Assembly (NCBI RefSeq): GCF_963259705.1
Contig: NC_081851.1
Span: 17,768,145-17,832,144 of the forward strand
Reading direction: 5' to 3'
From: Myotis daubentonii
Taxonomy: Eukaryota; Chordata; Mammalia; Chiroptera; Vespertilionidae
Length of the DNA: 64,000 bases
Shown: positions 1 through 64,000 of the stretch, in pieces
Layout of the letters: each line of letters opens with the position of its first letter
Position numbering within the stretch: position 1 is the first letter of the stretch
Translations under genes and position numbers: made by a program
The notes under the pieces: generated by a model
The model's input: the letters and a program-made list of their open reading frames with translations, nothing else
Told to the model about the DNA's origin: nothing
Databases searched by the model: none

Positions 1-81
1 GGTATCATCCCATTTCTATAAAATTCTAGACTAGGTAGAGTCATGATGGTGACAGAAATGAGATCAGGATTTGCTTCTGGT

Positions 82-407
82 GGCTGGGGCACCAACTAGA
101 GAGAGGCGTGGAGATGACAGCATTTAGCCTTCACACTTACCATAATTGACTAAAAGATACACTTAATAACTGAACCTTTCACTGCATGCAAATCATACCG
201 CAACTTTAAAAAATGGTAAAACAGTTCCTAAGAATTAACAACCATTATAAATGATCAAATTAACATTATTTTTCTTTTATGCCTAGACTCTTGCCTACTT
301 ATGGGGCTGAAATAAACCTTTCCACAGTTCCAGTCCTTTGGCCACTTCTCAAGGAATGGTGGTGAATATTTTCTTTTTAAAAATATTTATCTTTATTGTT
401 GAAAGTA
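82..407 (+). repeat. Left arm of a local inverted duplication
   Basis: The reverse complement of this segment recurs at 2887-3212. By eye the two arms agree at about 94% over roughly 300 bases, with a few single-base indels; similarity fades at the outer 15 or so bases. The arm consists of unique-looking sequence (82 to about 367) plus the A-rich tail and last ~30 bases of an L1 3' end lying in reverse orientation. No ORF or known family was recognised in the unique part. Confidence 0.9.
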
Positions 408-600
408 TTACATATGTTCCCCTTTTCTCCCCATTGACCCCTTCTAGTCCGCAACCATCCCCTGCCCCAGGCCGTCACCACCCTATTATCTGGGTCCATG
501 GGTTCTGCATACATGCATACGAGGTCTTTGGTTAATCTCTTCCCACCCACCCACCCCTGCCTTCCCTCTGAGATTCTGCAATCTGCTCCATGGTGAGTAT
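368..600 (-). mobile_element. L1: LINE-1 3' end, bat-type 3' UTR
   Basis: Read on the minus strand, this is a G-rich 3' UTR ending in CATATGTAATACTTTCAAC, then AATAAAG and an A-rich tail. The same layout recurs at 27216-27379. This is the usual look of young bat L1 3' ends. The inner boundary near 600 is a guess because the similarity fades. The terminal ~30 bases are shared with the second inverted-repeat arm. Confidence 0.7.
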
Positions 601-639
601 GTTCTTATCCACCTTTTTGGAGCTCTTGCCTACAACAGG

Positions 640-2018
640 CTACTGCTCATTCAGGTGTCCCTGAAATACTTCTCAACTGTGTATGCTACATTCATGCATG
701 CACCAGCCATTTCCAACAAACGCATCCAGAGCATGGACAATTTACAGGCTTTTAAAAAAAACAGAGGTTTCCACTAGCCTCTCACCTTTGCAAATATTTT
801 AAGCAGCCATGACAAATGCAGTGTTTTAAGCAAACACTTTTCCTCACCCCACAGGAAGCATGGCAGTAACCCTGCTTCATTCTAGGTACTATGACATGGG
901 GGAAGTCTGAGGATGACAGAGCTGGGGTCCTGTTTAACCTCGATTCTCCAGGATGTTCTCACAGCTGCCATCTCTTCAAACCAAATGTCAAGTTGCTCAA
1001 AATTAAATGGCTCCTTAGGGAGTTACTGGGTAATATGCACAAAGCGTTGATGAGGACTTTGCTCTGAACCACATTTGTGATGCTCACCAGAGCACAGATT
1101 GTCAATTTCCAGATAGGAGCTCTCAATGCTGAAAAGCATACAGAATAGATGGAAAGAAATACGCTTTGGGCCTTAAGAATAAGCAAATGCTTTATTTTAC
1201 ATTCCACCCAAGTATTCTCAAGAGCCACAATTACAAGTTCTATAAACTTAGAAGCTAATTTGTATTTTTGCAAAAGGAACCATTAAAGATGAGTAGGATC
1301 TTCTGAATTCTAGCTGGGTAGAAAGTAAGGTCCAATGAATTCATTCGAAAGATATAGCAGTTGTTCAAAAACTGGCAATAGTTGTTCAACGGCATATGAA
1401 CATATCTATTGTGCTGACTGTGTAAGTCATTTGAAACAGATATTTTAAATGACTTTGTTCCATAGTTCTTCTGCAATAAAAACTCAATTTTGCTTTGGGA
1501 AAAAATATTCCCCAAATAGAAAAATTTTGCATCCTTGGTTTCTGGCATCAATACAGCTTTTAAAAAAGGAAAAAGAACATGCTATGATCTACCCCAGTAT
1601 GCATGTACTGAACATACGGAACATGTTTATTGCCTCTATTCAGTCACACCATAGAATTTACTTTTGATGTTGTAATTCTTACAGTTACAATTAAACTAAG
1701 GTGCAAAATGAAATCAATAACAGCTACTCAGAAAGGAAAGGAAGAACCATCTCTGCTTTCTGACTCCATAGTGGGTGAGAGTCAGAGCACATGGCCTAGT
1801 ACAGGTCTGCAAGGAGTGAGCTTGCCCATGAGTCAGCCTGCCAGATACGAACTGCACAAGAAGGGCATCAGATCTTGAGTTTGTTGTAACATCTCCCCTT
1901 GAATGGCGCTGCCCTGTCCTTCCTCCCAGTATCACTTAACAAATGTTTGTGCCCTACGAGGGCCTAGAATTGAGGCAATTTCTTTCCCCTTAGCTCAGAG
2001 GATTAAATTCTGAGTTGA

Positions 2019-2023
<5 letters not shown>
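640..2023. other. No recognised feature
   Basis: AT-rich sequence with only short open frames (the longest is about 104 codons). I see no recognisable protein, RNA gene or repeat family here. A weak, very old repeat could be present and missed. Confidence 0.5.

Positions 2024-2060
<37 letters not shown>
2024..2060. repeat. (CA)n microsatellite
   Basis: About 18 uninterrupted CA units follow GAAAA. Likely length-polymorphic. Confidence 0.97.
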
Positions 2061-2062
<2 letters not shown>

Positions 2063-2084
2063 GCATTTCCTCCCACTTTGGCTA

Positions 2085-2340
2085 ACACAAATCTTATAAA
2101 CCCTTCAAGGTTCTACCTGTATGTCACCTCCTTTGAGTTGCTCTCTTAGAGCCCCTGAAGAATCGACCTTTCTACTCATGTCACAATTTGCATCTCTGCT
2201 ATAGCTCTTATTTGTCCTGCTCTGATCCACAGTTTCTATCTAAGGCAGGCGAAGATTCTCTCGAGTCCTATGTGAATTCTGCCCAATGTTCAGCACAGCA
2301 CCTTGCATGCAGCTGTGATCACTAAATAACAGCTGAATTC
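2085..2340 (+). mobile_element. L2: LINE-2 3' end fragment
   Basis: The order of motifs fits the L2 3' region: a 'tgtcacctcctttgag' block, a pyrimidine-rich middle, then 'gcacagcaccttgcatgcag' and 'actaaataacagctgaat', degenerate versions of the standard L2 tail. Old and 5' truncated. Confidence 0.6.
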
Positions 2341-2444
2341 CTGACCTTTTCGTCTAAACAGGAAACCTGTAAGCGCACTGTCATTCTCAGGAAGATGACC
2401 CGAGAAAATCCTGCTTCTTGGCTGCTTATAGGAAAGTGATTGAG

Positions 2445-2640
2445 CCCATTTAGTCAACAGTGATTGAGCTCTACTCAATTCAACTGTGTCAGGGGCAGAG
2501 GATACACAAATAAATAATTTGGCCCTGCTCCTCATGGGGCTCCCTGCCATGGGGTCAGGGTCAAACATAAACCAGTAAGTACAATGCGAAAATCCCCAAT
2601 ACATGCCTGGAAAGAGACAGAGTGAGCTGATGAGAACAAG
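2445..2640 (-). mobile_element. L2: LINE-2 fragment, antisense
   Basis: On the plus strand the sequence reads like antisense L2: 'gattgagctctactcaatt', 'aggatacacaaataaataa', 'gccctgctcctcatggggct' and 'acataaaccagtaagtacaa', in the expected order. Divergent, so approximate ends. Confidence 0.55.
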
Positions 2641-2689
2641 AAAGGCCAAGTGCGAACACATGGGCGCAAAATCGCAAACGTGCAGGCAG

Positions 2690-2859
2690 ACCTTAGGTAG
2701 ATGGAGAGGTTTGGTTCTAGACCCCGCCGCAATAAAACAAGTCCCGCAATAAAGTGAGTTATAATCTTTTTGCTGGTGGAGGGTCTTGCCTTCAATTTGT
2801 AAAATGCAACATCTGTGAAGCACAATAAAGCAACGTGTAATAAAACGAGGTGTGCCTAT
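2690..2859 (-). mobile_element. Tigger1-type DNA transposon, internally deleted
   Basis: The right end reads TAATAAAACGAGGTGTGCCT followed by TA, which is the reverse complement of the Tigger1 terminal repeat. Inward lie 'cttcaatttgtaaaatgcaa' and 'gctggtggagggtcttgcc', two Tigger1 blocks that flank the transposase in the full element but are joined here near 2791. The pogo-type transposase gene is therefore missing, as in the MITE derivatives of this eutherian family. The left end is poorly defined. Confidence 0.8.
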
Positions 2860-2886
2860 AATTAAAACAGAGCTCCTGCTTTAATT

Positions 2887-3212
2887 TACCTTTAACAATA
2901 AAGATAAATTTTTTAAAAAAGAAAATATTCACCACCATTCCTGAGAAGTGGCCAAAGGACTGGAACTGTGGAAAGGTTTATTTCAGCCCCATAAGTAAGC
3001 AAGAGTCTAGGCATAAAAGAAAAAAACATGTTAACTTGATAATTTATAATGGTTGTTAATTCTTAGGAACTATTTTACCATTTTTTAAAGTTGCGGTATG
3101 ATTTGCATGCAGTGAAAGGTTCAGTTATTAAGTGTATCTTTCAGTCAACTACGGTAAGTGCGAAGGCTAAATGCCGTCATCTCCACGCCTCTCTCTAGTC
3201 AGTTCCCCAACG
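2887..3212 (-). repeat. Right arm of the inverted duplication
   Basis: Reverse complement of 82-407 at about 94% identity. It begins with only the last ~30 bases of the L1 3' end (TTTAACAATAAAG plus A-rich tail) and then runs through the same unique sequence, including 'gcggtatgatttgcatgcag'. There is no poly(A) at its far end near 3212, so it does not look like a retrotransposed copy. Confidence 0.9.
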
Positions 3213-5940
3213 GCACTTGCACCTGCCGTTCTCGCAGTAAGTGTGGCTGTGCAGAGCGAGAGCAGGTCAGGACACAACTCCCTCATGCTTCCCATCACCC
3301 CACCCTGAGCTGTGCTCTACTGTTTAAACAGACATACTTTTCATACAACAAAGCCCCTAAACCCACACACACCACCTATCTCACACATTATTATACATAC
3401 CCATAGGGGACAGAATAGGTTAGAAATGGCATCAGCTGTTTTTAATGAGAAATGTAGGGCCTCTCAAGGGCAGTTTGATTAAGTGCAATTTTCATCTCCT
3501 ACATCAACTCTGACAGCCCACTGGACACCTAGACCCTGTAAGGCTGCAGGAGAATTAGGAATGATCTACATGTTTATCATCCTACATCGTGCTTCTAAAA
3601 CACCATACACACATAATGCTTCCAAAGACCTCCTTCCAGAAACCTGGCTTCCTTCCTCTGCTTGTAGAAAAAATTTTAAACACTAAAATACAATTTCTAA
3701 GGTCAAACACAGACAGGATTTTTCCCACAAATGTACATCTCAATAGAACCTAAACAAAAAGATTGTAGCTGGCCACTGAGCTGGACTCAATCCTGGCCCA
3801 CCTCCTCTGAGTCTCCCGCCGGCCCCTGAGGTCTCCCGCGGCTCCCACGGCTGCTGTGGACATGGACACGGTGGCACGGAAACTCCTAAGGGAGTGGCCC
3901 CCGCCTCCTTTCATCTCCCGAAGGCTCAACATGCCCCCAGCTATGCAAGCCAAATCTTCCTTCGAAGTCAAAAGCTAGGAGATGAACAATTAGACAATCT
4001 TCCAAAGGCTTCCAAATGAGTCGGAAGCAACTTGGCCGCAGAGCCACAGCAGCGGTCCAAACCTTAAAATCTCAGCGTCCTGATCAGAGCCAGAAGCATT
4101 CGCTGAGAAGCCCCCGGGCCCGTGGGGGCGAGTCCAAGCTTCAGAGTCCGTGAAGCTACTGTAGATGTACTAATACGGAAAAGGAAATTACAGTTTAGAG
4201 CTAAATAAGTTCATGAAAACCTCAAAATGGTAGCTAAATAGCATTATGTATTTTTAATACGCATGGTATAAAGCCAGCAACCTCCCCTTGAATACAAGTT
4301 TCCTAAAGCTCTTTGTCAAGTGGCGGCTGATATTTATAGGTCATCTGGGAGGAAAGTGCTCACCTAGTTTTATGGAGATGAGGACAGCAAGCTGGACTTT
4401 GTTTGCCAGTAGTTTCAGGGGGAGCTTGAAAGCTACTCCTGATAAGAGAATCTTCCTTCAAAAGCTCAGTAACTGAATCTGCATAAACTAAGTTAGATGA
4501 CTCTTTTTATCATATCACGGGGTAAACAAGGCCAGTCCTACTCATTCTTCAGTAGGAAACACAGAAAGAAGCCAGAAAGCAAGGTACAGCTGCTCAGGCA
4601 GACCTTGGCGACTTGCGGGGTAAAGTAATACCACTGCTGTGGCTTGCGGTGGCCCCAACCTCAATTCACTTAAACAAAGAATGGCATCCTCCCGGCTGAG
4701 GAGGGAGTGGATCCGTCCACAGGGAGCTCTGAGCTCCTCTCCTGGAGTTGCACCGCCGCGGACTGAGAGCGCTGGTCACAGACACCCTGCATCGCAGCGT
4801 GCCACGCGCACGTCCCATAGCACCGCGGGAACCCAACTTTCATGAGTCGAATTAAATGCTGTACAAAGAAGTACAAAAACCGTTCTAGACCAGTTTAATT
4901 CATTTCAGGCCATTCTGTAAGAAATGGCATGGGTAAGCGGAAGTAACCGTGAGAAAACTCACAATCAATTATATAACAGGAAGGGAAGTCTCTATCTAGA
5001 TCAACTCAGTTCAAGAAGAAAGGACACATTCCTTCCTTTCATCATGAAGCCGCCTGCCCACTTTCTTCCGAGTCATTTTATGTTGGCCTCAGTTATTTTC
5101 TTTAATGAATTTAGTTTCTTTGTTCCCCAGGCCTTTTCCTATTAACCATCTGAAAAGCCCACATCACTCAAGCACATCTCACGGAAAAATGCCCTCTGAA
5201 AGCAAAGCATGTCGGACATCACGCTGCATGGCCCTCCCGTGATGTAGATTCAAGTTCATGGTGCAGTAAAGCAAAAAGCAATTCAAGTTTTTAAAATAAA
5301 ACGTTTCAGTATAACATTTTACAACCAAAGTAGCTTGAAACCGGCATTCCAAAACAATGAGAAAGGCTGGGATGCCAACGAACGCCTAGCATTCGGAACA
5401 TGTGGGCGTGAGGACCATGTTACATGCATTTGACATGTCCAGTGAAGGAGAACCAGGAGTGAATGTACTATCACACATTTAGAATTTCTGTTTTTGTAAA
5501 TGAACACCTGAATACATTATATGTTTCAAATTCGGGAAAAAGGAAAATCCCAGGATATTAAAATAAACCATTTCCCGGATTATACAGAGATTGCCACAAA
5601 CCTGCACCTTAATCTTCAAGAAACTCAGACTCTGGCTAAGAGAGTGATCCACGCACAGGTGAGGGCTACAGGGCGAGTTCAGTTTATCCAAAGCCCTGGC
5701 CTGCTCACCAGGCAACAATGAAAGGATGGGTCATACCTGAAGACTGAGACAACTCTCATGCAAGCGGAACTGAGCCAACAGCTGGTCCTCAGGAAGGGTC
5801 CTGCTGAGCTCATTAAAATGTGGGTTCAAAGTTCACAGTGTCTTCAACGTGGCCCCTGTAGGCTGGTCTTCTCCGTCTCGAGTCCAGACTGAGCCCCAAC
5901 CCAGCCACCATGTGGTCATGTGAATGTGCCAGGAACTTGT
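3213..5940. other. No recognised feature; some GC-rich blocks
   Basis: Unique-looking sequence. GC-rich blocks at about 3770-3920 and 4640-4830 contain several CpGs but no convincing ORF, splice pattern or promoter element. The rest is AT-rich with short open frames only. Confidence 0.5.
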
Positions 5941-5967
5941 TTTCAGAAGGAGATTCTTTGGTAGCTG

Positions 5968-6048
5968 AGTAGGCTCCAGTCCCTCCCTTCCCTCCTCTTC
6001 CCCTCCCCTCCTTCCCTCCCTCCTTCTTTTTTTTCTCTCTTTTTCACA
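5968..6048. repeat. Pyrimidine-rich low-complexity tract
   Basis: About 80 bases of almost pure C and T on the plus strand (CCCTCC, TTCCC and T runs). No known element flanks it. Confidence 0.85.
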
Positions 6049-6167
6049 TAACTACTACATTTCTGTACTCTGGGGCAAACTAGGCTTCTTTCTGAAACAA
6101 GCGATTTGTGCCTGGGGTTCAAATCTGAGTCTGTGTTGATTAATGCCTATACCTGCAGATCCAAGGG

Positions 6168-6180
6168 CGGGGGGGGGGGG
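6168..6180. repeat. Poly(G) run
   Basis: A run of about 12 G after GGGC. Its length may be unreliable in an assembly. Confidence 0.9.
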
Positions 6181-6365
6181 CTACCCTAAGGGCTTTTATA
6201 TTTCTTCAAAGCATCAGCCATTAATGTGCTAAGTTAACTACCAGGATCCAGGAAGTTAGTCTCAAAATATAAGCTCAACTACCTGTCTTCTCTAATGTAT
6301 GGTTCTCAAGGACATGTTCCATTTCTATGAGACTTAAGTGAGAATGGACACATGTTCATTTTTCT

Positions 6366-6551
6366 AAAAAATGTTTTATTTATTTTGAGAGAGAGAGAGG
6401 AAGAGAGAGGGGGGGAGAGAGAAACATCAATCGGTTGTCTCCCATAGGCACTGAGCTCACAACCTGGGCATGTGCCCTGACCAGGAATCAAACCAGTGGC
6501 CTTTTGGTGCACGTGATAATGCTCAATCAGCGGAACCACACTGGCCAGGGC
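6366..6551 (-). mobile_element. Ves SINE
   Basis: On the minus strand it starts GCCCTGGCCAGTGTGGTTCC, carries the B-box-like GGTTTGATTCC and 'gtcagggcacatgcccaggt', and ends in a CT-rich block followed by AAATAAATAAAAC. This is the tRNA-derived Ves layout, transcribed by RNA polymerase III and mobilised by L1. A loose duplication (GTTCATTTTTCT versus GTGCATTTTCTT) flanks it. Confidence 0.93.
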
Positions 6552-9500
6552 AGGTGTGCATTTTCTTAAAGCATGTGTTTATAACGGCACTCACAGTACA
6601 TCCCGGTGTGATTCAGTAACTTGACCAGCTTTATAGGCTGGAGTTCCAACAACCACTAGCTTAAGATTTGGAATAACGTTCCTATAGAAGAGGGTTTAAA
6701 GTCACAGAACGACTCTGTTTTGTCAGCATCACAATCTCACATGTGACTCATTGTTTTAAGACACTGAATAAGCGTGGATTATGACGACCCCAGGACGCGT
6801 TTGTTTTGTAACAAAATGATGAAATAAGTATAATGGTGTCCTCCCTTTCTCATTACTTCGGGTTGGCTTATGCCCCAGGTATGATGACTCAGGGCCTAAG
6901 AGTCATTATTCACTGAACAGTTATTGGGCTCATGCCACTCGCTAGGATGTAAAACTACACACTCTGCCTTGTGGAGCAATCATTGCCCGGCCACCAAGGA
7001 AAGCCAAATTATTCAGTTCTTTTTTTAAGGAGAAAAAAAGATACTACATGGCCAAGAATGGACTGGACCTGGATATGAACCCAGAAGGAGCCCAGCTGTG
7101 AGGGCTCGGTGAGGTATTGGAAGGTCACTGGTGGAGTCTTCTTTTTTCGTTTCACTGAGTACTTGAAAGGAGTTATTTATGGGGCACTGTTTAGAGATCA
7201 CCATGACACTTCTATACAAACACACTACAAGTATAAATAACGTGCATTGTGAGATTTTCTATGTACCCTCTTCAGTCCATGGGAGGCTGAAGTCCAAGAT
7301 GTTAAATAGTGCAGTCTGCGTAACTATCAAGGTTAGATGCATTTATCTTCCCTAATTCAGCACTACTATTAGTGTACAGGTGATGTGGCTCACTCATCTT
7401 CCCCTCTGAAAAAGAGCATTTCGGAAGACATGTCTCCTCATTTCAGATTTTACGACGATTAAAGAAAACAAGATTTGGAGACAGAGCATTCCCCAGCTAT
7501 TGTGGGTAGCAGCTACCGCCAAGAGAATGTTCTTCTCCATAGGTGTCCCAGTGTTCATGGCCTTTCCCACACTACATCCACCACAGGACCACCAGCCAAC
7601 GGTGCCCGGGGCTGGTCAGATGCTGCTGACTCTCCTTGCTGGGGTCAGCGCTATACCTGAAACACTTAAGTCACCTTACAAACTCCACTGCACTGTTATG
7701 TATCTGCCTGTCCAGCTAAGCTGGACGAACTGGGGAGTGAGGACTGCCTCTCAAATTCATCCGTGTCTGGAATGTACAAAATGCTCTTCGATGTCAGTCC
7801 CATACTCTCAGAAACAGTGAATGCATTTTCAAGAGTTTAAAAGGCAGCACAGAGAGGCAGCAAGGTAAACAGTTTCCATGTGACCCTGAGGCCTTCTCGG
7901 TTAATCCTGTTTCCCAGTTAACTTCTCCGCCGTGCAACAAAGATCTTCTTGTTCTGTTCCTGATCACAATGCAGTCTCAACAATGTGCGTTTTTACTGAT
8001 GCTAAATATGCTCCTAAAAGCTACACTGCAATCAATTTCATGGAAAGGCAAACTAGATTTGCTTGTCAGATAATAAGTGTATAAATTCATAATTAAAAGA
8101 GATGTCTATTTCCATTTCCAAGAAGGAGCCTAATGGAATGGAGAGAGGGAACCGAATTCCGAGTCCTGTATCACGGGTGACTTATTTCACCTGAGATCTC
8201 TTTCAGACAAACCCAACATCTGAAGATTAAAGGCTTAGGGATGACTTGGAACAAGTTCCTTGGAAGACCCATCAAGGAGGCAAGGAGCTTAAGCTGGAGG
8301 CGGTGGTATTTATGTTAAGCATTTGAAACGGTCTTAAACACGAGACTTGATAACTGGTGGAAAAGAGAACTGAAGGTGGCCGGAGGTATTTAAGAACAGG
8401 ACTGTCCCAAGAGGGACCAGGCTGTCGCGCCAGCTGAGCACCATGACCTTCCTCGGGCCCTGCGACTCCCTCTGCACAGCGCCCACCATGCACCCCAGGC
8501 TCAGGGCAGCACACCTCTGGGCCGCCTGCCCGTCATCCCTGGGGACTGGTTTAGAACCACACACAGGAATTGAAAGAGGCCTTATATACAGACAGCACAT
8601 CGAGTGAGGGACAAAAGCTATGCCCAGAGTCTCTCCTCAGAAGCTGGGCGTGGGCTGGATGCCTGATGCCCCTCTCAGCATAGCCCCGGGGGGTGGGACG
8701 GGGACAATGATGGAGAGGGTGATGTCTAGGTCAAGTGTGTGGTGTCTTTTTGTTCCATGGTTTGACATTTATGCTGACCTACCGACAGGGCATTTTCAGG
8801 TCTAGAAGGTGAGCATGTTATGTGAGTTTCCATAAAGTTCTGGATGTCAGAAAGTTTTGTGAGAGTCCTCCTCTGTGGCCCAACAGATACAGAAATCCAG
8901 AGGCAAGTCCCTTAAGCCTACAGGGCCTCAAAGGTGTGGCCCTGAAGTGCCTCATGGGCGGTAAAGATAATCAGAGCAAATCACCTGTGAGGGAGTAGAA
9001 AGTAAGAACAGTGGAGAAATGTCCTGCAAAACCTCTACCTGTGGGATGGGCCAAGAGATGCCTGGGGCTTCACCCAGCAGGGAGGGCTGCGGGACCCAGA
9101 CAGAGCAAGAAGGCAGACCAGGTGGACTTCCTGGATGCTTGCATTAGAATAGATGCTTGCAGATAACTGATTGGTGGGTTAGTGTTCCCTCTTCTCATTT
9201 GACCCGGAGGGGAGAAGCTTGCCCTCCATTCCTGAGAAGGGCCAGCTGGGAAGGAGCACTTCCGGCCCCACTCCACCCCACTCACTACTCTCTCCTTGGG
9301 CGGGAGCCATATGCTGTTACTGCCTAAGGGAGAAGGTTCAACGCACCTGGTGACCTGGTCCTTCTGGATCTTTCTATGAAGAGAGTACACTTTGCTCTGA
9401 TCCCCTGCCAGGCAGGAAGCGGAGCCAGGCAGGACATGCCCCTCAGGACCAAGACCACAGTGACTGGCACGTTTAATTCTGAAGAGAAGAAACACAGCAA

Positions 9501-9935
9501 AGGCCACCCTCTCTGTTGCCCTTTATCAATTGAGAATTCAACCTACATTGGACTGTCACTTATGTCTTATTTCTCAATCGGTTCTGAATTCAGGAGAGGA
9601 AGAAAGGAGGATGTTTGCACACCTCCGAACACCCCGACAGCTTTATGTCTGAAAAGAGGAGGTCACCTAATGTGTGCATTAGCACAGGGACAGCATATGA
9701 CTCTGTCGCCTCCAGCATGAGTGACATTCTTTCCTCCTGAATCATGAAGAACCTCAGAGTCCCTCTCAACATGGTGCTGATGGGGACAGCCACCACCAAG
9801 GAGCTGCGTCTGCAGCATCAAATACAGCCCATTTGTTATTCTGGACTTCTGCATATTGGACGATGGCTGAGTCACTTTCTGAAGAATGCCTTCTCAACTA
9901 TACTTAGCCAGACAGGTTATCGGTGGCCGTTATTC
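6552..9935. other. Mostly unrecognised sequence
   Basis: No gene or clear repeat. A possible antisense L2 scrap lies at about 6905-6990 ('cactgaacagttattgggct'), and a MIR-like scrap at about 8895-8990 ('caagtcccttaagcct', 'gggcctcaaa'). Both are too degenerate to annotate separately. Open frames of up to 145 codons (9070-9507 -) resemble no known protein. Confidence 0.5.
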
Positions 9936-10005
9936 TCATTCATTCATTCATTCACTGTACAAATATTTATTGAGCAGTTGATAATGCAAATGGAGGAGAA
10001 GGAGG
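9936..10005 (-). mobile_element. L2: LINE-2 3' end scrap with (ATTC)n
   Basis: Antisense reading of an L2 3' end: ATTCATTCATTCATTC then 'acaaatatttattgagcag'. Only about 70 bases remain. Confidence 0.6.
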
Positions 10006-11900
10006 CTGGTATTTTCTTTAAAGAATTTCTTTAAGATAATAAAGTAGTGAGGATAATAAAGTGCCATGAACCTCACTGTGAAGTCATGGTCTCACTACAG
10101 TAGAGGGTGCAAATCAGAAGGCAAGGGACTGAGAAACTCCAGCATTCCCAGAGATGGCAGCCCTCCCCCAGGAATGAGTGGGGCAATCTTACGCTACAAA
10201 TGACAGCTGAGAATTCCCGAGGCCTTAGTCCCACCACGGGTTTTTCCTAAACCCTACAAATGGCCCCACCTCATAAGGCCTAGAGTCTGTCCACAACTCT
10301 TATCACCATTTCTCTATTTTGAATGCACTCAAAATCTAAATACACTTCAACTTTTCCATTGCATTTTCGGGTGTTGACCACAGAGTACTCAACACATGGA
10401 GGTAGGAATTAAGAACATCTGCTTGCAACAATGCAGCTTCAAATAAGCAGTCTTCTTGGTAAGTAACCCAGCTCCCTATCCTCCATCATAGGGGCTGCAA
10501 GAGGAAGCATTCACTAAAAGCAAAAGGAAGCGATGGGAGGAAGCGGGAAGAAAGAATATGAACGCAAACACAAACAAGAAAATACCTCCATGTTTTCACT
10601 CCAGAATCAGAAGAGCAAAAACACTCAAACTGATCGGCTGATATTGGAAGACAGGTGATGGGTAGATAGAGAGATATTCACTGAGAGAGGATTTCCAAAA
10701 TGCTTGGAAGGAAACATAAATATAACGTCAACACTCTTGTCTTTATATTTATTTTTTCCCTCCTGCTCTGCTTCTTCCTTTCTATCCTTCCAAGACTACA
10801 GCCTTTGGGCAAACAGATTTGGGTATTAGCTGGGTATTAACTAGATGATCTGAGCTGCTGGTAGGAAGGATTCACAAGAGCTAGCCACACGACACTTGGC
10901 TAATCCCTCACCTGGGCACCAGCAGCAGCTATGGCCTGGGGTGCTGTGCGGGCATGAGTTTCCAGGAAATCGGAGGATCGTTCCCGACAGCTGCATATTC
11001 TGAGTGTCAGCACCTGGCCTGCTGTGATGATGGGTTTTACCCTAATCAGACCACCCGGACTGCAGGGACATGGAAGCCGCTGAGAATAAAGGCATTCCTG
11101 TTATCTGTCAAATCCACACACATTCCTACACAGGCGGGAGGAAATGCCATTTGGGCCGTGTGTGTACACAGTTTACAGGCTGTAACTTCATGTTCTGATG
11201 TTTTAGAATATCAAGGAGAAGTTACACAATACTAAAGGCACAGAGACCGACTTCAAACTCAGAAGTCCCCAGGAAGGAAAAGGAATTAAGGGCATTCACT
11301 TTGTTTGCAGGTACTGGCTCACTGGGAGAAATTACTGGACTTCCGAAGTGTAAACACACTTGTTAAAAAGGCAAACACTCTTTAAAGTACTAATGGCCGT
11401 CATCAAGGAAAGGTTTTGTCCTCGGATAATTACTGGCACGTGTCTGCTGCCCTCAGTCCAGACCAATGCCAGGGCTGGATTATCGGGGGCCTGTCCATGA
11501 TCAGTGTTGATTTAGCCTCGGCAAGTGAGGCCCTCAGAGACTCAGGCAGAATCCTAGGACACTCATGACTATTCAGTGGGTCCAAAACCTCCAAAAGATC
11601 ACATTCTAAATGATAGTTTACATTCAGGAAGAACACAGAAGAAAAGTACAATGCATTTCATGGTGGACAGGAATAGGAACCAATGATGTCCTAATCGGAA
11701 AGGCTAGAAGAGAAAGGAAAGGTCATTCACGAAGATATCATTTCGCAGGAGCATAACGGGGAGATGCAGGGACAAAGGACATATAATTTCAGTAAATCGA
11801 AGGGTTTTTAATAGAATAAATTTCAGAAGAGTGATACACTTTCTTGATAGATCATAAGTCTAGTGGCACATGGTGTACTAAATGAATGTTTTTGAGAGGG
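10006..11900. other. No recognised feature
   Basis: Moderate-GC unique-looking sequence with short open frames only. No repeat family or RNA gene was recognised. Confidence 0.5.
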
Positions 11901-11901
11901 T

Positions 11902-11903
<2 letters not shown>

Positions 11904-11938
<35 letters not shown>
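11904..11938. repeat. (CA)n microsatellite
   Basis: About 16 CA units between GTGGA and CCATT. Confidence 0.97.
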
Positions 11939-12585
11939 ATTGGTTTTGTTTCTCTGGAAGACCCTAACACAAATGTTATTATTTTATGGTCCAGAAAGAC
12001 AAGAAAAGGGAGAAATCAGTATTACGAAGATTCCATCTTCATTAACTTCTTCGGCAAGCGCCATCTGTTTGATCATGGCTGCCTGATATAGTGGGAGAAC
12101 GTACCTGGGTGTTTCCTTTCTATTAGAAAATGAATACGAATGTTTATTAAGATAAACTTAAGTAACATTTAAACTTCCTGATGACACCATTAGGCAAAGA
12201 TTTTTTAGATTTAACCCACCTAATCACAGAAGCGTACGGCTAAGTTCTTTTAGCGGAGAAAAAAGGATCTCCTTACCCCTTTCCTCACTTTGCTAAAGAA
12301 CACTAAGCTCCTTTCCTACAGAACAGCCCCTTTCAATTGCGACTGACACTGTATCTAAGAAACATTTAAGTATTTGCAAAAAATTAGAACTTATTACCCA
12401 GGATGAAACATTCAAGGACTATATGCAGCTTTAGAAAGGCTAGAATATATTAAATTAGAAACTAACAATTTGCTTTAATATCTCTTCACTCCAGACAGAG
12501 ATAAATACAGCTATCCTATATAATAAAAGGCTAATATGCAAATCGACTGAGCAGTGGAACAACCAGTCGCTATGATTCGCACTGA

Positions 12586-12601
12586 TCACCAGGGGGCAGA
12601 C
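12586..12601 (+). promoter_or_regulatory. CTCF-like motif inside HeliBat copy A
   Basis: TCACCAGGGGGCAGAC resembles the CTCF core consensus (CCACNAGGGGGC, then RG/RC), with the first C replaced by T. Binding is not shown by sequence alone. Confidence 0.4.
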
Positions 12602-12613
12602 ACTCAACACAGG

Positions 12614-12629
12614 AGCTGCCCCCTGGTGG
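12614..12629 (-). promoter_or_regulatory. CTCF-like motif inside HeliBat copy A, opposite strand
   Basis: On the minus strand it reads CCACCAGGGGGCAGCT, a very good match to the CTCF core. It is the inverted partner of 12586-12601, with 12 bases between them. Confidence 0.5.
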
Positions 12630-13324
12630 TCAGTGTGCTCCCACAGGGGGAGCGCCGCCCAGCCAGAAGCCAGGCTCATGGCTGGCAAGCTCCACAGCAG
12701 AGCTAAGGATGTCCAACTGACAGCTTAGGCCTGCTCCCCCAAGGGCTCCCAGACTGTAAGAGGGAGCAGGCCAGCGGAGGAACCCTCCTCCCACCACCAA
12801 GTACACAAATTTCGTGCACTGGGCCTCTAGTTTGTTATAACTAAGCTTCCTGAAACATTTGATATTCTGACTACTTCTGCTAGAATAATGAAACGCTTGA
12901 AGTACAGAAAGTGCAATCTATTTCTTTCATTATCTGTTAATGGCAACCTTTTTCATCTCATGCACACATAAACTAATTACTAAAATTCTGCAGCACACCA
13001 AAAAATATATTATATGTTTCGCTGATCTGACAAAAAAAATTGGTATGATTTTGATTAATTCATACGAGAGGCTATTGTTGTACTGGTGGTTGTCATTTTT
13101 TAATTTGACAATCTAAGGGGAAAGAGGTCAGTGCCCCTGACTAAATAGTCAGGTATTGCGTGTTTAAATATCATTGTGGCCCACTGATCTAGGAATATGA
13201 TGATGAGATTATATTCTAGATGGCATGGGGAAGAGCAAGTTGAAGGGAGGAAAACAAAGATAAGGAAGAAGAAAATTAGTGTACAAGACAATTTCAGAAA
13301 ATAAAGGTGATGTGAGAGCGAGTT

Positions 13325-13540
13325 ACTGCTGGGAGCTACTTTAGATATGTGGCCAGAAAAAGTCTCCTATGAAGGTAATATTTAAATTGAGATCCTGAAT
13401 TAAGAGAGAAAACAGCTTTGTGGAGAGCTAGGAAAGAAACATTCCTGGCTAAAGGCATAGCAAGGGCAAAGGTCCTGGGGCAGGAATAAGCTGAGCCTGT
13501 TGGAGGATGGTGCTGACTCAGAAAGGAGCACTTGGTTCTA
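13325..13540 (-). mobile_element. L2: LINE-2 fragment, antisense
   Basis: In order on the plus strand: 'gggagctactttagatatgt', 'gatcctgaattaag', 'gagctaggaaagaaacattc' and 'ggcaaaggtcctggggcagg'. These match the antisense L2 3' region, where the last block is the common 'caaaggccctgaggcagga'. Confidence 0.75.
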
Positions 13541-13847
13541 ACTGAGGGGAAGGGGTAAGTCAGGAAAGTGCTTCCAGTTGGCCGTGGCTGCAGCCAAGTC
13601 CTCTCCTCTTTAGAGCACGGGGTTCCCACCAGAGAAGGAGCACAGCAAGGAAATCCTCTCTCCACCCATCCCACCTCACACCTGGCTCAGTGACACCACC
13701 CTGTGCCTCACTCTCAACAGATTTTCCTTCCCTGCATCACAACCACATGACACTTAGAGAAAAAAACAACAACAGAGGAAACACCTCCTTCTTCTGTATT
13801 GAAGAAAAATACTTTTCAGTAGCACTTCCACTTAGTAAGTAGTTGTT

Positions 13848-14059
13848 GCCCGGCCGGTGCTGCTCAGTGGTTGACCACTGACCTATGTGCCAGGAGATCA
13901 TGGTTCCAATCCCCGTCAGGGCACATGCCAGGTTTTCAGGCTCAATCCCCAGTAGGGGGCTTGCAGGAGGCAGCCAATCAATGACTCTCTCTCATCATTG
14001 ATGTTTCTATCTCTCGATCCCTTACTCTTCCTCCATGAAATCAATTTTTTTTTTTAAAG
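13848..14059 (+). mobile_element. Ves SINE
   Basis: Starts GCCCGGCCGGTGCTGCTCAG and carries 'cagggcacatgccaggtt', 'gcaggaggcagccaatcaat' and the CT-rich tail with a T/A run. A short AGTTGT duplication may flank it. Same 'ccggtg..ctcagtggttgacc' subgroup as the copy at 37688. Confidence 0.93.
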
Positions 14060-15440
14060 CAGTTGTCATGACTAAGATGCAGCCAGTTCCCATACCAAAA
14101 GCTCACTAAAACATGGTCCCTATTCGAAGTTCGCCAGGTGCCTCAGTTCAAAAGGTCAACTGCATCTTAACCAGCCACAGGCCAAGCCAGTGCAAAAGAG
14201 AAATGACCCCTGGGACCTCCAGCCTGCCGGGAGCACCCGGTGAGGGAACCTGATGCAACTGTCCTCCTTCCTCCAGACCCTGTCAGTGAGCAGCGGGTCA
14301 GTGTCTGCAGGCCCAGCACCTTCAACACTGCCAAGAAGACAATGGCATCCTCAGTCTGTTGTTTTAGTTACCATTATTTAAACATCAGGAAACACACTAG
14401 TCCACTGACTTTAGTGGCGATATATCTAATTTTCAATGAATGATGATGACATTACACAGAAAATGATTCTTTAATCACTAAAGAAAATGCTACACTGTTC
14501 TCTGCTCAAACCCAAAAGAGCTTTTTTTTCCTCTGGAGTTTTTATCAAGTGGAAGTGTTTTCATTTATTTTAATACAGATCCATCCTTTCTCTCCCTTCA
14601 CAGACTTACTGCGCTCAAATAATTGTCAAATTACCTGGTGACATGCTCCTAATGAGTTCTACTTGGCTGAAAAAGAAGTTGAATGCGGAATAATAATTCC
14701 TCATCGGGTTTCTATTACCCCTCTGCTGACTGGCACAGTCTCCCATCTAATAATGACAGTTTGTGGGGTTTCTGGTGATTTCCCTCTTGTATGTTTCTCT
14801 CCGTTAGTGTTCAGGGGTCCCAGTCGTTCTGAGAAAAACACGTCCTTTTCCCACTGAAGTCTCTACCTGCAATTTTTGTCTGGATGTCAGATTAGACGGA
14901 AGGTGGGCTTTCAACCTAACCTACTTCTGTCTTCCATGACCTCTCTGTGTTTACAATAAGCCTACTTATATAGCCTCATTGTTCTAATGGCCGGAACTGG
15001 GATTGGAGTTGATACCATTGCATTGGAGTTGGCAATATTCTCTCCATGTTGTCTTGGTGTGACTATTTCCCAATGTAAATTAAAGCTACTTAGCTGTATT
15101 ACCTAATTCCCGATCAGTAATAACCTCTATATTTAGAAATGCCCTAATAAGTAAAGTGGGATTGATTAGACAAAAACTCAACATAAGGCGAGGCAGATGT
15201 GAGAGACTGCCGGTGGGGAACCTGAATGCTTGCTTCCTCAGAAATGCAGAGGTTGGCCAGAGCCCCCCATCTTCACCCAACGGCCACAACCCCCCCACAC
15301 CCCCCGCCGCCGGGTCACCAGCACTGAACACAGAGAGCAAGAGCCAGCCCTTCTTTCCTTGCGGGTCAAGAAGTTTATATTCTAAGGGTCGACATGCTCG
15401 ACTACTTTTTGCTGTTTAAATTTTTCAGCCGTTATACGCT
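14060..15440. other. No recognised feature
   Basis: Nothing recognised apart from a C-rich low-complexity stretch at about 15287-15310. Open frames are at most 87 codons. Confidence 0.5.
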
Positions 15441-15560
15441 GTGAACCCATGCTTGGCCCTGGAGGTACACAGGATGAGACGAGGCAGTGAGCAACACGGC
15501 CTCAAGGAGCCACTCTCTAGTGGGAGGGACGTAGGTCAAGGGCCGTGGCCACAAAGAACA
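15441..15560 (-). mobile_element. L2: LINE-2 fragment, antisense
   Basis: Motif order 'cttggccctggaggtacaca', 'cctcaaggagccactctcta' then 'gtgggagg' is that of antisense L2. Confidence 0.6.
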
Positions 15561-15734
15561 CTGTGTTCCACGCTAAAGTGTAATAATAAAAAACAAAATG
15601 ACGTATTATTTTACATTCAATTAAGAAATAGACTTTAAGAGGTTATCTGATGGATTTTTAAAAACAGACCTAGAGAAAATGGCAGTCATGAGGAGTTCAC
15701 GTGAATCTCTAATAAAAATTCATGAATGTGATTC

Positions 15735-15960
15735 ACCATTTAAGCATTCCATAGTTATCAGACACCTACCACACCTGGTACTCCGTTAACGCTGGAGTGA
15801 CAAAGGTGAGACAGGATCACCAGGGGACCTCATCCTCGGAGGTGAACACGCAGCACAGCTCCCAATGCAGAGCAATAAGGGTGGTGCAGAGGGTGAGCAA
15901 GCCCGGGGAAACCAGCCATCGAAGAATGGCCATTAGCTGGTCCTCAGGAGACAAGTGTGG
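15735..15960 (-). mobile_element. L2: Probable LINE-2 fragment, antisense
   Basis: Weak antisense L2 resemblance: 'agacacctaccacacctggt' near the start and 'agcaataagggtggtgcaga' further in. It may continue the fragment at 15441-15560 after an insertion or divergence. Confidence 0.4.
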
Positions 15961-16362
15961 CTTCCAAGAACTGGAGTACTATTAGTAAGCATTCGTTTGG
16001 AACAGAAATTCTCCCAAACAATAGTCCTAATCCCGCCTGTTCAGACCCTCTCAGATCAAATTAATATATAATCACAGAAAATACAAGTAAGTGTCTATGT
16101 GTCTAGTTCAAACAAAACGAACAGCAAAAAACCAGCTCTTTGAACAGGAAAACCATGCATCTAATGGAAAAGGAGTAGCTTTTATGCTTTCCTTGAAGAC
16201 TCACGGCAGATACAGACCTCTTCTCCGTTCCCATCACCCTTCCTCACTAGGAAGTCCGCCTGCCACCCAGGCACCTCCTGGTCCCCACCACAGGTCATGA
16301 GGCAGTGAACAAGGAAGAGTTGGGAACAGTTGTGTGTGTTTTTTCATATATGGGTGTGTGTG

Positions 16363-16445
16363 TTTTATTTCAGAGAGAGGGAAGGAGAGGGAGAGAGAGA
16401 GAGACATCAATGATGAGAATCACTGATTAGCTGCCTCCTATAACC
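16363..16445 (-). mobile_element. Truncated Ves SINE (3' part only)
   Basis: On the minus strand: 'ggaggcagctaatcagtgat', 'cattgatgtc', then the CT-rich block and AAATAAAA. The tRNA-like 5' half with A and B boxes is missing; the copy stops at a hAT fragment. Confidence 0.8.
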
Positions 16446-16506
16446 CCAGACCAAATGATTTCATGGGTCTCATATGGCCCTCAGGCAAGACGTTCCCCAC
16501 CCTGGA
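16446..16506 (+). mobile_element. hAT MITE fragment
   Basis: 'ccagaccaaatgatttca', 'tatggccc' and 'cgttccccaccctgg' parallel the right-hand third of the hAT MITE at 32717-32906, in the same orientation. The left two thirds and any target duplication are absent. Confidence 0.65.
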
Positions 16507-17169
16507 CTGAAGGAAATAACAGTGCTGAGGTTGGTGTGTGGGTGCAACACAGGTGACCTGCCGAGGAGACTGAAGTTCAGGTGTACCCCACTTTCCACAG
16601 CTTGCATTATGCCACTTCACTTTACAAAAGATCTACATCAGCTCGTGTTTTCACTAAGTGAAAGGACTCTGAAGAGGACTTTCACTTTTACTTAAAAAAA
16701 AAGTGAAAATAACGACATCATTTGCTTTGCAGCATCCATTAGAGGCAGAGGCACCTCAGCAGCGAGGGTGGCCCCACCGAGCTCTTTACCCAGGAGCCAC
16801 CCCATGCCTCTTGGCATCCAGCCCTGAGCACCTGGGCTTTATCTTCACTTATTTTGTGCATCAGTAGCAAGCTGTGTCCTAAGATCACAGAAATGCCTAA
16901 GAAAGCTTGTAAAGCTATTACACTTAGCCTAAAACTGGACCTAATTAAGAGTATTTTGTATGGCTTGGTAGGTTATTTTGGGGGGTCTGGGAAGGCTCAA
17001 AATCTGTCCCATGTAAATTCATAGTAATTGTTTCTTTAATTTATGCTACTTGGGTTTACGAAAGGTTTCATAGGAATGTCCTACTTTCGGATAGTGGGGA
17101 AAACCTGTATCTCAAGCACTTTTAATTCCCCAATTATGTATAAGTAACATGCAAACTAATCACAAACCT

Positions 17170-17240
17170 TTAAGGCAGTGACCACGTCTTTTCATTTCTG
17201 TATCACCCAGAGGGCTTTGCACTGCATTCTAAATAAAATG
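17170..17240 (+). mobile_element. L2: LINE-2 3' end scrap
   Basis: 'gaccacgtcttttcatttct', 'gtatcacccagagggctttg' and a terminal AATAAAAT are a degenerate L2 3' tail. The Ves SINE at 17265 starts just downstream. Confidence 0.5.
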
Positions 17241-17264
17241 GTCCTTATTAAAATATGTCAATCA

Positions 17265-17481
17265 GCCCTAGCTTGTTTGGCTCAGTGGATAGAACGTCAG
17301 CCTGTGTACTGAAAGGTCCCTGGTTCGACTCTGGCCAAGAGCACATGTCTGGGTTGCAGGCTCGATCCCAGTAAGTGGCATGCAGGAGGCAGCCGATCAG
17401 TGATTCTCTTTCATCATTGATGTTTCTATCTCTCTTTCCCTCTCCCTTCCTCTCTGTAATCAATAAAACTATATTTTAAAG
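17265..17481 (+). mobile_element. Ves SINE with clear target duplication
   Basis: Starts GCCCTAGCTTGTTTGGCTCAG. The A box TGGCTCAGTGG and B box GGTTCGACTCT are both present, and the tail ends in AATAAAACTATATTTTAAAG. It is flanked by AATATGTCAATCA at 17252-17264 and 17482-17494, so the copy is complete and was inserted by L1-type target-primed reverse transcription. Confidence 0.97.
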
Positions 17482-17499
17482 AATATGTCAATCATATTT

Positions 17500-18065
17500 C
17501 AGTTGAAACAGAAAAACTCAAAAGAGGAAGGTGGATGAACATGAATGGTGGACGAGGGCCCCGTTGAAGGACACATTATCCCTTTTCCCCAAATGAGCTT
17601 CTTCTGCTATCCCCAATGGACCTCCCTGCCTGATGCTGAGAAAGAACAAAGTCCTAACGGCACTGCCCCAGGAAGTCCACGCAGAGCTACCGACACCTGC
17701 CGCCTCCTCTCACCCCAAACCTGCAGTCCATGCGGGAAAACACCTGAGAAAACCACGGTGTCAAAACACGCAGACAAACGCGCGCGCACAGCAACCAAAA
17801 CCTGGTCTTCCCGGCCATGAGCTCATGACAACATCCAACTCTCCAACTAGAGCAGCGTGCACACTGCTAAAGAAATGGGTGGAAAACCTCTGGATGTACT
17901 TATTCTAAGTTTAATTCCTCCAAATAAAGTTCTACTTGGAAAGATGAAAGCAGAGGGCCGTTGTTAAAGTGACCAACAATATTTTCAAGTAAGTCCTATT
18001 TGATCCAGTTTCAGGAAATAGGTTTGGTCTCTTGCATAGTTTCATTTCACTTGGGAGAACAGGCT
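17500..18065. other. No recognised feature
   Basis: Nothing recognised. A CpG-bearing patch at about 17760-17800 includes CGCGCGC, but it is too small to be an island. Confidence 0.5.
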
Positions 18066-18069
18066 ACAG

Positions 18070-18268
18070 CAGCACGCTGGGAGCCAGTCCAGGCCTGGGG
18101 GTCAGAACAACTCTGGATTTCAATCCTGGCTCTGCCACTTGCAAGGTGACCTTGAGCAAACTATTCTGGCTGCACGTTCCTCATCTGTAAAGTGGAAAAA
18201 CAATAGTACCGGCCTAACAGGCCTGTCGAGAATTAAATGAAATGATGCATATAAAAGTACTTAACCCA
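18070..18268 (+). mobile_element. MIR: MIR SINE
   Basis: Classic core order: 'caatcctggctctgccactt', 'gcaaggtgaccttgagcaaa', 'cctcatctgtaaagtgg', then 'gagaattaaatgaaatgat'. An ancient tRNA-derived SINE common to mammals. Confidence 0.92.
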
Positions 18269-19000
18269 TCCATTTAGGAGATCATATTGCTGCTAACATT
18301 CATGGATCTACATTTGTATTTATTTAACTGTTTCCATTTTCTTAAAAAATATTTGTTTTCTTTTAGTTCCCTTAAAGATGAGAGAGAAAGGTAAACTTTT
18401 GGGGAAGCATGTGTACTTCATTTAGTGTATGAATGTTCTAAAACACGCATAGACATCTCTGTATGTCTTCTATAATTTTAAAATAATGTTTCAAACATCA
18501 GATAATGGAATAAACTATCTTTCCATTCACTCTTCCCAAGTACTTTTAAACACAGTTTCTTGTATTTTTCCTAGCCATTACCAAGAAATGTTAAAAATCA
18601 AATTTCTAAGAGCAATTGGCATTATAAGAAACAGACAACAAAGCATTTCTAACAAAATAACTTTATAAGCTGAATCTCAATTACATGTGCAACCGTAACA
18701 ATTCAGTTTGGACAAATGCACATGGTCAATCCGCAGTGACACTGAATGCAGCATCACCAACCAAAGGCTACTTGGGTTATCTCTCTGCTCCTTCGGTAGC
18801 CAAGTACTTCAGCATTTGTGGTTGGGTTTCTAGGTTTTTCGTTTGTATTTTTGAACCTGTCAAAAAATAAGGGGGAAACAAGCTAAAGGAGAGGAGGTGT
18901 GGGGGTGAACATGTAACAAGGATTCCAGAAGAGAAAGAATGAAAATATGTGTTGGATCTGAATATTCTGTTGGGTAAAAGAGAGATAAAAGTCACTGTAT
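18269..19000. other. No recognised feature
   Basis: AT-rich sequence with no repeat or gene that I recognise. Some of it could be conserved non-coding DNA. Confidence 0.45.
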
Positions 19001-19004
19001 TCTG

Positions 19005-19060
19005 TACACAGTGCCTGGGGCATGGGAGATAATTAAATGTTGGTTCTTTGAATGATCATA
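19005..19060 (+). mobile_element. LINE-2 or MIR 3' tail scrap
   Basis: 'cacagtgcctggggcatggg', 'aattaaatgttggt' and 'tttgaatga' resemble the shared L2/MIR 3' tail. Confidence 0.55.
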
Positions 19061-20555
19061 GTAATTCATTACCATTAATGATGAAAATAATATGGCCAAA
19101 TAAATATTTAGTGTTTTTTTTGGTGTGTTTTCAATGAACTGCCATACCCATTAATCGTTTTATTTTATACTCTTAGGATTAGAAGAGTATATTAACTGTA
19201 TAATTCACAGATGGAGAATATATCCATCCACTTAGCAAGCATTTCTTAAGCATCTATTATATGTATTTACAACAGGAAAATCAGACTCACATATAAATCT
19301 GTTAACTTAAAACTGTATTATTTATGTTTCTTGTCCTATGTCAAAGTCTTAACAAGTTTTTGACATACTCTCTGTCTGGGCAGAAAATAAAATCTAATGT
19401 TTAGATAGAAAATTAATGCTTTAGAAATTAGGTAATAATGAGAATACATATGCCCACATCCAAAAACATGTGCCCGAGGACACAGACGTCCCTTATCTGA
19501 TTTGGTGCCAAAAGGGGGCAGGATAAAATGAAGCCACTGAAAACAGAGGCTGAAGTCCTACACTAAATAGTAAAATAAGCTTCCTATTTCACCCAAAAGC
19601 TAAAAAATAAAACTTATTTATTTTTATAACAACACTTTTATGTCCTAATTGCAACCATGCACTCAGTCTTAAGCGAAGAATGAATCAAGCCACAATTATT
19701 CTTCAAAATAAATTCTCCGACCCTTGAGAATGAACATCTTGGTGGGTTTTTTGATCCATAAAGAGGATTGCTTTTACGAAGATGACTGAGAGTGTCTGTG
19801 ATTCTTACAAGGATTTCTCTTTCACAAAAAAATACCTACCGCGTTATCATCCTGGTTGTTCATGCGCCAATGGCCCTGCCTATGAACTGAGTTCTCCAAC
19901 ATCATTTTCATTGCTATCATGAAATCCCTCATTTGGGTAAAAACTGCATGTCACATTTCTAAATTGCAGTGTATTTGCAAGTTAGTGTCAGAAATGTACA
20001 GCGTCGTAGTGAGGGACAGACAGACAGACGCCTGGTTAGGTAAAGAGGAAGGTTTGAGTAGAGGTTAATTTTATAAAGGGTCAGTTCATTAGTAAATACA
20101 ACAACTTGATTTTCTCTACAGCCCTGGCAGTGCCTGGCTTCCCTGCGAAGGATGTGGAGGCTGAGTGAGGGGCAGGTTGCCTCCTTTAGAGAACAAGAGG
20201 GGCCAGCTGAGCTCCGTTTCTCTCGCTCCACCTCAGAGCAGTCCTTGGCTTTCCAAGCACCCGGTAAACCCTTGCTTGGTTCCCTCCATCCCATGCCCCC
20301 ACCACGAAAATGCTCGCCTCGACCTGCCCTCCAACATCTCGCTCTTCTTCCTTCCATGATTTCCCAGTCCTGCCTACGATTGTTTCTAAGCTTTGCTAGG
20401 AAAATAGCTCCTTAGGATAAAAAACTCACCTAACTCTGCTATGTGGGATTGAAAAGGGGTGCGTGTGCAGAAGCCCTCTGACGTGACACATTTCCCGTTA
20501 CCAGAGCCTCTGTGCTCCTCCTTATCAAAGGACCGACAGGTGCAGGCCCACAGCC
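19061..20555. other. No recognised feature
   Basis: AT-rich up to about 19960, then more GC-rich. The 132-codon open frame at 19959-20357 (-) shows no known domain. Confidence 0.45.
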
Positions 20556-20559
20556 CTCA

Positions 20560-20770
20560 TGTCAGGATGTGCAGCTGGGGGCCTGGTTCTCTAACTGACG
20601 ATGCAACCTCTGGTGAGTTCTTTAACTCTTGGTGTGTTAGCTTCCTTACCTGTAAGATGGGGGTGATAACAGCGCTGCACTCCATAGAGTCGCGTCAGTC
20701 CGAGGACTGAGATGATACACGGCAACGTGCTTCAAACAGGGCCTGGTACCGGCAAGCACTGAGTGTTCGT
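20560..20770 (+). mobile_element. MIR: MIR SINE
   Basis: 'gcaacctctggtgagttctt', 'gcttccttacctgtaagatg', 'ggggtgataacagcgctgca' and 'cagggcctggtaccggca' follow the MIR order through to its 3' end. Confidence 0.8.
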
Positions 20771-20997
20771 CCTTACTGAGGACCTCAAGCACCATGTAGT
20801 GCTCACATCAGGCTCCGTACCAGAGCCGTGGGACCCAGGGATCACACCCATCTCCTGGGCCCTGAAATCGGATAGGGGTCTGCATGGCAGGGGCTTCGAT
20901 GGCCCGTCACATTCACGGCTGTGTGATCTGGGGGTGGGGAAGCAGGGACAGACACCCAAAGCCGCTTGCGCCTCTTGGCAGCTATATGGCTCTAGAC

Positions 20998-21223
20998 CAG
21001 TGGTGGTTCTCAACCTTCCTAATGCTGCGACCCTTGAATACAGTTCCTCATGTTGTGGTGACCCCCAATTTCATTGTTACAAATTGAACATAATTAAAGC
21101 ATAGTGATTAATCACAAAAACAATATGTAATTATGTATGTGTTTTCCGATGGTCTTAGGCGACCCCTGTGAAAGGGTTGTTTGACCCCCAAAGGGGTCGC
21201 GACCCACAGGTTGAGAACCGCTG
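20998..21223 (-). mobile_element. hAT MITE, same family as 42579-42790
   Basis: Terminal repeats are CAGTGGTGGTTCTCAACCTT on the left and AGGTTGAGAACCGCTG on the right. Its reverse complement matches the MITE at 42579 in both terminal blocks ('gtgggtcg', 'cacaggggtcgcctaagacc', 'aacatgaggaactgtatt'). Flanks are CTCTAGAC and GTCTAGAT, sharing the hAT-typical TCTAGA core, but two extra bases precede the right one, so the duplication is imperfect. The body lacks a transposase ORF. Short MIR-like sequence on the right (about 21235-21320) suggests it landed in or near an old MIR. Confidence 0.9.
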
Positions 21224-21299
21224 AAGTCTAGATTAAGTATCTGATGTCTTTAGGCTTCTGTCCTCCGCTGTAAAAAATGGAGACAAGACTTCCTAACGC

Positions 21300-22305
21300 G
21301 CAAGGTTCTTGGATGAATATATATCATACACATTTGAGAAAGCATCTAAAACAGATTCAAACAGATACTCACAAATGTGCATTTCCCTTCTTTTCTTTAT
21401 GAAAATGACCATAAATTCAAATTGCAAATACCTAGACGAGAACGTGCCTTTTAAACAAAAGTCACTCTGGTTAATTTTAAATCCTTCTATATCCAACGAC
21501 AGTCCTTTGAAGGCTGAGCATCAGTAAAAGCTGTAACTTCTCAAATTCATCAAAATTTATTATTTCATCCTGCACCGAAGTGGCTAACCAATGAACTGAG
21601 GAAATTATACTGTAATATCCTTTCTGGGGCTCTGTTTTATAGAGAACAGGAGGGGAAATGCCAGTTGTTAAAAATAGGCAGGACAATTATGTGAAAATGA
21701 GAGACCAACGGATAGATGGCAACAATTCAGAACCAGCACAGCAGGGTGCAATCACGGTACAGAGAGGCAGAATGGTGTGGGTGGCCCCAGAGAGGAGCGG
21801 CTGCCTCCTGCCAGGACCCCTCTTGCTGCGATGACGGTCACAGAAGCACGACCCAGCCCTCACCCACGCTCCTGAGTGGGGCACTGGGGAGACGTAACAA
21901 CTGTTTCTCGAGAATCAAGTCCGTCCTGTGGGCCGGAGTGCTTGGCCACGGCCATGGCTTAATCTGCCTTGGGTGCTGTTTCAGGGGACTTTTCATGAAT
22001 GCCGGGCAAAGTGTGACGGAGCGATACACATTCATCCCGGTACTGCACACAAACAGACCCAAACCCTCACAGATTAAGTCCTATGGACAGAGTGTCCGTG
22101 ATGTATTTCCATGTCCACTTAGCATTATACAAATGCAGGGAAATTAAAATGCTGTGGTACTAAAAAATTACTTAATTAACAATTTGCCATTCTGATAATT
22201 GTATAGGATGCTTAGGTTTTTTCCTATCTTCAGTCACATTTTAAGGCTATTCTGCCTTAAAATAGAGAAGACAGATTTCAGATATTTTCTAATACACAAT
22301 GGTAT

Positions 22306-22310
<5 letters not shown>
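21300..22310. other. No recognised feature
   Basis: No gene or repeat recognised. The open frame at 21716-22147 (+, 143 codons) shows no domain. Confidence 0.45.

Positions 22311-22314
<4 letters not shown>

Positions 22315-22387
<73 letters not shown>
22315..22387. repeat. (TA)n tract
   Basis: About 73 bases of alternating TA interrupted once by a CA. Self-complementary, so it can extrude as a cruciform. Confidence 0.97.
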
Positions 22388-23845
22388 TTCCTGACACTCT
22401 GTGGAAATGTTAGGAAGGTAATGGGGTGCACATATGAAACATACCTTGGAAGTGCAGTGTTTAGAAACGCCTTGGTTATCACCAAGGTGATGTAGTAAAA
22501 TGAGGATAATAAAATATAATTAAACATTAATTACAGAAACTATCAAAAATAATCGACCTGTACAAAGCACAGCACTCCTATTAAAAAAGAAATGGATGGA
22601 TAATAAAATATATACAGTATTCTGTCCTCTAGACCTAATTACTTCAAGGCAGCAATTAAATTTATAGAAAACTGTTAAGTTTCTTCTGTAACGCTTTACT
22701 ACTATGAACTCAAGACATTTTGACTGAGAATCGCTTCCCAAAAAATCCCTGTGATTGTTTAACATCTTCATGGAGACCACGAAGTGCCATAAACTCAAAG
22801 GTGTCTGAGAGAAACAGACAGGAACGGATTTCAGCACAGCTGGGCCTGCTGCGTGCTCCTGGTGCCCACGGGACAGGCTCTCCTCCCATTAGAAATGTCT
22901 AATGCTCTCATAGCCAAGGCCAAGCACAGTTTAATAGGAAGAAAAACATTTTATTTTAATGCAAGAGTAATATTCTGCAGAAAGACTGGCAGAACATATT
23001 TTCACTAATAGTTATGCCAAACTGCTTACACCAGTTTGTTTCCCTACTTCAGGAAGCAGGACACCCTTTCATAAAGCCACTCAATGTCCTGAAGGGAAGC
23101 ATTACGTTTTTAAGTGGGTATAAAAATCTCCCCTTTTGGCCCTTTTACAGCACATCCAGCGAGTTCGGAGAATGCTCTACGTGTAGGCAGCCATAAACAT
23201 AACTTCCCTCCATTGCTGTGGGGTTGGGGGAGGAGGCTGGGACTTCAGTTTTTACACTGATACATTTTTACCCACTAGGAAGTGGTTTTAGTCAAAGTAG
23301 GTGTGTTTAGGTGCAGTGATAGGCAAAAGTCAAAGCAGTAAATGTGAGAATGCTGCATGCATGTGTCTCAGTGTGCAGAACAGCTTTCAGAAATCCAATT
23401 GTATTTCATCTTTCCTCCTCTTATACTTTCTCTGTCTATAAAAGATGCTCTTCATCCAAAAAGATGTTGTTAGTCCAAAGACGCTCTCAGCACAAGTGAA
23501 AACAGCATGACAAGGACATTAAATAAAGGAAGAATTGAATGATGTGCGCCTGCTGAGAGAACTGCTCAGAGCGAGAGCTGGGGACAAGGGGCGACACCGC
23601 TGCAAGCACAGGGCTCCTGTCCTGATGTGAGACGTCAGCCTGAGTCTCCGAGTGGCTGTTTCCTGAAGCAGAAGTGAAATGGCACCGTGGCAGCCACGTC
23701 TGTAAACCACGCTCCTGGAAGCCAATAAATCAGGGTTGTTTGTCACGGCAGCATCACTCTCTTTAAGTTGACTGATATCTCATTTTTATATGCAAGTTAC
23801 GGTTAGGGAACCTGATTTTAAGGGAACACAAGAGTGATCCCTCCG
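22388..23845. other. No recognised feature
   Basis: AT-rich, unique-looking sequence without recognisable genes or repeats. Confidence 0.45.
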
Positions 23846-24049
23846 CCTGGCCGGGCGGCTCAGTTGGTTGAGCACTGGCCTGTACACCACAAAGGTTGTG
23901 GGTTCTATTTCCCAGTCAGGGCACGTGCCTAAGTTATGGGTTCAATCCCCAGAGTGTGTAGAAGAGGTAACTGATTGATGTTTCTCTCACATTGATGTAA
24001 CTCACTCTCTCTCTAAAAATAACTCACTCTCTCCAAAAAACCCCCCCCA
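23846..24049 (+). mobile_element. Ves SINE
   Basis: Contains 'gcctggccgggcggctcag', TTGGTTGAGCACTGGCC, 'aaaggttgtgggttctattt' (B box region), 'ggcacgtgcctaagttatgg' and a CT-rich tail. It ends in an A/C-rich microsatellite. Same 'cagttggttg' subgroup as 26881 and 47828. Confidence 0.92.
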
Positions 24050-24069
24050 CACACACACACATACACACA
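24042..24069. repeat. C-run and (CA)n in the SINE tail
   Basis: CCCCCCCCACACACACACAC continuing the Ves tail, with one AT interruption. Confidence 0.9.
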
Positions 24070-24593
24070 AAATGAGTTATTCTTCACCTGCAATGCCTGG
24101 CTTTTATATTCAATGAAACAAATGATTTGGCAACATTCCTTAAATATGTCTAATTTTGACCATTCAAAATTATCCCAATAAAGAGATTTCAGAGGCACTC
24201 TGCTCATCATCCATCTCTATTCATGACAGAACATCCCAACGTCACTAAACAATAAACAATATTGTTGCTGGAGTGTGGTGCGAGGCAGTTTTGGCAAGGA
24301 GTTTCCGAGAGAGGAACAGGAGATGGAATAGGAAAGAAGGAACTCAATATCATCTGATAATTCACCGCTGTTGTCTTTGACTGAGGGGGAAATGTGAGCT
24401 CCATGCCATAAGAATCGCAATGTAAAAGTAGGTTAAGCATAAAGCAAAATAATATAAGCACCTACCTATGAAAGCTCCAATTTATGAAGCGATCAGCAGA
24501 CGCAGCTGCGCGCGCTGTTCAGCAAATGCAAGGCCCCACGCCAGGGCCGTGCGGTGCAGACAATCCGCATCTGCTGCCTGTGACCTGAAAAGG
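24070..24593. other. No recognised feature
   Basis: Nothing recognised. A CpG-bearing patch occurs at about 24500-24560. Confidence 0.45.
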
Positions 24594-24601
24594 GGTCTAA
24601 G

Positions 24602-24813
24602 CCGTGGTCGGCAAACTGCGGCTCTCGAGCCACATGCGGCTCTTTGGCCCCTTGAGTGTGGCTCTTCCTAAGCCTTAGGAGCACCCTAATTAAGTTAATA
24701 ACAATGTACCTACCTATATAGTTTAAGTTTAAAAAATTTGGCTCTCCAAAGAAATTTCAATCGTTGCACTGCTGATATTTGGCTCTGTTGACTAATGAGT
24801 TTGCTGACCACTG
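24602..24813. mobile_element. hAT MITE
   Basis: Terminal repeats are CCGTGGTCGGCAAACT and AGTTTGCTGACCACTG, 14 of 16 positions complementary. They are flanked by GGTCTAAG and GCTCTAAA, a diverged 8-bp duplication of the hAT type. The 212-bp body repeats 'ctctcgagccacatgcggct' and 'gtggctctt' motifs and encodes no protein. Confidence 0.9.
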
Positions 24814-24852
24814 GCTCTAAAGTAATGCACACCCCCTCCCCATATACACAGG

Positions 24853-24908
24853 CTGTGTTTGTGTGTGTGTATGTATGTGTATGTATGTGTGTGGGGGGGG
24901 TGGGGGGG
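24853..24908. repeat. (TG)n/(TATG)n and poly(G) tract
   Basis: TG and TATG units followed by two G runs separated by a T. Confidence 0.93.
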
Positions 24909-24909
24909 A

Positions 24910-25915
24910 ATGTCCCTGAACCATTAAGTAGATACCCACCTTAATTAAAGGTGAGGTACCTTTACTTATAATTAAAATGTTGACCCCTAGAGAGTTTGGT
25001 AGGGCATTCCAGAGTTATCTTTAAAACTTCATCACTCCTTTACAGGAAGGGGAGTAACGCTCAACACTTCAGGACGACAGGCAGAAACAGACTAAAATCA
25101 AAAGACAATAACCCAGCGTGACACTTCCCTTACATTTACCTCCACAGCCTGTCAAATCAGAAAATTCATTCGCGAGTGTGTGGGATGTGAAAGGAGAGAG
25201 AGAGGAGGAAACAGCGGTGAGCTGGTGGAGTTCTTCACAGAGTGGAAACACACCGCACGGAGTCACACAAACACCAGCCTCCTGGCTGCGGCCTCCGTAG
25301 GGTGTGCAGAAGGCAGTGCTGTGCCCAGAGCGGTGTGAGGGGTGAAGGGGCCCGTGCAGGTGGGAAAGCCCTTTCGGAGACAGTGGCATGTAGCAGGCAC
25401 AAAGGGAGCCAGCTCTCAAGCTCCGTGGATGAGAAAGTCAGCACATCCATCTTGCTCAGGGGAAAGTCGGAGCTGTGTGTGGAAGCAGAGTTGCGTCTTG
25501 AGTATCCCCAGCGTCTAAAGCAAGGGCGGCAGGAAGTCTCTCCGAGGTAGGTTAGCAGGACGATGGAGCAGGCATAGCCACGAGGCCTGGCGGCTGCCTC
25601 AGGCTCACGGTGCCCAGAGAATTCTTGCGGACCTGACTTTCCCGCGATAATTAAAACAAGACGACTCTCAGCCTGGTGGAAGTTTTGCCTCCCAGAACGA
25701 GGAAATGGGTGGTTGTGCTGTACGCGCCCCCTCCTAAGGACACTGCTTTCAGTCTGGACACATTGCAAGAGGAGACAATGTCCAAACATGAGCAAACAGG
25801 AAGACAAAGGCTTTGGACACATTGAATCTTAGGGGAACTGCAGACGTATAACCCTGGAAAAACTGCTGGAATGGGAAAGTGATCCCCAAAACATCCGAAG
25901 GTTCGTTATAAAATA
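24910..25915. other. No recognised feature
   Basis: Fairly GC-rich. It contains a 195-codon open frame on the minus strand (25235-25822) with no recognised domain, overlapped by a 116-codon frame. Probably chance frames in GC-richer DNA. Confidence 0.45.
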
Positions 25916-25916
25916 C

Positions 25917-26050
25917 ATTTCAATAAATATTTACTGAACAGCTTCCCATGGACGTCCCTGGAGGGACACTCGGGGTTGGTAGACAGGCCTGTCCTTGGGG
26001 AGTGTGCGATCTAACGCAGGCAGAACAGCAGCACAGCGGGGCGAGGGGGA
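25917..26050 (-). mobile_element. L2: LINE-2 fragment, antisense
   Basis: 'tttcaataaatatttactga', 'gggacactcggggttggtag', 'ggcctgtccttggggagtgt' and 'aacgcaggcagaacag' follow antisense L2 order. Confidence 0.6.
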
Positions 26051-26749
26051 ACAAAGCCCCCATTTCACCGCAGGACGTGCTTGGGGATGGATAACGTCTT
26101 GAAAGCCAGAGATACTTTGGGGGAGAGAGTAAAAGGATAGGAATGGTTTGAACAAAGAGTTGGAAGTGGGAATAAAATACCTGAGGTTGGAGAAACAATT
26201 CTAGTTTGCCTGATAAATATGGTATGATGAGGAAAGTAATGCAAGACTGGTATGTCAAATGCATATTTCCAAGGCACGTTTGCACTTAAAGAGTATTTTA
26301 TCACAGTCCTATAACCCTCTCATTTTAGTGTTGGGGGGAGAATTTGTATCACAGGACTATAATGCCCTCATTCTATGCTGGGGAAATGAAGCGCAGAATT
26401 CTCCCTCACAACCCTTGGTTCCAGCACCCTGTGAAGACTCAAAAAAGGTGTGTTTTTTTTTAATTGAACAAAAAAATTAATTTATATTTAAAAGTAATGT
26501 TTAGCATAAATACATAAGATTATGAGCATTCTTCTTCCTAAGAACAGTCATATATTATTCCTTTCTATCAGTTTGCAAACTCTTGTTCAAGGCATGCTTA
26601 CAATATGTGCCCTAATTTCAGTATGTGCCCTTCTCGACACGTGGCAATGGAAGGCTTCTCCCTACTGTACCCCAGCACACCCAACCCCAAGCGTAAGCCA
26701 TAGGTCTTTCAACAGTGTCCAGACAGACAGACAAGGGCAGGGGTTGAAT

Positions 26750-26845
26750 GGTTGTTGTTCACTGTTCCATTCCCGGAGCCTAGAAGAGTACCTGGCACAT
26801 AATTTGTGGGGGGGGAAAATTTGGTTGTTGAATAAATAGATTTTT
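26750..26845 (+). mobile_element. L2: LINE-2 3' end
   Basis: 'cggagcctagaagagtacct', 'ggcacataatttg' and 'gttgttgaataaata' are the standard L2 3' tail. More degenerate L2 may extend left to about 26560. Confidence 0.75.
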
Positions 26846-26880
26846 AACTTATGCAAAATAAGCCAAAATAAATTATGTGT

Positions 26881-27058
26881 GCCCCGGGTGGGTGGCTCAG
26901 TTGGCTGGGGTGTCGCCCCATACAACAAAAAGGTTGTGGGTTCTATCCCGGGCGGGGCATGTACAGCAGGCAACGAATCTATGTTTCTCTCTCACATTGA
27001 TGTCTCTCCCCCTTCTTCTCTCTCTAAAGATCAATAAACTTAACCTTGGGTGAGGATT
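26881..27058 (+). mobile_element. Ves SINE, shortened
   Basis: Starts GCCCCGGGTGGGTGGCTCAG, has TTGGCTGGGGTGTCG and 'aaaggttgtgggttctatcc', and the CT-rich tail with 'gatcaataaactt'. The central part between the B box and tail is short compared with other copies here. Confidence 0.9.
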
Positions 27059-27215
27059 AAAAAGTAATAAAATAATATGTTTTGTTGCGTGTTTGTTTGC
27101 TCAGATTATCCATGATTTTAATGGAGTGGCACAGTGAAAAAGAGTAAATCTCCTCTCTTTGATGGGCACTGGAGTTGTTAACATCTAAGCAATCCCTCTT
27201 CCAGGGCTCATCTTT

Positions 27216-27379
27216 TTTTAATTTTTTTTAATTTTTTTTATTATTTTATTTTATTATTTTTTTTTATTTTATTGCTTACAGTCTTACAAAGGGTATTACA
27301 TATGTGTCCCTTTTTTCCCCCCGCCCTTGACAATCCCCTGGCCTCCCCTATCCCCCAGTGTCTTATGTCCATTGGTTAT
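27216..27379 (-). mobile_element. L1: LINE-1 3' end with target duplication
   Basis: A T-rich block (the reverse of the poly(A) tail), then 'gggtattacatatgtgtccc' and a pyrimidine-rich 3' UTR, as at 368-600. TCATCTTT at 27208-27215 and 27380-27387 brackets it, so this is a severely 5'-truncated L1 insertion of about 165 bp. Confidence 0.8.
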
Positions 27380-27399
27380 TCATCTTTAAATTTTTAACT

Positions 27400-29300
27400 A
27401 TTTCAATAATAACAATAACTGTAATGATAATAACAATGCAGGTTTCCCTACTATGATTTTTAGACACAACTAGAAATTACCTGTCATTATAACTTCACAC
27501 TTTCTTAACTATTAAAAGGAAAGTAGTCTTTTTGATGATTCATTTAATATCACTATTTACAATTCTTTTTTATGTTTACTAAAAAAAAAACAACACAAAA
27601 AAATCACTAGCACCATATGGACTAACTCAGAGACATCCTGCCGGGATGTCCCATTTCATCAGCAGCACACTAAATGCTATTACCCTCACGATAACCATGA
27701 AACATAGTCCCTTCTATCAAGTGCCGCGCCTATGACAAACCTCTAATTAAAACATCAACCTTGCCATCTATGTTGCGTTATTTTTCACCTCCGCCTCCCC
27801 TGCATCTGTCCTCCTGTGCACCACACACCACCTGCCACCCCGTACAGGCACCCTCCGCGGAGGGGCAGGTGCTCGAGGTGGCTGCGGAAGGGACAGGTGC
27901 AGGGGCTGCGGCGGGTGGGCGTCTGCAGCAGCCCATGTCCAAGAGGGAGCCTGACAGCTGCTTCGGGATTTGGCCCACCTTTCCCGTGACCATGACGTTG
28001 CCCTGTTTCCTTCCGAGTGTCACGATGGAGCGGCCAAGCCTGTGACCCACTTCCACACAGCACTGAGCTCCCAGCTGTCCCCGTCACACGCCCCTCCACG
28101 CTTGGGCTTGCTACCTGTTTTCTCAGAACCAGAGATCACACAGACCCAGCCAGCCACGTTTCAGCACAGGAGTCCCTGCTTCGGAGTTTTAGTCCTTCTG
28201 AACGCCATTATCCCCAAGTTTTGCCCATCACCTGTCTCCCCTGATATCCCACCACCCTGCTTCCCACCGCCCCAGGATACAGCAAAGCAGAGGGAGCTGA
28301 CTCGGGGGAAGGTGACCTGTTTTCAGAAGTTGCTTTCTAGCTGTCTGTTCCAGATTACCAGCTAGAAGCCTCTTTCATCTGGAGATTATGTCCTATGGGC
28401 GTCGCAACCATTGAAAAACTGTGGTGATTAATTGCTCAGGTCAGGCCAGGGAACGCATTGATCTTTCCTTCCTCTGGGTCCCCAGTGTTTCTTGCCCATG
28501 TCAGTCACTTGGCAATTAATCACGTTTCGCCTGGAGACATCTGCGGTTTCACTTTTGCTGTTTCTATAGCTCTTTGTTCCCAACTGGCCATTCCACTTAA
28601 TCCACACAGATTCTGTAGATCATGTGTCTGCATTTTCCACAGACTACTCACACTGGGTCTCAAGTATGTGTGGACTGACCGGAAGTCAGGTCTAGACACG
28701 GTGGTGTAGACTCATTTCTCCCTGCTCCTCCCTCTAACCACAACAATGAACCCTGGAAATAACACACGTAGCAAACGAAGGAGATGCCTGAGAGGTGGCA
28801 AAGGTAAATTGGCTAGGGACCTGGGTCCAGGGGCTCCCAGAGTGACAGGCTTCTGAGGACTGCCCCATCCAATAGAAGAAGGTGACCCAGTCCTGGCACT
28901 TCCCAACCCACAGCTCATAGGAACGGAAGGCAGCCCAGGCAGGCTCCTTCCTTCTGAGTAAGACAACACTGGGTAAGGCAGAACGGGTAAGAGGGGGAAG
29001 CCAGAGGCCCCACTGACGAAACTGGGCCAGGAGAGATGTTCTTCTACCATCGCAGGCCTGAGACTGCCCTCCCCCACCCAGACACACATGCAAGGGGGAT
29101 CCTGCCACAGACGCCCTTCATCTGTGTCCTTCCCATGGGCCAGGCGCTCCCTGCCCTGCCCTGGGGGCATCAGGGACCCAGCCTGCAGAAACTCCTTCCT
29201 TCTCCTCAAGCAGCACCAGGACACAAGGTAAGCCAAGCAGACCAAACAGCATTATAATGGCTCTGAATAGTAAACATCATTGCAACTATCGCATACAAAA
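27400..29300. other. No recognised feature
   Basis: The 27.8-28.4 and 28.7-29.2 kb parts are GC-richer with several overlapping open frames (up to 177 codons at 28712-29245, minus). None shows a known domain and I see no splice or promoter pattern. Confidence 0.45.
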
Positions 29301-30611
29301 GGAGCCTATGTGCTAAACCTAAAAAAGAGAGACTCCACATAATAGCCATGATGTCCACGATAAAATTTTGAAATCATCCGTCATACTAAGAACCTGGAAA
29401 GTCACAAGTTGAATGAAAAAAAGACAGTCAACTGATGCCAACCTTGAGGTGATCAGACATTAGAATCATCTAAAAAGGACTTTAAAGCACTTTCCATGAA
29501 AATGCTTCAACAATCTTATAAACAATCAATAAAATCTCTTGAAACCAATAAAAAACAGAAAAGCTCAGGAAAAATTAGAAGTTATAAAAATCAACAAATT
29601 GAAATTGTATAATAAAAAGTATTTTAATGAATATAAACTCACTGAAGAGCCTAAATAATAAAGTATGGATGATAGAGGGTAGAATCAATGAAATTGAAGA
29701 CTTATCAATAGAATTTACCCAATCTGAACAGTAGAGAGAAAATAGACTGAAAAAAGAAAAATAAACAGCCTCAGAGCCCTCTGAAACAATAAACAGAAAT
29801 CCAATAAATTTTATCATCAGAGGGCCAGAGGTGAGAGAAGAGCATGGATGAAAGAGCATTAAAAAATAATAGTAGCTGAAAACTTCTTAAATGTGGTGAA
29901 AGACATAAAGTTACAGATTCAAGAAAATGAATGAATGCCAAATAAGATAAAATTAAAATAAAAAACACATCATGACACAACATAATGAAACTTTTGAAAA
30001 TTAAAGGCACAGAACAACTTGAAAGTGGTCAGAGGGAAAAAAAAAATATATAGTTTATAAGGGAATGACAATTCATATAAAATTATATTTCTCATCTGAA
30101 ACCATGATGGCCACAAGGAAATGGCACATCATTTTTCAAATACTGAGAGGAAAGAACTGCCCAACCATGATTCTCTGTCTGGTGACAATATCATTCAAAA
30201 ACGAAGGGAGAAACAAAAACATCCTCAGGGGAGGGAAAACAAAGAGGACCTGTGCTGACAAACATACCAGCGTGGCCAACGGAAGGCCTGTAAACAGGGA
30301 CAAAAGCAACAGAGAAAACCTTGGAGCTTCCGAAGAAAGGAAAATCAGAGCAGGTAAAACGGCTGGTTGAAGCAAAAATTATTACACCCTCTGATGTGGT
30401 GCACAATGTACATAGAGGGACCACCCAAAGCCATTAGACTTAAAGAGAGGGAAGGGTGAAAATGCCCAAATGGCAGCAATGTTTCTACATTCTGCTTTAA
30501 AATGGCAAAACATTAATTAATACCAGAGATATGTTCATATGTGTAGTGTAATGCCTAGAATCAGCACTAAGAAAACTATACAGAGTTATACTTTTTAAAA
30601 ACTATAAATAA

Positions 30612-30822
30612 GCCCTGGCCAGTTTGGCTCAGTGGATAGAGCGTCGGCCTGCGGACTGGAGGCTCCCAGGTTCGATTCTGGTCAAGGGCATGTACCTTGG
30701 TTGCAGGCACATCCCCAGTTGGGGGTGTGCAGGAGGCAGCTGATCGATGTTTCTCTCTCATCGATGTTTCTAACTCTCTATCCCTCTACCTTCCTCTCTG
30801 TAAAAAATCAATAAAATGTATT
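30612..30822 (+). mobile_element. Ves SINE nested in L1, clear target duplication
   Basis: Starts GCCCTGGCCAGTTTGGCTCAG, with A box TGGCTCAGTGG and B box GGTTCGATTCT, then 'tgatcgatgtttctctctca' and an AATAAAATG-type tail. A 20-bp duplication, TTTTTAAAAACTATAAATAA, lies at 30592-30611 and 30823-30842. Both flanks are L1. Same subgroup as 17265 and 53207 ('gtggatagagcgtcggcctg'). Confidence 0.97.
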
Positions 30823-30949
30823 TTTTTAAAAACTATAAATAAAACAGCGCAGAATAATTTAAAATGCTCACATAATCACCAGAAAAGTAAGAAGAGAGAA
30901 ACAGAAGAATGAGAAACAGTGACAATAAATCAGAGGGCAAATAAAATGA

Positions 30950-31865
30950 AAGAGATCTAAGCATGTCAATAATTACCTTAAATGTAAATTGTCCATATAA
31001 ACCAATCAAAAGTCAGAGATTGTCAAAGTAGATAAAATACCATGATCCAACAGTATGCTGTCCACAATGATCTCACTTCATATACAATACCATAGGTAGA
31101 CTGAAATAAAAGGATGGGAAACATCAAGAAAGGGAAAAGGGTAAAAGTGGCTATATTAATATCAGACTCAAGATAAAAAAAAAATACTAGAGATAATGGG
31201 GATATTACATAATTATAAAACAACCAATCCACTGAGAAGGCATAACAATTCTAAAATTATAGGCACTAAACAACCATTAAATCCTCTAAATGCATGAAAC
31301 AAAAACTGATAGAGCTAAAATAAGGAACAGATGAATCCATAATTATCACTTGGGACTTAAACACCCCACATTCAGCAATAGTTAAAATTACTAGACAGAA
31401 AATCAAGGAAGATATAGAAGAACTGAACATCACATTTACCAAGATCTAACTGACATGTGTAGAAAACTCCACTCAGTAACAGCAGAATACACATTTTTTT
31501 CAAGTGCCCATGGAACATTTCATTCATCAAGATTAAGCATATCCTGTACCATAAAACAAACTTCAGATTTGAAAGCACTGAAGTCATACATAGACCATAC
31601 TGGAATCATATTGGAAATAAATAACATAAAAACAATAGGACAATCTACAAACCCTTGGAAATTAACACATTTCTTAACACCCCATGGTTCAAAAAAGATA
31701 TCGCAAAAGAAATTAAAAATCCACAGAATGGGAAAAATATAACAAACAGCATATCAAAATATGTGGCGTGCAGCAAAGAAAGAAAAAGCAAAAGAAACAG
31801 TGCTGAGAGGTAAATTTATAGTACTGAATGCCTGCATTAGAAAAGAGAAAAGGCCTCAAATATTA
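30950..31865 (+). pseudogene. L1 ORF2 endonuclease-domain remnant
   Basis: Reads along the N-terminal apurinic-endonuclease-like part of L1 ORF2, which normally nicks the target DNA. The frame at 31455-31742 shows EYTFFSSAHGTFHSS, the recognisable L1 endonuclease block around the FF-S--H-T motif, followed by a region matching 'lxIxNI..' style L1 sequence. Multiple stops and shifts break it, and the reverse transcriptase and C-terminal regions are almost entirely deleted after about 31865. No product is expected. Confidence 0.8.
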
Positions 31866-32165
31866 GATGCAAAAATATTTAATAAAATATTAGCACATTA
31901 AATCTAGCAACATTTAAAAAGAATTATGCACCATGAACAAGTGTAATTTATTTTGGGGATGCCAGGACAGCCGGAGGGGTCTTGGTGATAGAACTCTCTG
32001 CATCCTGACTGTGCCAGTGTCAGTATCCTGGTGGTCATATTGTACCTTGGTGCTGCAGGACGTTACCACTGGAGGGGAATGGGTAGAGGGTACACGAGAT
32101 CTCTTTGTATTATTTCTTACAACTGCATGTGTAGATTACAATGATCTCTAAATAAAAAGTATAAT

Positions 32166-32708
32166 TAAAACACCTGTGGGTGCTAAATGTAACCGAACTC
32201 AATCATTGATCTTTAGGATCTTATATTACGGAAGACTGAGCATGTCATGGTTGTTGGTTCTTAGGGTGTAGACTCCCCCAAATTGAGCAATGTTAGACTG
32301 CTCCCTGAGATTTCAACTTTAATGACACAAAAATATAAAAATAAATTTTCAGTGAAAGCTAGACCTAGAAGAAAACATGTAATCTCAATGAAACTACCTA
32401 CCTAAAGAAAGGCCATGTGGCTCAGAAGGGGGGGCAGGGGGAGAAAGACATCCATCCCAGGTCTATCCAGGGAAGAAGCAGGAAGTCTTAGACAAATCTA
32501 TTCCTAATGCCCTGTTAGTAAGGACTCACACCACTGAGGTGGAAGCACAGAATTGCACTTATTGGACCTTAAATATTCCAGTCCTGTTCTCTCTCCTGGG
32601 GCATATAGCAGATAAGACAAAATATTCAGCAATCCACAGTAAACCTGGAGCTCATGACAACTAGCTGAAAGCTGTTGGTGCATACATGCCTGCCTTCTGC
32701 TTTTTATC
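32166..32708. other. No recognised feature
   Basis: Unique-looking sequence between the L1 and a hAT MITE. A purine-rich patch (GGGGGGCAGGGGGAG) lies at about 32430. Confidence 0.45.
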
Positions 32709-32716
32709 CTCTGAGC

Positions 32717-32906
32717 CAGGGGTGTGCAACCTTTTTTCTATCAAGGGCCATTTGGATATTTATAACATCATTCACGAGCCATACAAAATTATCCTGCTAT
32801 ATTTGGTCAAACATTTAATTAACTCACCCCTACTGGCTCGGCCGGGCCAGACCAAATGATTTCACAGGCCTTCTATGGCCTGTGGGCTGGACGCTCCCCA
32901 CCCCTG
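32717..32906 (+). mobile_element. hAT MITE
   Basis: Ends are CAGGGGTGTGCAACC and GCTCCCCACCCCTG, imperfectly complementary. They are flanked by CTCTGAGC (32709-32716) and CTCTAAGC (32907-32914), 7 of 8 identical, a hAT-type duplication. Body 190 bp, no ORF. A fragment of the same family lies at 16446-16506. Confidence 0.88.
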
Positions 32907-33217
32907 CTCTAAGCCAACCAGATCTCAATCCTATATTCTTTACCAAACTTGTAGTTCGTTTCCTGCTTAAACTAATAAATGGACATTCTAATTTCACATA
33001 TCAGGCTTGTTAGTTTAGATTATGTGAGTCTAGTCTGAGGAGTTTGGTGGCAAAACCAGCTTTCTGAGCCCCAGGTCCACCCTGCGTGCTGTGGCAAATT
33101 CCTCACTGAAATGGCGCCAACTACAAGTGGACTCTTAGAGGCTGGGCTGACTCTCCTGGCACTGGTTACTCCCTGCTTATCTCGGGGTCCAGTGCTGTCT
33201 TCCTGAATCTACTAGTC

Positions 33218-33452
33218 CAGTGATGGCGAACCTATGACACGCGTGTCAGAGGTGACACGCGAACTCATTTTTTTGGTTGATTTTTCTTTGTTAAATGGCA
33301 TTTAAATATATAAAATGGATATCAAAAATATAAGTCTTTGTTTTACTATGGTTGCAAATATCAAAAAATTTCTATATGTGACACGGCACCAGAGTTAAGT
33401 TAGGGTTTTTCAAAATGCTGACATGCCGAGCTCAATAGGTTTGCCATCACTG
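33218..33452. mobile_element. hAT MITE with perfect target duplication
   Basis: Terminal repeats CAGTGATGGCGAACCTAT and ATAGGTTTGCCATCACTG are complementary at 17 of 18 positions. TACTAGTC occurs exactly at 33210-33217 and 33453-33460. The 235-bp AT-rich body has no ORF; mobilisation would need a transposase from elsewhere. The intact duplication suggests a fairly young insertion. Confidence 0.96.
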
Positions 33453-33460
33453 TACTAGTC

Positions 33461-34325
33461 AGTCTTCTGCCAGCAGTACCAGTTTAAACATGGTGCTTTC
33501 AAACTCTTCGGCCATTTTCACACAACTGCCACATGACCAACAGAAATATACATGAGATTGTTTTATTATTTTGACTAGCGAATAAAAGTATTTGGTGTTT
33601 CTGCTTACTTTAAAGCACTAAGGAAATTCAAGATTTAAAAAGTATTATTATAATACAGGAAATTAAGTGATCTCCCAATACCAGACTTTAAGACTTTTAT
33701 TAACTTACTCTACTGAGTTTATGATATGAAAGACCTTTCCAAACCACTTCATCTTCTGCCATCAGGATTCCCAGCTCCTCTTAAAGCCCTGTGCTCAGGT
33801 GAGCCGTCAAGAAAAAGTGACTAACTCAGACGGGCTTAACTGAATAGTTAGTATTTAAAGACAAAGTAGAACTAACATGGCTATAGTGGCCACAGAATCT
33901 ATACAGATGAAATGCTGCCTAAAAGGTCTCTAGTGTTAATGGTAAAAAATTTAAAAATAACTCAGGGAAACTGGACCTAGAGATGATGGTCTCAAAAGAA
34001 AATGAACGGCACAGGATATAATCAGTACCAAAATAATCAGTCATTCAATAGAGATTTTAAAGTTATTGATAAACTCAAGCTTTATCATGATATTTATAAA
34101 GAGAATACTTGATCCTGATTTAAATATCTTCATTAAGATAAATATGAAAGTGGGAAAAATTGGAAACAGATTAACTGCACTCCATGGAAAATTGATTACG
34201 GGAAGGAATTAAATAGGCTTAATGATGTTCCCCCGGGAGCTCCATGAAAATTAATCTATGCTGGGCCAATTCTGATTAAAATGTTATGTTCACAAATTGA
34301 GAATCAAAACGTCCTATGCTGATTA
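33461..34325. other. AT-rich unique sequence, candidate conserved non-coding DNA
   Basis: No repeat or gene recognised. The part from about 34030 to 34300 is dense in TAAT/ATTA motifs (for example 'ttaaatatcttcattaagat', 'ggaattaaataggcttaatg', 'gaaaattaatctatg') with few CpGs, a composition common in developmental enhancers. This is only a compositional hint. Confidence 0.3.
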
Positions 34326-34329
34326 CGTC

Positions 34330-35390
34330 ACTCTGCCGCTTGAACTCTGCTCCTGTAGATCCGGCCATCCTGCCTTCTCCCCATTCTCACCCCACCTTTC
34401 CATTCTTTCTCTTCCCCAGTCCTTCACTCAGTTTTATTTTCCACAGCTCACCTCTTATACATGGGTATTCCCCAAGGTTCCATTCTAAGCCCACTTTGTA
34501 AATTCAATCGCCCTCCCTCCTTCCCTCTCCAGTCACTGTCCCTCTCCTCGCCCGCCCCCTGTAACGCTGCTGACTTCCATCTCCCTAGCTCGTCTGGCTC
34601 CTGAGTGCCAGCTATCGATAAGCGCCAATGCCTGCTACACTCTTTCGACTGGACGTTCCACTGATGCATTCAAGTCAATCCATCCAAACTGCACCAAGCA
34701 CCTTCCTCCACAACCTACTGGACACAGTAGGAGCTGGCTCCCAACAGCTTGGGCACTGGTGTCTTTTCTCAGCTCCACACTCAGTGGCACCGCCTAGGAG
34801 CTGAACGCAGCATGGCTGGGAGCATCTGCACCACGGAAATTGGCAAGCAGGACCTCCCTGTGTTATTTCTCGGCATTCCACCCACACGGAGCTTCATTCA
34901 AGCCTCACCAGTGTGTGCCTAGACCACTGCCAGTTCCCTAACTGGTCCCCTCGACTTCTGCCTTAGATCACATGATCTATCCCTCCCACAGCCGCAGGAT
35001 TCTACTCCTTAAAAATAGCGTGGCACATTCAATCTGCCTCAGGAGCTCACCATTTTCTAAGGAACAAAGCCCAAAACACAGTCGATCATCTGTGTTTCCT
35101 GAACACAATAGTAAGTGCCTACACATTCCCATCTGTGGTTTCCCTTTGTATTCCCTTAACCTCAAATGTCCCCACCCTCACCCTCCTCTCAAGGCCACTC
35201 AGCTGGGAGGCGCCTTTCTGGACCCCCGTTAAGAAGGAACCATTTCTCCTTAAGCTCTGCAGCACCTTCGCTTGCACCACTGTCCCCTCGGGCTCTCTGC
35301 TTCTGCGTCTCACGTGTGCCAAACTCGGCAACAATCCACTTCATTTCCATCCGTTTTTAAAGCCTCCTCTTGCTCTTACATGATGGAGAT
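34330..35390 (+). mobile_element. L2: LINE-2, long degenerate copy
   Basis: Several L2 landmarks occur in order: 'ttccccaaggttccattcta', 'gccctccctccttccctctc', 'agttccctaactggtcccct', 'aaagcccaaaacacagtc' and 'aacctcaaatgtccccaccc'. They span the 3' part of the reverse-transcriptase ORF and the start of the 3' UTR. Frames are broken throughout. Confidence 0.65.
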
Positions 35391-35399
35391 GCTATTTTT

Positions 35400-37225
35400 C
35401 TTTCAACCATACATTTCCTTCATGTTGCTTCCCTAACCCAATTTAATTATCCCCAAACCATAAGCATTCACAGAGTCAGGAATGCCTACTCTGTCTGTCA
35501 CAATCATGGGAGATGAAAGGATGTTTAACCCCAGGCTGGGTGTTCCAAGTGCCTGCAATTAACGCAAATCTTCTTTCCCCCTTTGGTTGACTCTATGATT
35601 AAAAAAGAAAATGATTTCATTCAAGATAATTTAGTTGACATTTCTGGTTTGGTACAACTTGGAGCTGAGACGGCTCCCACTCCCTGGGATAAATCAGCAT
35701 GCAGAACTGTGGAGGCCCCAGGAGCAGGAATGCCCTCGACATCTACAAGTAATGGGCAAACAGGAAGTGAGAGCAAGAAAACAAGTGACCTAGAGGAGGT
35801 CTGGTTGCCATCAAATACCTCCGGAAGCCTCGGCCACTCTGGCTACAATTTGCCCAATTTTCCCACCGCCCTTTCTGTGAGCCTTCCCCTCTCTCTCCCT
35901 TTGCTCCCACTCCTCAGGCAGACAAAGCCACATCCTCTCAAGGAGGTGCCAGCACTCAGCAATGGGCCACTGCAACAGAAGAGAACCAGACCTAGGTCAG
36001 AGCCGAGCCGAGCTGAAAATGAAGCAAAAGGGAGGTGGCAGGAGAAAGAGCACAGGCCCGGAGTCACCCGGCCCACACTGCCTCCCCGCTGCACCCCGCT
36101 GACTTCCCAAGTCCCACAGGAGGAAGGAGGGCAGGGGCGGCGTTCGGTGGTCCCTGCTCTCCTTGGCCAGGGCACGAAGGTGAGGAGATGACCGCGCTGC
36201 TCAGGTGTGTCACCGTGTCCCCTCCCTCTCATCCCTCAGAGAGAACCCTGGCATTCTCTTTCTCTGCAGTGACTGGTGGCCTCACCACCTTGAACAAAAT
36301 GTACTAGGTGGTTGAGAGAGCCATGTGTGTACAGCTCCACCTGCATATACAGGCGGCTTAAACCCCCTGTCTATGGAGACAGGTTGTGCTTCATTAACTG
36401 CAAGTTATTAACATGAAAATCCCTGACTTTTCCTTCAGATCATCCAGATCCACAATTAAAAATTAATAAAGTCCTACAAAATCAACTAATTTTAGTATTT
36501 CTAAGCCTGATTATCTATTTACTATCATCTTTTATAATTAGGACCTTTGAAGTTTCACACAGTTACCGCAATAGCACCGCACATTTATACGTTTCCTTCC
36601 TAAAAAAGCGCAAACACCTACAGGTTATCTCCCTCGGGCTCAGCTGCTGTACTGCGTGTGGGACTGAGATGAAACCTAATGACACCTAATAGCATACAAA
36701 CGGCGCGTCTCCTCTGTGAGAGGTAAAGACATTTTCTGATGGAAGGTGAAAAAGGAAAAATTTACAGCAAAAGGCAGGGACATGAAACAATGGGCTGGAT
36801 GGTTTTTCTTGGGGGCATTTGCTCTACAGCTGACACTAAATGCAGTCACCTTCTCACAAGAAGTGCCCTCTCTTCCCCAGAGCAAGCCAGGGCCCAGAGC
36901 ACGTGCACCTGGCCTGAGAGCACAGCCCTCCTCTCTCTGGCCAACCCTTCCTGCCTGGCCCTTTCAAACAGCCACGCCCTCCCACAGCAGGAACCCATCT
37001 CCCTCCCCCCTCCTCCCTCTCTCCTTATCTCTCTCTATAAAATACATATTTATAAATATATCTCCCACCTGCCCTCCCCATCATTCTTCAGTACTAAACC
37101 TGGTTTAGCATCAAAATCTCTATTTCATCACCACCCACTTACTCACTTGGCAGTCCTTCACCACCTGCCTTGGGTTGTTACCGAACAATCTGTCTGTTTT
37201 TACTAGGCTCACCAAGTCGACAAGG
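35400..37225. other. No recognised gene; longest open frame of the window
   Basis: Contains a 202-codon open frame at 35583-36191 (+), the longest present. Its product is Ser/Pro-rich, has no known domain and lacks flanking splice signals that I can call convincingly. An antisense 129-codon frame overlaps it. A C/T-rich region follows at about 36850-37120. I treat all of this as non-coding. Confidence 0.45.
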
Positions 37226-37229
37226 GTCA

Positions 37230-37687
37230 CAGAAATGAGCCTTCTACCCAACCCTGCAAGGCATCTGACACTGCTGACCCTCCCCTCTTCACTTCCAAGA
37301 CACTATGCATCCTTCGCTTCCTCCTGCAGCTGCTCTCTGTTGGCGTCTTCTGCTGCCCCAATGGCACAGGAGCTCCACGGCAGGGCTCTCCGCCTTCTAC
37401 TCTTCTCTCTCCAAATCTCCTCCCCAAAGATCCTCAGTTACTGCTTCGTTGGCGTAATTACCATATCGAGGACTTCAGCTTCAAGCACCTCAGCCTTCTG
37501 TTTCAAATGCTTCCTCATCATTCCACTTGGTTTTCCTTACATCAACTCAAATTCAATATACCCGATGAGAAGTTACCACCTTCTAGACCAGGTCCCAGGC
37601 AATTTACGCTCTAAGCCAGCTGTTCCACTTTTATTAGTCATGTGTCTGAGATTTCTGAGCATCTACATCTATAACATAAGAATCAAA
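37230..37687 (+). mobile_element. L2: LINE-2 fragment, left of a Ves SINE
   Basis: 'ggcatctgacactgctgacc', 'ctgttggcgtcttctgctgc' and 'ctcttctctctccaaatctc' follow the L2 reverse-transcriptase ORF 3' part in sense. The copy may continue at 38040 on the other side of the SINE. Confidence 0.6.
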
Positions 37688-37913
37688 TATCCTTGACCAG
37701 CCGGTGTGGCTCAGTGGTTAAGCGTCGACCATGAACCAGGAGGTCACGGTTCGATTCCTGGTCAGGGCACATGCCTGGGTTGTGGGCTCAATCCCCAGTT
37801 GGGGGGGAGGGGCATGCAGGAGGCAGCTGATCAATGATTCTCTCTCATCATGGATGTTTCTATCTTTCTCTCCCTCTCCCTTCCTCTCTCTGAAATCAAT
37901 AATAATAATAAAG
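37688..37913 (+). mobile_element. Ves SINE
   Basis: 'ccttgaccagccggtgtggc' (5' end), 'ggttcgattcctggtcaggg' (B box), 'caggaggcagctgatcaatg' and a tail of AATAATAATAAAG. AAGAATCAAA flanks it at 37678-37687 and 37914-37923. Confidence 0.95.
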
Positions 37914-38039
37914 AAGAATCAAAGACACTTCCCGCCTGGTCCAGAGGGGTGTTGTGATGACCAAATGGTTTTTACATCTATAGGTGCTGTAAATCCCTAA
38001 AGTATCATCATAGCAGTTCGCCCACCACCTCTATCTCTC

Positions 38040-38485
38040 TAAGAAGCCCTTTCTTTTCAGTCACAGGACCCATGGCTTCTCTAATTGTCTCTCCCTTTGT
38101 GCCCACAGGTGCAGCTCCAGGGGCTGGAGCTCTCCTTCCCAATGTCTCCCAGGTCCCTTCCTTCTGTCCTCATTCTTCTCCACTCCTGCAGTGCCGGCCA
38201 TCTCCAGTGCTTGCTCCCTCATCCAGACATTTCCCAGGTCTCCCTCCTCACCCCATTCTGCTACCCCAGGACACTCTTCCCAAGACAGCCTCCACAACAA
38301 TCTCTCCTTAGTTCCTAAACTGATTATGGTTCCCAGGTTGACTAGGAAAAGATCCAAACTCTATGGCTGGCTTTCAATCCCTTCCAAATCCAATCTTTTC
38401 TCTCCAGTCAAAACTATCTCCAACAAACCCAAACCCCAAACCAAAACTACTACTCCTAAATGGAAATGTCACTTCTCCCCTCAAG
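38040..38485 (+). mobile_element. L2: LINE-2 fragment, right of a Ves SINE
   Basis: 'cctaaactgattatggttcc', 'ggaaaagatccaaactctat', 'ggctggctttcaatcccttc' and 'ttctctccagtcaaaactat' parallel the L2 3' region in sense. Possibly the same copy as 37230-37687. Confidence 0.6.
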
Positions 38486-38489
38486 GCTG

Positions 38490-39430
38490 AAAGGTCTTTG
38501 GAAAACTATATATGTATTTTAAAAAAAAAAGTCTTAAATTTACTTTGTGTAATCCACGCTGTGTAGCCCACTATTGAATGAGCATGTGGTATTTGATCCG
38601 TCTTGTACTGAAAATTCTAAGCAGGGTAATATGATCATACAAATATAATTTAAAGTCCATTTCGGTTTAAATAATGATAAGTCATCATCTAGCCCTGCAT
38701 TGGGGAGTCAGGCTCACAGCCAAACCAAAAAAATGAGCAACAAAAGTCAATGTACTAGTTGGAGGTTTCTGCTCCGTATGATTGATCTGGAAACATATCT
38801 TAAGGCCTAGCTAACAAAACTTTATGGTTAAAAAAATATTTGATTTACACTGTCTAAATCATGAGAAGGAAACCAAAAGAATCTGACATGTCTGTTTCAT
38901 TGTAAAGACAGAACAAGCCTAAATCCATTAACAAGTGAAACAACTCAAATTCGATCCACATCAAGCCGTGTCCTCCCCTGCAGCACAGAAATCTCTGGGC
39001 TCAGGGCCAGCTGACCATTGGCCAGAGGCCAGTGGCTCTAACAAGTCCATCAGGCACTGAGAGCAGGGGACTATGATATTGGGTGTCACCCAGAATATAT
39101 CCCAAACCCTGGAGAAGGGTCGATGAGGGTCTCATGCAGATGCCACAAGGAGTGTGCCCAGCTCAGGAGACACCGGGAGGCCACAAGACCTGTTCACAAG
39201 AGGATCTGGACAGGAGCAAGTCCAGAAAATTATTGACTCCAGAGCTGTCATCGCTGGTTAACTCTTGATGAAGGTCTAAGGCTCGGGCAATGTCCTTTCC
39301 TGTCATTTTAGGACCTGTGGGAATAGAGGTGTCCGGTAAAGGCAAACAGTGAGGCCACAGGCACAGAGTTTCGTGGACTGTCCACATAATGGATCCACAG
39401 TACCTTGCTTTTCATTCCGAAGGCTATTTT
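38490..39430. other. No recognised feature
   Basis: Nothing recognised on either strand. Confidence 0.45.
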
Positions 39431-39434
39431 CACT

Positions 39435-39640
39435 CACTCAGGTTACTGGCTCTTTATTGCATGCTCGGCCTGCTGTAGGTACCGAGGATATAGCAGCGAA
39501 CAAGACACAGCCCTTAATGTGTGGAGGAGGCAGGCAATAAACCAGAAAATGAATCAGGTAATGATTGCAGATGGTGACAGTGCTATGAAGAATTTATAAC
39601 AAGCTAGAAGGGATGGAGAGTGACAAAGCAATGCCTCCAC
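39435..39640 (-). mobile_element. L2: LINE-2 fragment, antisense
   Basis: 'accgaggatatagcagcgaa', 'caagacacagcccttaatgt', 'ggcaggcaataaaccagaaa' and 'gatggtgacagtgctatgaa' give a clear antisense L2 order. Confidence 0.75.
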
Positions 39641-42570
39641 ACCTAAAGTGGTTAAGTATATATAAACCTGCAAGCTCTTCTCCCCTGGTGATTTTATTTA
39701 GTGAAATAGACACTTTTTGACACTGATCTGATCAGAAGGGAATCTAAAACAACACATGATCATTTTTCCCCCTGATATCCTTTATATAACTTCCAAGCTC
39801 CTGGGTTCACCTGACCCTTAGCTGCTCTGTGCTGAGTGTTCACTACAGATAAAGCTGCTCTTAGCATTTGTTAGTTACCTGTCACTAACTCCGGTCCTCT
39901 GTTTCCTTATTATAGCACAAATACAGCTGAAAAGCAGCCCACACACTCACTAGAAAAACACTTCTTTGCTAAGATTTGGTGGGAAGAGGAAAGCACAGCT
40001 CCTCAGGACTTCTATTCTGTTGCTGTTGTTTTAAGGGATGTGGAAAATGGGAGCAGATAAGCAAGCTGTTCTCCTGGCTCCATGCCCCACCACCTACACT
40101 GAGTCAGAAGACTTCCTGAATGTCTTACCCATAGATACAGACAGACACCTAAGATAGGTGGTTGGTTATATTTTATTCCATTTTATGCAAGAGGGGGAAA
40201 TCACTTAAAATAGACCCAAAGTTCTCCTAAGTTCGATACCCCAAAATGTGTGCTACATCAAATTATAATCACACATTCAGGTCCACTGAAACAAGTCTGA
40301 ACATTTTGACTTGGGGATACAAAACTGCACTGCCTAATTGCCTAATTCTAATTCTCAATGTTTTCCCCTTTCTAGGTAGTGTCCTCGAGTTTTTGTTGTT
40401 GTTTTTTAAATGAGACCTTTAATGGAAAATTATTGCTACAGGTACAGGTCTTCAATTTCCATTCTCTCTCTGCAGCTATTATTTTAATTAGTTTGCCTGC
40501 TTGTAAGCGGACCCCTTTGCTGCGGCCTGCTCTGGGGCAGGGGTGCCTACAGAGGATTCCCCCTCTGAAATGCAGGCGTTAATGAGCCATTTCAGTAATA
40601 AGAGCCCTGCCCTGAGCCAGGAGCCAGAGCACCCGAGACGCCCCATGGAGCAGAAATGCTCATGAATTTCTGAGGCTGTCTTCCTAATTTGCATCTACAC
40701 ATAGCTCCTGAAGAACAATTTTCACCTGTGATGTTCTGTGCTGGGGAGTAAGGGAGTTTAGATGTTGAATATGTACACATTATGTTAATACAATAGAGGT
40801 AAATGAAAGTCAAAGGCACTGTTATGTAAAATGTATGTCTTACCGAAATGTCTATTTTCTGTCAAAAATTGTTTTATTTTCTCCCTTGGGTAAAATGTGA
40901 CAGAAATTTTTTTTAATTAAGTGAATCTTTATAATTCCTATTTGATTAGGATTACCTAATTATTCCTCATTTTCCTATAACCTAGACTTCATAAACCTTG
41001 TCGAGAGGAGGATTAGTTGGTGCCTGGCGACTTCGCACAATGGCTGGAACCCAATCTAATTTAACACCTGTGTGCTCATCAATAAGTGTACTCAAGCACA
41101 AAAGTGAGCACAGTGTTGAGCGATTTTGACACTGACTGCGTGACAACCGCAGATTCTGTATCCAAACACTCGCAGACAAGAAGCTAATTGCAGTGATGAA
41201 AGGCACACTGTGAGAGGCATGCGTAAGCGTTGCTGTGATCCCAACAGAACCTTCTCTCCTGCCACCAGGGCCCTCCAGCGCTTAGCTAAACCTGCCTCCA
41301 CGCGATCTGACCACCCTCCGTCCCTCTGACCAATGAAGAAGGGCTGTGATTTTTTCACTGCGGCTCCTGCAACAGTGAAGGTCTCTTCCATGTGTGGAGA
41401 TTTAGTGCAGCAGCTGAGTATAAAATAAATGCAAAAGCTGACATTTGTCATCACACGGAGGAAATGAAAGGCTAGTTAATGAGATGTGCTTGAACCCCTT
41501 GCCCCCAATCCGCCCTTTGGTACCAGTGGTGACTACAGACACATTGTCTTTCTAATTGTGACACAGGTTAGCCAAGGGCAGAGCAGGAAACAGCATCAGA
41601 GCAGGTGGAGTGCTGACAGGAAGGAAACATGCCATCAGGTGCAATTCCAGGAAGTGGCCATTAACAAGATACTTCCTGAAGTACATAGCTTCAACCACTA
41701 AGTAAATGTTAAGATCTATCACTTGATTTGGAACTAAAAACGCCCAGGACTTTGTGAGCCCACCCAAGAGACCTGCTGAATCGTAAGGTATTCTTATTCT
41801 TAACCTGGCAATCACATTCATCTACTCTTATTCTAAGGCAAACTTGATTTTACGTTTCACCATGCTCTTTAGGCCTTTTCTCTTGACAGCCATTAAGATA
41901 AAGAGAAATCAATACATGTCTGATTTTAAGCTAGAATCCACTCAGACCCACTGAGTCATTGGTCTCTCATTTTAACCTCCATGAATTTGGGTAGAATTGG
42001 GTATTTTTAACTATCACACAAAGCAAACAAAACTCAACAACCTATCTAAATTACCCAACTATCTGTACTGAACAATTTTATCTGGATAAGATATAACTGT
42101 TTATGAAATACTAAGAATGAGCAGAAAAGTCTGATTTCAAATCTATGGATGCCAACATTGATCATGGAAATATATATATAACAATATCTGTAAGGGAAGT
42201 CATTTACTATGGCATTTTGCTAATACAGTGGGACTGAAATGAAGAAAATTGTTTAGGAAATCTGGATTCTCATGCATCCTGTATCTTTAAAGTGTGCACG
42301 CGGGCTGGGAGAGAGGAGGCATTTGAATTTCCCTTTTATTGCACAATGTTTGGAACCCAGTTGGCTAAGATAGGATGAGTGACACGTGCTTTGGTGAGCA
42401 ACTGTGGTCACAACCCTTTGTACCAACATCTCACTACATCCTTTCCGCCACTCATTTTTTGCCAAGCTGCCCTTCTAGATTATAAAAGTGTTGTGCGGAG
42501 GAACATTTCACTAAATTCTGGAAGAGCGCAGCCATGGAGATGGAAAATTAAAAAAACGGAAAAACAAAGC
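39641..42570. other. No recognised feature
   Basis: Almost 3 kb with no repeat I recognise, which is unusual in this window. Possible conserved-looking AT-rich parts lie at about 40570-40620 ('gcgttaatgagccatttcag') and 40850-40980. No coding signal is seen. Confidence 0.4.
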
Positions 42571-42578
42571 TAAGAAAC

Positions 42579-42790
42579 CAGCGGTTCTCAACCTGTGGGT
42601 CGTAACCCCTTTGGCGGTCGAATGACCCTTTCACAGGGGTCGCCTAAGACCGTCCTGCATATCAGAGATTTACATTACGATTCATAACAGTAGCAACATT
42701 ACAGTTATGAAGTACCAACGAAAATAATTTTATGGTTGGGTCACAACATGAGGAACTGTATTTAAAGGGCCAGAAGGTTGAGAACCACTG
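42579..42790 (+). mobile_element. hAT MITE with perfect target duplication
   Basis: Terminal repeats are CAGCGGTTCTCAACCT and AGGTTGAGAACCACTG. TAAGAAAC occurs exactly at 42571-42578 and 42791-42798. The 212-bp body has no ORF. Family member in the opposite orientation at 20998-21223. Confidence 0.96.
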
Positions 42791-42814
42791 TAAGAAACAG
42801 AGCCTGATAACAGC

Positions 42815-42945
42815 ATTTTGCAGAAAAGGCCCAAGAAGGTGACAGATGTGCCCAGGTCCATGCGACCAGCAGCAGCAGGGACAGGAGAAGAACCCATCAT
42901 CCTGGGGCCTGTCCCGGTTTCTCTGCAGCCACTGCATTGTAAGGA
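42815..42945 (-). mobile_element. MIR: MIR SINE fragment, antisense
   Basis: 'cagaaaaggcccaagaaggt', 'gacagatgtgcccaggtcca', 'gaagaacccatcatcctggg' and 'ctctgcagccactgcat' match the antisense MIR order. Confidence 0.55.
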
Positions 42946-43640
42946 GGAGGTTAACACCGGCACTCGTACAAAATTAAACTCTATCAGACATGATGGATTT
43001 CTGGTGGGAATACTTCAGAAATGAAAACGCAGTTTCCACTCAAATCAAATTAAATATCCAATTATGTCACACAGAATTATACCTCAATAGGAATCTGTTT
43101 TACTTTACCTTCGCATAAAAAGAAAAATTCACTTTTTTCTTTCTGGTGATAAATTAAGAGTTAGATGCAAAATGACTCATTTCCACCTCTGATAAAAATG
43201 CAGCTTATTTTAGGTTTGGGGTTTAGCATTTGCGGTCCAGGGACTAAATGGAGTTGTATGGAATAGTTCCTGTATGTACATATACGTATTTTTTTAGGAA
43301 AGGGTTTTTAGCTCTTATCAGATTTTCAAATGGGTCTATGACTCTCCCAAAGATTAATAACATCTGTTCCAGAGAGAGCTGAGGCTCTGGCCAAGTAAGA
43401 AATCCTTACTCCACAATCTTGTTTCTCTCAATAGCTCCTAAATCCCTTCAATTCACAAAAACACTTTCAAATTCACAAAGAAAATCCCTAATTGCCTGTA
43501 AGAAAAGTAAACTCTGGCTCTCACTAGAGGCGGAATGGACAGCAGTTGATTAATTCCACAGTGAAGAAAATTTAACATAAAACTTTCCTTCATTCCAGGT
43601 AACCTGAACTTCAGATGGGACACTGTCAGCTGAGAACCAA

Positions 43641-43717
43641 TTCTTTTCTCTCTTCTCTTCTCTTCTCTTCTCTTCTCTTCTCTTCTCTTCTCTTCTCTTC
43701 TCTTCTCTTCTCTTCTC

Positions 43718-43767
<50 letters not shown>
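43641..43767. repeat. (TCTTC)n and (CT)n polypyrimidine tract
   Basis: About 14 TCTTC units followed by about 24 CT units, with only pyrimidines on the plus strand for roughly 127 bases. Mirror-symmetric polypurine/polypyrimidine DNA of this kind can form triplex (H-) DNA and is length-unstable. Confidence 0.97.
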
Positions 43768-43769
<2 letters not shown>

Positions 43770-45335
43770 TAAAAATATTAAAAGGCTTATATTTACTTGA
43801 TTTAAATTTTCCCAGCAAGCTTTGTCCTCTAAATTCAAGTGACTGGAACTGAAATTATTCCACCTTGGAGAAGAGAAAGCTGAAAGCCAATTTAATATTG
43901 GTTTTCAAACACATGAACAGAACTCCAAGAGAGGAAGATAGCCAAAGGAAATGGGCTTTGAACTAAAGTATGAGGAATCAGAGTTTGCTATTAAGCTAAA
44001 TGTCCTGACATTGAAGTGTTCATGACATTAAACCGAGAGACTGAGAGACCATTTTTGGAGCTTTTAAAAACAGGACAGATTTTTAATGTCTGAGTTGTTT
44101 TGGACGTGGTCCTTCCTGAAGTCAGAAAAATGAGTTTTTCCCCCAGTGGTCCTTCCTGGCCTATCAATCTAAGGGTACAGCTGGTATATCAGAAGTGCGG
44201 ACACTAGCCCAGACGTCCAGCGTCATCTCTCTCACAGGGGCGGCCACCATCTCTCCACCAGCCACCACCAGCCACTACCGTCACCTCTTCGCTGGAGGCC
44301 TGCTCCTTTTTGAGGCGGGAAGGGGTATCCACTTTGCTAAGGTTTCTTTATTCTTTACCTTTACCAAAAAATAAATAAATAATTCCCTAATTCGACTACC
44401 TATATATCAAACATTTTCTTTCCCATTGCAAAGCCACTCTGTGAATTCAAGAGTCACAAGAACTTGAATTCCATAAAGTACAAGCAATGGAGAAAAGCAA
44501 ACACTGCTCTGAGTATCGCTGTCTGCACTGCTCACTCCCTGTGGTTTTCAGCCACACTTCTTACCATAATCACGTACCCTTAATTAAATATAAGTTTCTG
44601 GCCGAACTTTTAAATGTAAAAACTCATGACAATAGAGCCTTGGGTACAGCCCCCTTTTTGCTATAGACCACTATTCAACCTCATCTATTGCTTCACTGAA
44701 GTTAATAAGAGAGTGGGAGTTTCATACCCATGGCAGTAATGCTCCTTACGCAAATAAATATTGTGCTGTTTGCCTTTCCTGGCCGTTCCCCAACCTCACT
44801 GCAGCCTGGAGGGCTGTCCGGCCTACCTGGCCCTTGTGCCAGGACGAAGACACAAGCTAAGTCCGAACAGACACCATGTCGATCTTTTCTTTCCTCTCAC
44901 GGCGGACAGAATGACACCCTGGCACGAATGTGCATGAGGTGGCAGCTAGAGACAGGGCACATCCTCAGAGACAATGTGCAAGAAGGACACAAAGAAAGGC
45001 AATGATTTCTCTTTCCCAGCATGTGGCAATTTTTAGATTTCAAAAGAATAGACAGCCACACTCTCTGAAAGGTTTTGATTTGTGGCAATTGCCTCTCTTT
45101 CCCTGATTCCATTAATGCCAGGTTTGTTGACCTTTTAAGGCACGGGGCCAGGTATTTTCCTCTTGTTTAATACTCCCTGGGTGGCTATTAACTGTATCAA
45201 TTTTCCCTTATCCAGATCAACTCTATATAAAAATATGTCTTTCAGCCACTGTATGTTTTTTAACCAAAATATTTATAGGCATCACGTTCTTTTGCAGTCA
45301 ACTTAAAACAACTTAGTCATAGAGTTATTTTTCAA
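43770..45335. other. No recognised feature
   Basis: No gene or known repeat. A GC-richer patch with CCACCA repeats lies at about 44245-44280. Confidence 0.45.
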
Positions 45336-45339
45336 TTAC

Positions 45340-46030
45340 ATGAGTTGTTTCTGACTATACAATTCATGTTTATTGTAAGCACATATTGGAAAAGAGTAAA
45401 AAACTTTTAATGATCCATAATGCCACCAATCAAAACAATGTCTTGTAATAGACTGATTAATAAAATTGAGATTATCCTTTATATACTGTTTTACATATTT
45501 TTCAGGTAACAACATATCATGAACATTTTTTCATGATAGTAAGTTCCTCTTCAAAATCATAGTTTAATGTCATATAGGGCAAAGGGATTTTTTTTTCCAA
45601 TTCCTTGATACGTTAAGTACAACCGTGAGACACATTTCTGTAAATAATGTTTTAAATTTCTCCACCCATATCCCAAATTGCTCTTCAGAAAGTTAACAAT
45701 TTTAACTTCTATAAGGATACTATAAGACTGTCCACTCTTCAATCTTCACAGTTTTTTAAATATTTGGTAGGTAACATACTATGACACTGATATTTTCATT
45801 TGCATGTCTATTATTTCCATTTTTTCCTTTCTTTTGTCAAATAGCTGGATATCTTCTTTTGTGAACTGTTTACTCGGGACCTTTACCCATTTTTCTTTTA
45901 GAGCATTGTGCCTTTTCCCCCTATTTGATATTTAAAGAGTCCTTTGTGTTTAGGATATTAACAGACTGCAAATTTTCCCCCAGTTTATCACTTGCCTTTA
46001 AGTCTTGGATCATGTTTTAAAAATGCAAAT
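45340..46030 (-). mobile_element. L1: Old LINE-1 3' region (L1ME-like)
   Basis: On the plus strand it reads as the reverse of an L1M 3' region: 'ttttcatttgcatgtctatt', 'gctggatatcttcttttgtg', 'acctttacccatttttcttt', 'gtttaggatattaacagact' and 'gcaaattttcccccagttta'. The left half ('cccaaattgctcttcagaaa') fits the same family. Confidence 0.85.
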
Positions 46031-47812
46031 GAACATGAACTTATATCTGTGTCATTTCTCATATGAACTTCAAGCTGTCATTGGAAATTACTCCATTTAC
46101 AATAGATAGATGTATTTTATGCGCTGAACTTGTCCATTGACTGTTAACCACCTAAAATATAAAACCACTAGGACCTTTTGAAAAAGAGCCTCTGACTGAC
46201 AGGTACCAGAGACAAAAAGATGCCAGTCATTTCCATCGCTTTTTGCTGTTAATGGTGTCAGGGCCCCGCAAGGCCCCATAGATATTACACTAGGCTCTTC
46301 TGCAAGCCAGAGGAGCCACACACAAGCAAGCAGAGGTAGTCTGGGACCAAACGATCCCCCAGAATTCAGTTTGAAGTTCTAAGGTGACCAAACCAGAGTA
46401 GCCTAAACAGAACAGAAAAATGCACCCGGCCCGAGTTCCCTGAAGTTCCGGTCTCATGCTGGCATGCTGCTCCTGGAAATATTCCTAATGACTCTGCGTC
46501 TGGTGGTCCAACTCCCTCCACGCTGTGGACCCAGGATATTAAATTTACCAGAAATTTGCAGGAAACATGGAGCATTTAACTCAAAATGAAACTGAAAACC
46601 AGGCAATCAAGAAGAGAGCTGGGATCAGAAATAATACAGAAATCAGAAAGGACAGAAAAACAAAACACTTCCTAATTAAAGACAGGGGAGAGTTCAATAG
46701 TGGACAAAACCGAAAAAATTCCTGGCTCAGGTAATTGCCACACACAGGTACTCTCCCTGAGAGATAGGACAATCTTTGTCACAATGTACAAGTTTAATTC
46801 ACACTTCAAGTATGAAACCAGGCATCCATAGCATCATCCACAGATCATTAATAAAGATAAAAGTCTCAGCCGGTAAACCATTACTCATGGGTCTGGGCTG
46901 ATCAGGGCTCAACCATAAGAGGTTAAATATATATTAGATAAAACCGAAGTCCTGCTTAGTGAGAAGAGCCTGGCACAAGAGAGAGGCTGATCCAGTCTTC
47001 CTTCCGTCGCCATCTATCCCAGCGGCAGAAGAGCAGGACTGAATACAGCCCACTCTTCGGTGGCCCATGCCCTACATCTGCTTTGAATATTTACGCTGCT
47101 CAATAATTCATATGAAGGATAATGATCGTCTCTCTTTTTCCCCTCATCCAAAACGAATACTTGTGAATTATTTTTAAATGTCTTCTTTATTACTACTGAT
47201 AATATTTTCAATACATATATCCTGAAACAGCTTCAAATACTTGACAAAATCTCTGCTAACCAGGCCGACTCGACAAGGGCCTGGGGTGGCTTACCCTGTG
47301 AGGGGGAAGGCTGAAGAGCAAGCGGTAGGACCAGTGCCTCTTAAATCTGTTGACTTCGGAAGGGCCAGAAAGCCCAAACATAAAATTATCTGGACAATTC
47401 CAGTGAGAAAAACTCACTTTTCCCTGAATTTGTTGTGTAAAAGAGGCTTTAAAGGGCTGAATTACTCATATAGCTGTTCTGGTTGGTCTGCGTTTAATTA
47501 AAATCAGAAAGGGAAGTGCTGCCAGGCAGGCGTCTTCGGAAGGCTGGAGTCGGGAGCCCTGCAAAGGTTTTGCAATAGTACCACGTGGCTCCAAAAAGTG
47601 CCAGCAGAGCAGGACAATTAGTTTTAATTTCACTAATTTGGGAAGAAATCCACTTCACAGCGCTTATAAAACCCCGCTTTTCCAACATGAGAAAGAAAAA
47701 TATGTAACATAAAACAAAATACTGTAAAAGTGTTTTCTCCTCCCAGTTGGTGAAGACTAAGCTTTATGCACTTTGGGTTTGCCTTTTATTTTTAAGATGC
47801 CTTTAACATTTA
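46031..47812. other. No recognised feature
   Basis: No repeat or gene recognised. The 47360-47500 part is AT-rich with motifs such as GTTTAATTAAAATC and could be conserved non-coding DNA, which I cannot test here. Confidence 0.4.
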
Positions 47813-47827
47813 AAATGTCAAGCTTCA

Positions 47828-48058
47828 CCCTGGATGGTGTGGCTCAGTTGGTTGGGTGTCCTCCAGTACCCCCGAAGGTTGCTGGTTCAATTCCCAGTCA
47901 AGGCACATGCCTGGGTTGCAGGCTCCATCCCCAGCAGGGGCGTGCAGGAGGCAGCCGATCAATGTTATGCTTTCAATTTGATGTCTTTCTCTTCTCCCTT
48001 CCTCTCTCTCTAAAAATCAATAAAACATTCTTTTATAAATAAATAAATAAATAATAAG
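47828..48058 (+). mobile_element. Ves SINE with clear target duplication
   Basis: Starts CCCTGGATGGTGTGGCTCAG, has 'ggttcaattcccagtcaagg' (B box), 'gtgcaggaggcagccgatca', a CT-rich block and a (TAAA)n tail. ATGTCAAGCTTCA occurs exactly at 47815-47827 and 48059-48071. Confidence 0.97.
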
Positions 48059-48071
48059 ATGTCAAGCTTCA

Positions 48072-49400
48072 AGTGTTCAGGTGACTGTGGTTAGAGCTGA
48101 AATGACACAGAGCTCAAACTAATGCGCAAAGCATCTAAGATTGATATATGGGTGTCAATCATCTCCAAGTAAACAATTCACTGATTTCTGATTTGAAAGA
48201 AATCTATGAAGTTTTTTAATTCCGTCTCGAGTCAAAAATTTAAATGATGAAAGATCTTCACCCAGCTTCCAGATCAATTCCACCCAAAGTCCTTATTTTA
48301 GGATGCTATGAAATATCCACAGAAATTAAAATAGAGCCCTCTTGTGAAGGTCTGGGCTGAGCATCTACGTGTGTTTTTGTTTTTGCGTTGGTAACCTACA
48401 TAGTAATAATACGCTAGAGCGCATGGATGTGAAAATAACTGAACAGAAATGGAAAGAGGTGTTTTAGTAAATCTACAACACTGAGAACAAAACAGTATGT
48501 TAATATCCTCTGTCCCAGCTCCAGAACGTCCAGCTCTGGCCCCCATCAGAAAGACCTAGTTAATTCACATGAGCCGCTTGCTGTCTGAGAGTCTTGCCAG
48601 AACACTTCACAGCCCCCTCATTTGTCGGATGGTTTTGTAGGTCTCCGGTGCCGAGCAGGGGCAGGGCAGCTTGCAGTGCAGGAGGACAGATAAAACCACC
48701 CTGCTGTGCAGATTCAGTCCGTTTGCACTGGCTCTCAGACAGAAAACCAACTGCAACCTCTCACAAAGGGGCCCTTTTCTTGCACTCATAACCCTGAAAA
48801 ATGCTGGCAAAAATAAGTAAACCAGGCAACCTCACATCAGGAGGGGGAGAAAAATGGCTACCACTCCAACAGCTGCTCTCATAATTAAGAACAGATTTCA
48901 TCGCTAAACTCTTGCTGGTTATGTCTGCAGCAAAACAAATACACAGATGTGAGGCATTTACATGGTGGAAATTCTGTGCTGGGTAACCAAACCAAATTTA
49001 CCTTTTTTTTGCTCTAAAAGATTCTCTTAAAAATGTCATCCAATCAATGGTAAAGTATAAGGCAACGTCCAAACCTTAAGTACAACTGTATTTCTGTCAT
49101 CATCTTGCAACTAAATTTATTTTGGCCTTTTACCAGATTCGCTTTCTTTTTACGTATTCAGAATTGCAATGGACTGCCATGGACATGACCTCTTTTCAAA
49201 TAATGAAAATGTGCTACCAGTTTCTTTTACTCATAAAATTTGCTAAATTTATTGCTGCCTCATTCATCTATGTTTTAAAAAGATTGCATGCACATGCAGT
49301 AAAAAGAATACCATCTGACCTTTTAAAAGGCAAATTGGTGTGCAGTTAAATCAGAGAAATAAAATTAATGAAATGGTAAAATTATAATAAAAACGAATAA
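48072..49400. other. No recognised feature
   Basis: Nothing recognised. AT content is high from about 49000. Confidence 0.45.
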
Positions 49401-49429
49401 GGACAAATTAATGGAATGCCAGTCCATTG

Positions 49430-49760
49430 CACTGAGAAAGTGCAACTGACAATTCACTCAACATTGATGAATCCCATGAATGCAATGTTGAATGAGAAGC
49501 CAGTAATAAAAAGTACAAAAACTGGCAAAGGTAATTTTGCTTTTAGAAGTCAGGCTTGTGGTCACTACTGGGTGGGTGGGGTGTTGCTGGGAGGGGACAG
49601 AATAGTGTTTCTTGGGGTCTAGTGATACCCCACTTCTTAATCTGGGTGATGGTTACAGAGATGTGTTCACTTTGTAAAAACTCTTCAAGGATTACTTTTC
49701 TCTATATAAATTGTACTTCCACAAAAAGTTTAAAATGTAAAATAAGTTAAAAAAAAATAA
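49430..49760 (+). mobile_element. L1: Old LINE-1 3' UTR
   Basis: 'gaatcccatgaatgcaatgt', 'gaagtcaggcttgtggtcac', 'ttaatctgggtgatggttac', 'gtgttcactttgtaaaaact' and a final A-rich tail follow an L1M 3' UTR in sense. Confidence 0.85.
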
Positions 49761-51365
49761 ACAAGACATGCACAGAACTTCATGGTTTTCAATGTCCAAC
49801 ATTAGCATTTTTTTCAGTGACTAAGTTGGCCCAACGTTTAAGTTTAAATTAACAGCACAATGTTCTAAGATAGTCTCTTGTCTAATACATTAAATTAACT
49901 CTCCTCCCAAAAGGTGTGAATGTTAAATAAATTTTCATTGCGTAGTTCATTATCACAACTATAAAGCAAAGAAGCAGTTCTAAGCATGTAATTTTCAGTA
50001 ATTACTAAGTGCATTTTAAAAATGATATTACTACACTGTTTTACCTAAGGAAAAATAATCCTCGTGAAAACCCACAGATGTAAATAGGTTCTGTAAAGGT
50101 AAAAAAAATGCAAGGCAGTGCCTACTCAAGTTGACCTACTAGTGTCTAAGAGTCTGAATACTAAAATTAGATTGAAAACACTACCACCACCAAAATATCC
50201 CACGGGAATTCGAGAATGCTGGACTGGCAGGTTAACTAGTGGGGGAGCTTTCATTTAGAGTCACCATTTCAGAAGCTGAAATTACACAGTAAATAAGCAT
50301 TAGCCAGCAGAGGACCTGGAGAAGTGAACTTACTAATGATGACAGGGTGGTGTTTTCCACACGCTTTCCTCCCGGTTAGTTTCTCTGGGAAACAAAAAGG
50401 CTGAGCATTGCAAACATAATCACGCACGCTTTACCCTAAGTGGCTTCGCAGCTGCACTTCTCAAATGGCGACCATCAATGCATGAGCCGGGGTCAGAGGC
50501 ATAAAGAGACTTCCTTTTCCCTAAAAGGAGGGTTTCTCTGACCTCTCTCTTTATGTCTGTTCACCTATTTCAACGTGGTTGCAAAGGCTGAATTCTCTTC
50601 TGATAGCCTGATCCTACGCAGTAATTAATGTTGAACCGCTAAACCTAAATAAAGGGACGTAGAAAACTTTATCCATAGTCGTTGCTGTAATCTATGTGGT
50701 GTCCACATTTATAAGTGAAAGCCCTGGAGAACGCATACCTACCACAATGCAACACTCCACAGACTGCTGCCTGCTGGAGTGAACTGAAATTGCTTAACGT
50801 TCGGTTTTGCTTTCACATGCACTGCTTCCACTCACAGACGGGCACACGCAGGGCTGGTGTGTGAGGTGCATGTTACTTTAGACCCATCCACAGACGCTTC
50901 CGTTAATGTCTTTCTGACATCAAGCTGGGAACCCAGGCCAGCGCAGGGCTCACTCGGTTGTCATTTACTCTTGATGTGAGCTGGAATAAGCAATGTTACT
51001 GGGACTTTTGCTTATACCAGACAATGGGCATTTATTTGTTTTAAACAACTCTTTTGTGGCCAGAATTCAAGGAAATGTTATGATTTCAAATTCCTATTCA
51101 CTCAGAGTATGGACACTTTTCTACTGACCATCTGCCGCTCCAAACGAAGGTTTCATCCACGAGCTTACTCTTGTACTATCGGTATCTTTTAAAAATATAT
51201 TGTCTGGTATTTAAGAACTTCATGTCCAGCCAGAATTCTGACAGGGTGTAAGATATAAAGTATATCACTTCCTCAGGCTCTAGCCTAAGATAATGCATGC
51301 TTATAAAACACTATTGAGTCCTTTGCGAAAAGAATTGATAAGTGATTTTTAAAGCTTTTACAATT
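49761..51365. other. No recognised feature
   Basis: AT-rich, mostly unique-looking. No coding or repeat signal identified. Confidence 0.45.
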
Positions 51366-51369
51366 TAAT

Positions 51370-51650
51370 TCTGCAGTAATTTGTGAAGCACCTGCATGTT
51401 CAGCACTGTACTCAGAGCCTAGGACATGAAGGTCAACAAGACAAGGCGCGGGCCTGCCGCGGGGCCCACAGGCTAGTCAGGGAGACAGCTGTGCGCCAAT
51501 GGAAACACACCTGAGGGATTGAGGGAGGGAGGGAGGGGTGGGTGGGTGGGTGGGTGGGTGGACGGACAGATAATAAATAAGGAGACAAGAAGTGTTGTGA
51601 AGGGACACAGAAAGTGGCTCATTCCATGAGGAGTAGATGTTTCACAGAGA
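51370..51650 (-). mobile_element. L2: LINE-2 fragment, antisense, with (GGTG)n
   Basis: 'gaagcacctgcatgttcagc', 'actgtactcagagcctagga', 'ggtcaacaagacaaggcg' and 'gataataaataaggagacaa' follow antisense L2. A G-rich simple repeat interrupts it. Confidence 0.65.
51517..51566. repeat. (GAGG)n and (GGTG)n simple repeat
   Basis: GGGA units followed by about eight GGTG units. G-run spacing could allow a G-quadruplex on the plus strand. Confidence 0.92.
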
Positions 51651-53190
51651 TGATTCCACTCACAGATGATTCCTTGCAGAGGTAGTAGACAACTACAGAA
51701 GCTTTCTGGTTTGGAGGAACTGACTGTAGGGCATGGAGCCATGGAAGTCCATAGCACGTTGGGGGGACAGCAGTCTAGTTCCGGGAGGCTGAAGTGTCGA
51801 GTGCCTGGCTCAGTGTCACGACGTTAAAGCTAGAAAGGCCAGTGTATTTGTGAAGTGTTCTGTATGCTGGGTCCAAGGATCTGGATTTGTCAGCTTCTAG
51901 GTTAGTATTTTCTCGCATATGTTTCTCAGAATACTGATTCCATGAGTTGCTTTGCAAAAAAAGTTTTGTGATCAAGTAAGTTTGGAAAACATTACATCCT
52001 GCAGTCTCCTTTAGGTTCTTCATAACATACATCTGGTAAAAATCAGTTTAACTTGAACACCACTTTACAGAGCTACTGACATCCTCAAAACTGCTGGCCT
52101 GCAGATTACACATGGGGAATACTGAAAGCTGCTCTAGCAAAGCCAGGGACGAGGGAAATGCTGGAGCAAGAATGTAAAATGACAAGATTTAGTTCTTCCT
52201 TTTCAAAAAAAAAATAGGTTTTTAGCTGTGCATGTCTGGCAGTGATGTGGTTGTTGAACTAAACTGGGAAGAAATTAATGGCAAGAAGCCAAGAGGTGAC
52301 GAAACATGGGGAAGAGGGATCCCACTAAGCGACTTTCTTAGACAAGATTAAAAGGAATTAATGGTAGAGCAGAGGTGGAATGTTGGGAGCACAGAGAATG
52401 AGAACGACTCCAAGGTTCTAGCTTCGAGCCCCAGTGCAAAGCCCTCCTTTAGCCAACACACAGAGTTTCAGAGGAGAAGCCTGCTCTACAGAAAATCAGC
52501 AAGATCAGTCTGCTCGCTTTCAGTGCGGGGGATCTGCTAAAACATCCAGGTGGGCACATCAAGAAAACAGACAGAATGTGGCTTTACAGGTTCGGAGAAG
52601 GTCAGGACTACAGGCACATATTGTAATCAGAGAGAATAATATATGAAGTCATTGAGATGGATAAAGTAGGGCCCCAGGAAAACGTGTAGAGCCAAAGAGC
52701 ACAGAATCCGGAATCCCAACACCTCAACGTATAAGGCATAACATTAATTACTCAGCTGCATGGACACACGACACTTGTATATTATAATCTTAAGGTGTTT
52801 TCATTGTAACTTCATTGTAATGTGAAGGTTTTATTGTAATGTTTATTGTAAAAGGTTCTCTCTTACATTATCCAAAACAGAATGTAGTTCTGAGCCTGAC
52901 AATGTTCTATATTTTTACTTTGATCATTGGTACATCAACTCATCAAAATATGTTTGGAAAGAATAGGGTCTGACTAAATACACCTGAAGACTAGAGCAAT
53001 TAAGAGAATTGACAGTCTTACCGCTAGTCAGTCTTGCTTGCCACAAGCCCAATAATGATGTAAAGACTAAAAAGGAAAGAAAGAATCAGGGACGGTGGTT
53101 TGAAAGGATGCCTGAGAAGTCCATTTGTGAATTTTAATCAATATTATATTATTTTTTATCACATGAAACTAGAAGGTTGAAAATCAGTTC
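51651..53190. other. No recognised feature apart from ATTGTAA repeats
   Basis: No gene or named repeat. Four copies of ATTGTAA lie at 52803, 52814, 52833 and 52845. Confidence 0.45.
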
Positions 53191-53206
53191 AAAATATGAT
53201 GCTCTT

Positions 53207-53423
53207 GCCCTGACTGGTTTGGCTCAGTGGATAGAGCATCGGCCTGCGGACTCAAAGGTCCCAGGTTCGATTCCGGTCAAGGGCATGTATCTTGGTTGCG
53301 GGCACATCCCCAATAAGGGAGTGTGCAGGAAGCAGCTGATCGATGTTTCTCTCATCAATGTTGCTAACTCTCTATCCCTCTCCCTTCCTGTCTGTAAAAA
53401 ATCAATAAAATATTTATTCAAAA
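53207..53423 (+). mobile_element. Ves SINE with clear target duplication
   Basis: Starts GCCCTGACTGGTTTGGCTCAG, A box TGGCTCAGTGG, B box GGTTCGATTCC, 'gatcgatgtttctctcatca', and an AATAAAATATTT-type tail. AAAATATGATGCTCTT occurs at 53191-53206 and 53424-53439. Confidence 0.97.
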
Positions 53424-53439
53424 AAAATATGATGCTCTT

Positions 53440-53990
53440 TCATTTTACTTGTTTCTAAGGCATTTGAAAATGCAAATAAAATAATATAATTCACTTGAAT
53501 AAGATCATTAACAGATATTAGAAAAGTATTTCACTGCTTAACATGTTCTGTTTTTAATTTTCATTGCTCTGATATAAGAGTGTTAACAATATTTGCTTCC
53601 CCCCTCCCCACCCCTTGATGTAGCTGAAATGAGTTTCACTGGAACATCATGCAATTAGCCTGATTTCTTGGAAGGGTGGTCAGGAAAAGCAATATCCTAC
53701 ACCAACAGTGATCTTATCACCCACCAGAGCCAGTCACAGGTAGTGCCCAGTGTCTAACCTGAGTGTCTCCCTCATGCCAGAGACACCAGGGGAAGGAAGA
53801 CAGAGAAGCACAGTTATTACTGAGCTCAAGAAAGATTCCAGTAGCTGCCACTTACTTGCACATAATGCTTCTTCAATAGACCAGTATGAAGTTCTTACAC
53901 ACTTTAGTATAAAATACTTAAAAAGCGGCATTAGATGTAACAGGATTTCCAATTCTCTTCAGTTAGGAGGGAATAAAACCCTCAAGAATT
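53440..53990. other. No recognised feature
   Basis: No gene or repeat recognised; a short C-rich stretch lies at about 53598-53614. Confidence 0.45.
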
Positions 53991-53994
53991 ATGA

Positions 53995-54110
53995 AATACT
54001 GTTGCACAACAATGTGAATATACGTTAACACTACTGAGCTATGCACTTAAAAATGGTTAAGATGGTCAATTTTATGCTATATATTTTTCCACAATAAAAT
54101 GTTTGGAGAA
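53995..54110 (+). mobile_element. L1: Old LINE-1 3' UTR fragment
   Basis: 'gttgcacaacaatgtgaata', 'cactactgagctatgcactt', 'aaaaatggttaagatggtca' and 'ccacaataaaatgtttgg' are a standard L1M 3' end. Confidence 0.85.
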
Positions 54111-55360
54111 GGGATTAAGAGAGGAAGGTAAAAATCATTTCACTTCCAATTTGATGGAACTAAGGAAACTTATGGAGGGTAAAAGAACCTCTTCTAAAAA
54201 CTTCCTGTGCTCTAGGGAAATAGAACAGAACTGAGAAAAATTAAACCCTTTACAAACTTTACGCCTTTAGGCAATCTGACAATTGTTGATCTTCCTTCCA
54301 TATTGGATTTTAGTACTTTAGGCAACTCAGAAATGCTCTTGCTCTGGTCTGCACAAAAGGTCATCTGGGGTTTCCAGATCAATCTCTGTGGTTTCCACTT
54401 GTTAAAAGAACAGATTAAATTAATCCCTACAGTTCAACATTACAAGGCCAGCAAGTCTCTCCTCTGCGTTCCAACACTTGGGGGTGAGCGGGCTGAGTCA
54501 GATGTTATTACACGGGAGTTGAAGAATCTTACTGAAATGTATAGAATTTTTTTTAAAAAAAAGGAAACCCAAAGTCTTAATTAAAACCTTCAGAAGCTTA
54601 GCACAAAATGTTTCAGCCTTTGCAAATTAAACTGAACTGTTTCCACTAAAAAAAAGTATAGGCAATTTCTTGGGGTGGGGGGGGGGAGAACAGTACTTGG
54701 AAGAACAAAATGAATTTATTTTCACTGGAATGTGTGTATATTTATACTGTCTTACCCACCTCTCTCCTTTAAATTTAAGCTCAAATATTTATTTTTCATT
54801 TAAAAAGTGGGCATGCTTTTAATTTCTAATATAAGGACATTATGGTTTACTAAATTATTTATTTATTTACTTCTGCTAGCAATTTAATCTGTGAAATACA
54901 GCTCAGGGGAAAAAATGCAGTCATAAAACCTGTTGGTATAAAGATAAGCAGTTTTTAAATATCTAATTAAATGTGGTCACTGGAGAAATCACAGCTTAAG
55001 AAATTTTATCAGAAAATGATTAATCCATTTCGGGCTTCACCCAAATGTCATAAGAGAACTCATGAATTTAGATAGGAATCCACTTATTATCCTAAGACAT
55101 TTTCATACTGAGTAAGAAGCGTCTGTGATAATGGCTATAGGCACTATACTTATTTCCACTAAATTCATATCCTTTGTAGCTATCATTGATTTCAGGAACA
55201 ATTCTCAAACTAGAGTAATATAATAGGGGAGCCTTTTCCCTTTTGTCAAAAATGTCTAGAATGTCCTAAAACACTTTATGAATTTATACACCCCATTCTT
55301 TCAGAAATTCAGAAAATTACACACATTGTGTCATTTTTATTCAAAACCACAATTCAACAA
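54111..55360. other. AT-rich unique sequence
   Basis: No repeat or gene recognised. The 54760-55090 part is strongly AT-rich without obvious repeat structure and could be conserved non-coding DNA. A short poly(G) run (TGGGGGGGGG) lies near 54680. Confidence 0.35.
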
Positions 55361-55374
55361 AAAAAAGTATTAGC

Positions 55375-55505
55375 ACTATATGTTGAACTCAGGTACTGAG
55401 AGAATAAGGATGGGGAAGATAATTCCTTCCTTTGAAGGGCTCACAAAAATCATGACATAAACCCTTAATCATATACCCAATGATACAAAGTAATAGGTGC
55501 TATAG
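55375..55505 (-). mobile_element. L2: LINE-2 fragment, antisense
   Basis: 'ataattccttcctttgaagg', 'gctcacaaaaatcatgacat' and 'caaagtaataggtgctatag' follow antisense L2. Confidence 0.55.
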
Positions 55506-55559
55506 CTGCTGGGTTTGCCTCAATATCTACTCATGTCTTCTTTCATCATAATAAAAAAA

Positions 55560-55801
55560 TTTATCTGGACACATAGTGACCCAACATAACGGATGGACAC
55601 ATATCTTAGCCTTCTCTGAAGCTAAGATAGTCAGGTGACTTCTTCTGGCCAATAGGATAGGAGAGGATGTGGTTTGTTTTCCTTCCAGATTGAACCTTTA
55701 AAGGGCAAGATATGCCCTTCCCTTCTCCTGCAGACTAGAACGGAACATGGACCATCCTGGATCATGTGGATACGCATAACACTCCTATAAGTGGCAGAGC
55801 C

Positions 55802-55855
<54 letters not shown>

Positions 55856-55985
55856 AGCCCAGATCCATGATAGGATGTCAATGAAAAAAACAGTCCGCCA
55901 CCTCAGATTTTAAGGAAAGAAAAATAAACCTCTGCCTTGTTTTTAAGCCACTTTTTGGAATCCATCATATGAGGCAACACCATGC
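55560..55985 (+). mobile_element. MLT1-like MaLR LTR
   Basis: Order fits an old MaLR (ERVL-type) solo LTR: 'gtcaggtgacttcttctggc', 'caataggatagg', 'ggatcatgtggatacg', then near the end 'ggaaagaaaaataaacctct' (polyadenylation signal AATAAA) and 'tttttaagccac'. It is interrupted by a (TG)n tract. No internal retroviral genes adjoin it. Confidence 0.65.
55805..55852. repeat. (TG)n microsatellite inside the LTR
   Basis: About 24 uninterrupted TG units. Confidence 0.97.
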
Positions 55986-56760
55986 TCTAATAAGAGCTAA
56001 TAGTGATGCTTCTTTTTCTGGGTGTTTTGTACTGGAAAATGCCCATTAAAAGGAAAAATTTAATAGTGTGAGTAAAGTCTGATTTTTAACTTCTTCATGA
56101 AAAACAAAACCCTCAATTATGACAATAAATTAATCTTGTAATTAATTAAATAGAAATGAGAATTAAAATGTAAATTCTTAGAAGAGAATGACTTAAGTAA
56201 TCATTGGGGGTACAAATTTTTAAACAAAACTGTATGATCATGGGATTGAAATAATGAAAAAAACATTTACAGATAATAAGAAACAGAATAGACACCAAAA
56301 ACAGAATCACTGATATATAGGAAAGGCTTAGGAAAATTGCAGTGAGTCTAGGTGAAAAAAATATAGATCAAAGCAATTAGAAAGGAACTAAACAACACAA
56401 CAGAAAAAGATGACCCAACGTAAGGGCAAGTCCTTTCAGAGGCAAATCGAAAACAGTATGTGCAAACAACATGTGCAAATACAACGCAAAAATTCCTCTG
56501 TACTAGAAGAATGAACTGAGCCTGAAAGATAGACAGAGCAAATAGGAAATTTCTTAGGAAATGCTCAACACTGAGACGTATTTTGTTAAACTGCAAAATT
56601 TAAAGAAATCATTCTTTAGGCATTCAAGCAGAAAGAGCAAACCATCTATAAAAAGTAACATGATGGGCATTTTGGAAGAATATATATCAAAGCTCATGTG
56701 AGGCTCCAAATCCGATGAAACCAAAGAAACATAAAGAAAGAGAAAGAGATGAAAAAAGAA
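55986..56760. other. No recognised feature
   Basis: AT-rich sequence with no recognised gene or repeat. Confidence 0.45.
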
Positions 56761-56766
56761 AGAGAA

Positions 56767-56875
56767 TGTTATTTGTGATTATTTTTCCCCCTGGATGGTG
56801 GGATTTGAATTGATTTTTAAATTTTATTTTTCTTCATTATTTAAATTATTTAAGTGAGCATGTAACCTGTTAACA
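56767..56875 (+). mobile_element. L1: Possible old LINE-1 3' UTR fragment
   Basis: 'aatgttatttgtgatta', 'cctggatggtgggatttgaa', 'tttttcttcattatttaa' and 'gtgagcatgtaacctg' resemble an L1M 3' UTR block. Confidence 0.5.
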
Positions 56876-57324
56876 GGGAAACAATGAGTAAATGGAAAAA
56901 TATGAAGGATAAAGATGGAAAGTAAGTATGCCACTATATTAACAATGAGCAACTCTAGTGGTGACTTTCTACCTTCCAAGCATTATTATTTTCATTAAAA
57001 GAGGAACTAGCCTTGGAAGAAGAATCTGGCAGGCAAACTAGAAAAGGAAGCAACTCTGGCACAAGCAAAGGGAGAAAAGTAAGGAAGAAAATGGCATGCC
57101 TGGGAAGCGGCAGGACGTCCGGAAGTAGACGGAGAGCAGCCCAGGTCAGATTATATGCTATGCCTGTCCTTCATTCTAGGGCTTATTGTTTATTTTTGTC
57201 ACTGATGTAGGTTTGTCTTTCTATTTTTCAGGTGAAGAAATTCAGTGTGTAGACCTCAGGGGGAAAAGAATTCCGTACAGACCTAATAGGACCCTATTCT
57301 AGAAGACGGTGTAAACGTGAACAG

Positions 57325-57530
57325 AAAGGGGACTCTGTCCTCAAAGTGCTTACAATCCATTTGTGAGCTCAGACACACACCAAGAAAAGTAAAGAAGGCA
57401 TATTATAATGTAACCAACATTACACAATAGGAATGCAGGAGAAAAGAAGCTCTTCGATGGCTGGAGCCAACTGTAGAGGTGCCGAACTTGACCTTGAAGA
57501 AAAGATGGAGCATTTCAATTTAAGATTTCT
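57325..57530 (-). mobile_element. L2: Possible LINE-2 fragment, antisense
   Basis: 'tgtcctcaaagtgcttacaa' near the start and 'acttgaccttgaagaaaaga' near the end fit antisense L2 in order. Confidence 0.45.
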
Positions 57531-57694
57531 AGTTTCACAAGAAATTGAATGATAGGATCCCTACCTATAGCTACACCACAATTCCATGAAGAAGTATTTA
57601 TCTTCTTTCTTACTAAAATTAGAAAGAAAAGATGGGCTAATTAATCATTTGTGCTGAGATTCAACTATTTGAAAAAATAAGCAAGTAAGTAAAG

Positions 57695-57775
57695 ACAACA
57701 TATCAAAATAAATTCCAGATAGAAAACTTTTCATCTAATTCTTTATGGTTTCATATGTTAGACTTAACATATATA
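57695..57775 (+). mobile_element. L1: LINE-1 ORF2 3' fragment, left of HeliBat copy B
   Basis: 'atcaaaataaattccagata' is a familiar block of the distal L1 ORF2. The element appears to resume at 58245 beyond the Helitron. Confidence 0.5.
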
Positions 57776-58043
57776 TTAGAGGCCCAGTGCATGAAATTCA
57801 TGCACTCGGGGCAGGGGGAAGGGGGTGCCCCTCAGCCCCCCCTGCACCCTCTCACAGCCCAGGAGCCCTCAGGGGATATCTGACAGACGGCTTAGGCAGT
57901 GAGTGGACCTAAGCTGACAGTCAGACATCCTTAGCACTGCCACGGAAGCAGAAAGGTTCCCGCCACTGCCGCTATGCTCGCCAGCCGTGAACCTGGCTCA
58001 GGGCTTCTGTCTAAGCAGCACTCCACCTTTGGAAGCACGCTGA

Positions 58044-58059
58044 CCACTAGGGGGCAGCT
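58044..58059 (+). promoter_or_regulatory. CTCF-like motif inside HeliBat copy B
   Basis: CCACTAGGGGGCAGCT is a very good match to the CTCF core consensus. It corresponds to the motif at 12614-12629 in copy A. Occupancy is unknown. Confidence 0.5.
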
Positions 58060-58070
58060 CCTGCATTGAG

Positions 58071-58086
58071 CATCTGCCCCCGGTGG
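58071..58086 (-). promoter_or_regulatory. Weaker CTCF-like motif inside HeliBat copy B
   Basis: On the minus strand: CCACCGGGGGCAGATG. Inverted relative to 58044-58059, as in copy A, but the A of the CCACCAG core is missing. Confidence 0.35.
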
Positions 58087-58159
58087 CCAGTGCACGTCAC
58101 AGTGACCGGTGGTTCCGTTGTTGGGTCGATTTGCATGTTAGCCTTTTATTATATAGGAA

Positions 58160-58239
<80 letters not shown>
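58160..58239. repeat. (CA)n(TA)n compound microsatellite
   Basis: About 10 CA units then about 29 TA units, starting directly at the 5' end of HeliBat copy B. Confidence 0.97.
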
Positions 58240-58243
<4 letters not shown>

Positions 58244-58244
58244 A

Positions 58245-58490
58245 ACCATAATTACAAAGGAAGAGATCAAAAGAGATACAAAATTTAATTTCTCTATTAT
58301 AAACAAAGGGTAGTTAACAAACGGAAAATTGCTTGTAATATAGTTAAGAAAGGTCAATTTGCTTCATATTTAATTAAGAGCTCATAACTCAGCAAGAAAA
58401 CATATAAACACTTCAACAGATAAATGGGTAAAGAACATGAACAAAATTCACGAAAGATTATACAAGAAAACTTTTTGTTCATTTTGGAAT
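58245..58490 (+). mobile_element. L1: LINE-1 ORF2 3' fragment, right of HeliBat copy B
   Basis: 'taattaagagctcataactc', 'agcaagaaaacatataaaca' and 'gataaatgggtaaagaacat' parallel the L1 ORF2 end (the 'aagagctcctacaa..' and 'aaaaatgggcaaagga' region). Confidence 0.65.
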
Positions 58491-58624
58491 TATAAATTAG
58501 ATGTCTAACAATTTTTCCTTGGAATAGATCATATCTGCACAAAATTTACATGTAAGTTCATTCAGGGTGTGGGTGCCTCTCCGTGCCCCTCCTCATGCCC
58601 CCCGTGCCAGCACACACCTTGCTG

Positions 58625-58860
58625 CTGCGCCAGGGTGAGTTTAGGCCTCTGCTCTAACATTCCCTCCACTCTACCTGGCATTTCCTTTTGCCAGATGCCC
58701 CAGCTAACTCCCTCATATCCTAGCCTCATTTTATTCTTGCTCAAATCTTACTGTCTAATGAGAATTATGCTAACCTCCCTTTTCAATATTGCAACTGGCC
58801 CAGCCCCCTTTAGTCTGCCCTGCTTTTTACTTTTTCCAGAATACTTATCACAGATTATAA
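58625..58860 (+). mobile_element. L2: LINE-2 fragment
   Basis: 'ttgctcaaatcttactgtct', 'aatgagaattatgctaacct', 'gcccccttta' and 'gaatacttatcacagattat' fit the L2 3' UTR in sense. Confidence 0.7.
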
Positions 58861-58869
58861 AAAGGATAA

Positions 58870-60150
58870 AAATCAAATGGTAAAGGAGCGACTTAAATAG
58901 ACTGTGATGAAGCAAGGAAGGCTACTCTGAAAACACATGCTTAAATGTACTGTAATTGGGGTGTGTGAGGGACTCTCAGACACTTTGAAATCCCAGTGGG
59001 TACAACTAAAGCTAAGAAATATAAGTTATGGAAATGTTGACTTGCATGTCGACATGAGGAAGGGTGAGAGCCACCCTGAGAGGGGAAGGTGCTCCAGGAG
59101 GGTCTAGGTTCCCTCCTCGCTGTGGATGAACACAGACAGGAAGAGACCTGATAGAGATGCCACAGAGAGCCAAGCATCCCGCACTGATGCTCCCCATGAG
59201 ACCTTTCAAGGCATTTTAGAACGGGGGTGGGGGTTGGAGGTGGGGATGGGAGAAGTGGCTGGCCTTTATTTGTTTTCAGGGCTTGCAAAAATAGCTGAAT
59301 GCATCCATTTATCTATTTTCCACTGTTCACCTTTCTGTCACAGAGATAAGGGGTCAACCATTTACTGTGTATTAAAGTCAGGCCAAGGGCTTTGTGGACC
59401 CCAAGGCTATGTAACCAGCGATATTTCTGAAGGACAACAGGTAAACAGAGCTCTGGATAAAGATGTGGGTTATGTTCGCATCAATTATGAAACAATGCAT
59501 TACCATGAGTGAGTGAAACAGACACCGCGACAGAAACGGGATCAATGAGGCCCATAACGACATGCCGAGAAAAAGGCCCCAGGGACGTTCTGGGAGTCAG
59601 GACCCGCTGGAATCGAGGGGAGGCCCTAAGAACTCCACGTGCTCCAGGCTCTTTTAAGCCCATCGCAATGTAATTCACGGGGCACAAAGTTATGAAGGCC
59701 GGGGCCCAGCCCTCCCATTCCTGTTCACCTCCCGCAGCGCCCTGTTCCCACCACCTCCCTTTGGCTACAGCACATGCCATGTGGCCAGAGAACACAGCGT
59801 CTGCGGCAGCACAGACACGCAGCACTGGACACGCTGCCCCCGAGCCAGGGCGGCTGCTCATGAACACAGAACAGAGAACCAGGAAAACGAGGCAGAGCAC
59901 ACGGCATCGCCGGCAGGGCCGCTGCCCGCGGTAGCCAGTGTTTCTGAGCTCGGCACAGAGCAGCACAGCTTACCCCACAGGGGCTGGGTTTACACACATC
60001 GGTAAGTGTGGTTCCGTTTCTCTGTGACAGCCGCTGTAAGTTGCAGGTGAGAAGGGTAGGCTCCTCTCTTCCCAGAGAGGTGTGGCAGGAGTTACCGAGG
60101 CCCCAAGGAGCGGGGTCAGTGACTGGAGGGGAGTGTGTTCTTTCACTCGT
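58870..60150. other. No recognised feature
   Basis: The 59540-60000 part is GC-rich, with overlapping frames on both strands (161 codons at 59481-59966, minus). None shows a known domain; probably non-coding. Confidence 0.45.
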
Positions 60151-60154
60151 ATCC

Positions 60155-60285
60155 TTAAATTAATGGAGCAACTCAACGAATATGTACTGAGCAGCAACTC
60201 TGTGCCAGGCACAGGTAGGGAGGCTTCAGTAAGCTAAGCAGCAAAAACAAAAGGGAAATCCTTGCCTCTAAGACACTCAGATTTT
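60155..60285 (-). mobile_element. L2: LINE-2 fragment, antisense
   Basis: 'caacgaatatgtactgagca', 'actctgtgccaggcacaggt' and 'aaatccttgcctctaagaca' give antisense L2 in order. Confidence 0.75.
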
Positions 60286-60414
60286 AGTGAAATTCATCCA
60301 CCTCACCTCAATTTCTGGATTCCGAGCTCTCAAAGCCTCTAGAGTTGAGCCCAATAGAAGGTAAAAGTGAAGCAAACAGAGCTAACTAACATAATTATAC
60401 TAACAATTACGAGT

Positions 60415-60530
60415 TGGTATTACTGTGGATTTCACTGAGTGCTTACTGTGCGTCAGTCACTGTCTTAGCAGTGTAACGTATTAAGTTATTAAGTAGTCAT
60501 AAGAATGCCACCGATGGGTACTGCCGCATT
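60415..60530 (-). mobile_element. MIR: MIR SINE fragment, antisense
   Basis: 'ttcactgagtgcttactgtg', 'cgtcagtcactgtcttagca' and 'aatgccaccgatgggtact' follow the antisense MIR 3' half. Confidence 0.6.
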
Positions 60531-60564
60531 GAATTGTGCCGTGGAAACAGAGTGTTTACAAAGG

Positions 60565-61105
60565 TAATCGCGTTAAAATGAGGTCATTAGGGCGGGTCCT
60601 AATGCAATCTAACAGAACACCTTCCCGAAAGGGGAAATTTGGACAGACACACAACAGGAGGACAAGGCACAGACAGGGAGAAGACAGCTCTCCGGGCCTA
60701 GGACAGAGGCCTGGAGCCGACTCTCCCTCACAGCCCTCAGGGGAAACCACGCCTGCCGACACCTTGACTTCAGACTTCCAGCCTCCAGAACTGCCAGACA
60801 ATTCATTTCTGTGGCTCTAAACCCGGGGTGGGCAAACATTTTGACTCGAGGGCCACAGTGGCTTCTTAAACTGGACCGGAGGGCCGGAACAAAAGCATGG
60901 ATGGAGTGTCTGTGTGAACTAATATAAATTCAAAGTAAACATCATGACATAAAAGGGTGCGGTCTTTTTTTTTTTTTTTTTTTTTTAGTTTTATTCATTT
61001 CAAACAGGCCGGATCCAGCCCGTGGGCCGTAGTTTGCCCACGGCTGCTCTAAACCAACCAGCGTGTGGTACTTCCTGACAGCAGCGCAGCAAGCCGATCC
61101 AGGTG
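60565..61105 (+). mobile_element. MLT1-type MaLR LTR split by a hAT MITE
   Basis: Left part: 'aaaatgaggtcattagggcg', 'ggggaaatttggacagacac', 'ccctcacagccctcagggg', 'cgacaccttgacttcagact' and 'ccagcctccagaactgccag', in the MLT1 LTR order. After the hAT insertion (60823-61046) it resumes with 'accaaccagcgtgtggtact' and 'gacagcagc', the usual LTR 3' end. No internal retroviral genes are present. Confidence 0.85.
60823..61046. mobile_element. hAT MITE nested in the LTR, perfect target duplication
   Basis: Terminal repeats are CCGGGGTGGGCAAAC and GTTTGCCCACGGCTG. CTCTAAAC occurs exactly at 60815-60822 and 61047-61054. The 224-bp body contains 'gagggccggaac' and a 22-base poly(T) run; no ORF. It postdates the LTR. 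Confidence 0.95.
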
Positions 61106-61790
61106 CGACCAGGACTCCTCGTCACGCATAAAGCCAATGAGACACCGGTCACCCGGGGAGCAACTGGACCGAGAGTCAAACTCAAGACAATCCAGCTGCA
61201 GCAGACGCACTCCTCCTTCTGCCGGAAAAGCGGCCATTTGCGCAGAGAGACGGTCCTGAGCGGCAGCGGGAGTCCGCGTTCATGTCCCAGAAAGGCCCTG
61301 CTCAGCCCCGCTACACATGCTATCGATACTCCGTGGCTTCGCAGAGCTCTATCTCAGCGAGTCATTCTAAGTACCTACTATCTGAAATGTTTAGCATTTT
61401 TCCTCAGCCCACATCCTGTTGATTCTGTATTTCATTTAACTGGAGATACAGCTCAAGTGTGACATGTTCCATAGAGAGGATAGCTCAGAAAAGCCAGCTA
61501 CACAGAGACGATTCTATCTCAGCCTCGTCATAAAGTCGCAGGGGGCCAGGCATTCAGTGAGGGAGCCGCAGGACACTCAGGCTTTGCTAAGGAATCCAGG
61601 ACCGCCTGTGTCTTCAAAGGCTTCAGTTATGTCTAACAAACACAAAAGAGCTTTCGGAATTCCATTTTTCTTTCCCTGGCCACCCCCTCTCTGTCTCTCA
61701 CGTGCACACAAAACCACTTCCAACAATACCCCATCTCCATATTTTGTTTGCTGTTGCTGTTTCAGAGGTGTTACTAGTAAGAATAACATA
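61106..61790. other. No recognised feature
   Basis: Nothing recognised. The 119- and 137-codon plus-strand frames show no domain. Confidence 0.45.
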
Positions 61791-61794
61791 GCCA

Positions 61795-62035
61795 ATATTT
61801 CCCAAATGCTTACTACATTATCAGTGTGCTTAGAAGCAAGTTACACACTTTGCCTCATCTACTCCTCCCTCCAATAACGCTGCCAAGCACGTATTATCAA
61901 TTTCTCCCCTTCACACCTGAGAAAACTGAGGCCTGGCTGTTGAACAACTTGCTCCCACCCACGTGATAGGTAGAGCCAGGATGTGAGCCTAGTCCTGGCT
62001 GGTCTGCATAGCAGCGGTCCTCCCACTGTGCTCGC
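61795..62035 (-). mobile_element. MIR: MIR SINE, antisense
   Basis: 'aaatgcttactacattatca', 'ccttcacacctgagaaaact', 'gaggcctggctg', 'gtgataggtagagccaggat' and 'gtgagcctagtcctggctg' match the antisense MIR order across most of its length. Confidence 0.85.
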
Positions 62036-64000
62036 ACACCATTTCCAACCAAGAAAGGACAAACTACAAAAAAAAAAAAAATAAGAGGCTTTTCTCACTG
62101 GGCTGTCCAGGGTGGGAGTGATGCTGAATCAAACGTCATCTTTGCAAGTGGCTCCAAACACAGAGATCTCAGGCTCTTGATTAGCCCCAGGGCTGGAGTC
62201 CACACACAAGGTTGCAGTTTAAGGGAAAACAGCTGTAATCTGTCCAGATGCTTTCTGAGAGAGAAAGCTTTATGAGAACTGAGAAAATACACAGGAAAAA
62301 TGGAGTGGGGCTTGCTCACAGCCTCCCCTGGGGGCCGGTTCTCTCCTCAAAGCCTCCAGCACGGGCAGCCATCTCCTACCTTACAGCTAGGACGCCACCC
62401 TAAAGAAGCCCGAGAAAGGGGATGGAACAGGACACATTTTAATATGCATTTTTCAAATTTTTAAGTGATTAAGTGCTTTATCTTTTAGGGCCCCACTGGC
62501 TAAACATAGAAGTACCAAAAAATATGGCAACATTTCCACTTGCCAGCCTTCACGATGACCTTCAAAATGACCCTTCTACAATTCAGAAAACAGATGCTTT
62601 CATTCTACACCTGAGATCAAAGTGTTGAGTCTTCACTCTTCTCAGTCTACACGGTACAAGTTGTCCTCTCGGGAAGAGAAGGGAGTGTCCTCTCGGGAAG
62701 AGAAGGGAGGACGTGCATTACGGGACAGGAGGCGCGCAGAGCATAACTATCGGTGCTGTTGCTAAGCCACACGGTCCCGCAGGACGTGGCTTCTGTCTCA
62801 GTGAGTGAAGGGGAACGGCGACCAGGGGTGTGGGGAGGACGAGTCCATAACCGACAGGGAAACCGAGTCTCCAGGCTGGCCCTCACCCTCATTTCATCGT
62901 GAGCAATAGCACACCCCGGCTGGTGTGAAAACACCAGGCAGCTCAAATGGGATGAAGAACTTTAGACCGGCACGAATATGGAACGCACACATTGCTCTGC
63001 AGATGCCTTTTTCCTCCGACAGGCTGCTGCCGACTTTAATGTGGAAGAATCCATTTTCATACAAAGGTAGCCAAGAGTGACAGGAAATAGGAAGCCCACA
63101 CCATTTATCTTCTGTGAACTTAAAAAAAAAAAAATCACTTAATTGCTTTTCTAGGAAGCTATTTTGTAGAATCATGGTACTTTATCTTTCTGCCCTTATT
63201 CGTGGTATAAATGGTGATTTTAAAATGACCATCGTGAAAATGCGATGATTAACCGATACGTTTTAAGCTATTTATTACTTATGTTAACAAATAAATTCTG
63301 ATCAACCAAAAATGGTTCCTCTGTTCTTATGGGTGAATTCTAAAACTCCTAATACACAGCCGATTCACTGACTTTCACCTTTAGGTGTTTCTCTCCTGGT
63401 TTCCTTCCTTCCCTGCCTTTTCAAGTGCTTCCATTTTCAGCCACCGGAGCCTCTGCAAGAGCAGTTTCGGCCCACGTCTACCTATTAAATGAACAGCGAA
63501 CGGCCTGACCGGTGTGTTTTGGAGCACCCCTGCTGCACTGATCTCGCCCAACAGTTTCAGAGCCTGTGCGACCACCTGATGTCTCAATAGCACTGCAGAC
63601 TAGACTTTTTCAGTGTTGTCTATCTCACCTGGCATTAGACATTATTTTTAAATTCCACAAAGTTTGAAGCGAATATAAAGCACTCTTTTCACATCTGAAG
63701 TTATCAGTTAAATAATAATTTATTATTATTCCATGAGCCAAAGACAGATACACTGAAAAGCTGGTGACACATCAGCTTCAGGGCAGAGGTTTCTCCAAGG
63801 CCCAGGAGGGCCCTAGGAATGTGCTAATGTATGTTCTTGTAACAATTCCAGGAGAAACGTATTTTTTATTCTGTTTTTCCTAAAGAGAACCCCCACCACC
63901 AAGACAGTGTCATCTTTAGGTCCCACAAAACCTGTGCCTGGCCCTCCAGATAAACGGTCCCCCATCATCTGAATCCTGAATTACGTGTTAAGGGCAAAAC
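62036..64000. other. No recognised gene
   Basis: Contains short poly(A) runs at about 62068 and 63123 and the tandem 24-mer listed separately. No other repeat family, gene or RNA gene was recognised up to the window edge. Confidence 0.45.
62662..62709. repeat. Tandem 24-bp duplication
   Basis: Two perfect, adjacent copies of a 24-base unit beginning TGTCCTCTCGGGAAGAGAAG (62662-62685 and 62686-62709). Confidence 0.95.

Follow-up and report, generated by a model that had tools for sequence, protein, structure and literature searches.

The Helitrons of bats are the sole Helitrons reported in sequenced mammalian genomes, and the Helibats of M. lucifugus number more than 100,000 copies when all subfamilies are summed (PMC4778049, partial text). 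HelibatN1 to HelibatN3 and Helraiser have 5'-TC and CTRR-3' ends, an AT target and, 11 nt before the 3' end, a palindrome of 19 bp, and resemble the copies described here in their ends and palindrome and, for copy A, in the target; the available text of that source mentions neither a left-end hairpin nor a CTCF motif in describing them (PMC4778049). Deletion of the left end abolishes Helraiser transposition, and deletion of the 3' palindrome lowers it (PMC4778049, PMC5876387, both partial text).

Rodent B2 SINEs are, like HeliBat, lineage-specific transposons that hold a CTCF motif, and B2 spreads this motif by the thousand; B2_Mm1 in Mus caroli carries it, and a single base change altered binding (PMC5880236, partial text, citing Schmidt 2012, PMC3368268). 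B2 is a retrotransposon with binding seen by ChIP-seq and a motif that the available accounts do not describe as an inverted pair, whereas HeliBat is a rolling-circle DNA element whose CTCF-like words form the inverted pair of a hairpin and are known from sequence alone. The parallel with B2 that was drawn in an earlier note on this DNA fits in its logic, but the mechanism of spread differs. MER20 is a cut-and-paste transposon with a different motif layout and is not a Helitron. It is, like HeliBat, a DNA transposon, and supplies CTCF-bound sequence in mammals (PMC7786948, partial text). Caenorhabditis Helitrons with HSF-1 sites are likewise a Helitron family that disperses sites for a host factor and rewires the regulation of host genes; they differ in that the hosts are worms, the sites are heat-shock elements rather than CTCF motifs, and binding and induction have been shown (PMC6927752, partial text). 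The 2xCTS sites bound by CTCF and BORIS consist of two CTCF motifs less than 100 bp apart and are palindromic in the TP53 promoter (PMC4562119, PMC5973138, both partial text); these sites are defined by occupancy, whereas the HeliBat pair, read only from the DNA letters, consists of the two halves of a single inverted repeat, ~12–14 bp apart.

The dispersal of CTCF sites by transposons and of host-factor sites by Helitrons is already known; as far as the literature search reaches, the rolling-circle carrier with an inverted, CpG-free pair is new. A full-text search of limited reach returned no paper naming both HeliBat and CTCF and no published text containing the letters of the arm sequence, and the text available, that of PMC9446614, PMC8232201, PMC7786948 and PMC8896005 included, ties no Helitron to CTCF binding; in a bat Helitron paper that names CTCF, it is an RT-qPCR target (PMC9446614, partial text).

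Methods

The whole 64-kb stretch of DNA under analysis (the window) was scanned on both strands with a working version of JASPAR matrix MA0139.1 (19 columns); its column sums (908–913) were consistent and the maximum possible score was 26.1 bits. Word counts were made against a degenerate CTCF consensus that we take to be CCASYAGRKGGCRSY. The p < 1e-6 cutoff follows the recommendation of a CTCF-site package paper for MA0139.1, in which 88.80% of human matches past this cutoff and 21.84% of weaker matches overlapped a CTCF site in one or more cell types (PMC9793704, partial text). Scores were compared with 20,000 dinucleotide shuffles of each element and with 200 windows of 64 kb generated by a first-order Markov model. 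These controls assume independent positions, and the two elements are kin and their arms mutual copies; because of this, the enrichment was counted as one event, a single rare match within a single family. The CTCF scan was prompted by the earlier note, whose author had examined many things, and one such match would not be astonishing given how many repeat families a genome holds. Neutral decay was simulated from the presumed ancestor of the hairpin in 4,000 copies, with an assumed transition bias of 2 and a CpG factor of 8.

HeliBat copies in the window

Two non-autonomous Helitrons of HeliBat type were found, copy A at 12514–12830 (+ strand, 317 bp) and copy B at 57776–58158 (− strand, 383 bp). 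Their first bases are identical (TCCTATATAATAAAAGGC), and both run from 5'-TC to CTRR-3', ending in CTAG in copy A and CTAA in copy B. Copy A is flanked by A (12513) and T (12831), as expected for HeliBat; copy B is flanked by T on both sides, its 5' base being T where A is expected, and a CA/TA microsatellite (58160–58240) adjoins its 5' end on that side. Both copies have a short palindrome whose distance from the 3' end is 11 nt. In copy B its fold is strong (z −4.9, equalled by 0 of 200 shuffles); the decayed 19-nt palindrome of copy A (12801–12819, + strand, 11 nt before the CTAG end) occupies the same place with a fold not above shuffles (z −0.1, 93 of 200 equal or better). Because the termini match those described for bat Helitrons, the name HeliBat fits both copies.

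Of 316 aligned columns, the copies agreed at 247 and differed at 69, and the alignment had 68 gap columns in addition; 53 of the 69 substitutions were transitions. The 22% difference corresponds to about 11% per copy, given equal decay. A blastn search of the window (E ≤ 1e-3) and an nhmmer search (E ≤ 10) returned copies A and B and their own palindromic or self-matching parts; one extra nhmmer match, at 1075–1121, was at chance level (E 3.9). Exact-pattern searches gave no match in viral contigs (four patterns) or contigs of prokaryote genomes (two patterns), which has no bearing on bats. A coding context was also considered for the locus and dropped, a Pfam scan (E 0.01) of 10 of the 25 open reading frames of at least 110 aa having given no match.

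CTCF-like words in the two copies

The three highest CTCF scores in the window all belong to arms of the HeliBat pair. The right arm of copy A (12614–12632, − strand) scored 21.27 bits (p 3e-8, uniform background), the right arm of copy B (58041–58059, + strand) 20.85 bits (p 5e-8, uniform) and the left arm of copy A (12583–12601, + strand) 16.96 bits (p 1.03e-6, uniform; 4.3e-7, window composition), followed by 13.11 bits at 19505 and 12.49 bits at 55633. The cutoff of p < 1e-6 is thus passed by both right arms and is borderline for the left arm of copy A. Sites sampled from the matrix averaged 17.2 bits, with 18% reaching 21.27, 22% reaching 20.85, 57% reaching 16.96 and 96% reaching 8.86 bits.

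In copy A the words lie where the earlier note had placed them, TCACCAGGGGGCAGAC at 12586 on the + strand and CCACCAGGGGGCAGCT at 12614–12629 on the − strand, with 12 bases between. The corresponding pair claimed for copy B holds up in part: the words are in place (CCACTAGGGGGCAGCT at 58044, +; CCACCGGGGGCAGATG at 58071, −), but the second arm is ruined by a one-base deletion within the core (CCACC-GGGGG), and no intact pair is left. This degraded left arm (58071–58089, − strand) scored 8.86 bits, fourteenth in the window (p 8e-5, uniform), and fails the cutoff. In both copies the stronger arm is oriented toward the 5' end of the element.

The window contains two exact matches to CCASYAGRKGGCRSY, both within HeliBat right arms, where 0.02 were expected; none of 100 shuffles had two. 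It is very improbable that the arms are G-rich CTCF-like words produced by chance alone, without a history as a feature of the family. Words with up to two mismatches are not rare, there being 12 in the window (three HeliBat arms and nine elsewhere) against 5 expected, a count that 0 of 100 shuffles attained, and just two copies of the element were at hand; against chance, the strong arm sits at homologous positions in both copies despite the 69 differing columns, and shuffles seldom match it. Among 20,000 dinucleotide shuffles of copy A none reached 21.27 bits (largest 20.95) and 77 reached 16.9, and for copy B 6 reached 20.85 and 94 reached 16.9. Of the Markov windows, none reached 21.27 bits, 1 reached 20.85 and 24 reached 16.96, with a best score that averaged 14.35 bits.

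Facing pairs with both words at 10 bits or more were found in copy A only, and in none of the 200 Markov windows. When facing and back-to-back pairs with starts 19–60 bases apart were admitted at 6, 8 or 8.8 bits, copies A and B were recovered and nothing else in the window. Copy A also has the spacing of a 2xCTS (<100 bp), each of its arms scoring at least 10 bits; in copy B one arm, at 8.86 bits, falls short of that score.

No CpG occurs in three of the four arm 19-mers (both arms of copy A and the right arm of copy B), and one occurs in the degraded left arm of copy B. An upstream CTCF element resembling CAGCTGTTCC is absent beside all four arms, the best matches being 4–5 of 10 positions at gaps of 2–10, which are the commonest values at random positions. 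Such an element lies a few bp away in 13–15% of CTCF sites (PMC12885311, partial text), and its absence does not exclude CTCF binding.

Elsewhere in the window, the top CTCF-like match outside HeliBat lies at 19505–19523 (+ strand, 13.1 bits), and members of a SINE-like repeat at 13946–13964 and 17376–17394 carry weak CTCF-like words of 8.2 and 9.9 bits, far under the HeliBat right arms, and so provide a comparison from the same DNA.

The left-end hairpin

The CTCF-like words of copy A are the two arms of a hairpin stem at 12578–12637 (+ strand), near the 5' end of the element (element positions 65–124), with 22 consecutive pairs (20 Watson-Crick and 2 G-T) and 3 further pairs within the loop. 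As a DNA fold this stretch is markedly stable in copy A (z = −6.5, 0 of 200 shuffles equally stable) and weaker in copy B (z = −2.6, 4 of 200 as good), so that the hairpin, which the earlier note had offered as an alternative, is real at the level of sequence. Because both motifs are arms of one palindrome, the inverted pair is one coincidence and not two; the question left by the palindrome is why the arm word resembles the CTCF motif. A second small hairpin (GCTCCC...GGGAGC) follows directly in copy A at 12637–12653, and a more diverged version of this stretch aligns in copy B.

The hairpin most likely belongs to the element, as part of its left end or as a chance foldback, and not to CTCF. 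The 22-bp stem could be element-serving or a hitch-hiking chance foldback; this is the main rival to a CTCF reading, and it leaves room for CTCF to bind as a by-product. Its strict form, in which the hairpin serves the transposon alone (transposase recognition, strand folding or left-end replication) and the likeness to CTCF is coincidental and never or rarely read, is in our judgement unlikely. It draws on the stable fold, on the second hairpin immediately after, and on the position of the stem within the ~150-bp left end, the deletion of which abolished Helraiser transposition (PMC4778049, PMC5876387, both partial text). The available text of the same papers, however, describes a palindrome of bat Helitrons only near the 3' end and mentions no hairpin at the left end. 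Against it, too, a motif coincidence this strong is rare by the scan, the shuffles and the consensus count, and most human matches of such strength overlap CTCF binding in some cell type (PMC9793704, partial text).

A 74-nt stretch around the stem also folds as RNA from either strand, at −47.5 and −41.5 kcal/mol in copy A and −39.3 and −34.2 kcal/mol in copy B, energies that carry no shuffle control. Transposon-derived bat microRNAs exist, and the hairpin might accordingly act within a host transcript as a small-RNA precursor, an explanation that we regard as quite implausible. Precursors of animal microRNAs usually have ~33–35 stem pairs, more than the ~22–25 pairs of this stem, and a search of the entire window gave no Rfam family at or above its gathering score.

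Ancestral state and decay

All substitutions between copies A and B inside the hairpin are transitions (4 of 4 in the left arm, 2 of 2 in the loop and 2 of 2 in the right arm), and CA/TG contrasts in the loop suggest decayed CpG. The defects of the arms amount to one C-to-T change in copy A and one deletion in copy B. When the single T of the copy A left arm was reverted to C, the base present in copy B and in agreement with the facing arm of copy A, the score rose to 21.4 bits. Since the left arm of copy A is restored to 21.4 bits in this way and that of copy B lost one base, an ancestor with two arms of ~21 bits is indicated. The ancestor of the subfamily very probably had a near-perfect stem of ~22 bp with a near-consensus, CpG-free core TGACCACCAGGGGGCAG in each arm, the two facing each other across ~12–14 bp. 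The earlier proposal that the pair is ancestral gains support because the diverged copies A and B (69 of 316 columns differing) share the palindrome in register. As an old feature of this HeliBat subfamily, the CTCF-grade hairpin is well supported, from two copies only.

After simulated decay at 12% change per copy, 77% of copies still had a best arm of at least 13.1 bits, 50% had one of at least 16.98 bits, and 27% had two arms of at least 13.1 bits; exactly one arm thus stayed at or above 13.1 bits in about half (77% minus 27%). At 20% change the corresponding values were 46%, 20% and 6%. Copy A, with its pair kept, and copy B, with one arm kept, can both arise by decay alone, and selection after insertion is therefore not needed. 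A selection signal on the right arm was considered and rejected, as its conservation in excess of the rest of the element was non-significant (differences at 2 of 24 columns, binomial tail 0.08, or at 1 of 19, tail 0.06). The case for Helitron spread as a source of paired sites is weakened, both arms being kept in one of the two copies and in 27% of copies simulated at 12%.

Predicted dispersal and binding

The reading we favour, which we hold to be fairly probable, is that an ancestral HeliBat hairpin with CTCF-grade arms was dispersed by rolling-circle transposition, and it predicts that a share of the copies is bound by CTCF, a protein involved in the folding of mammalian chromosomes. Whatever its original use, the hairpin would have been copied through the bat genome with the element, and each fresh copy would be a CTCF-like site that can be read on both strands. 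As copies age, about half would retain exactly one good arm and a minority both.

In copy A the 15-bp cores (12586–12600 and 12615–12629) face each other 14 bp apart. Fingers 3–7 of CTCF bind the 15-bp core, and the N-terminal side of the protein lies downstream of it (PMC12885311, partial text). Two CTCFs bound side by side would have their N-terminal sides meeting across ~14 bp, and CTCF is therefore predicted to bind its share of copies mostly as a single molecule. As a counterpoint, both members of a palindromic pair of CTCF sites in the TP53 promoter can be occupied in vitro (PMC4562119 section 7). So tight a pair would hardly anchor a loop between its own members; it would rather act as one anchor of undecided direction and, after decay of an arm, as a single oriented site.

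CpGs occur at two motif positions in 29% of CTCF motifs, and methylation there affects binding (PMC10325916, partial text). Because their cores are without CpG, the putative HeliBat sites would be insensitive to methylation of the motif and slow to decay. HeliBat repeats may nevertheless be methylated or packed into heterochromatin and thus unbound; CTCF binding at the arms and its effect on the folding of bat genomes are accordingly spoken of here as predictions.

A bolder version is tentative, and we think it somewhat doubtful: that an abundant HeliBat subfamily had an ancestral left-end hairpin with facing, CpG-free CTCF-like sites, that its burst in vesper bats spread tens of thousands of these orientation-ambiguous sites, and that many are bound and serve as lineage-specific chromatin anchors. 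If CTCF does bind intact copies, vesper bats would provide a natural experiment parallel to that of rodent B2, a datable rolling-circle burst of CTCF sites in an inverted layout without CpG. One could then study how well genomes tolerate new anchors, whether two facing sites behave differently from one, and whether Helitrons rewired the folding of the bat genome.

Other repeats in the window

An inverted duplication of ~324 bp with 94% identity was seen at 85–407 and 2887–3209, its arms ~2.5 kb apart; it may have arisen by foldback duplication or consist of two related repeats. Direct repeats of 57 bp with 79% identity lie at 16446–16502 and 32847–32903.
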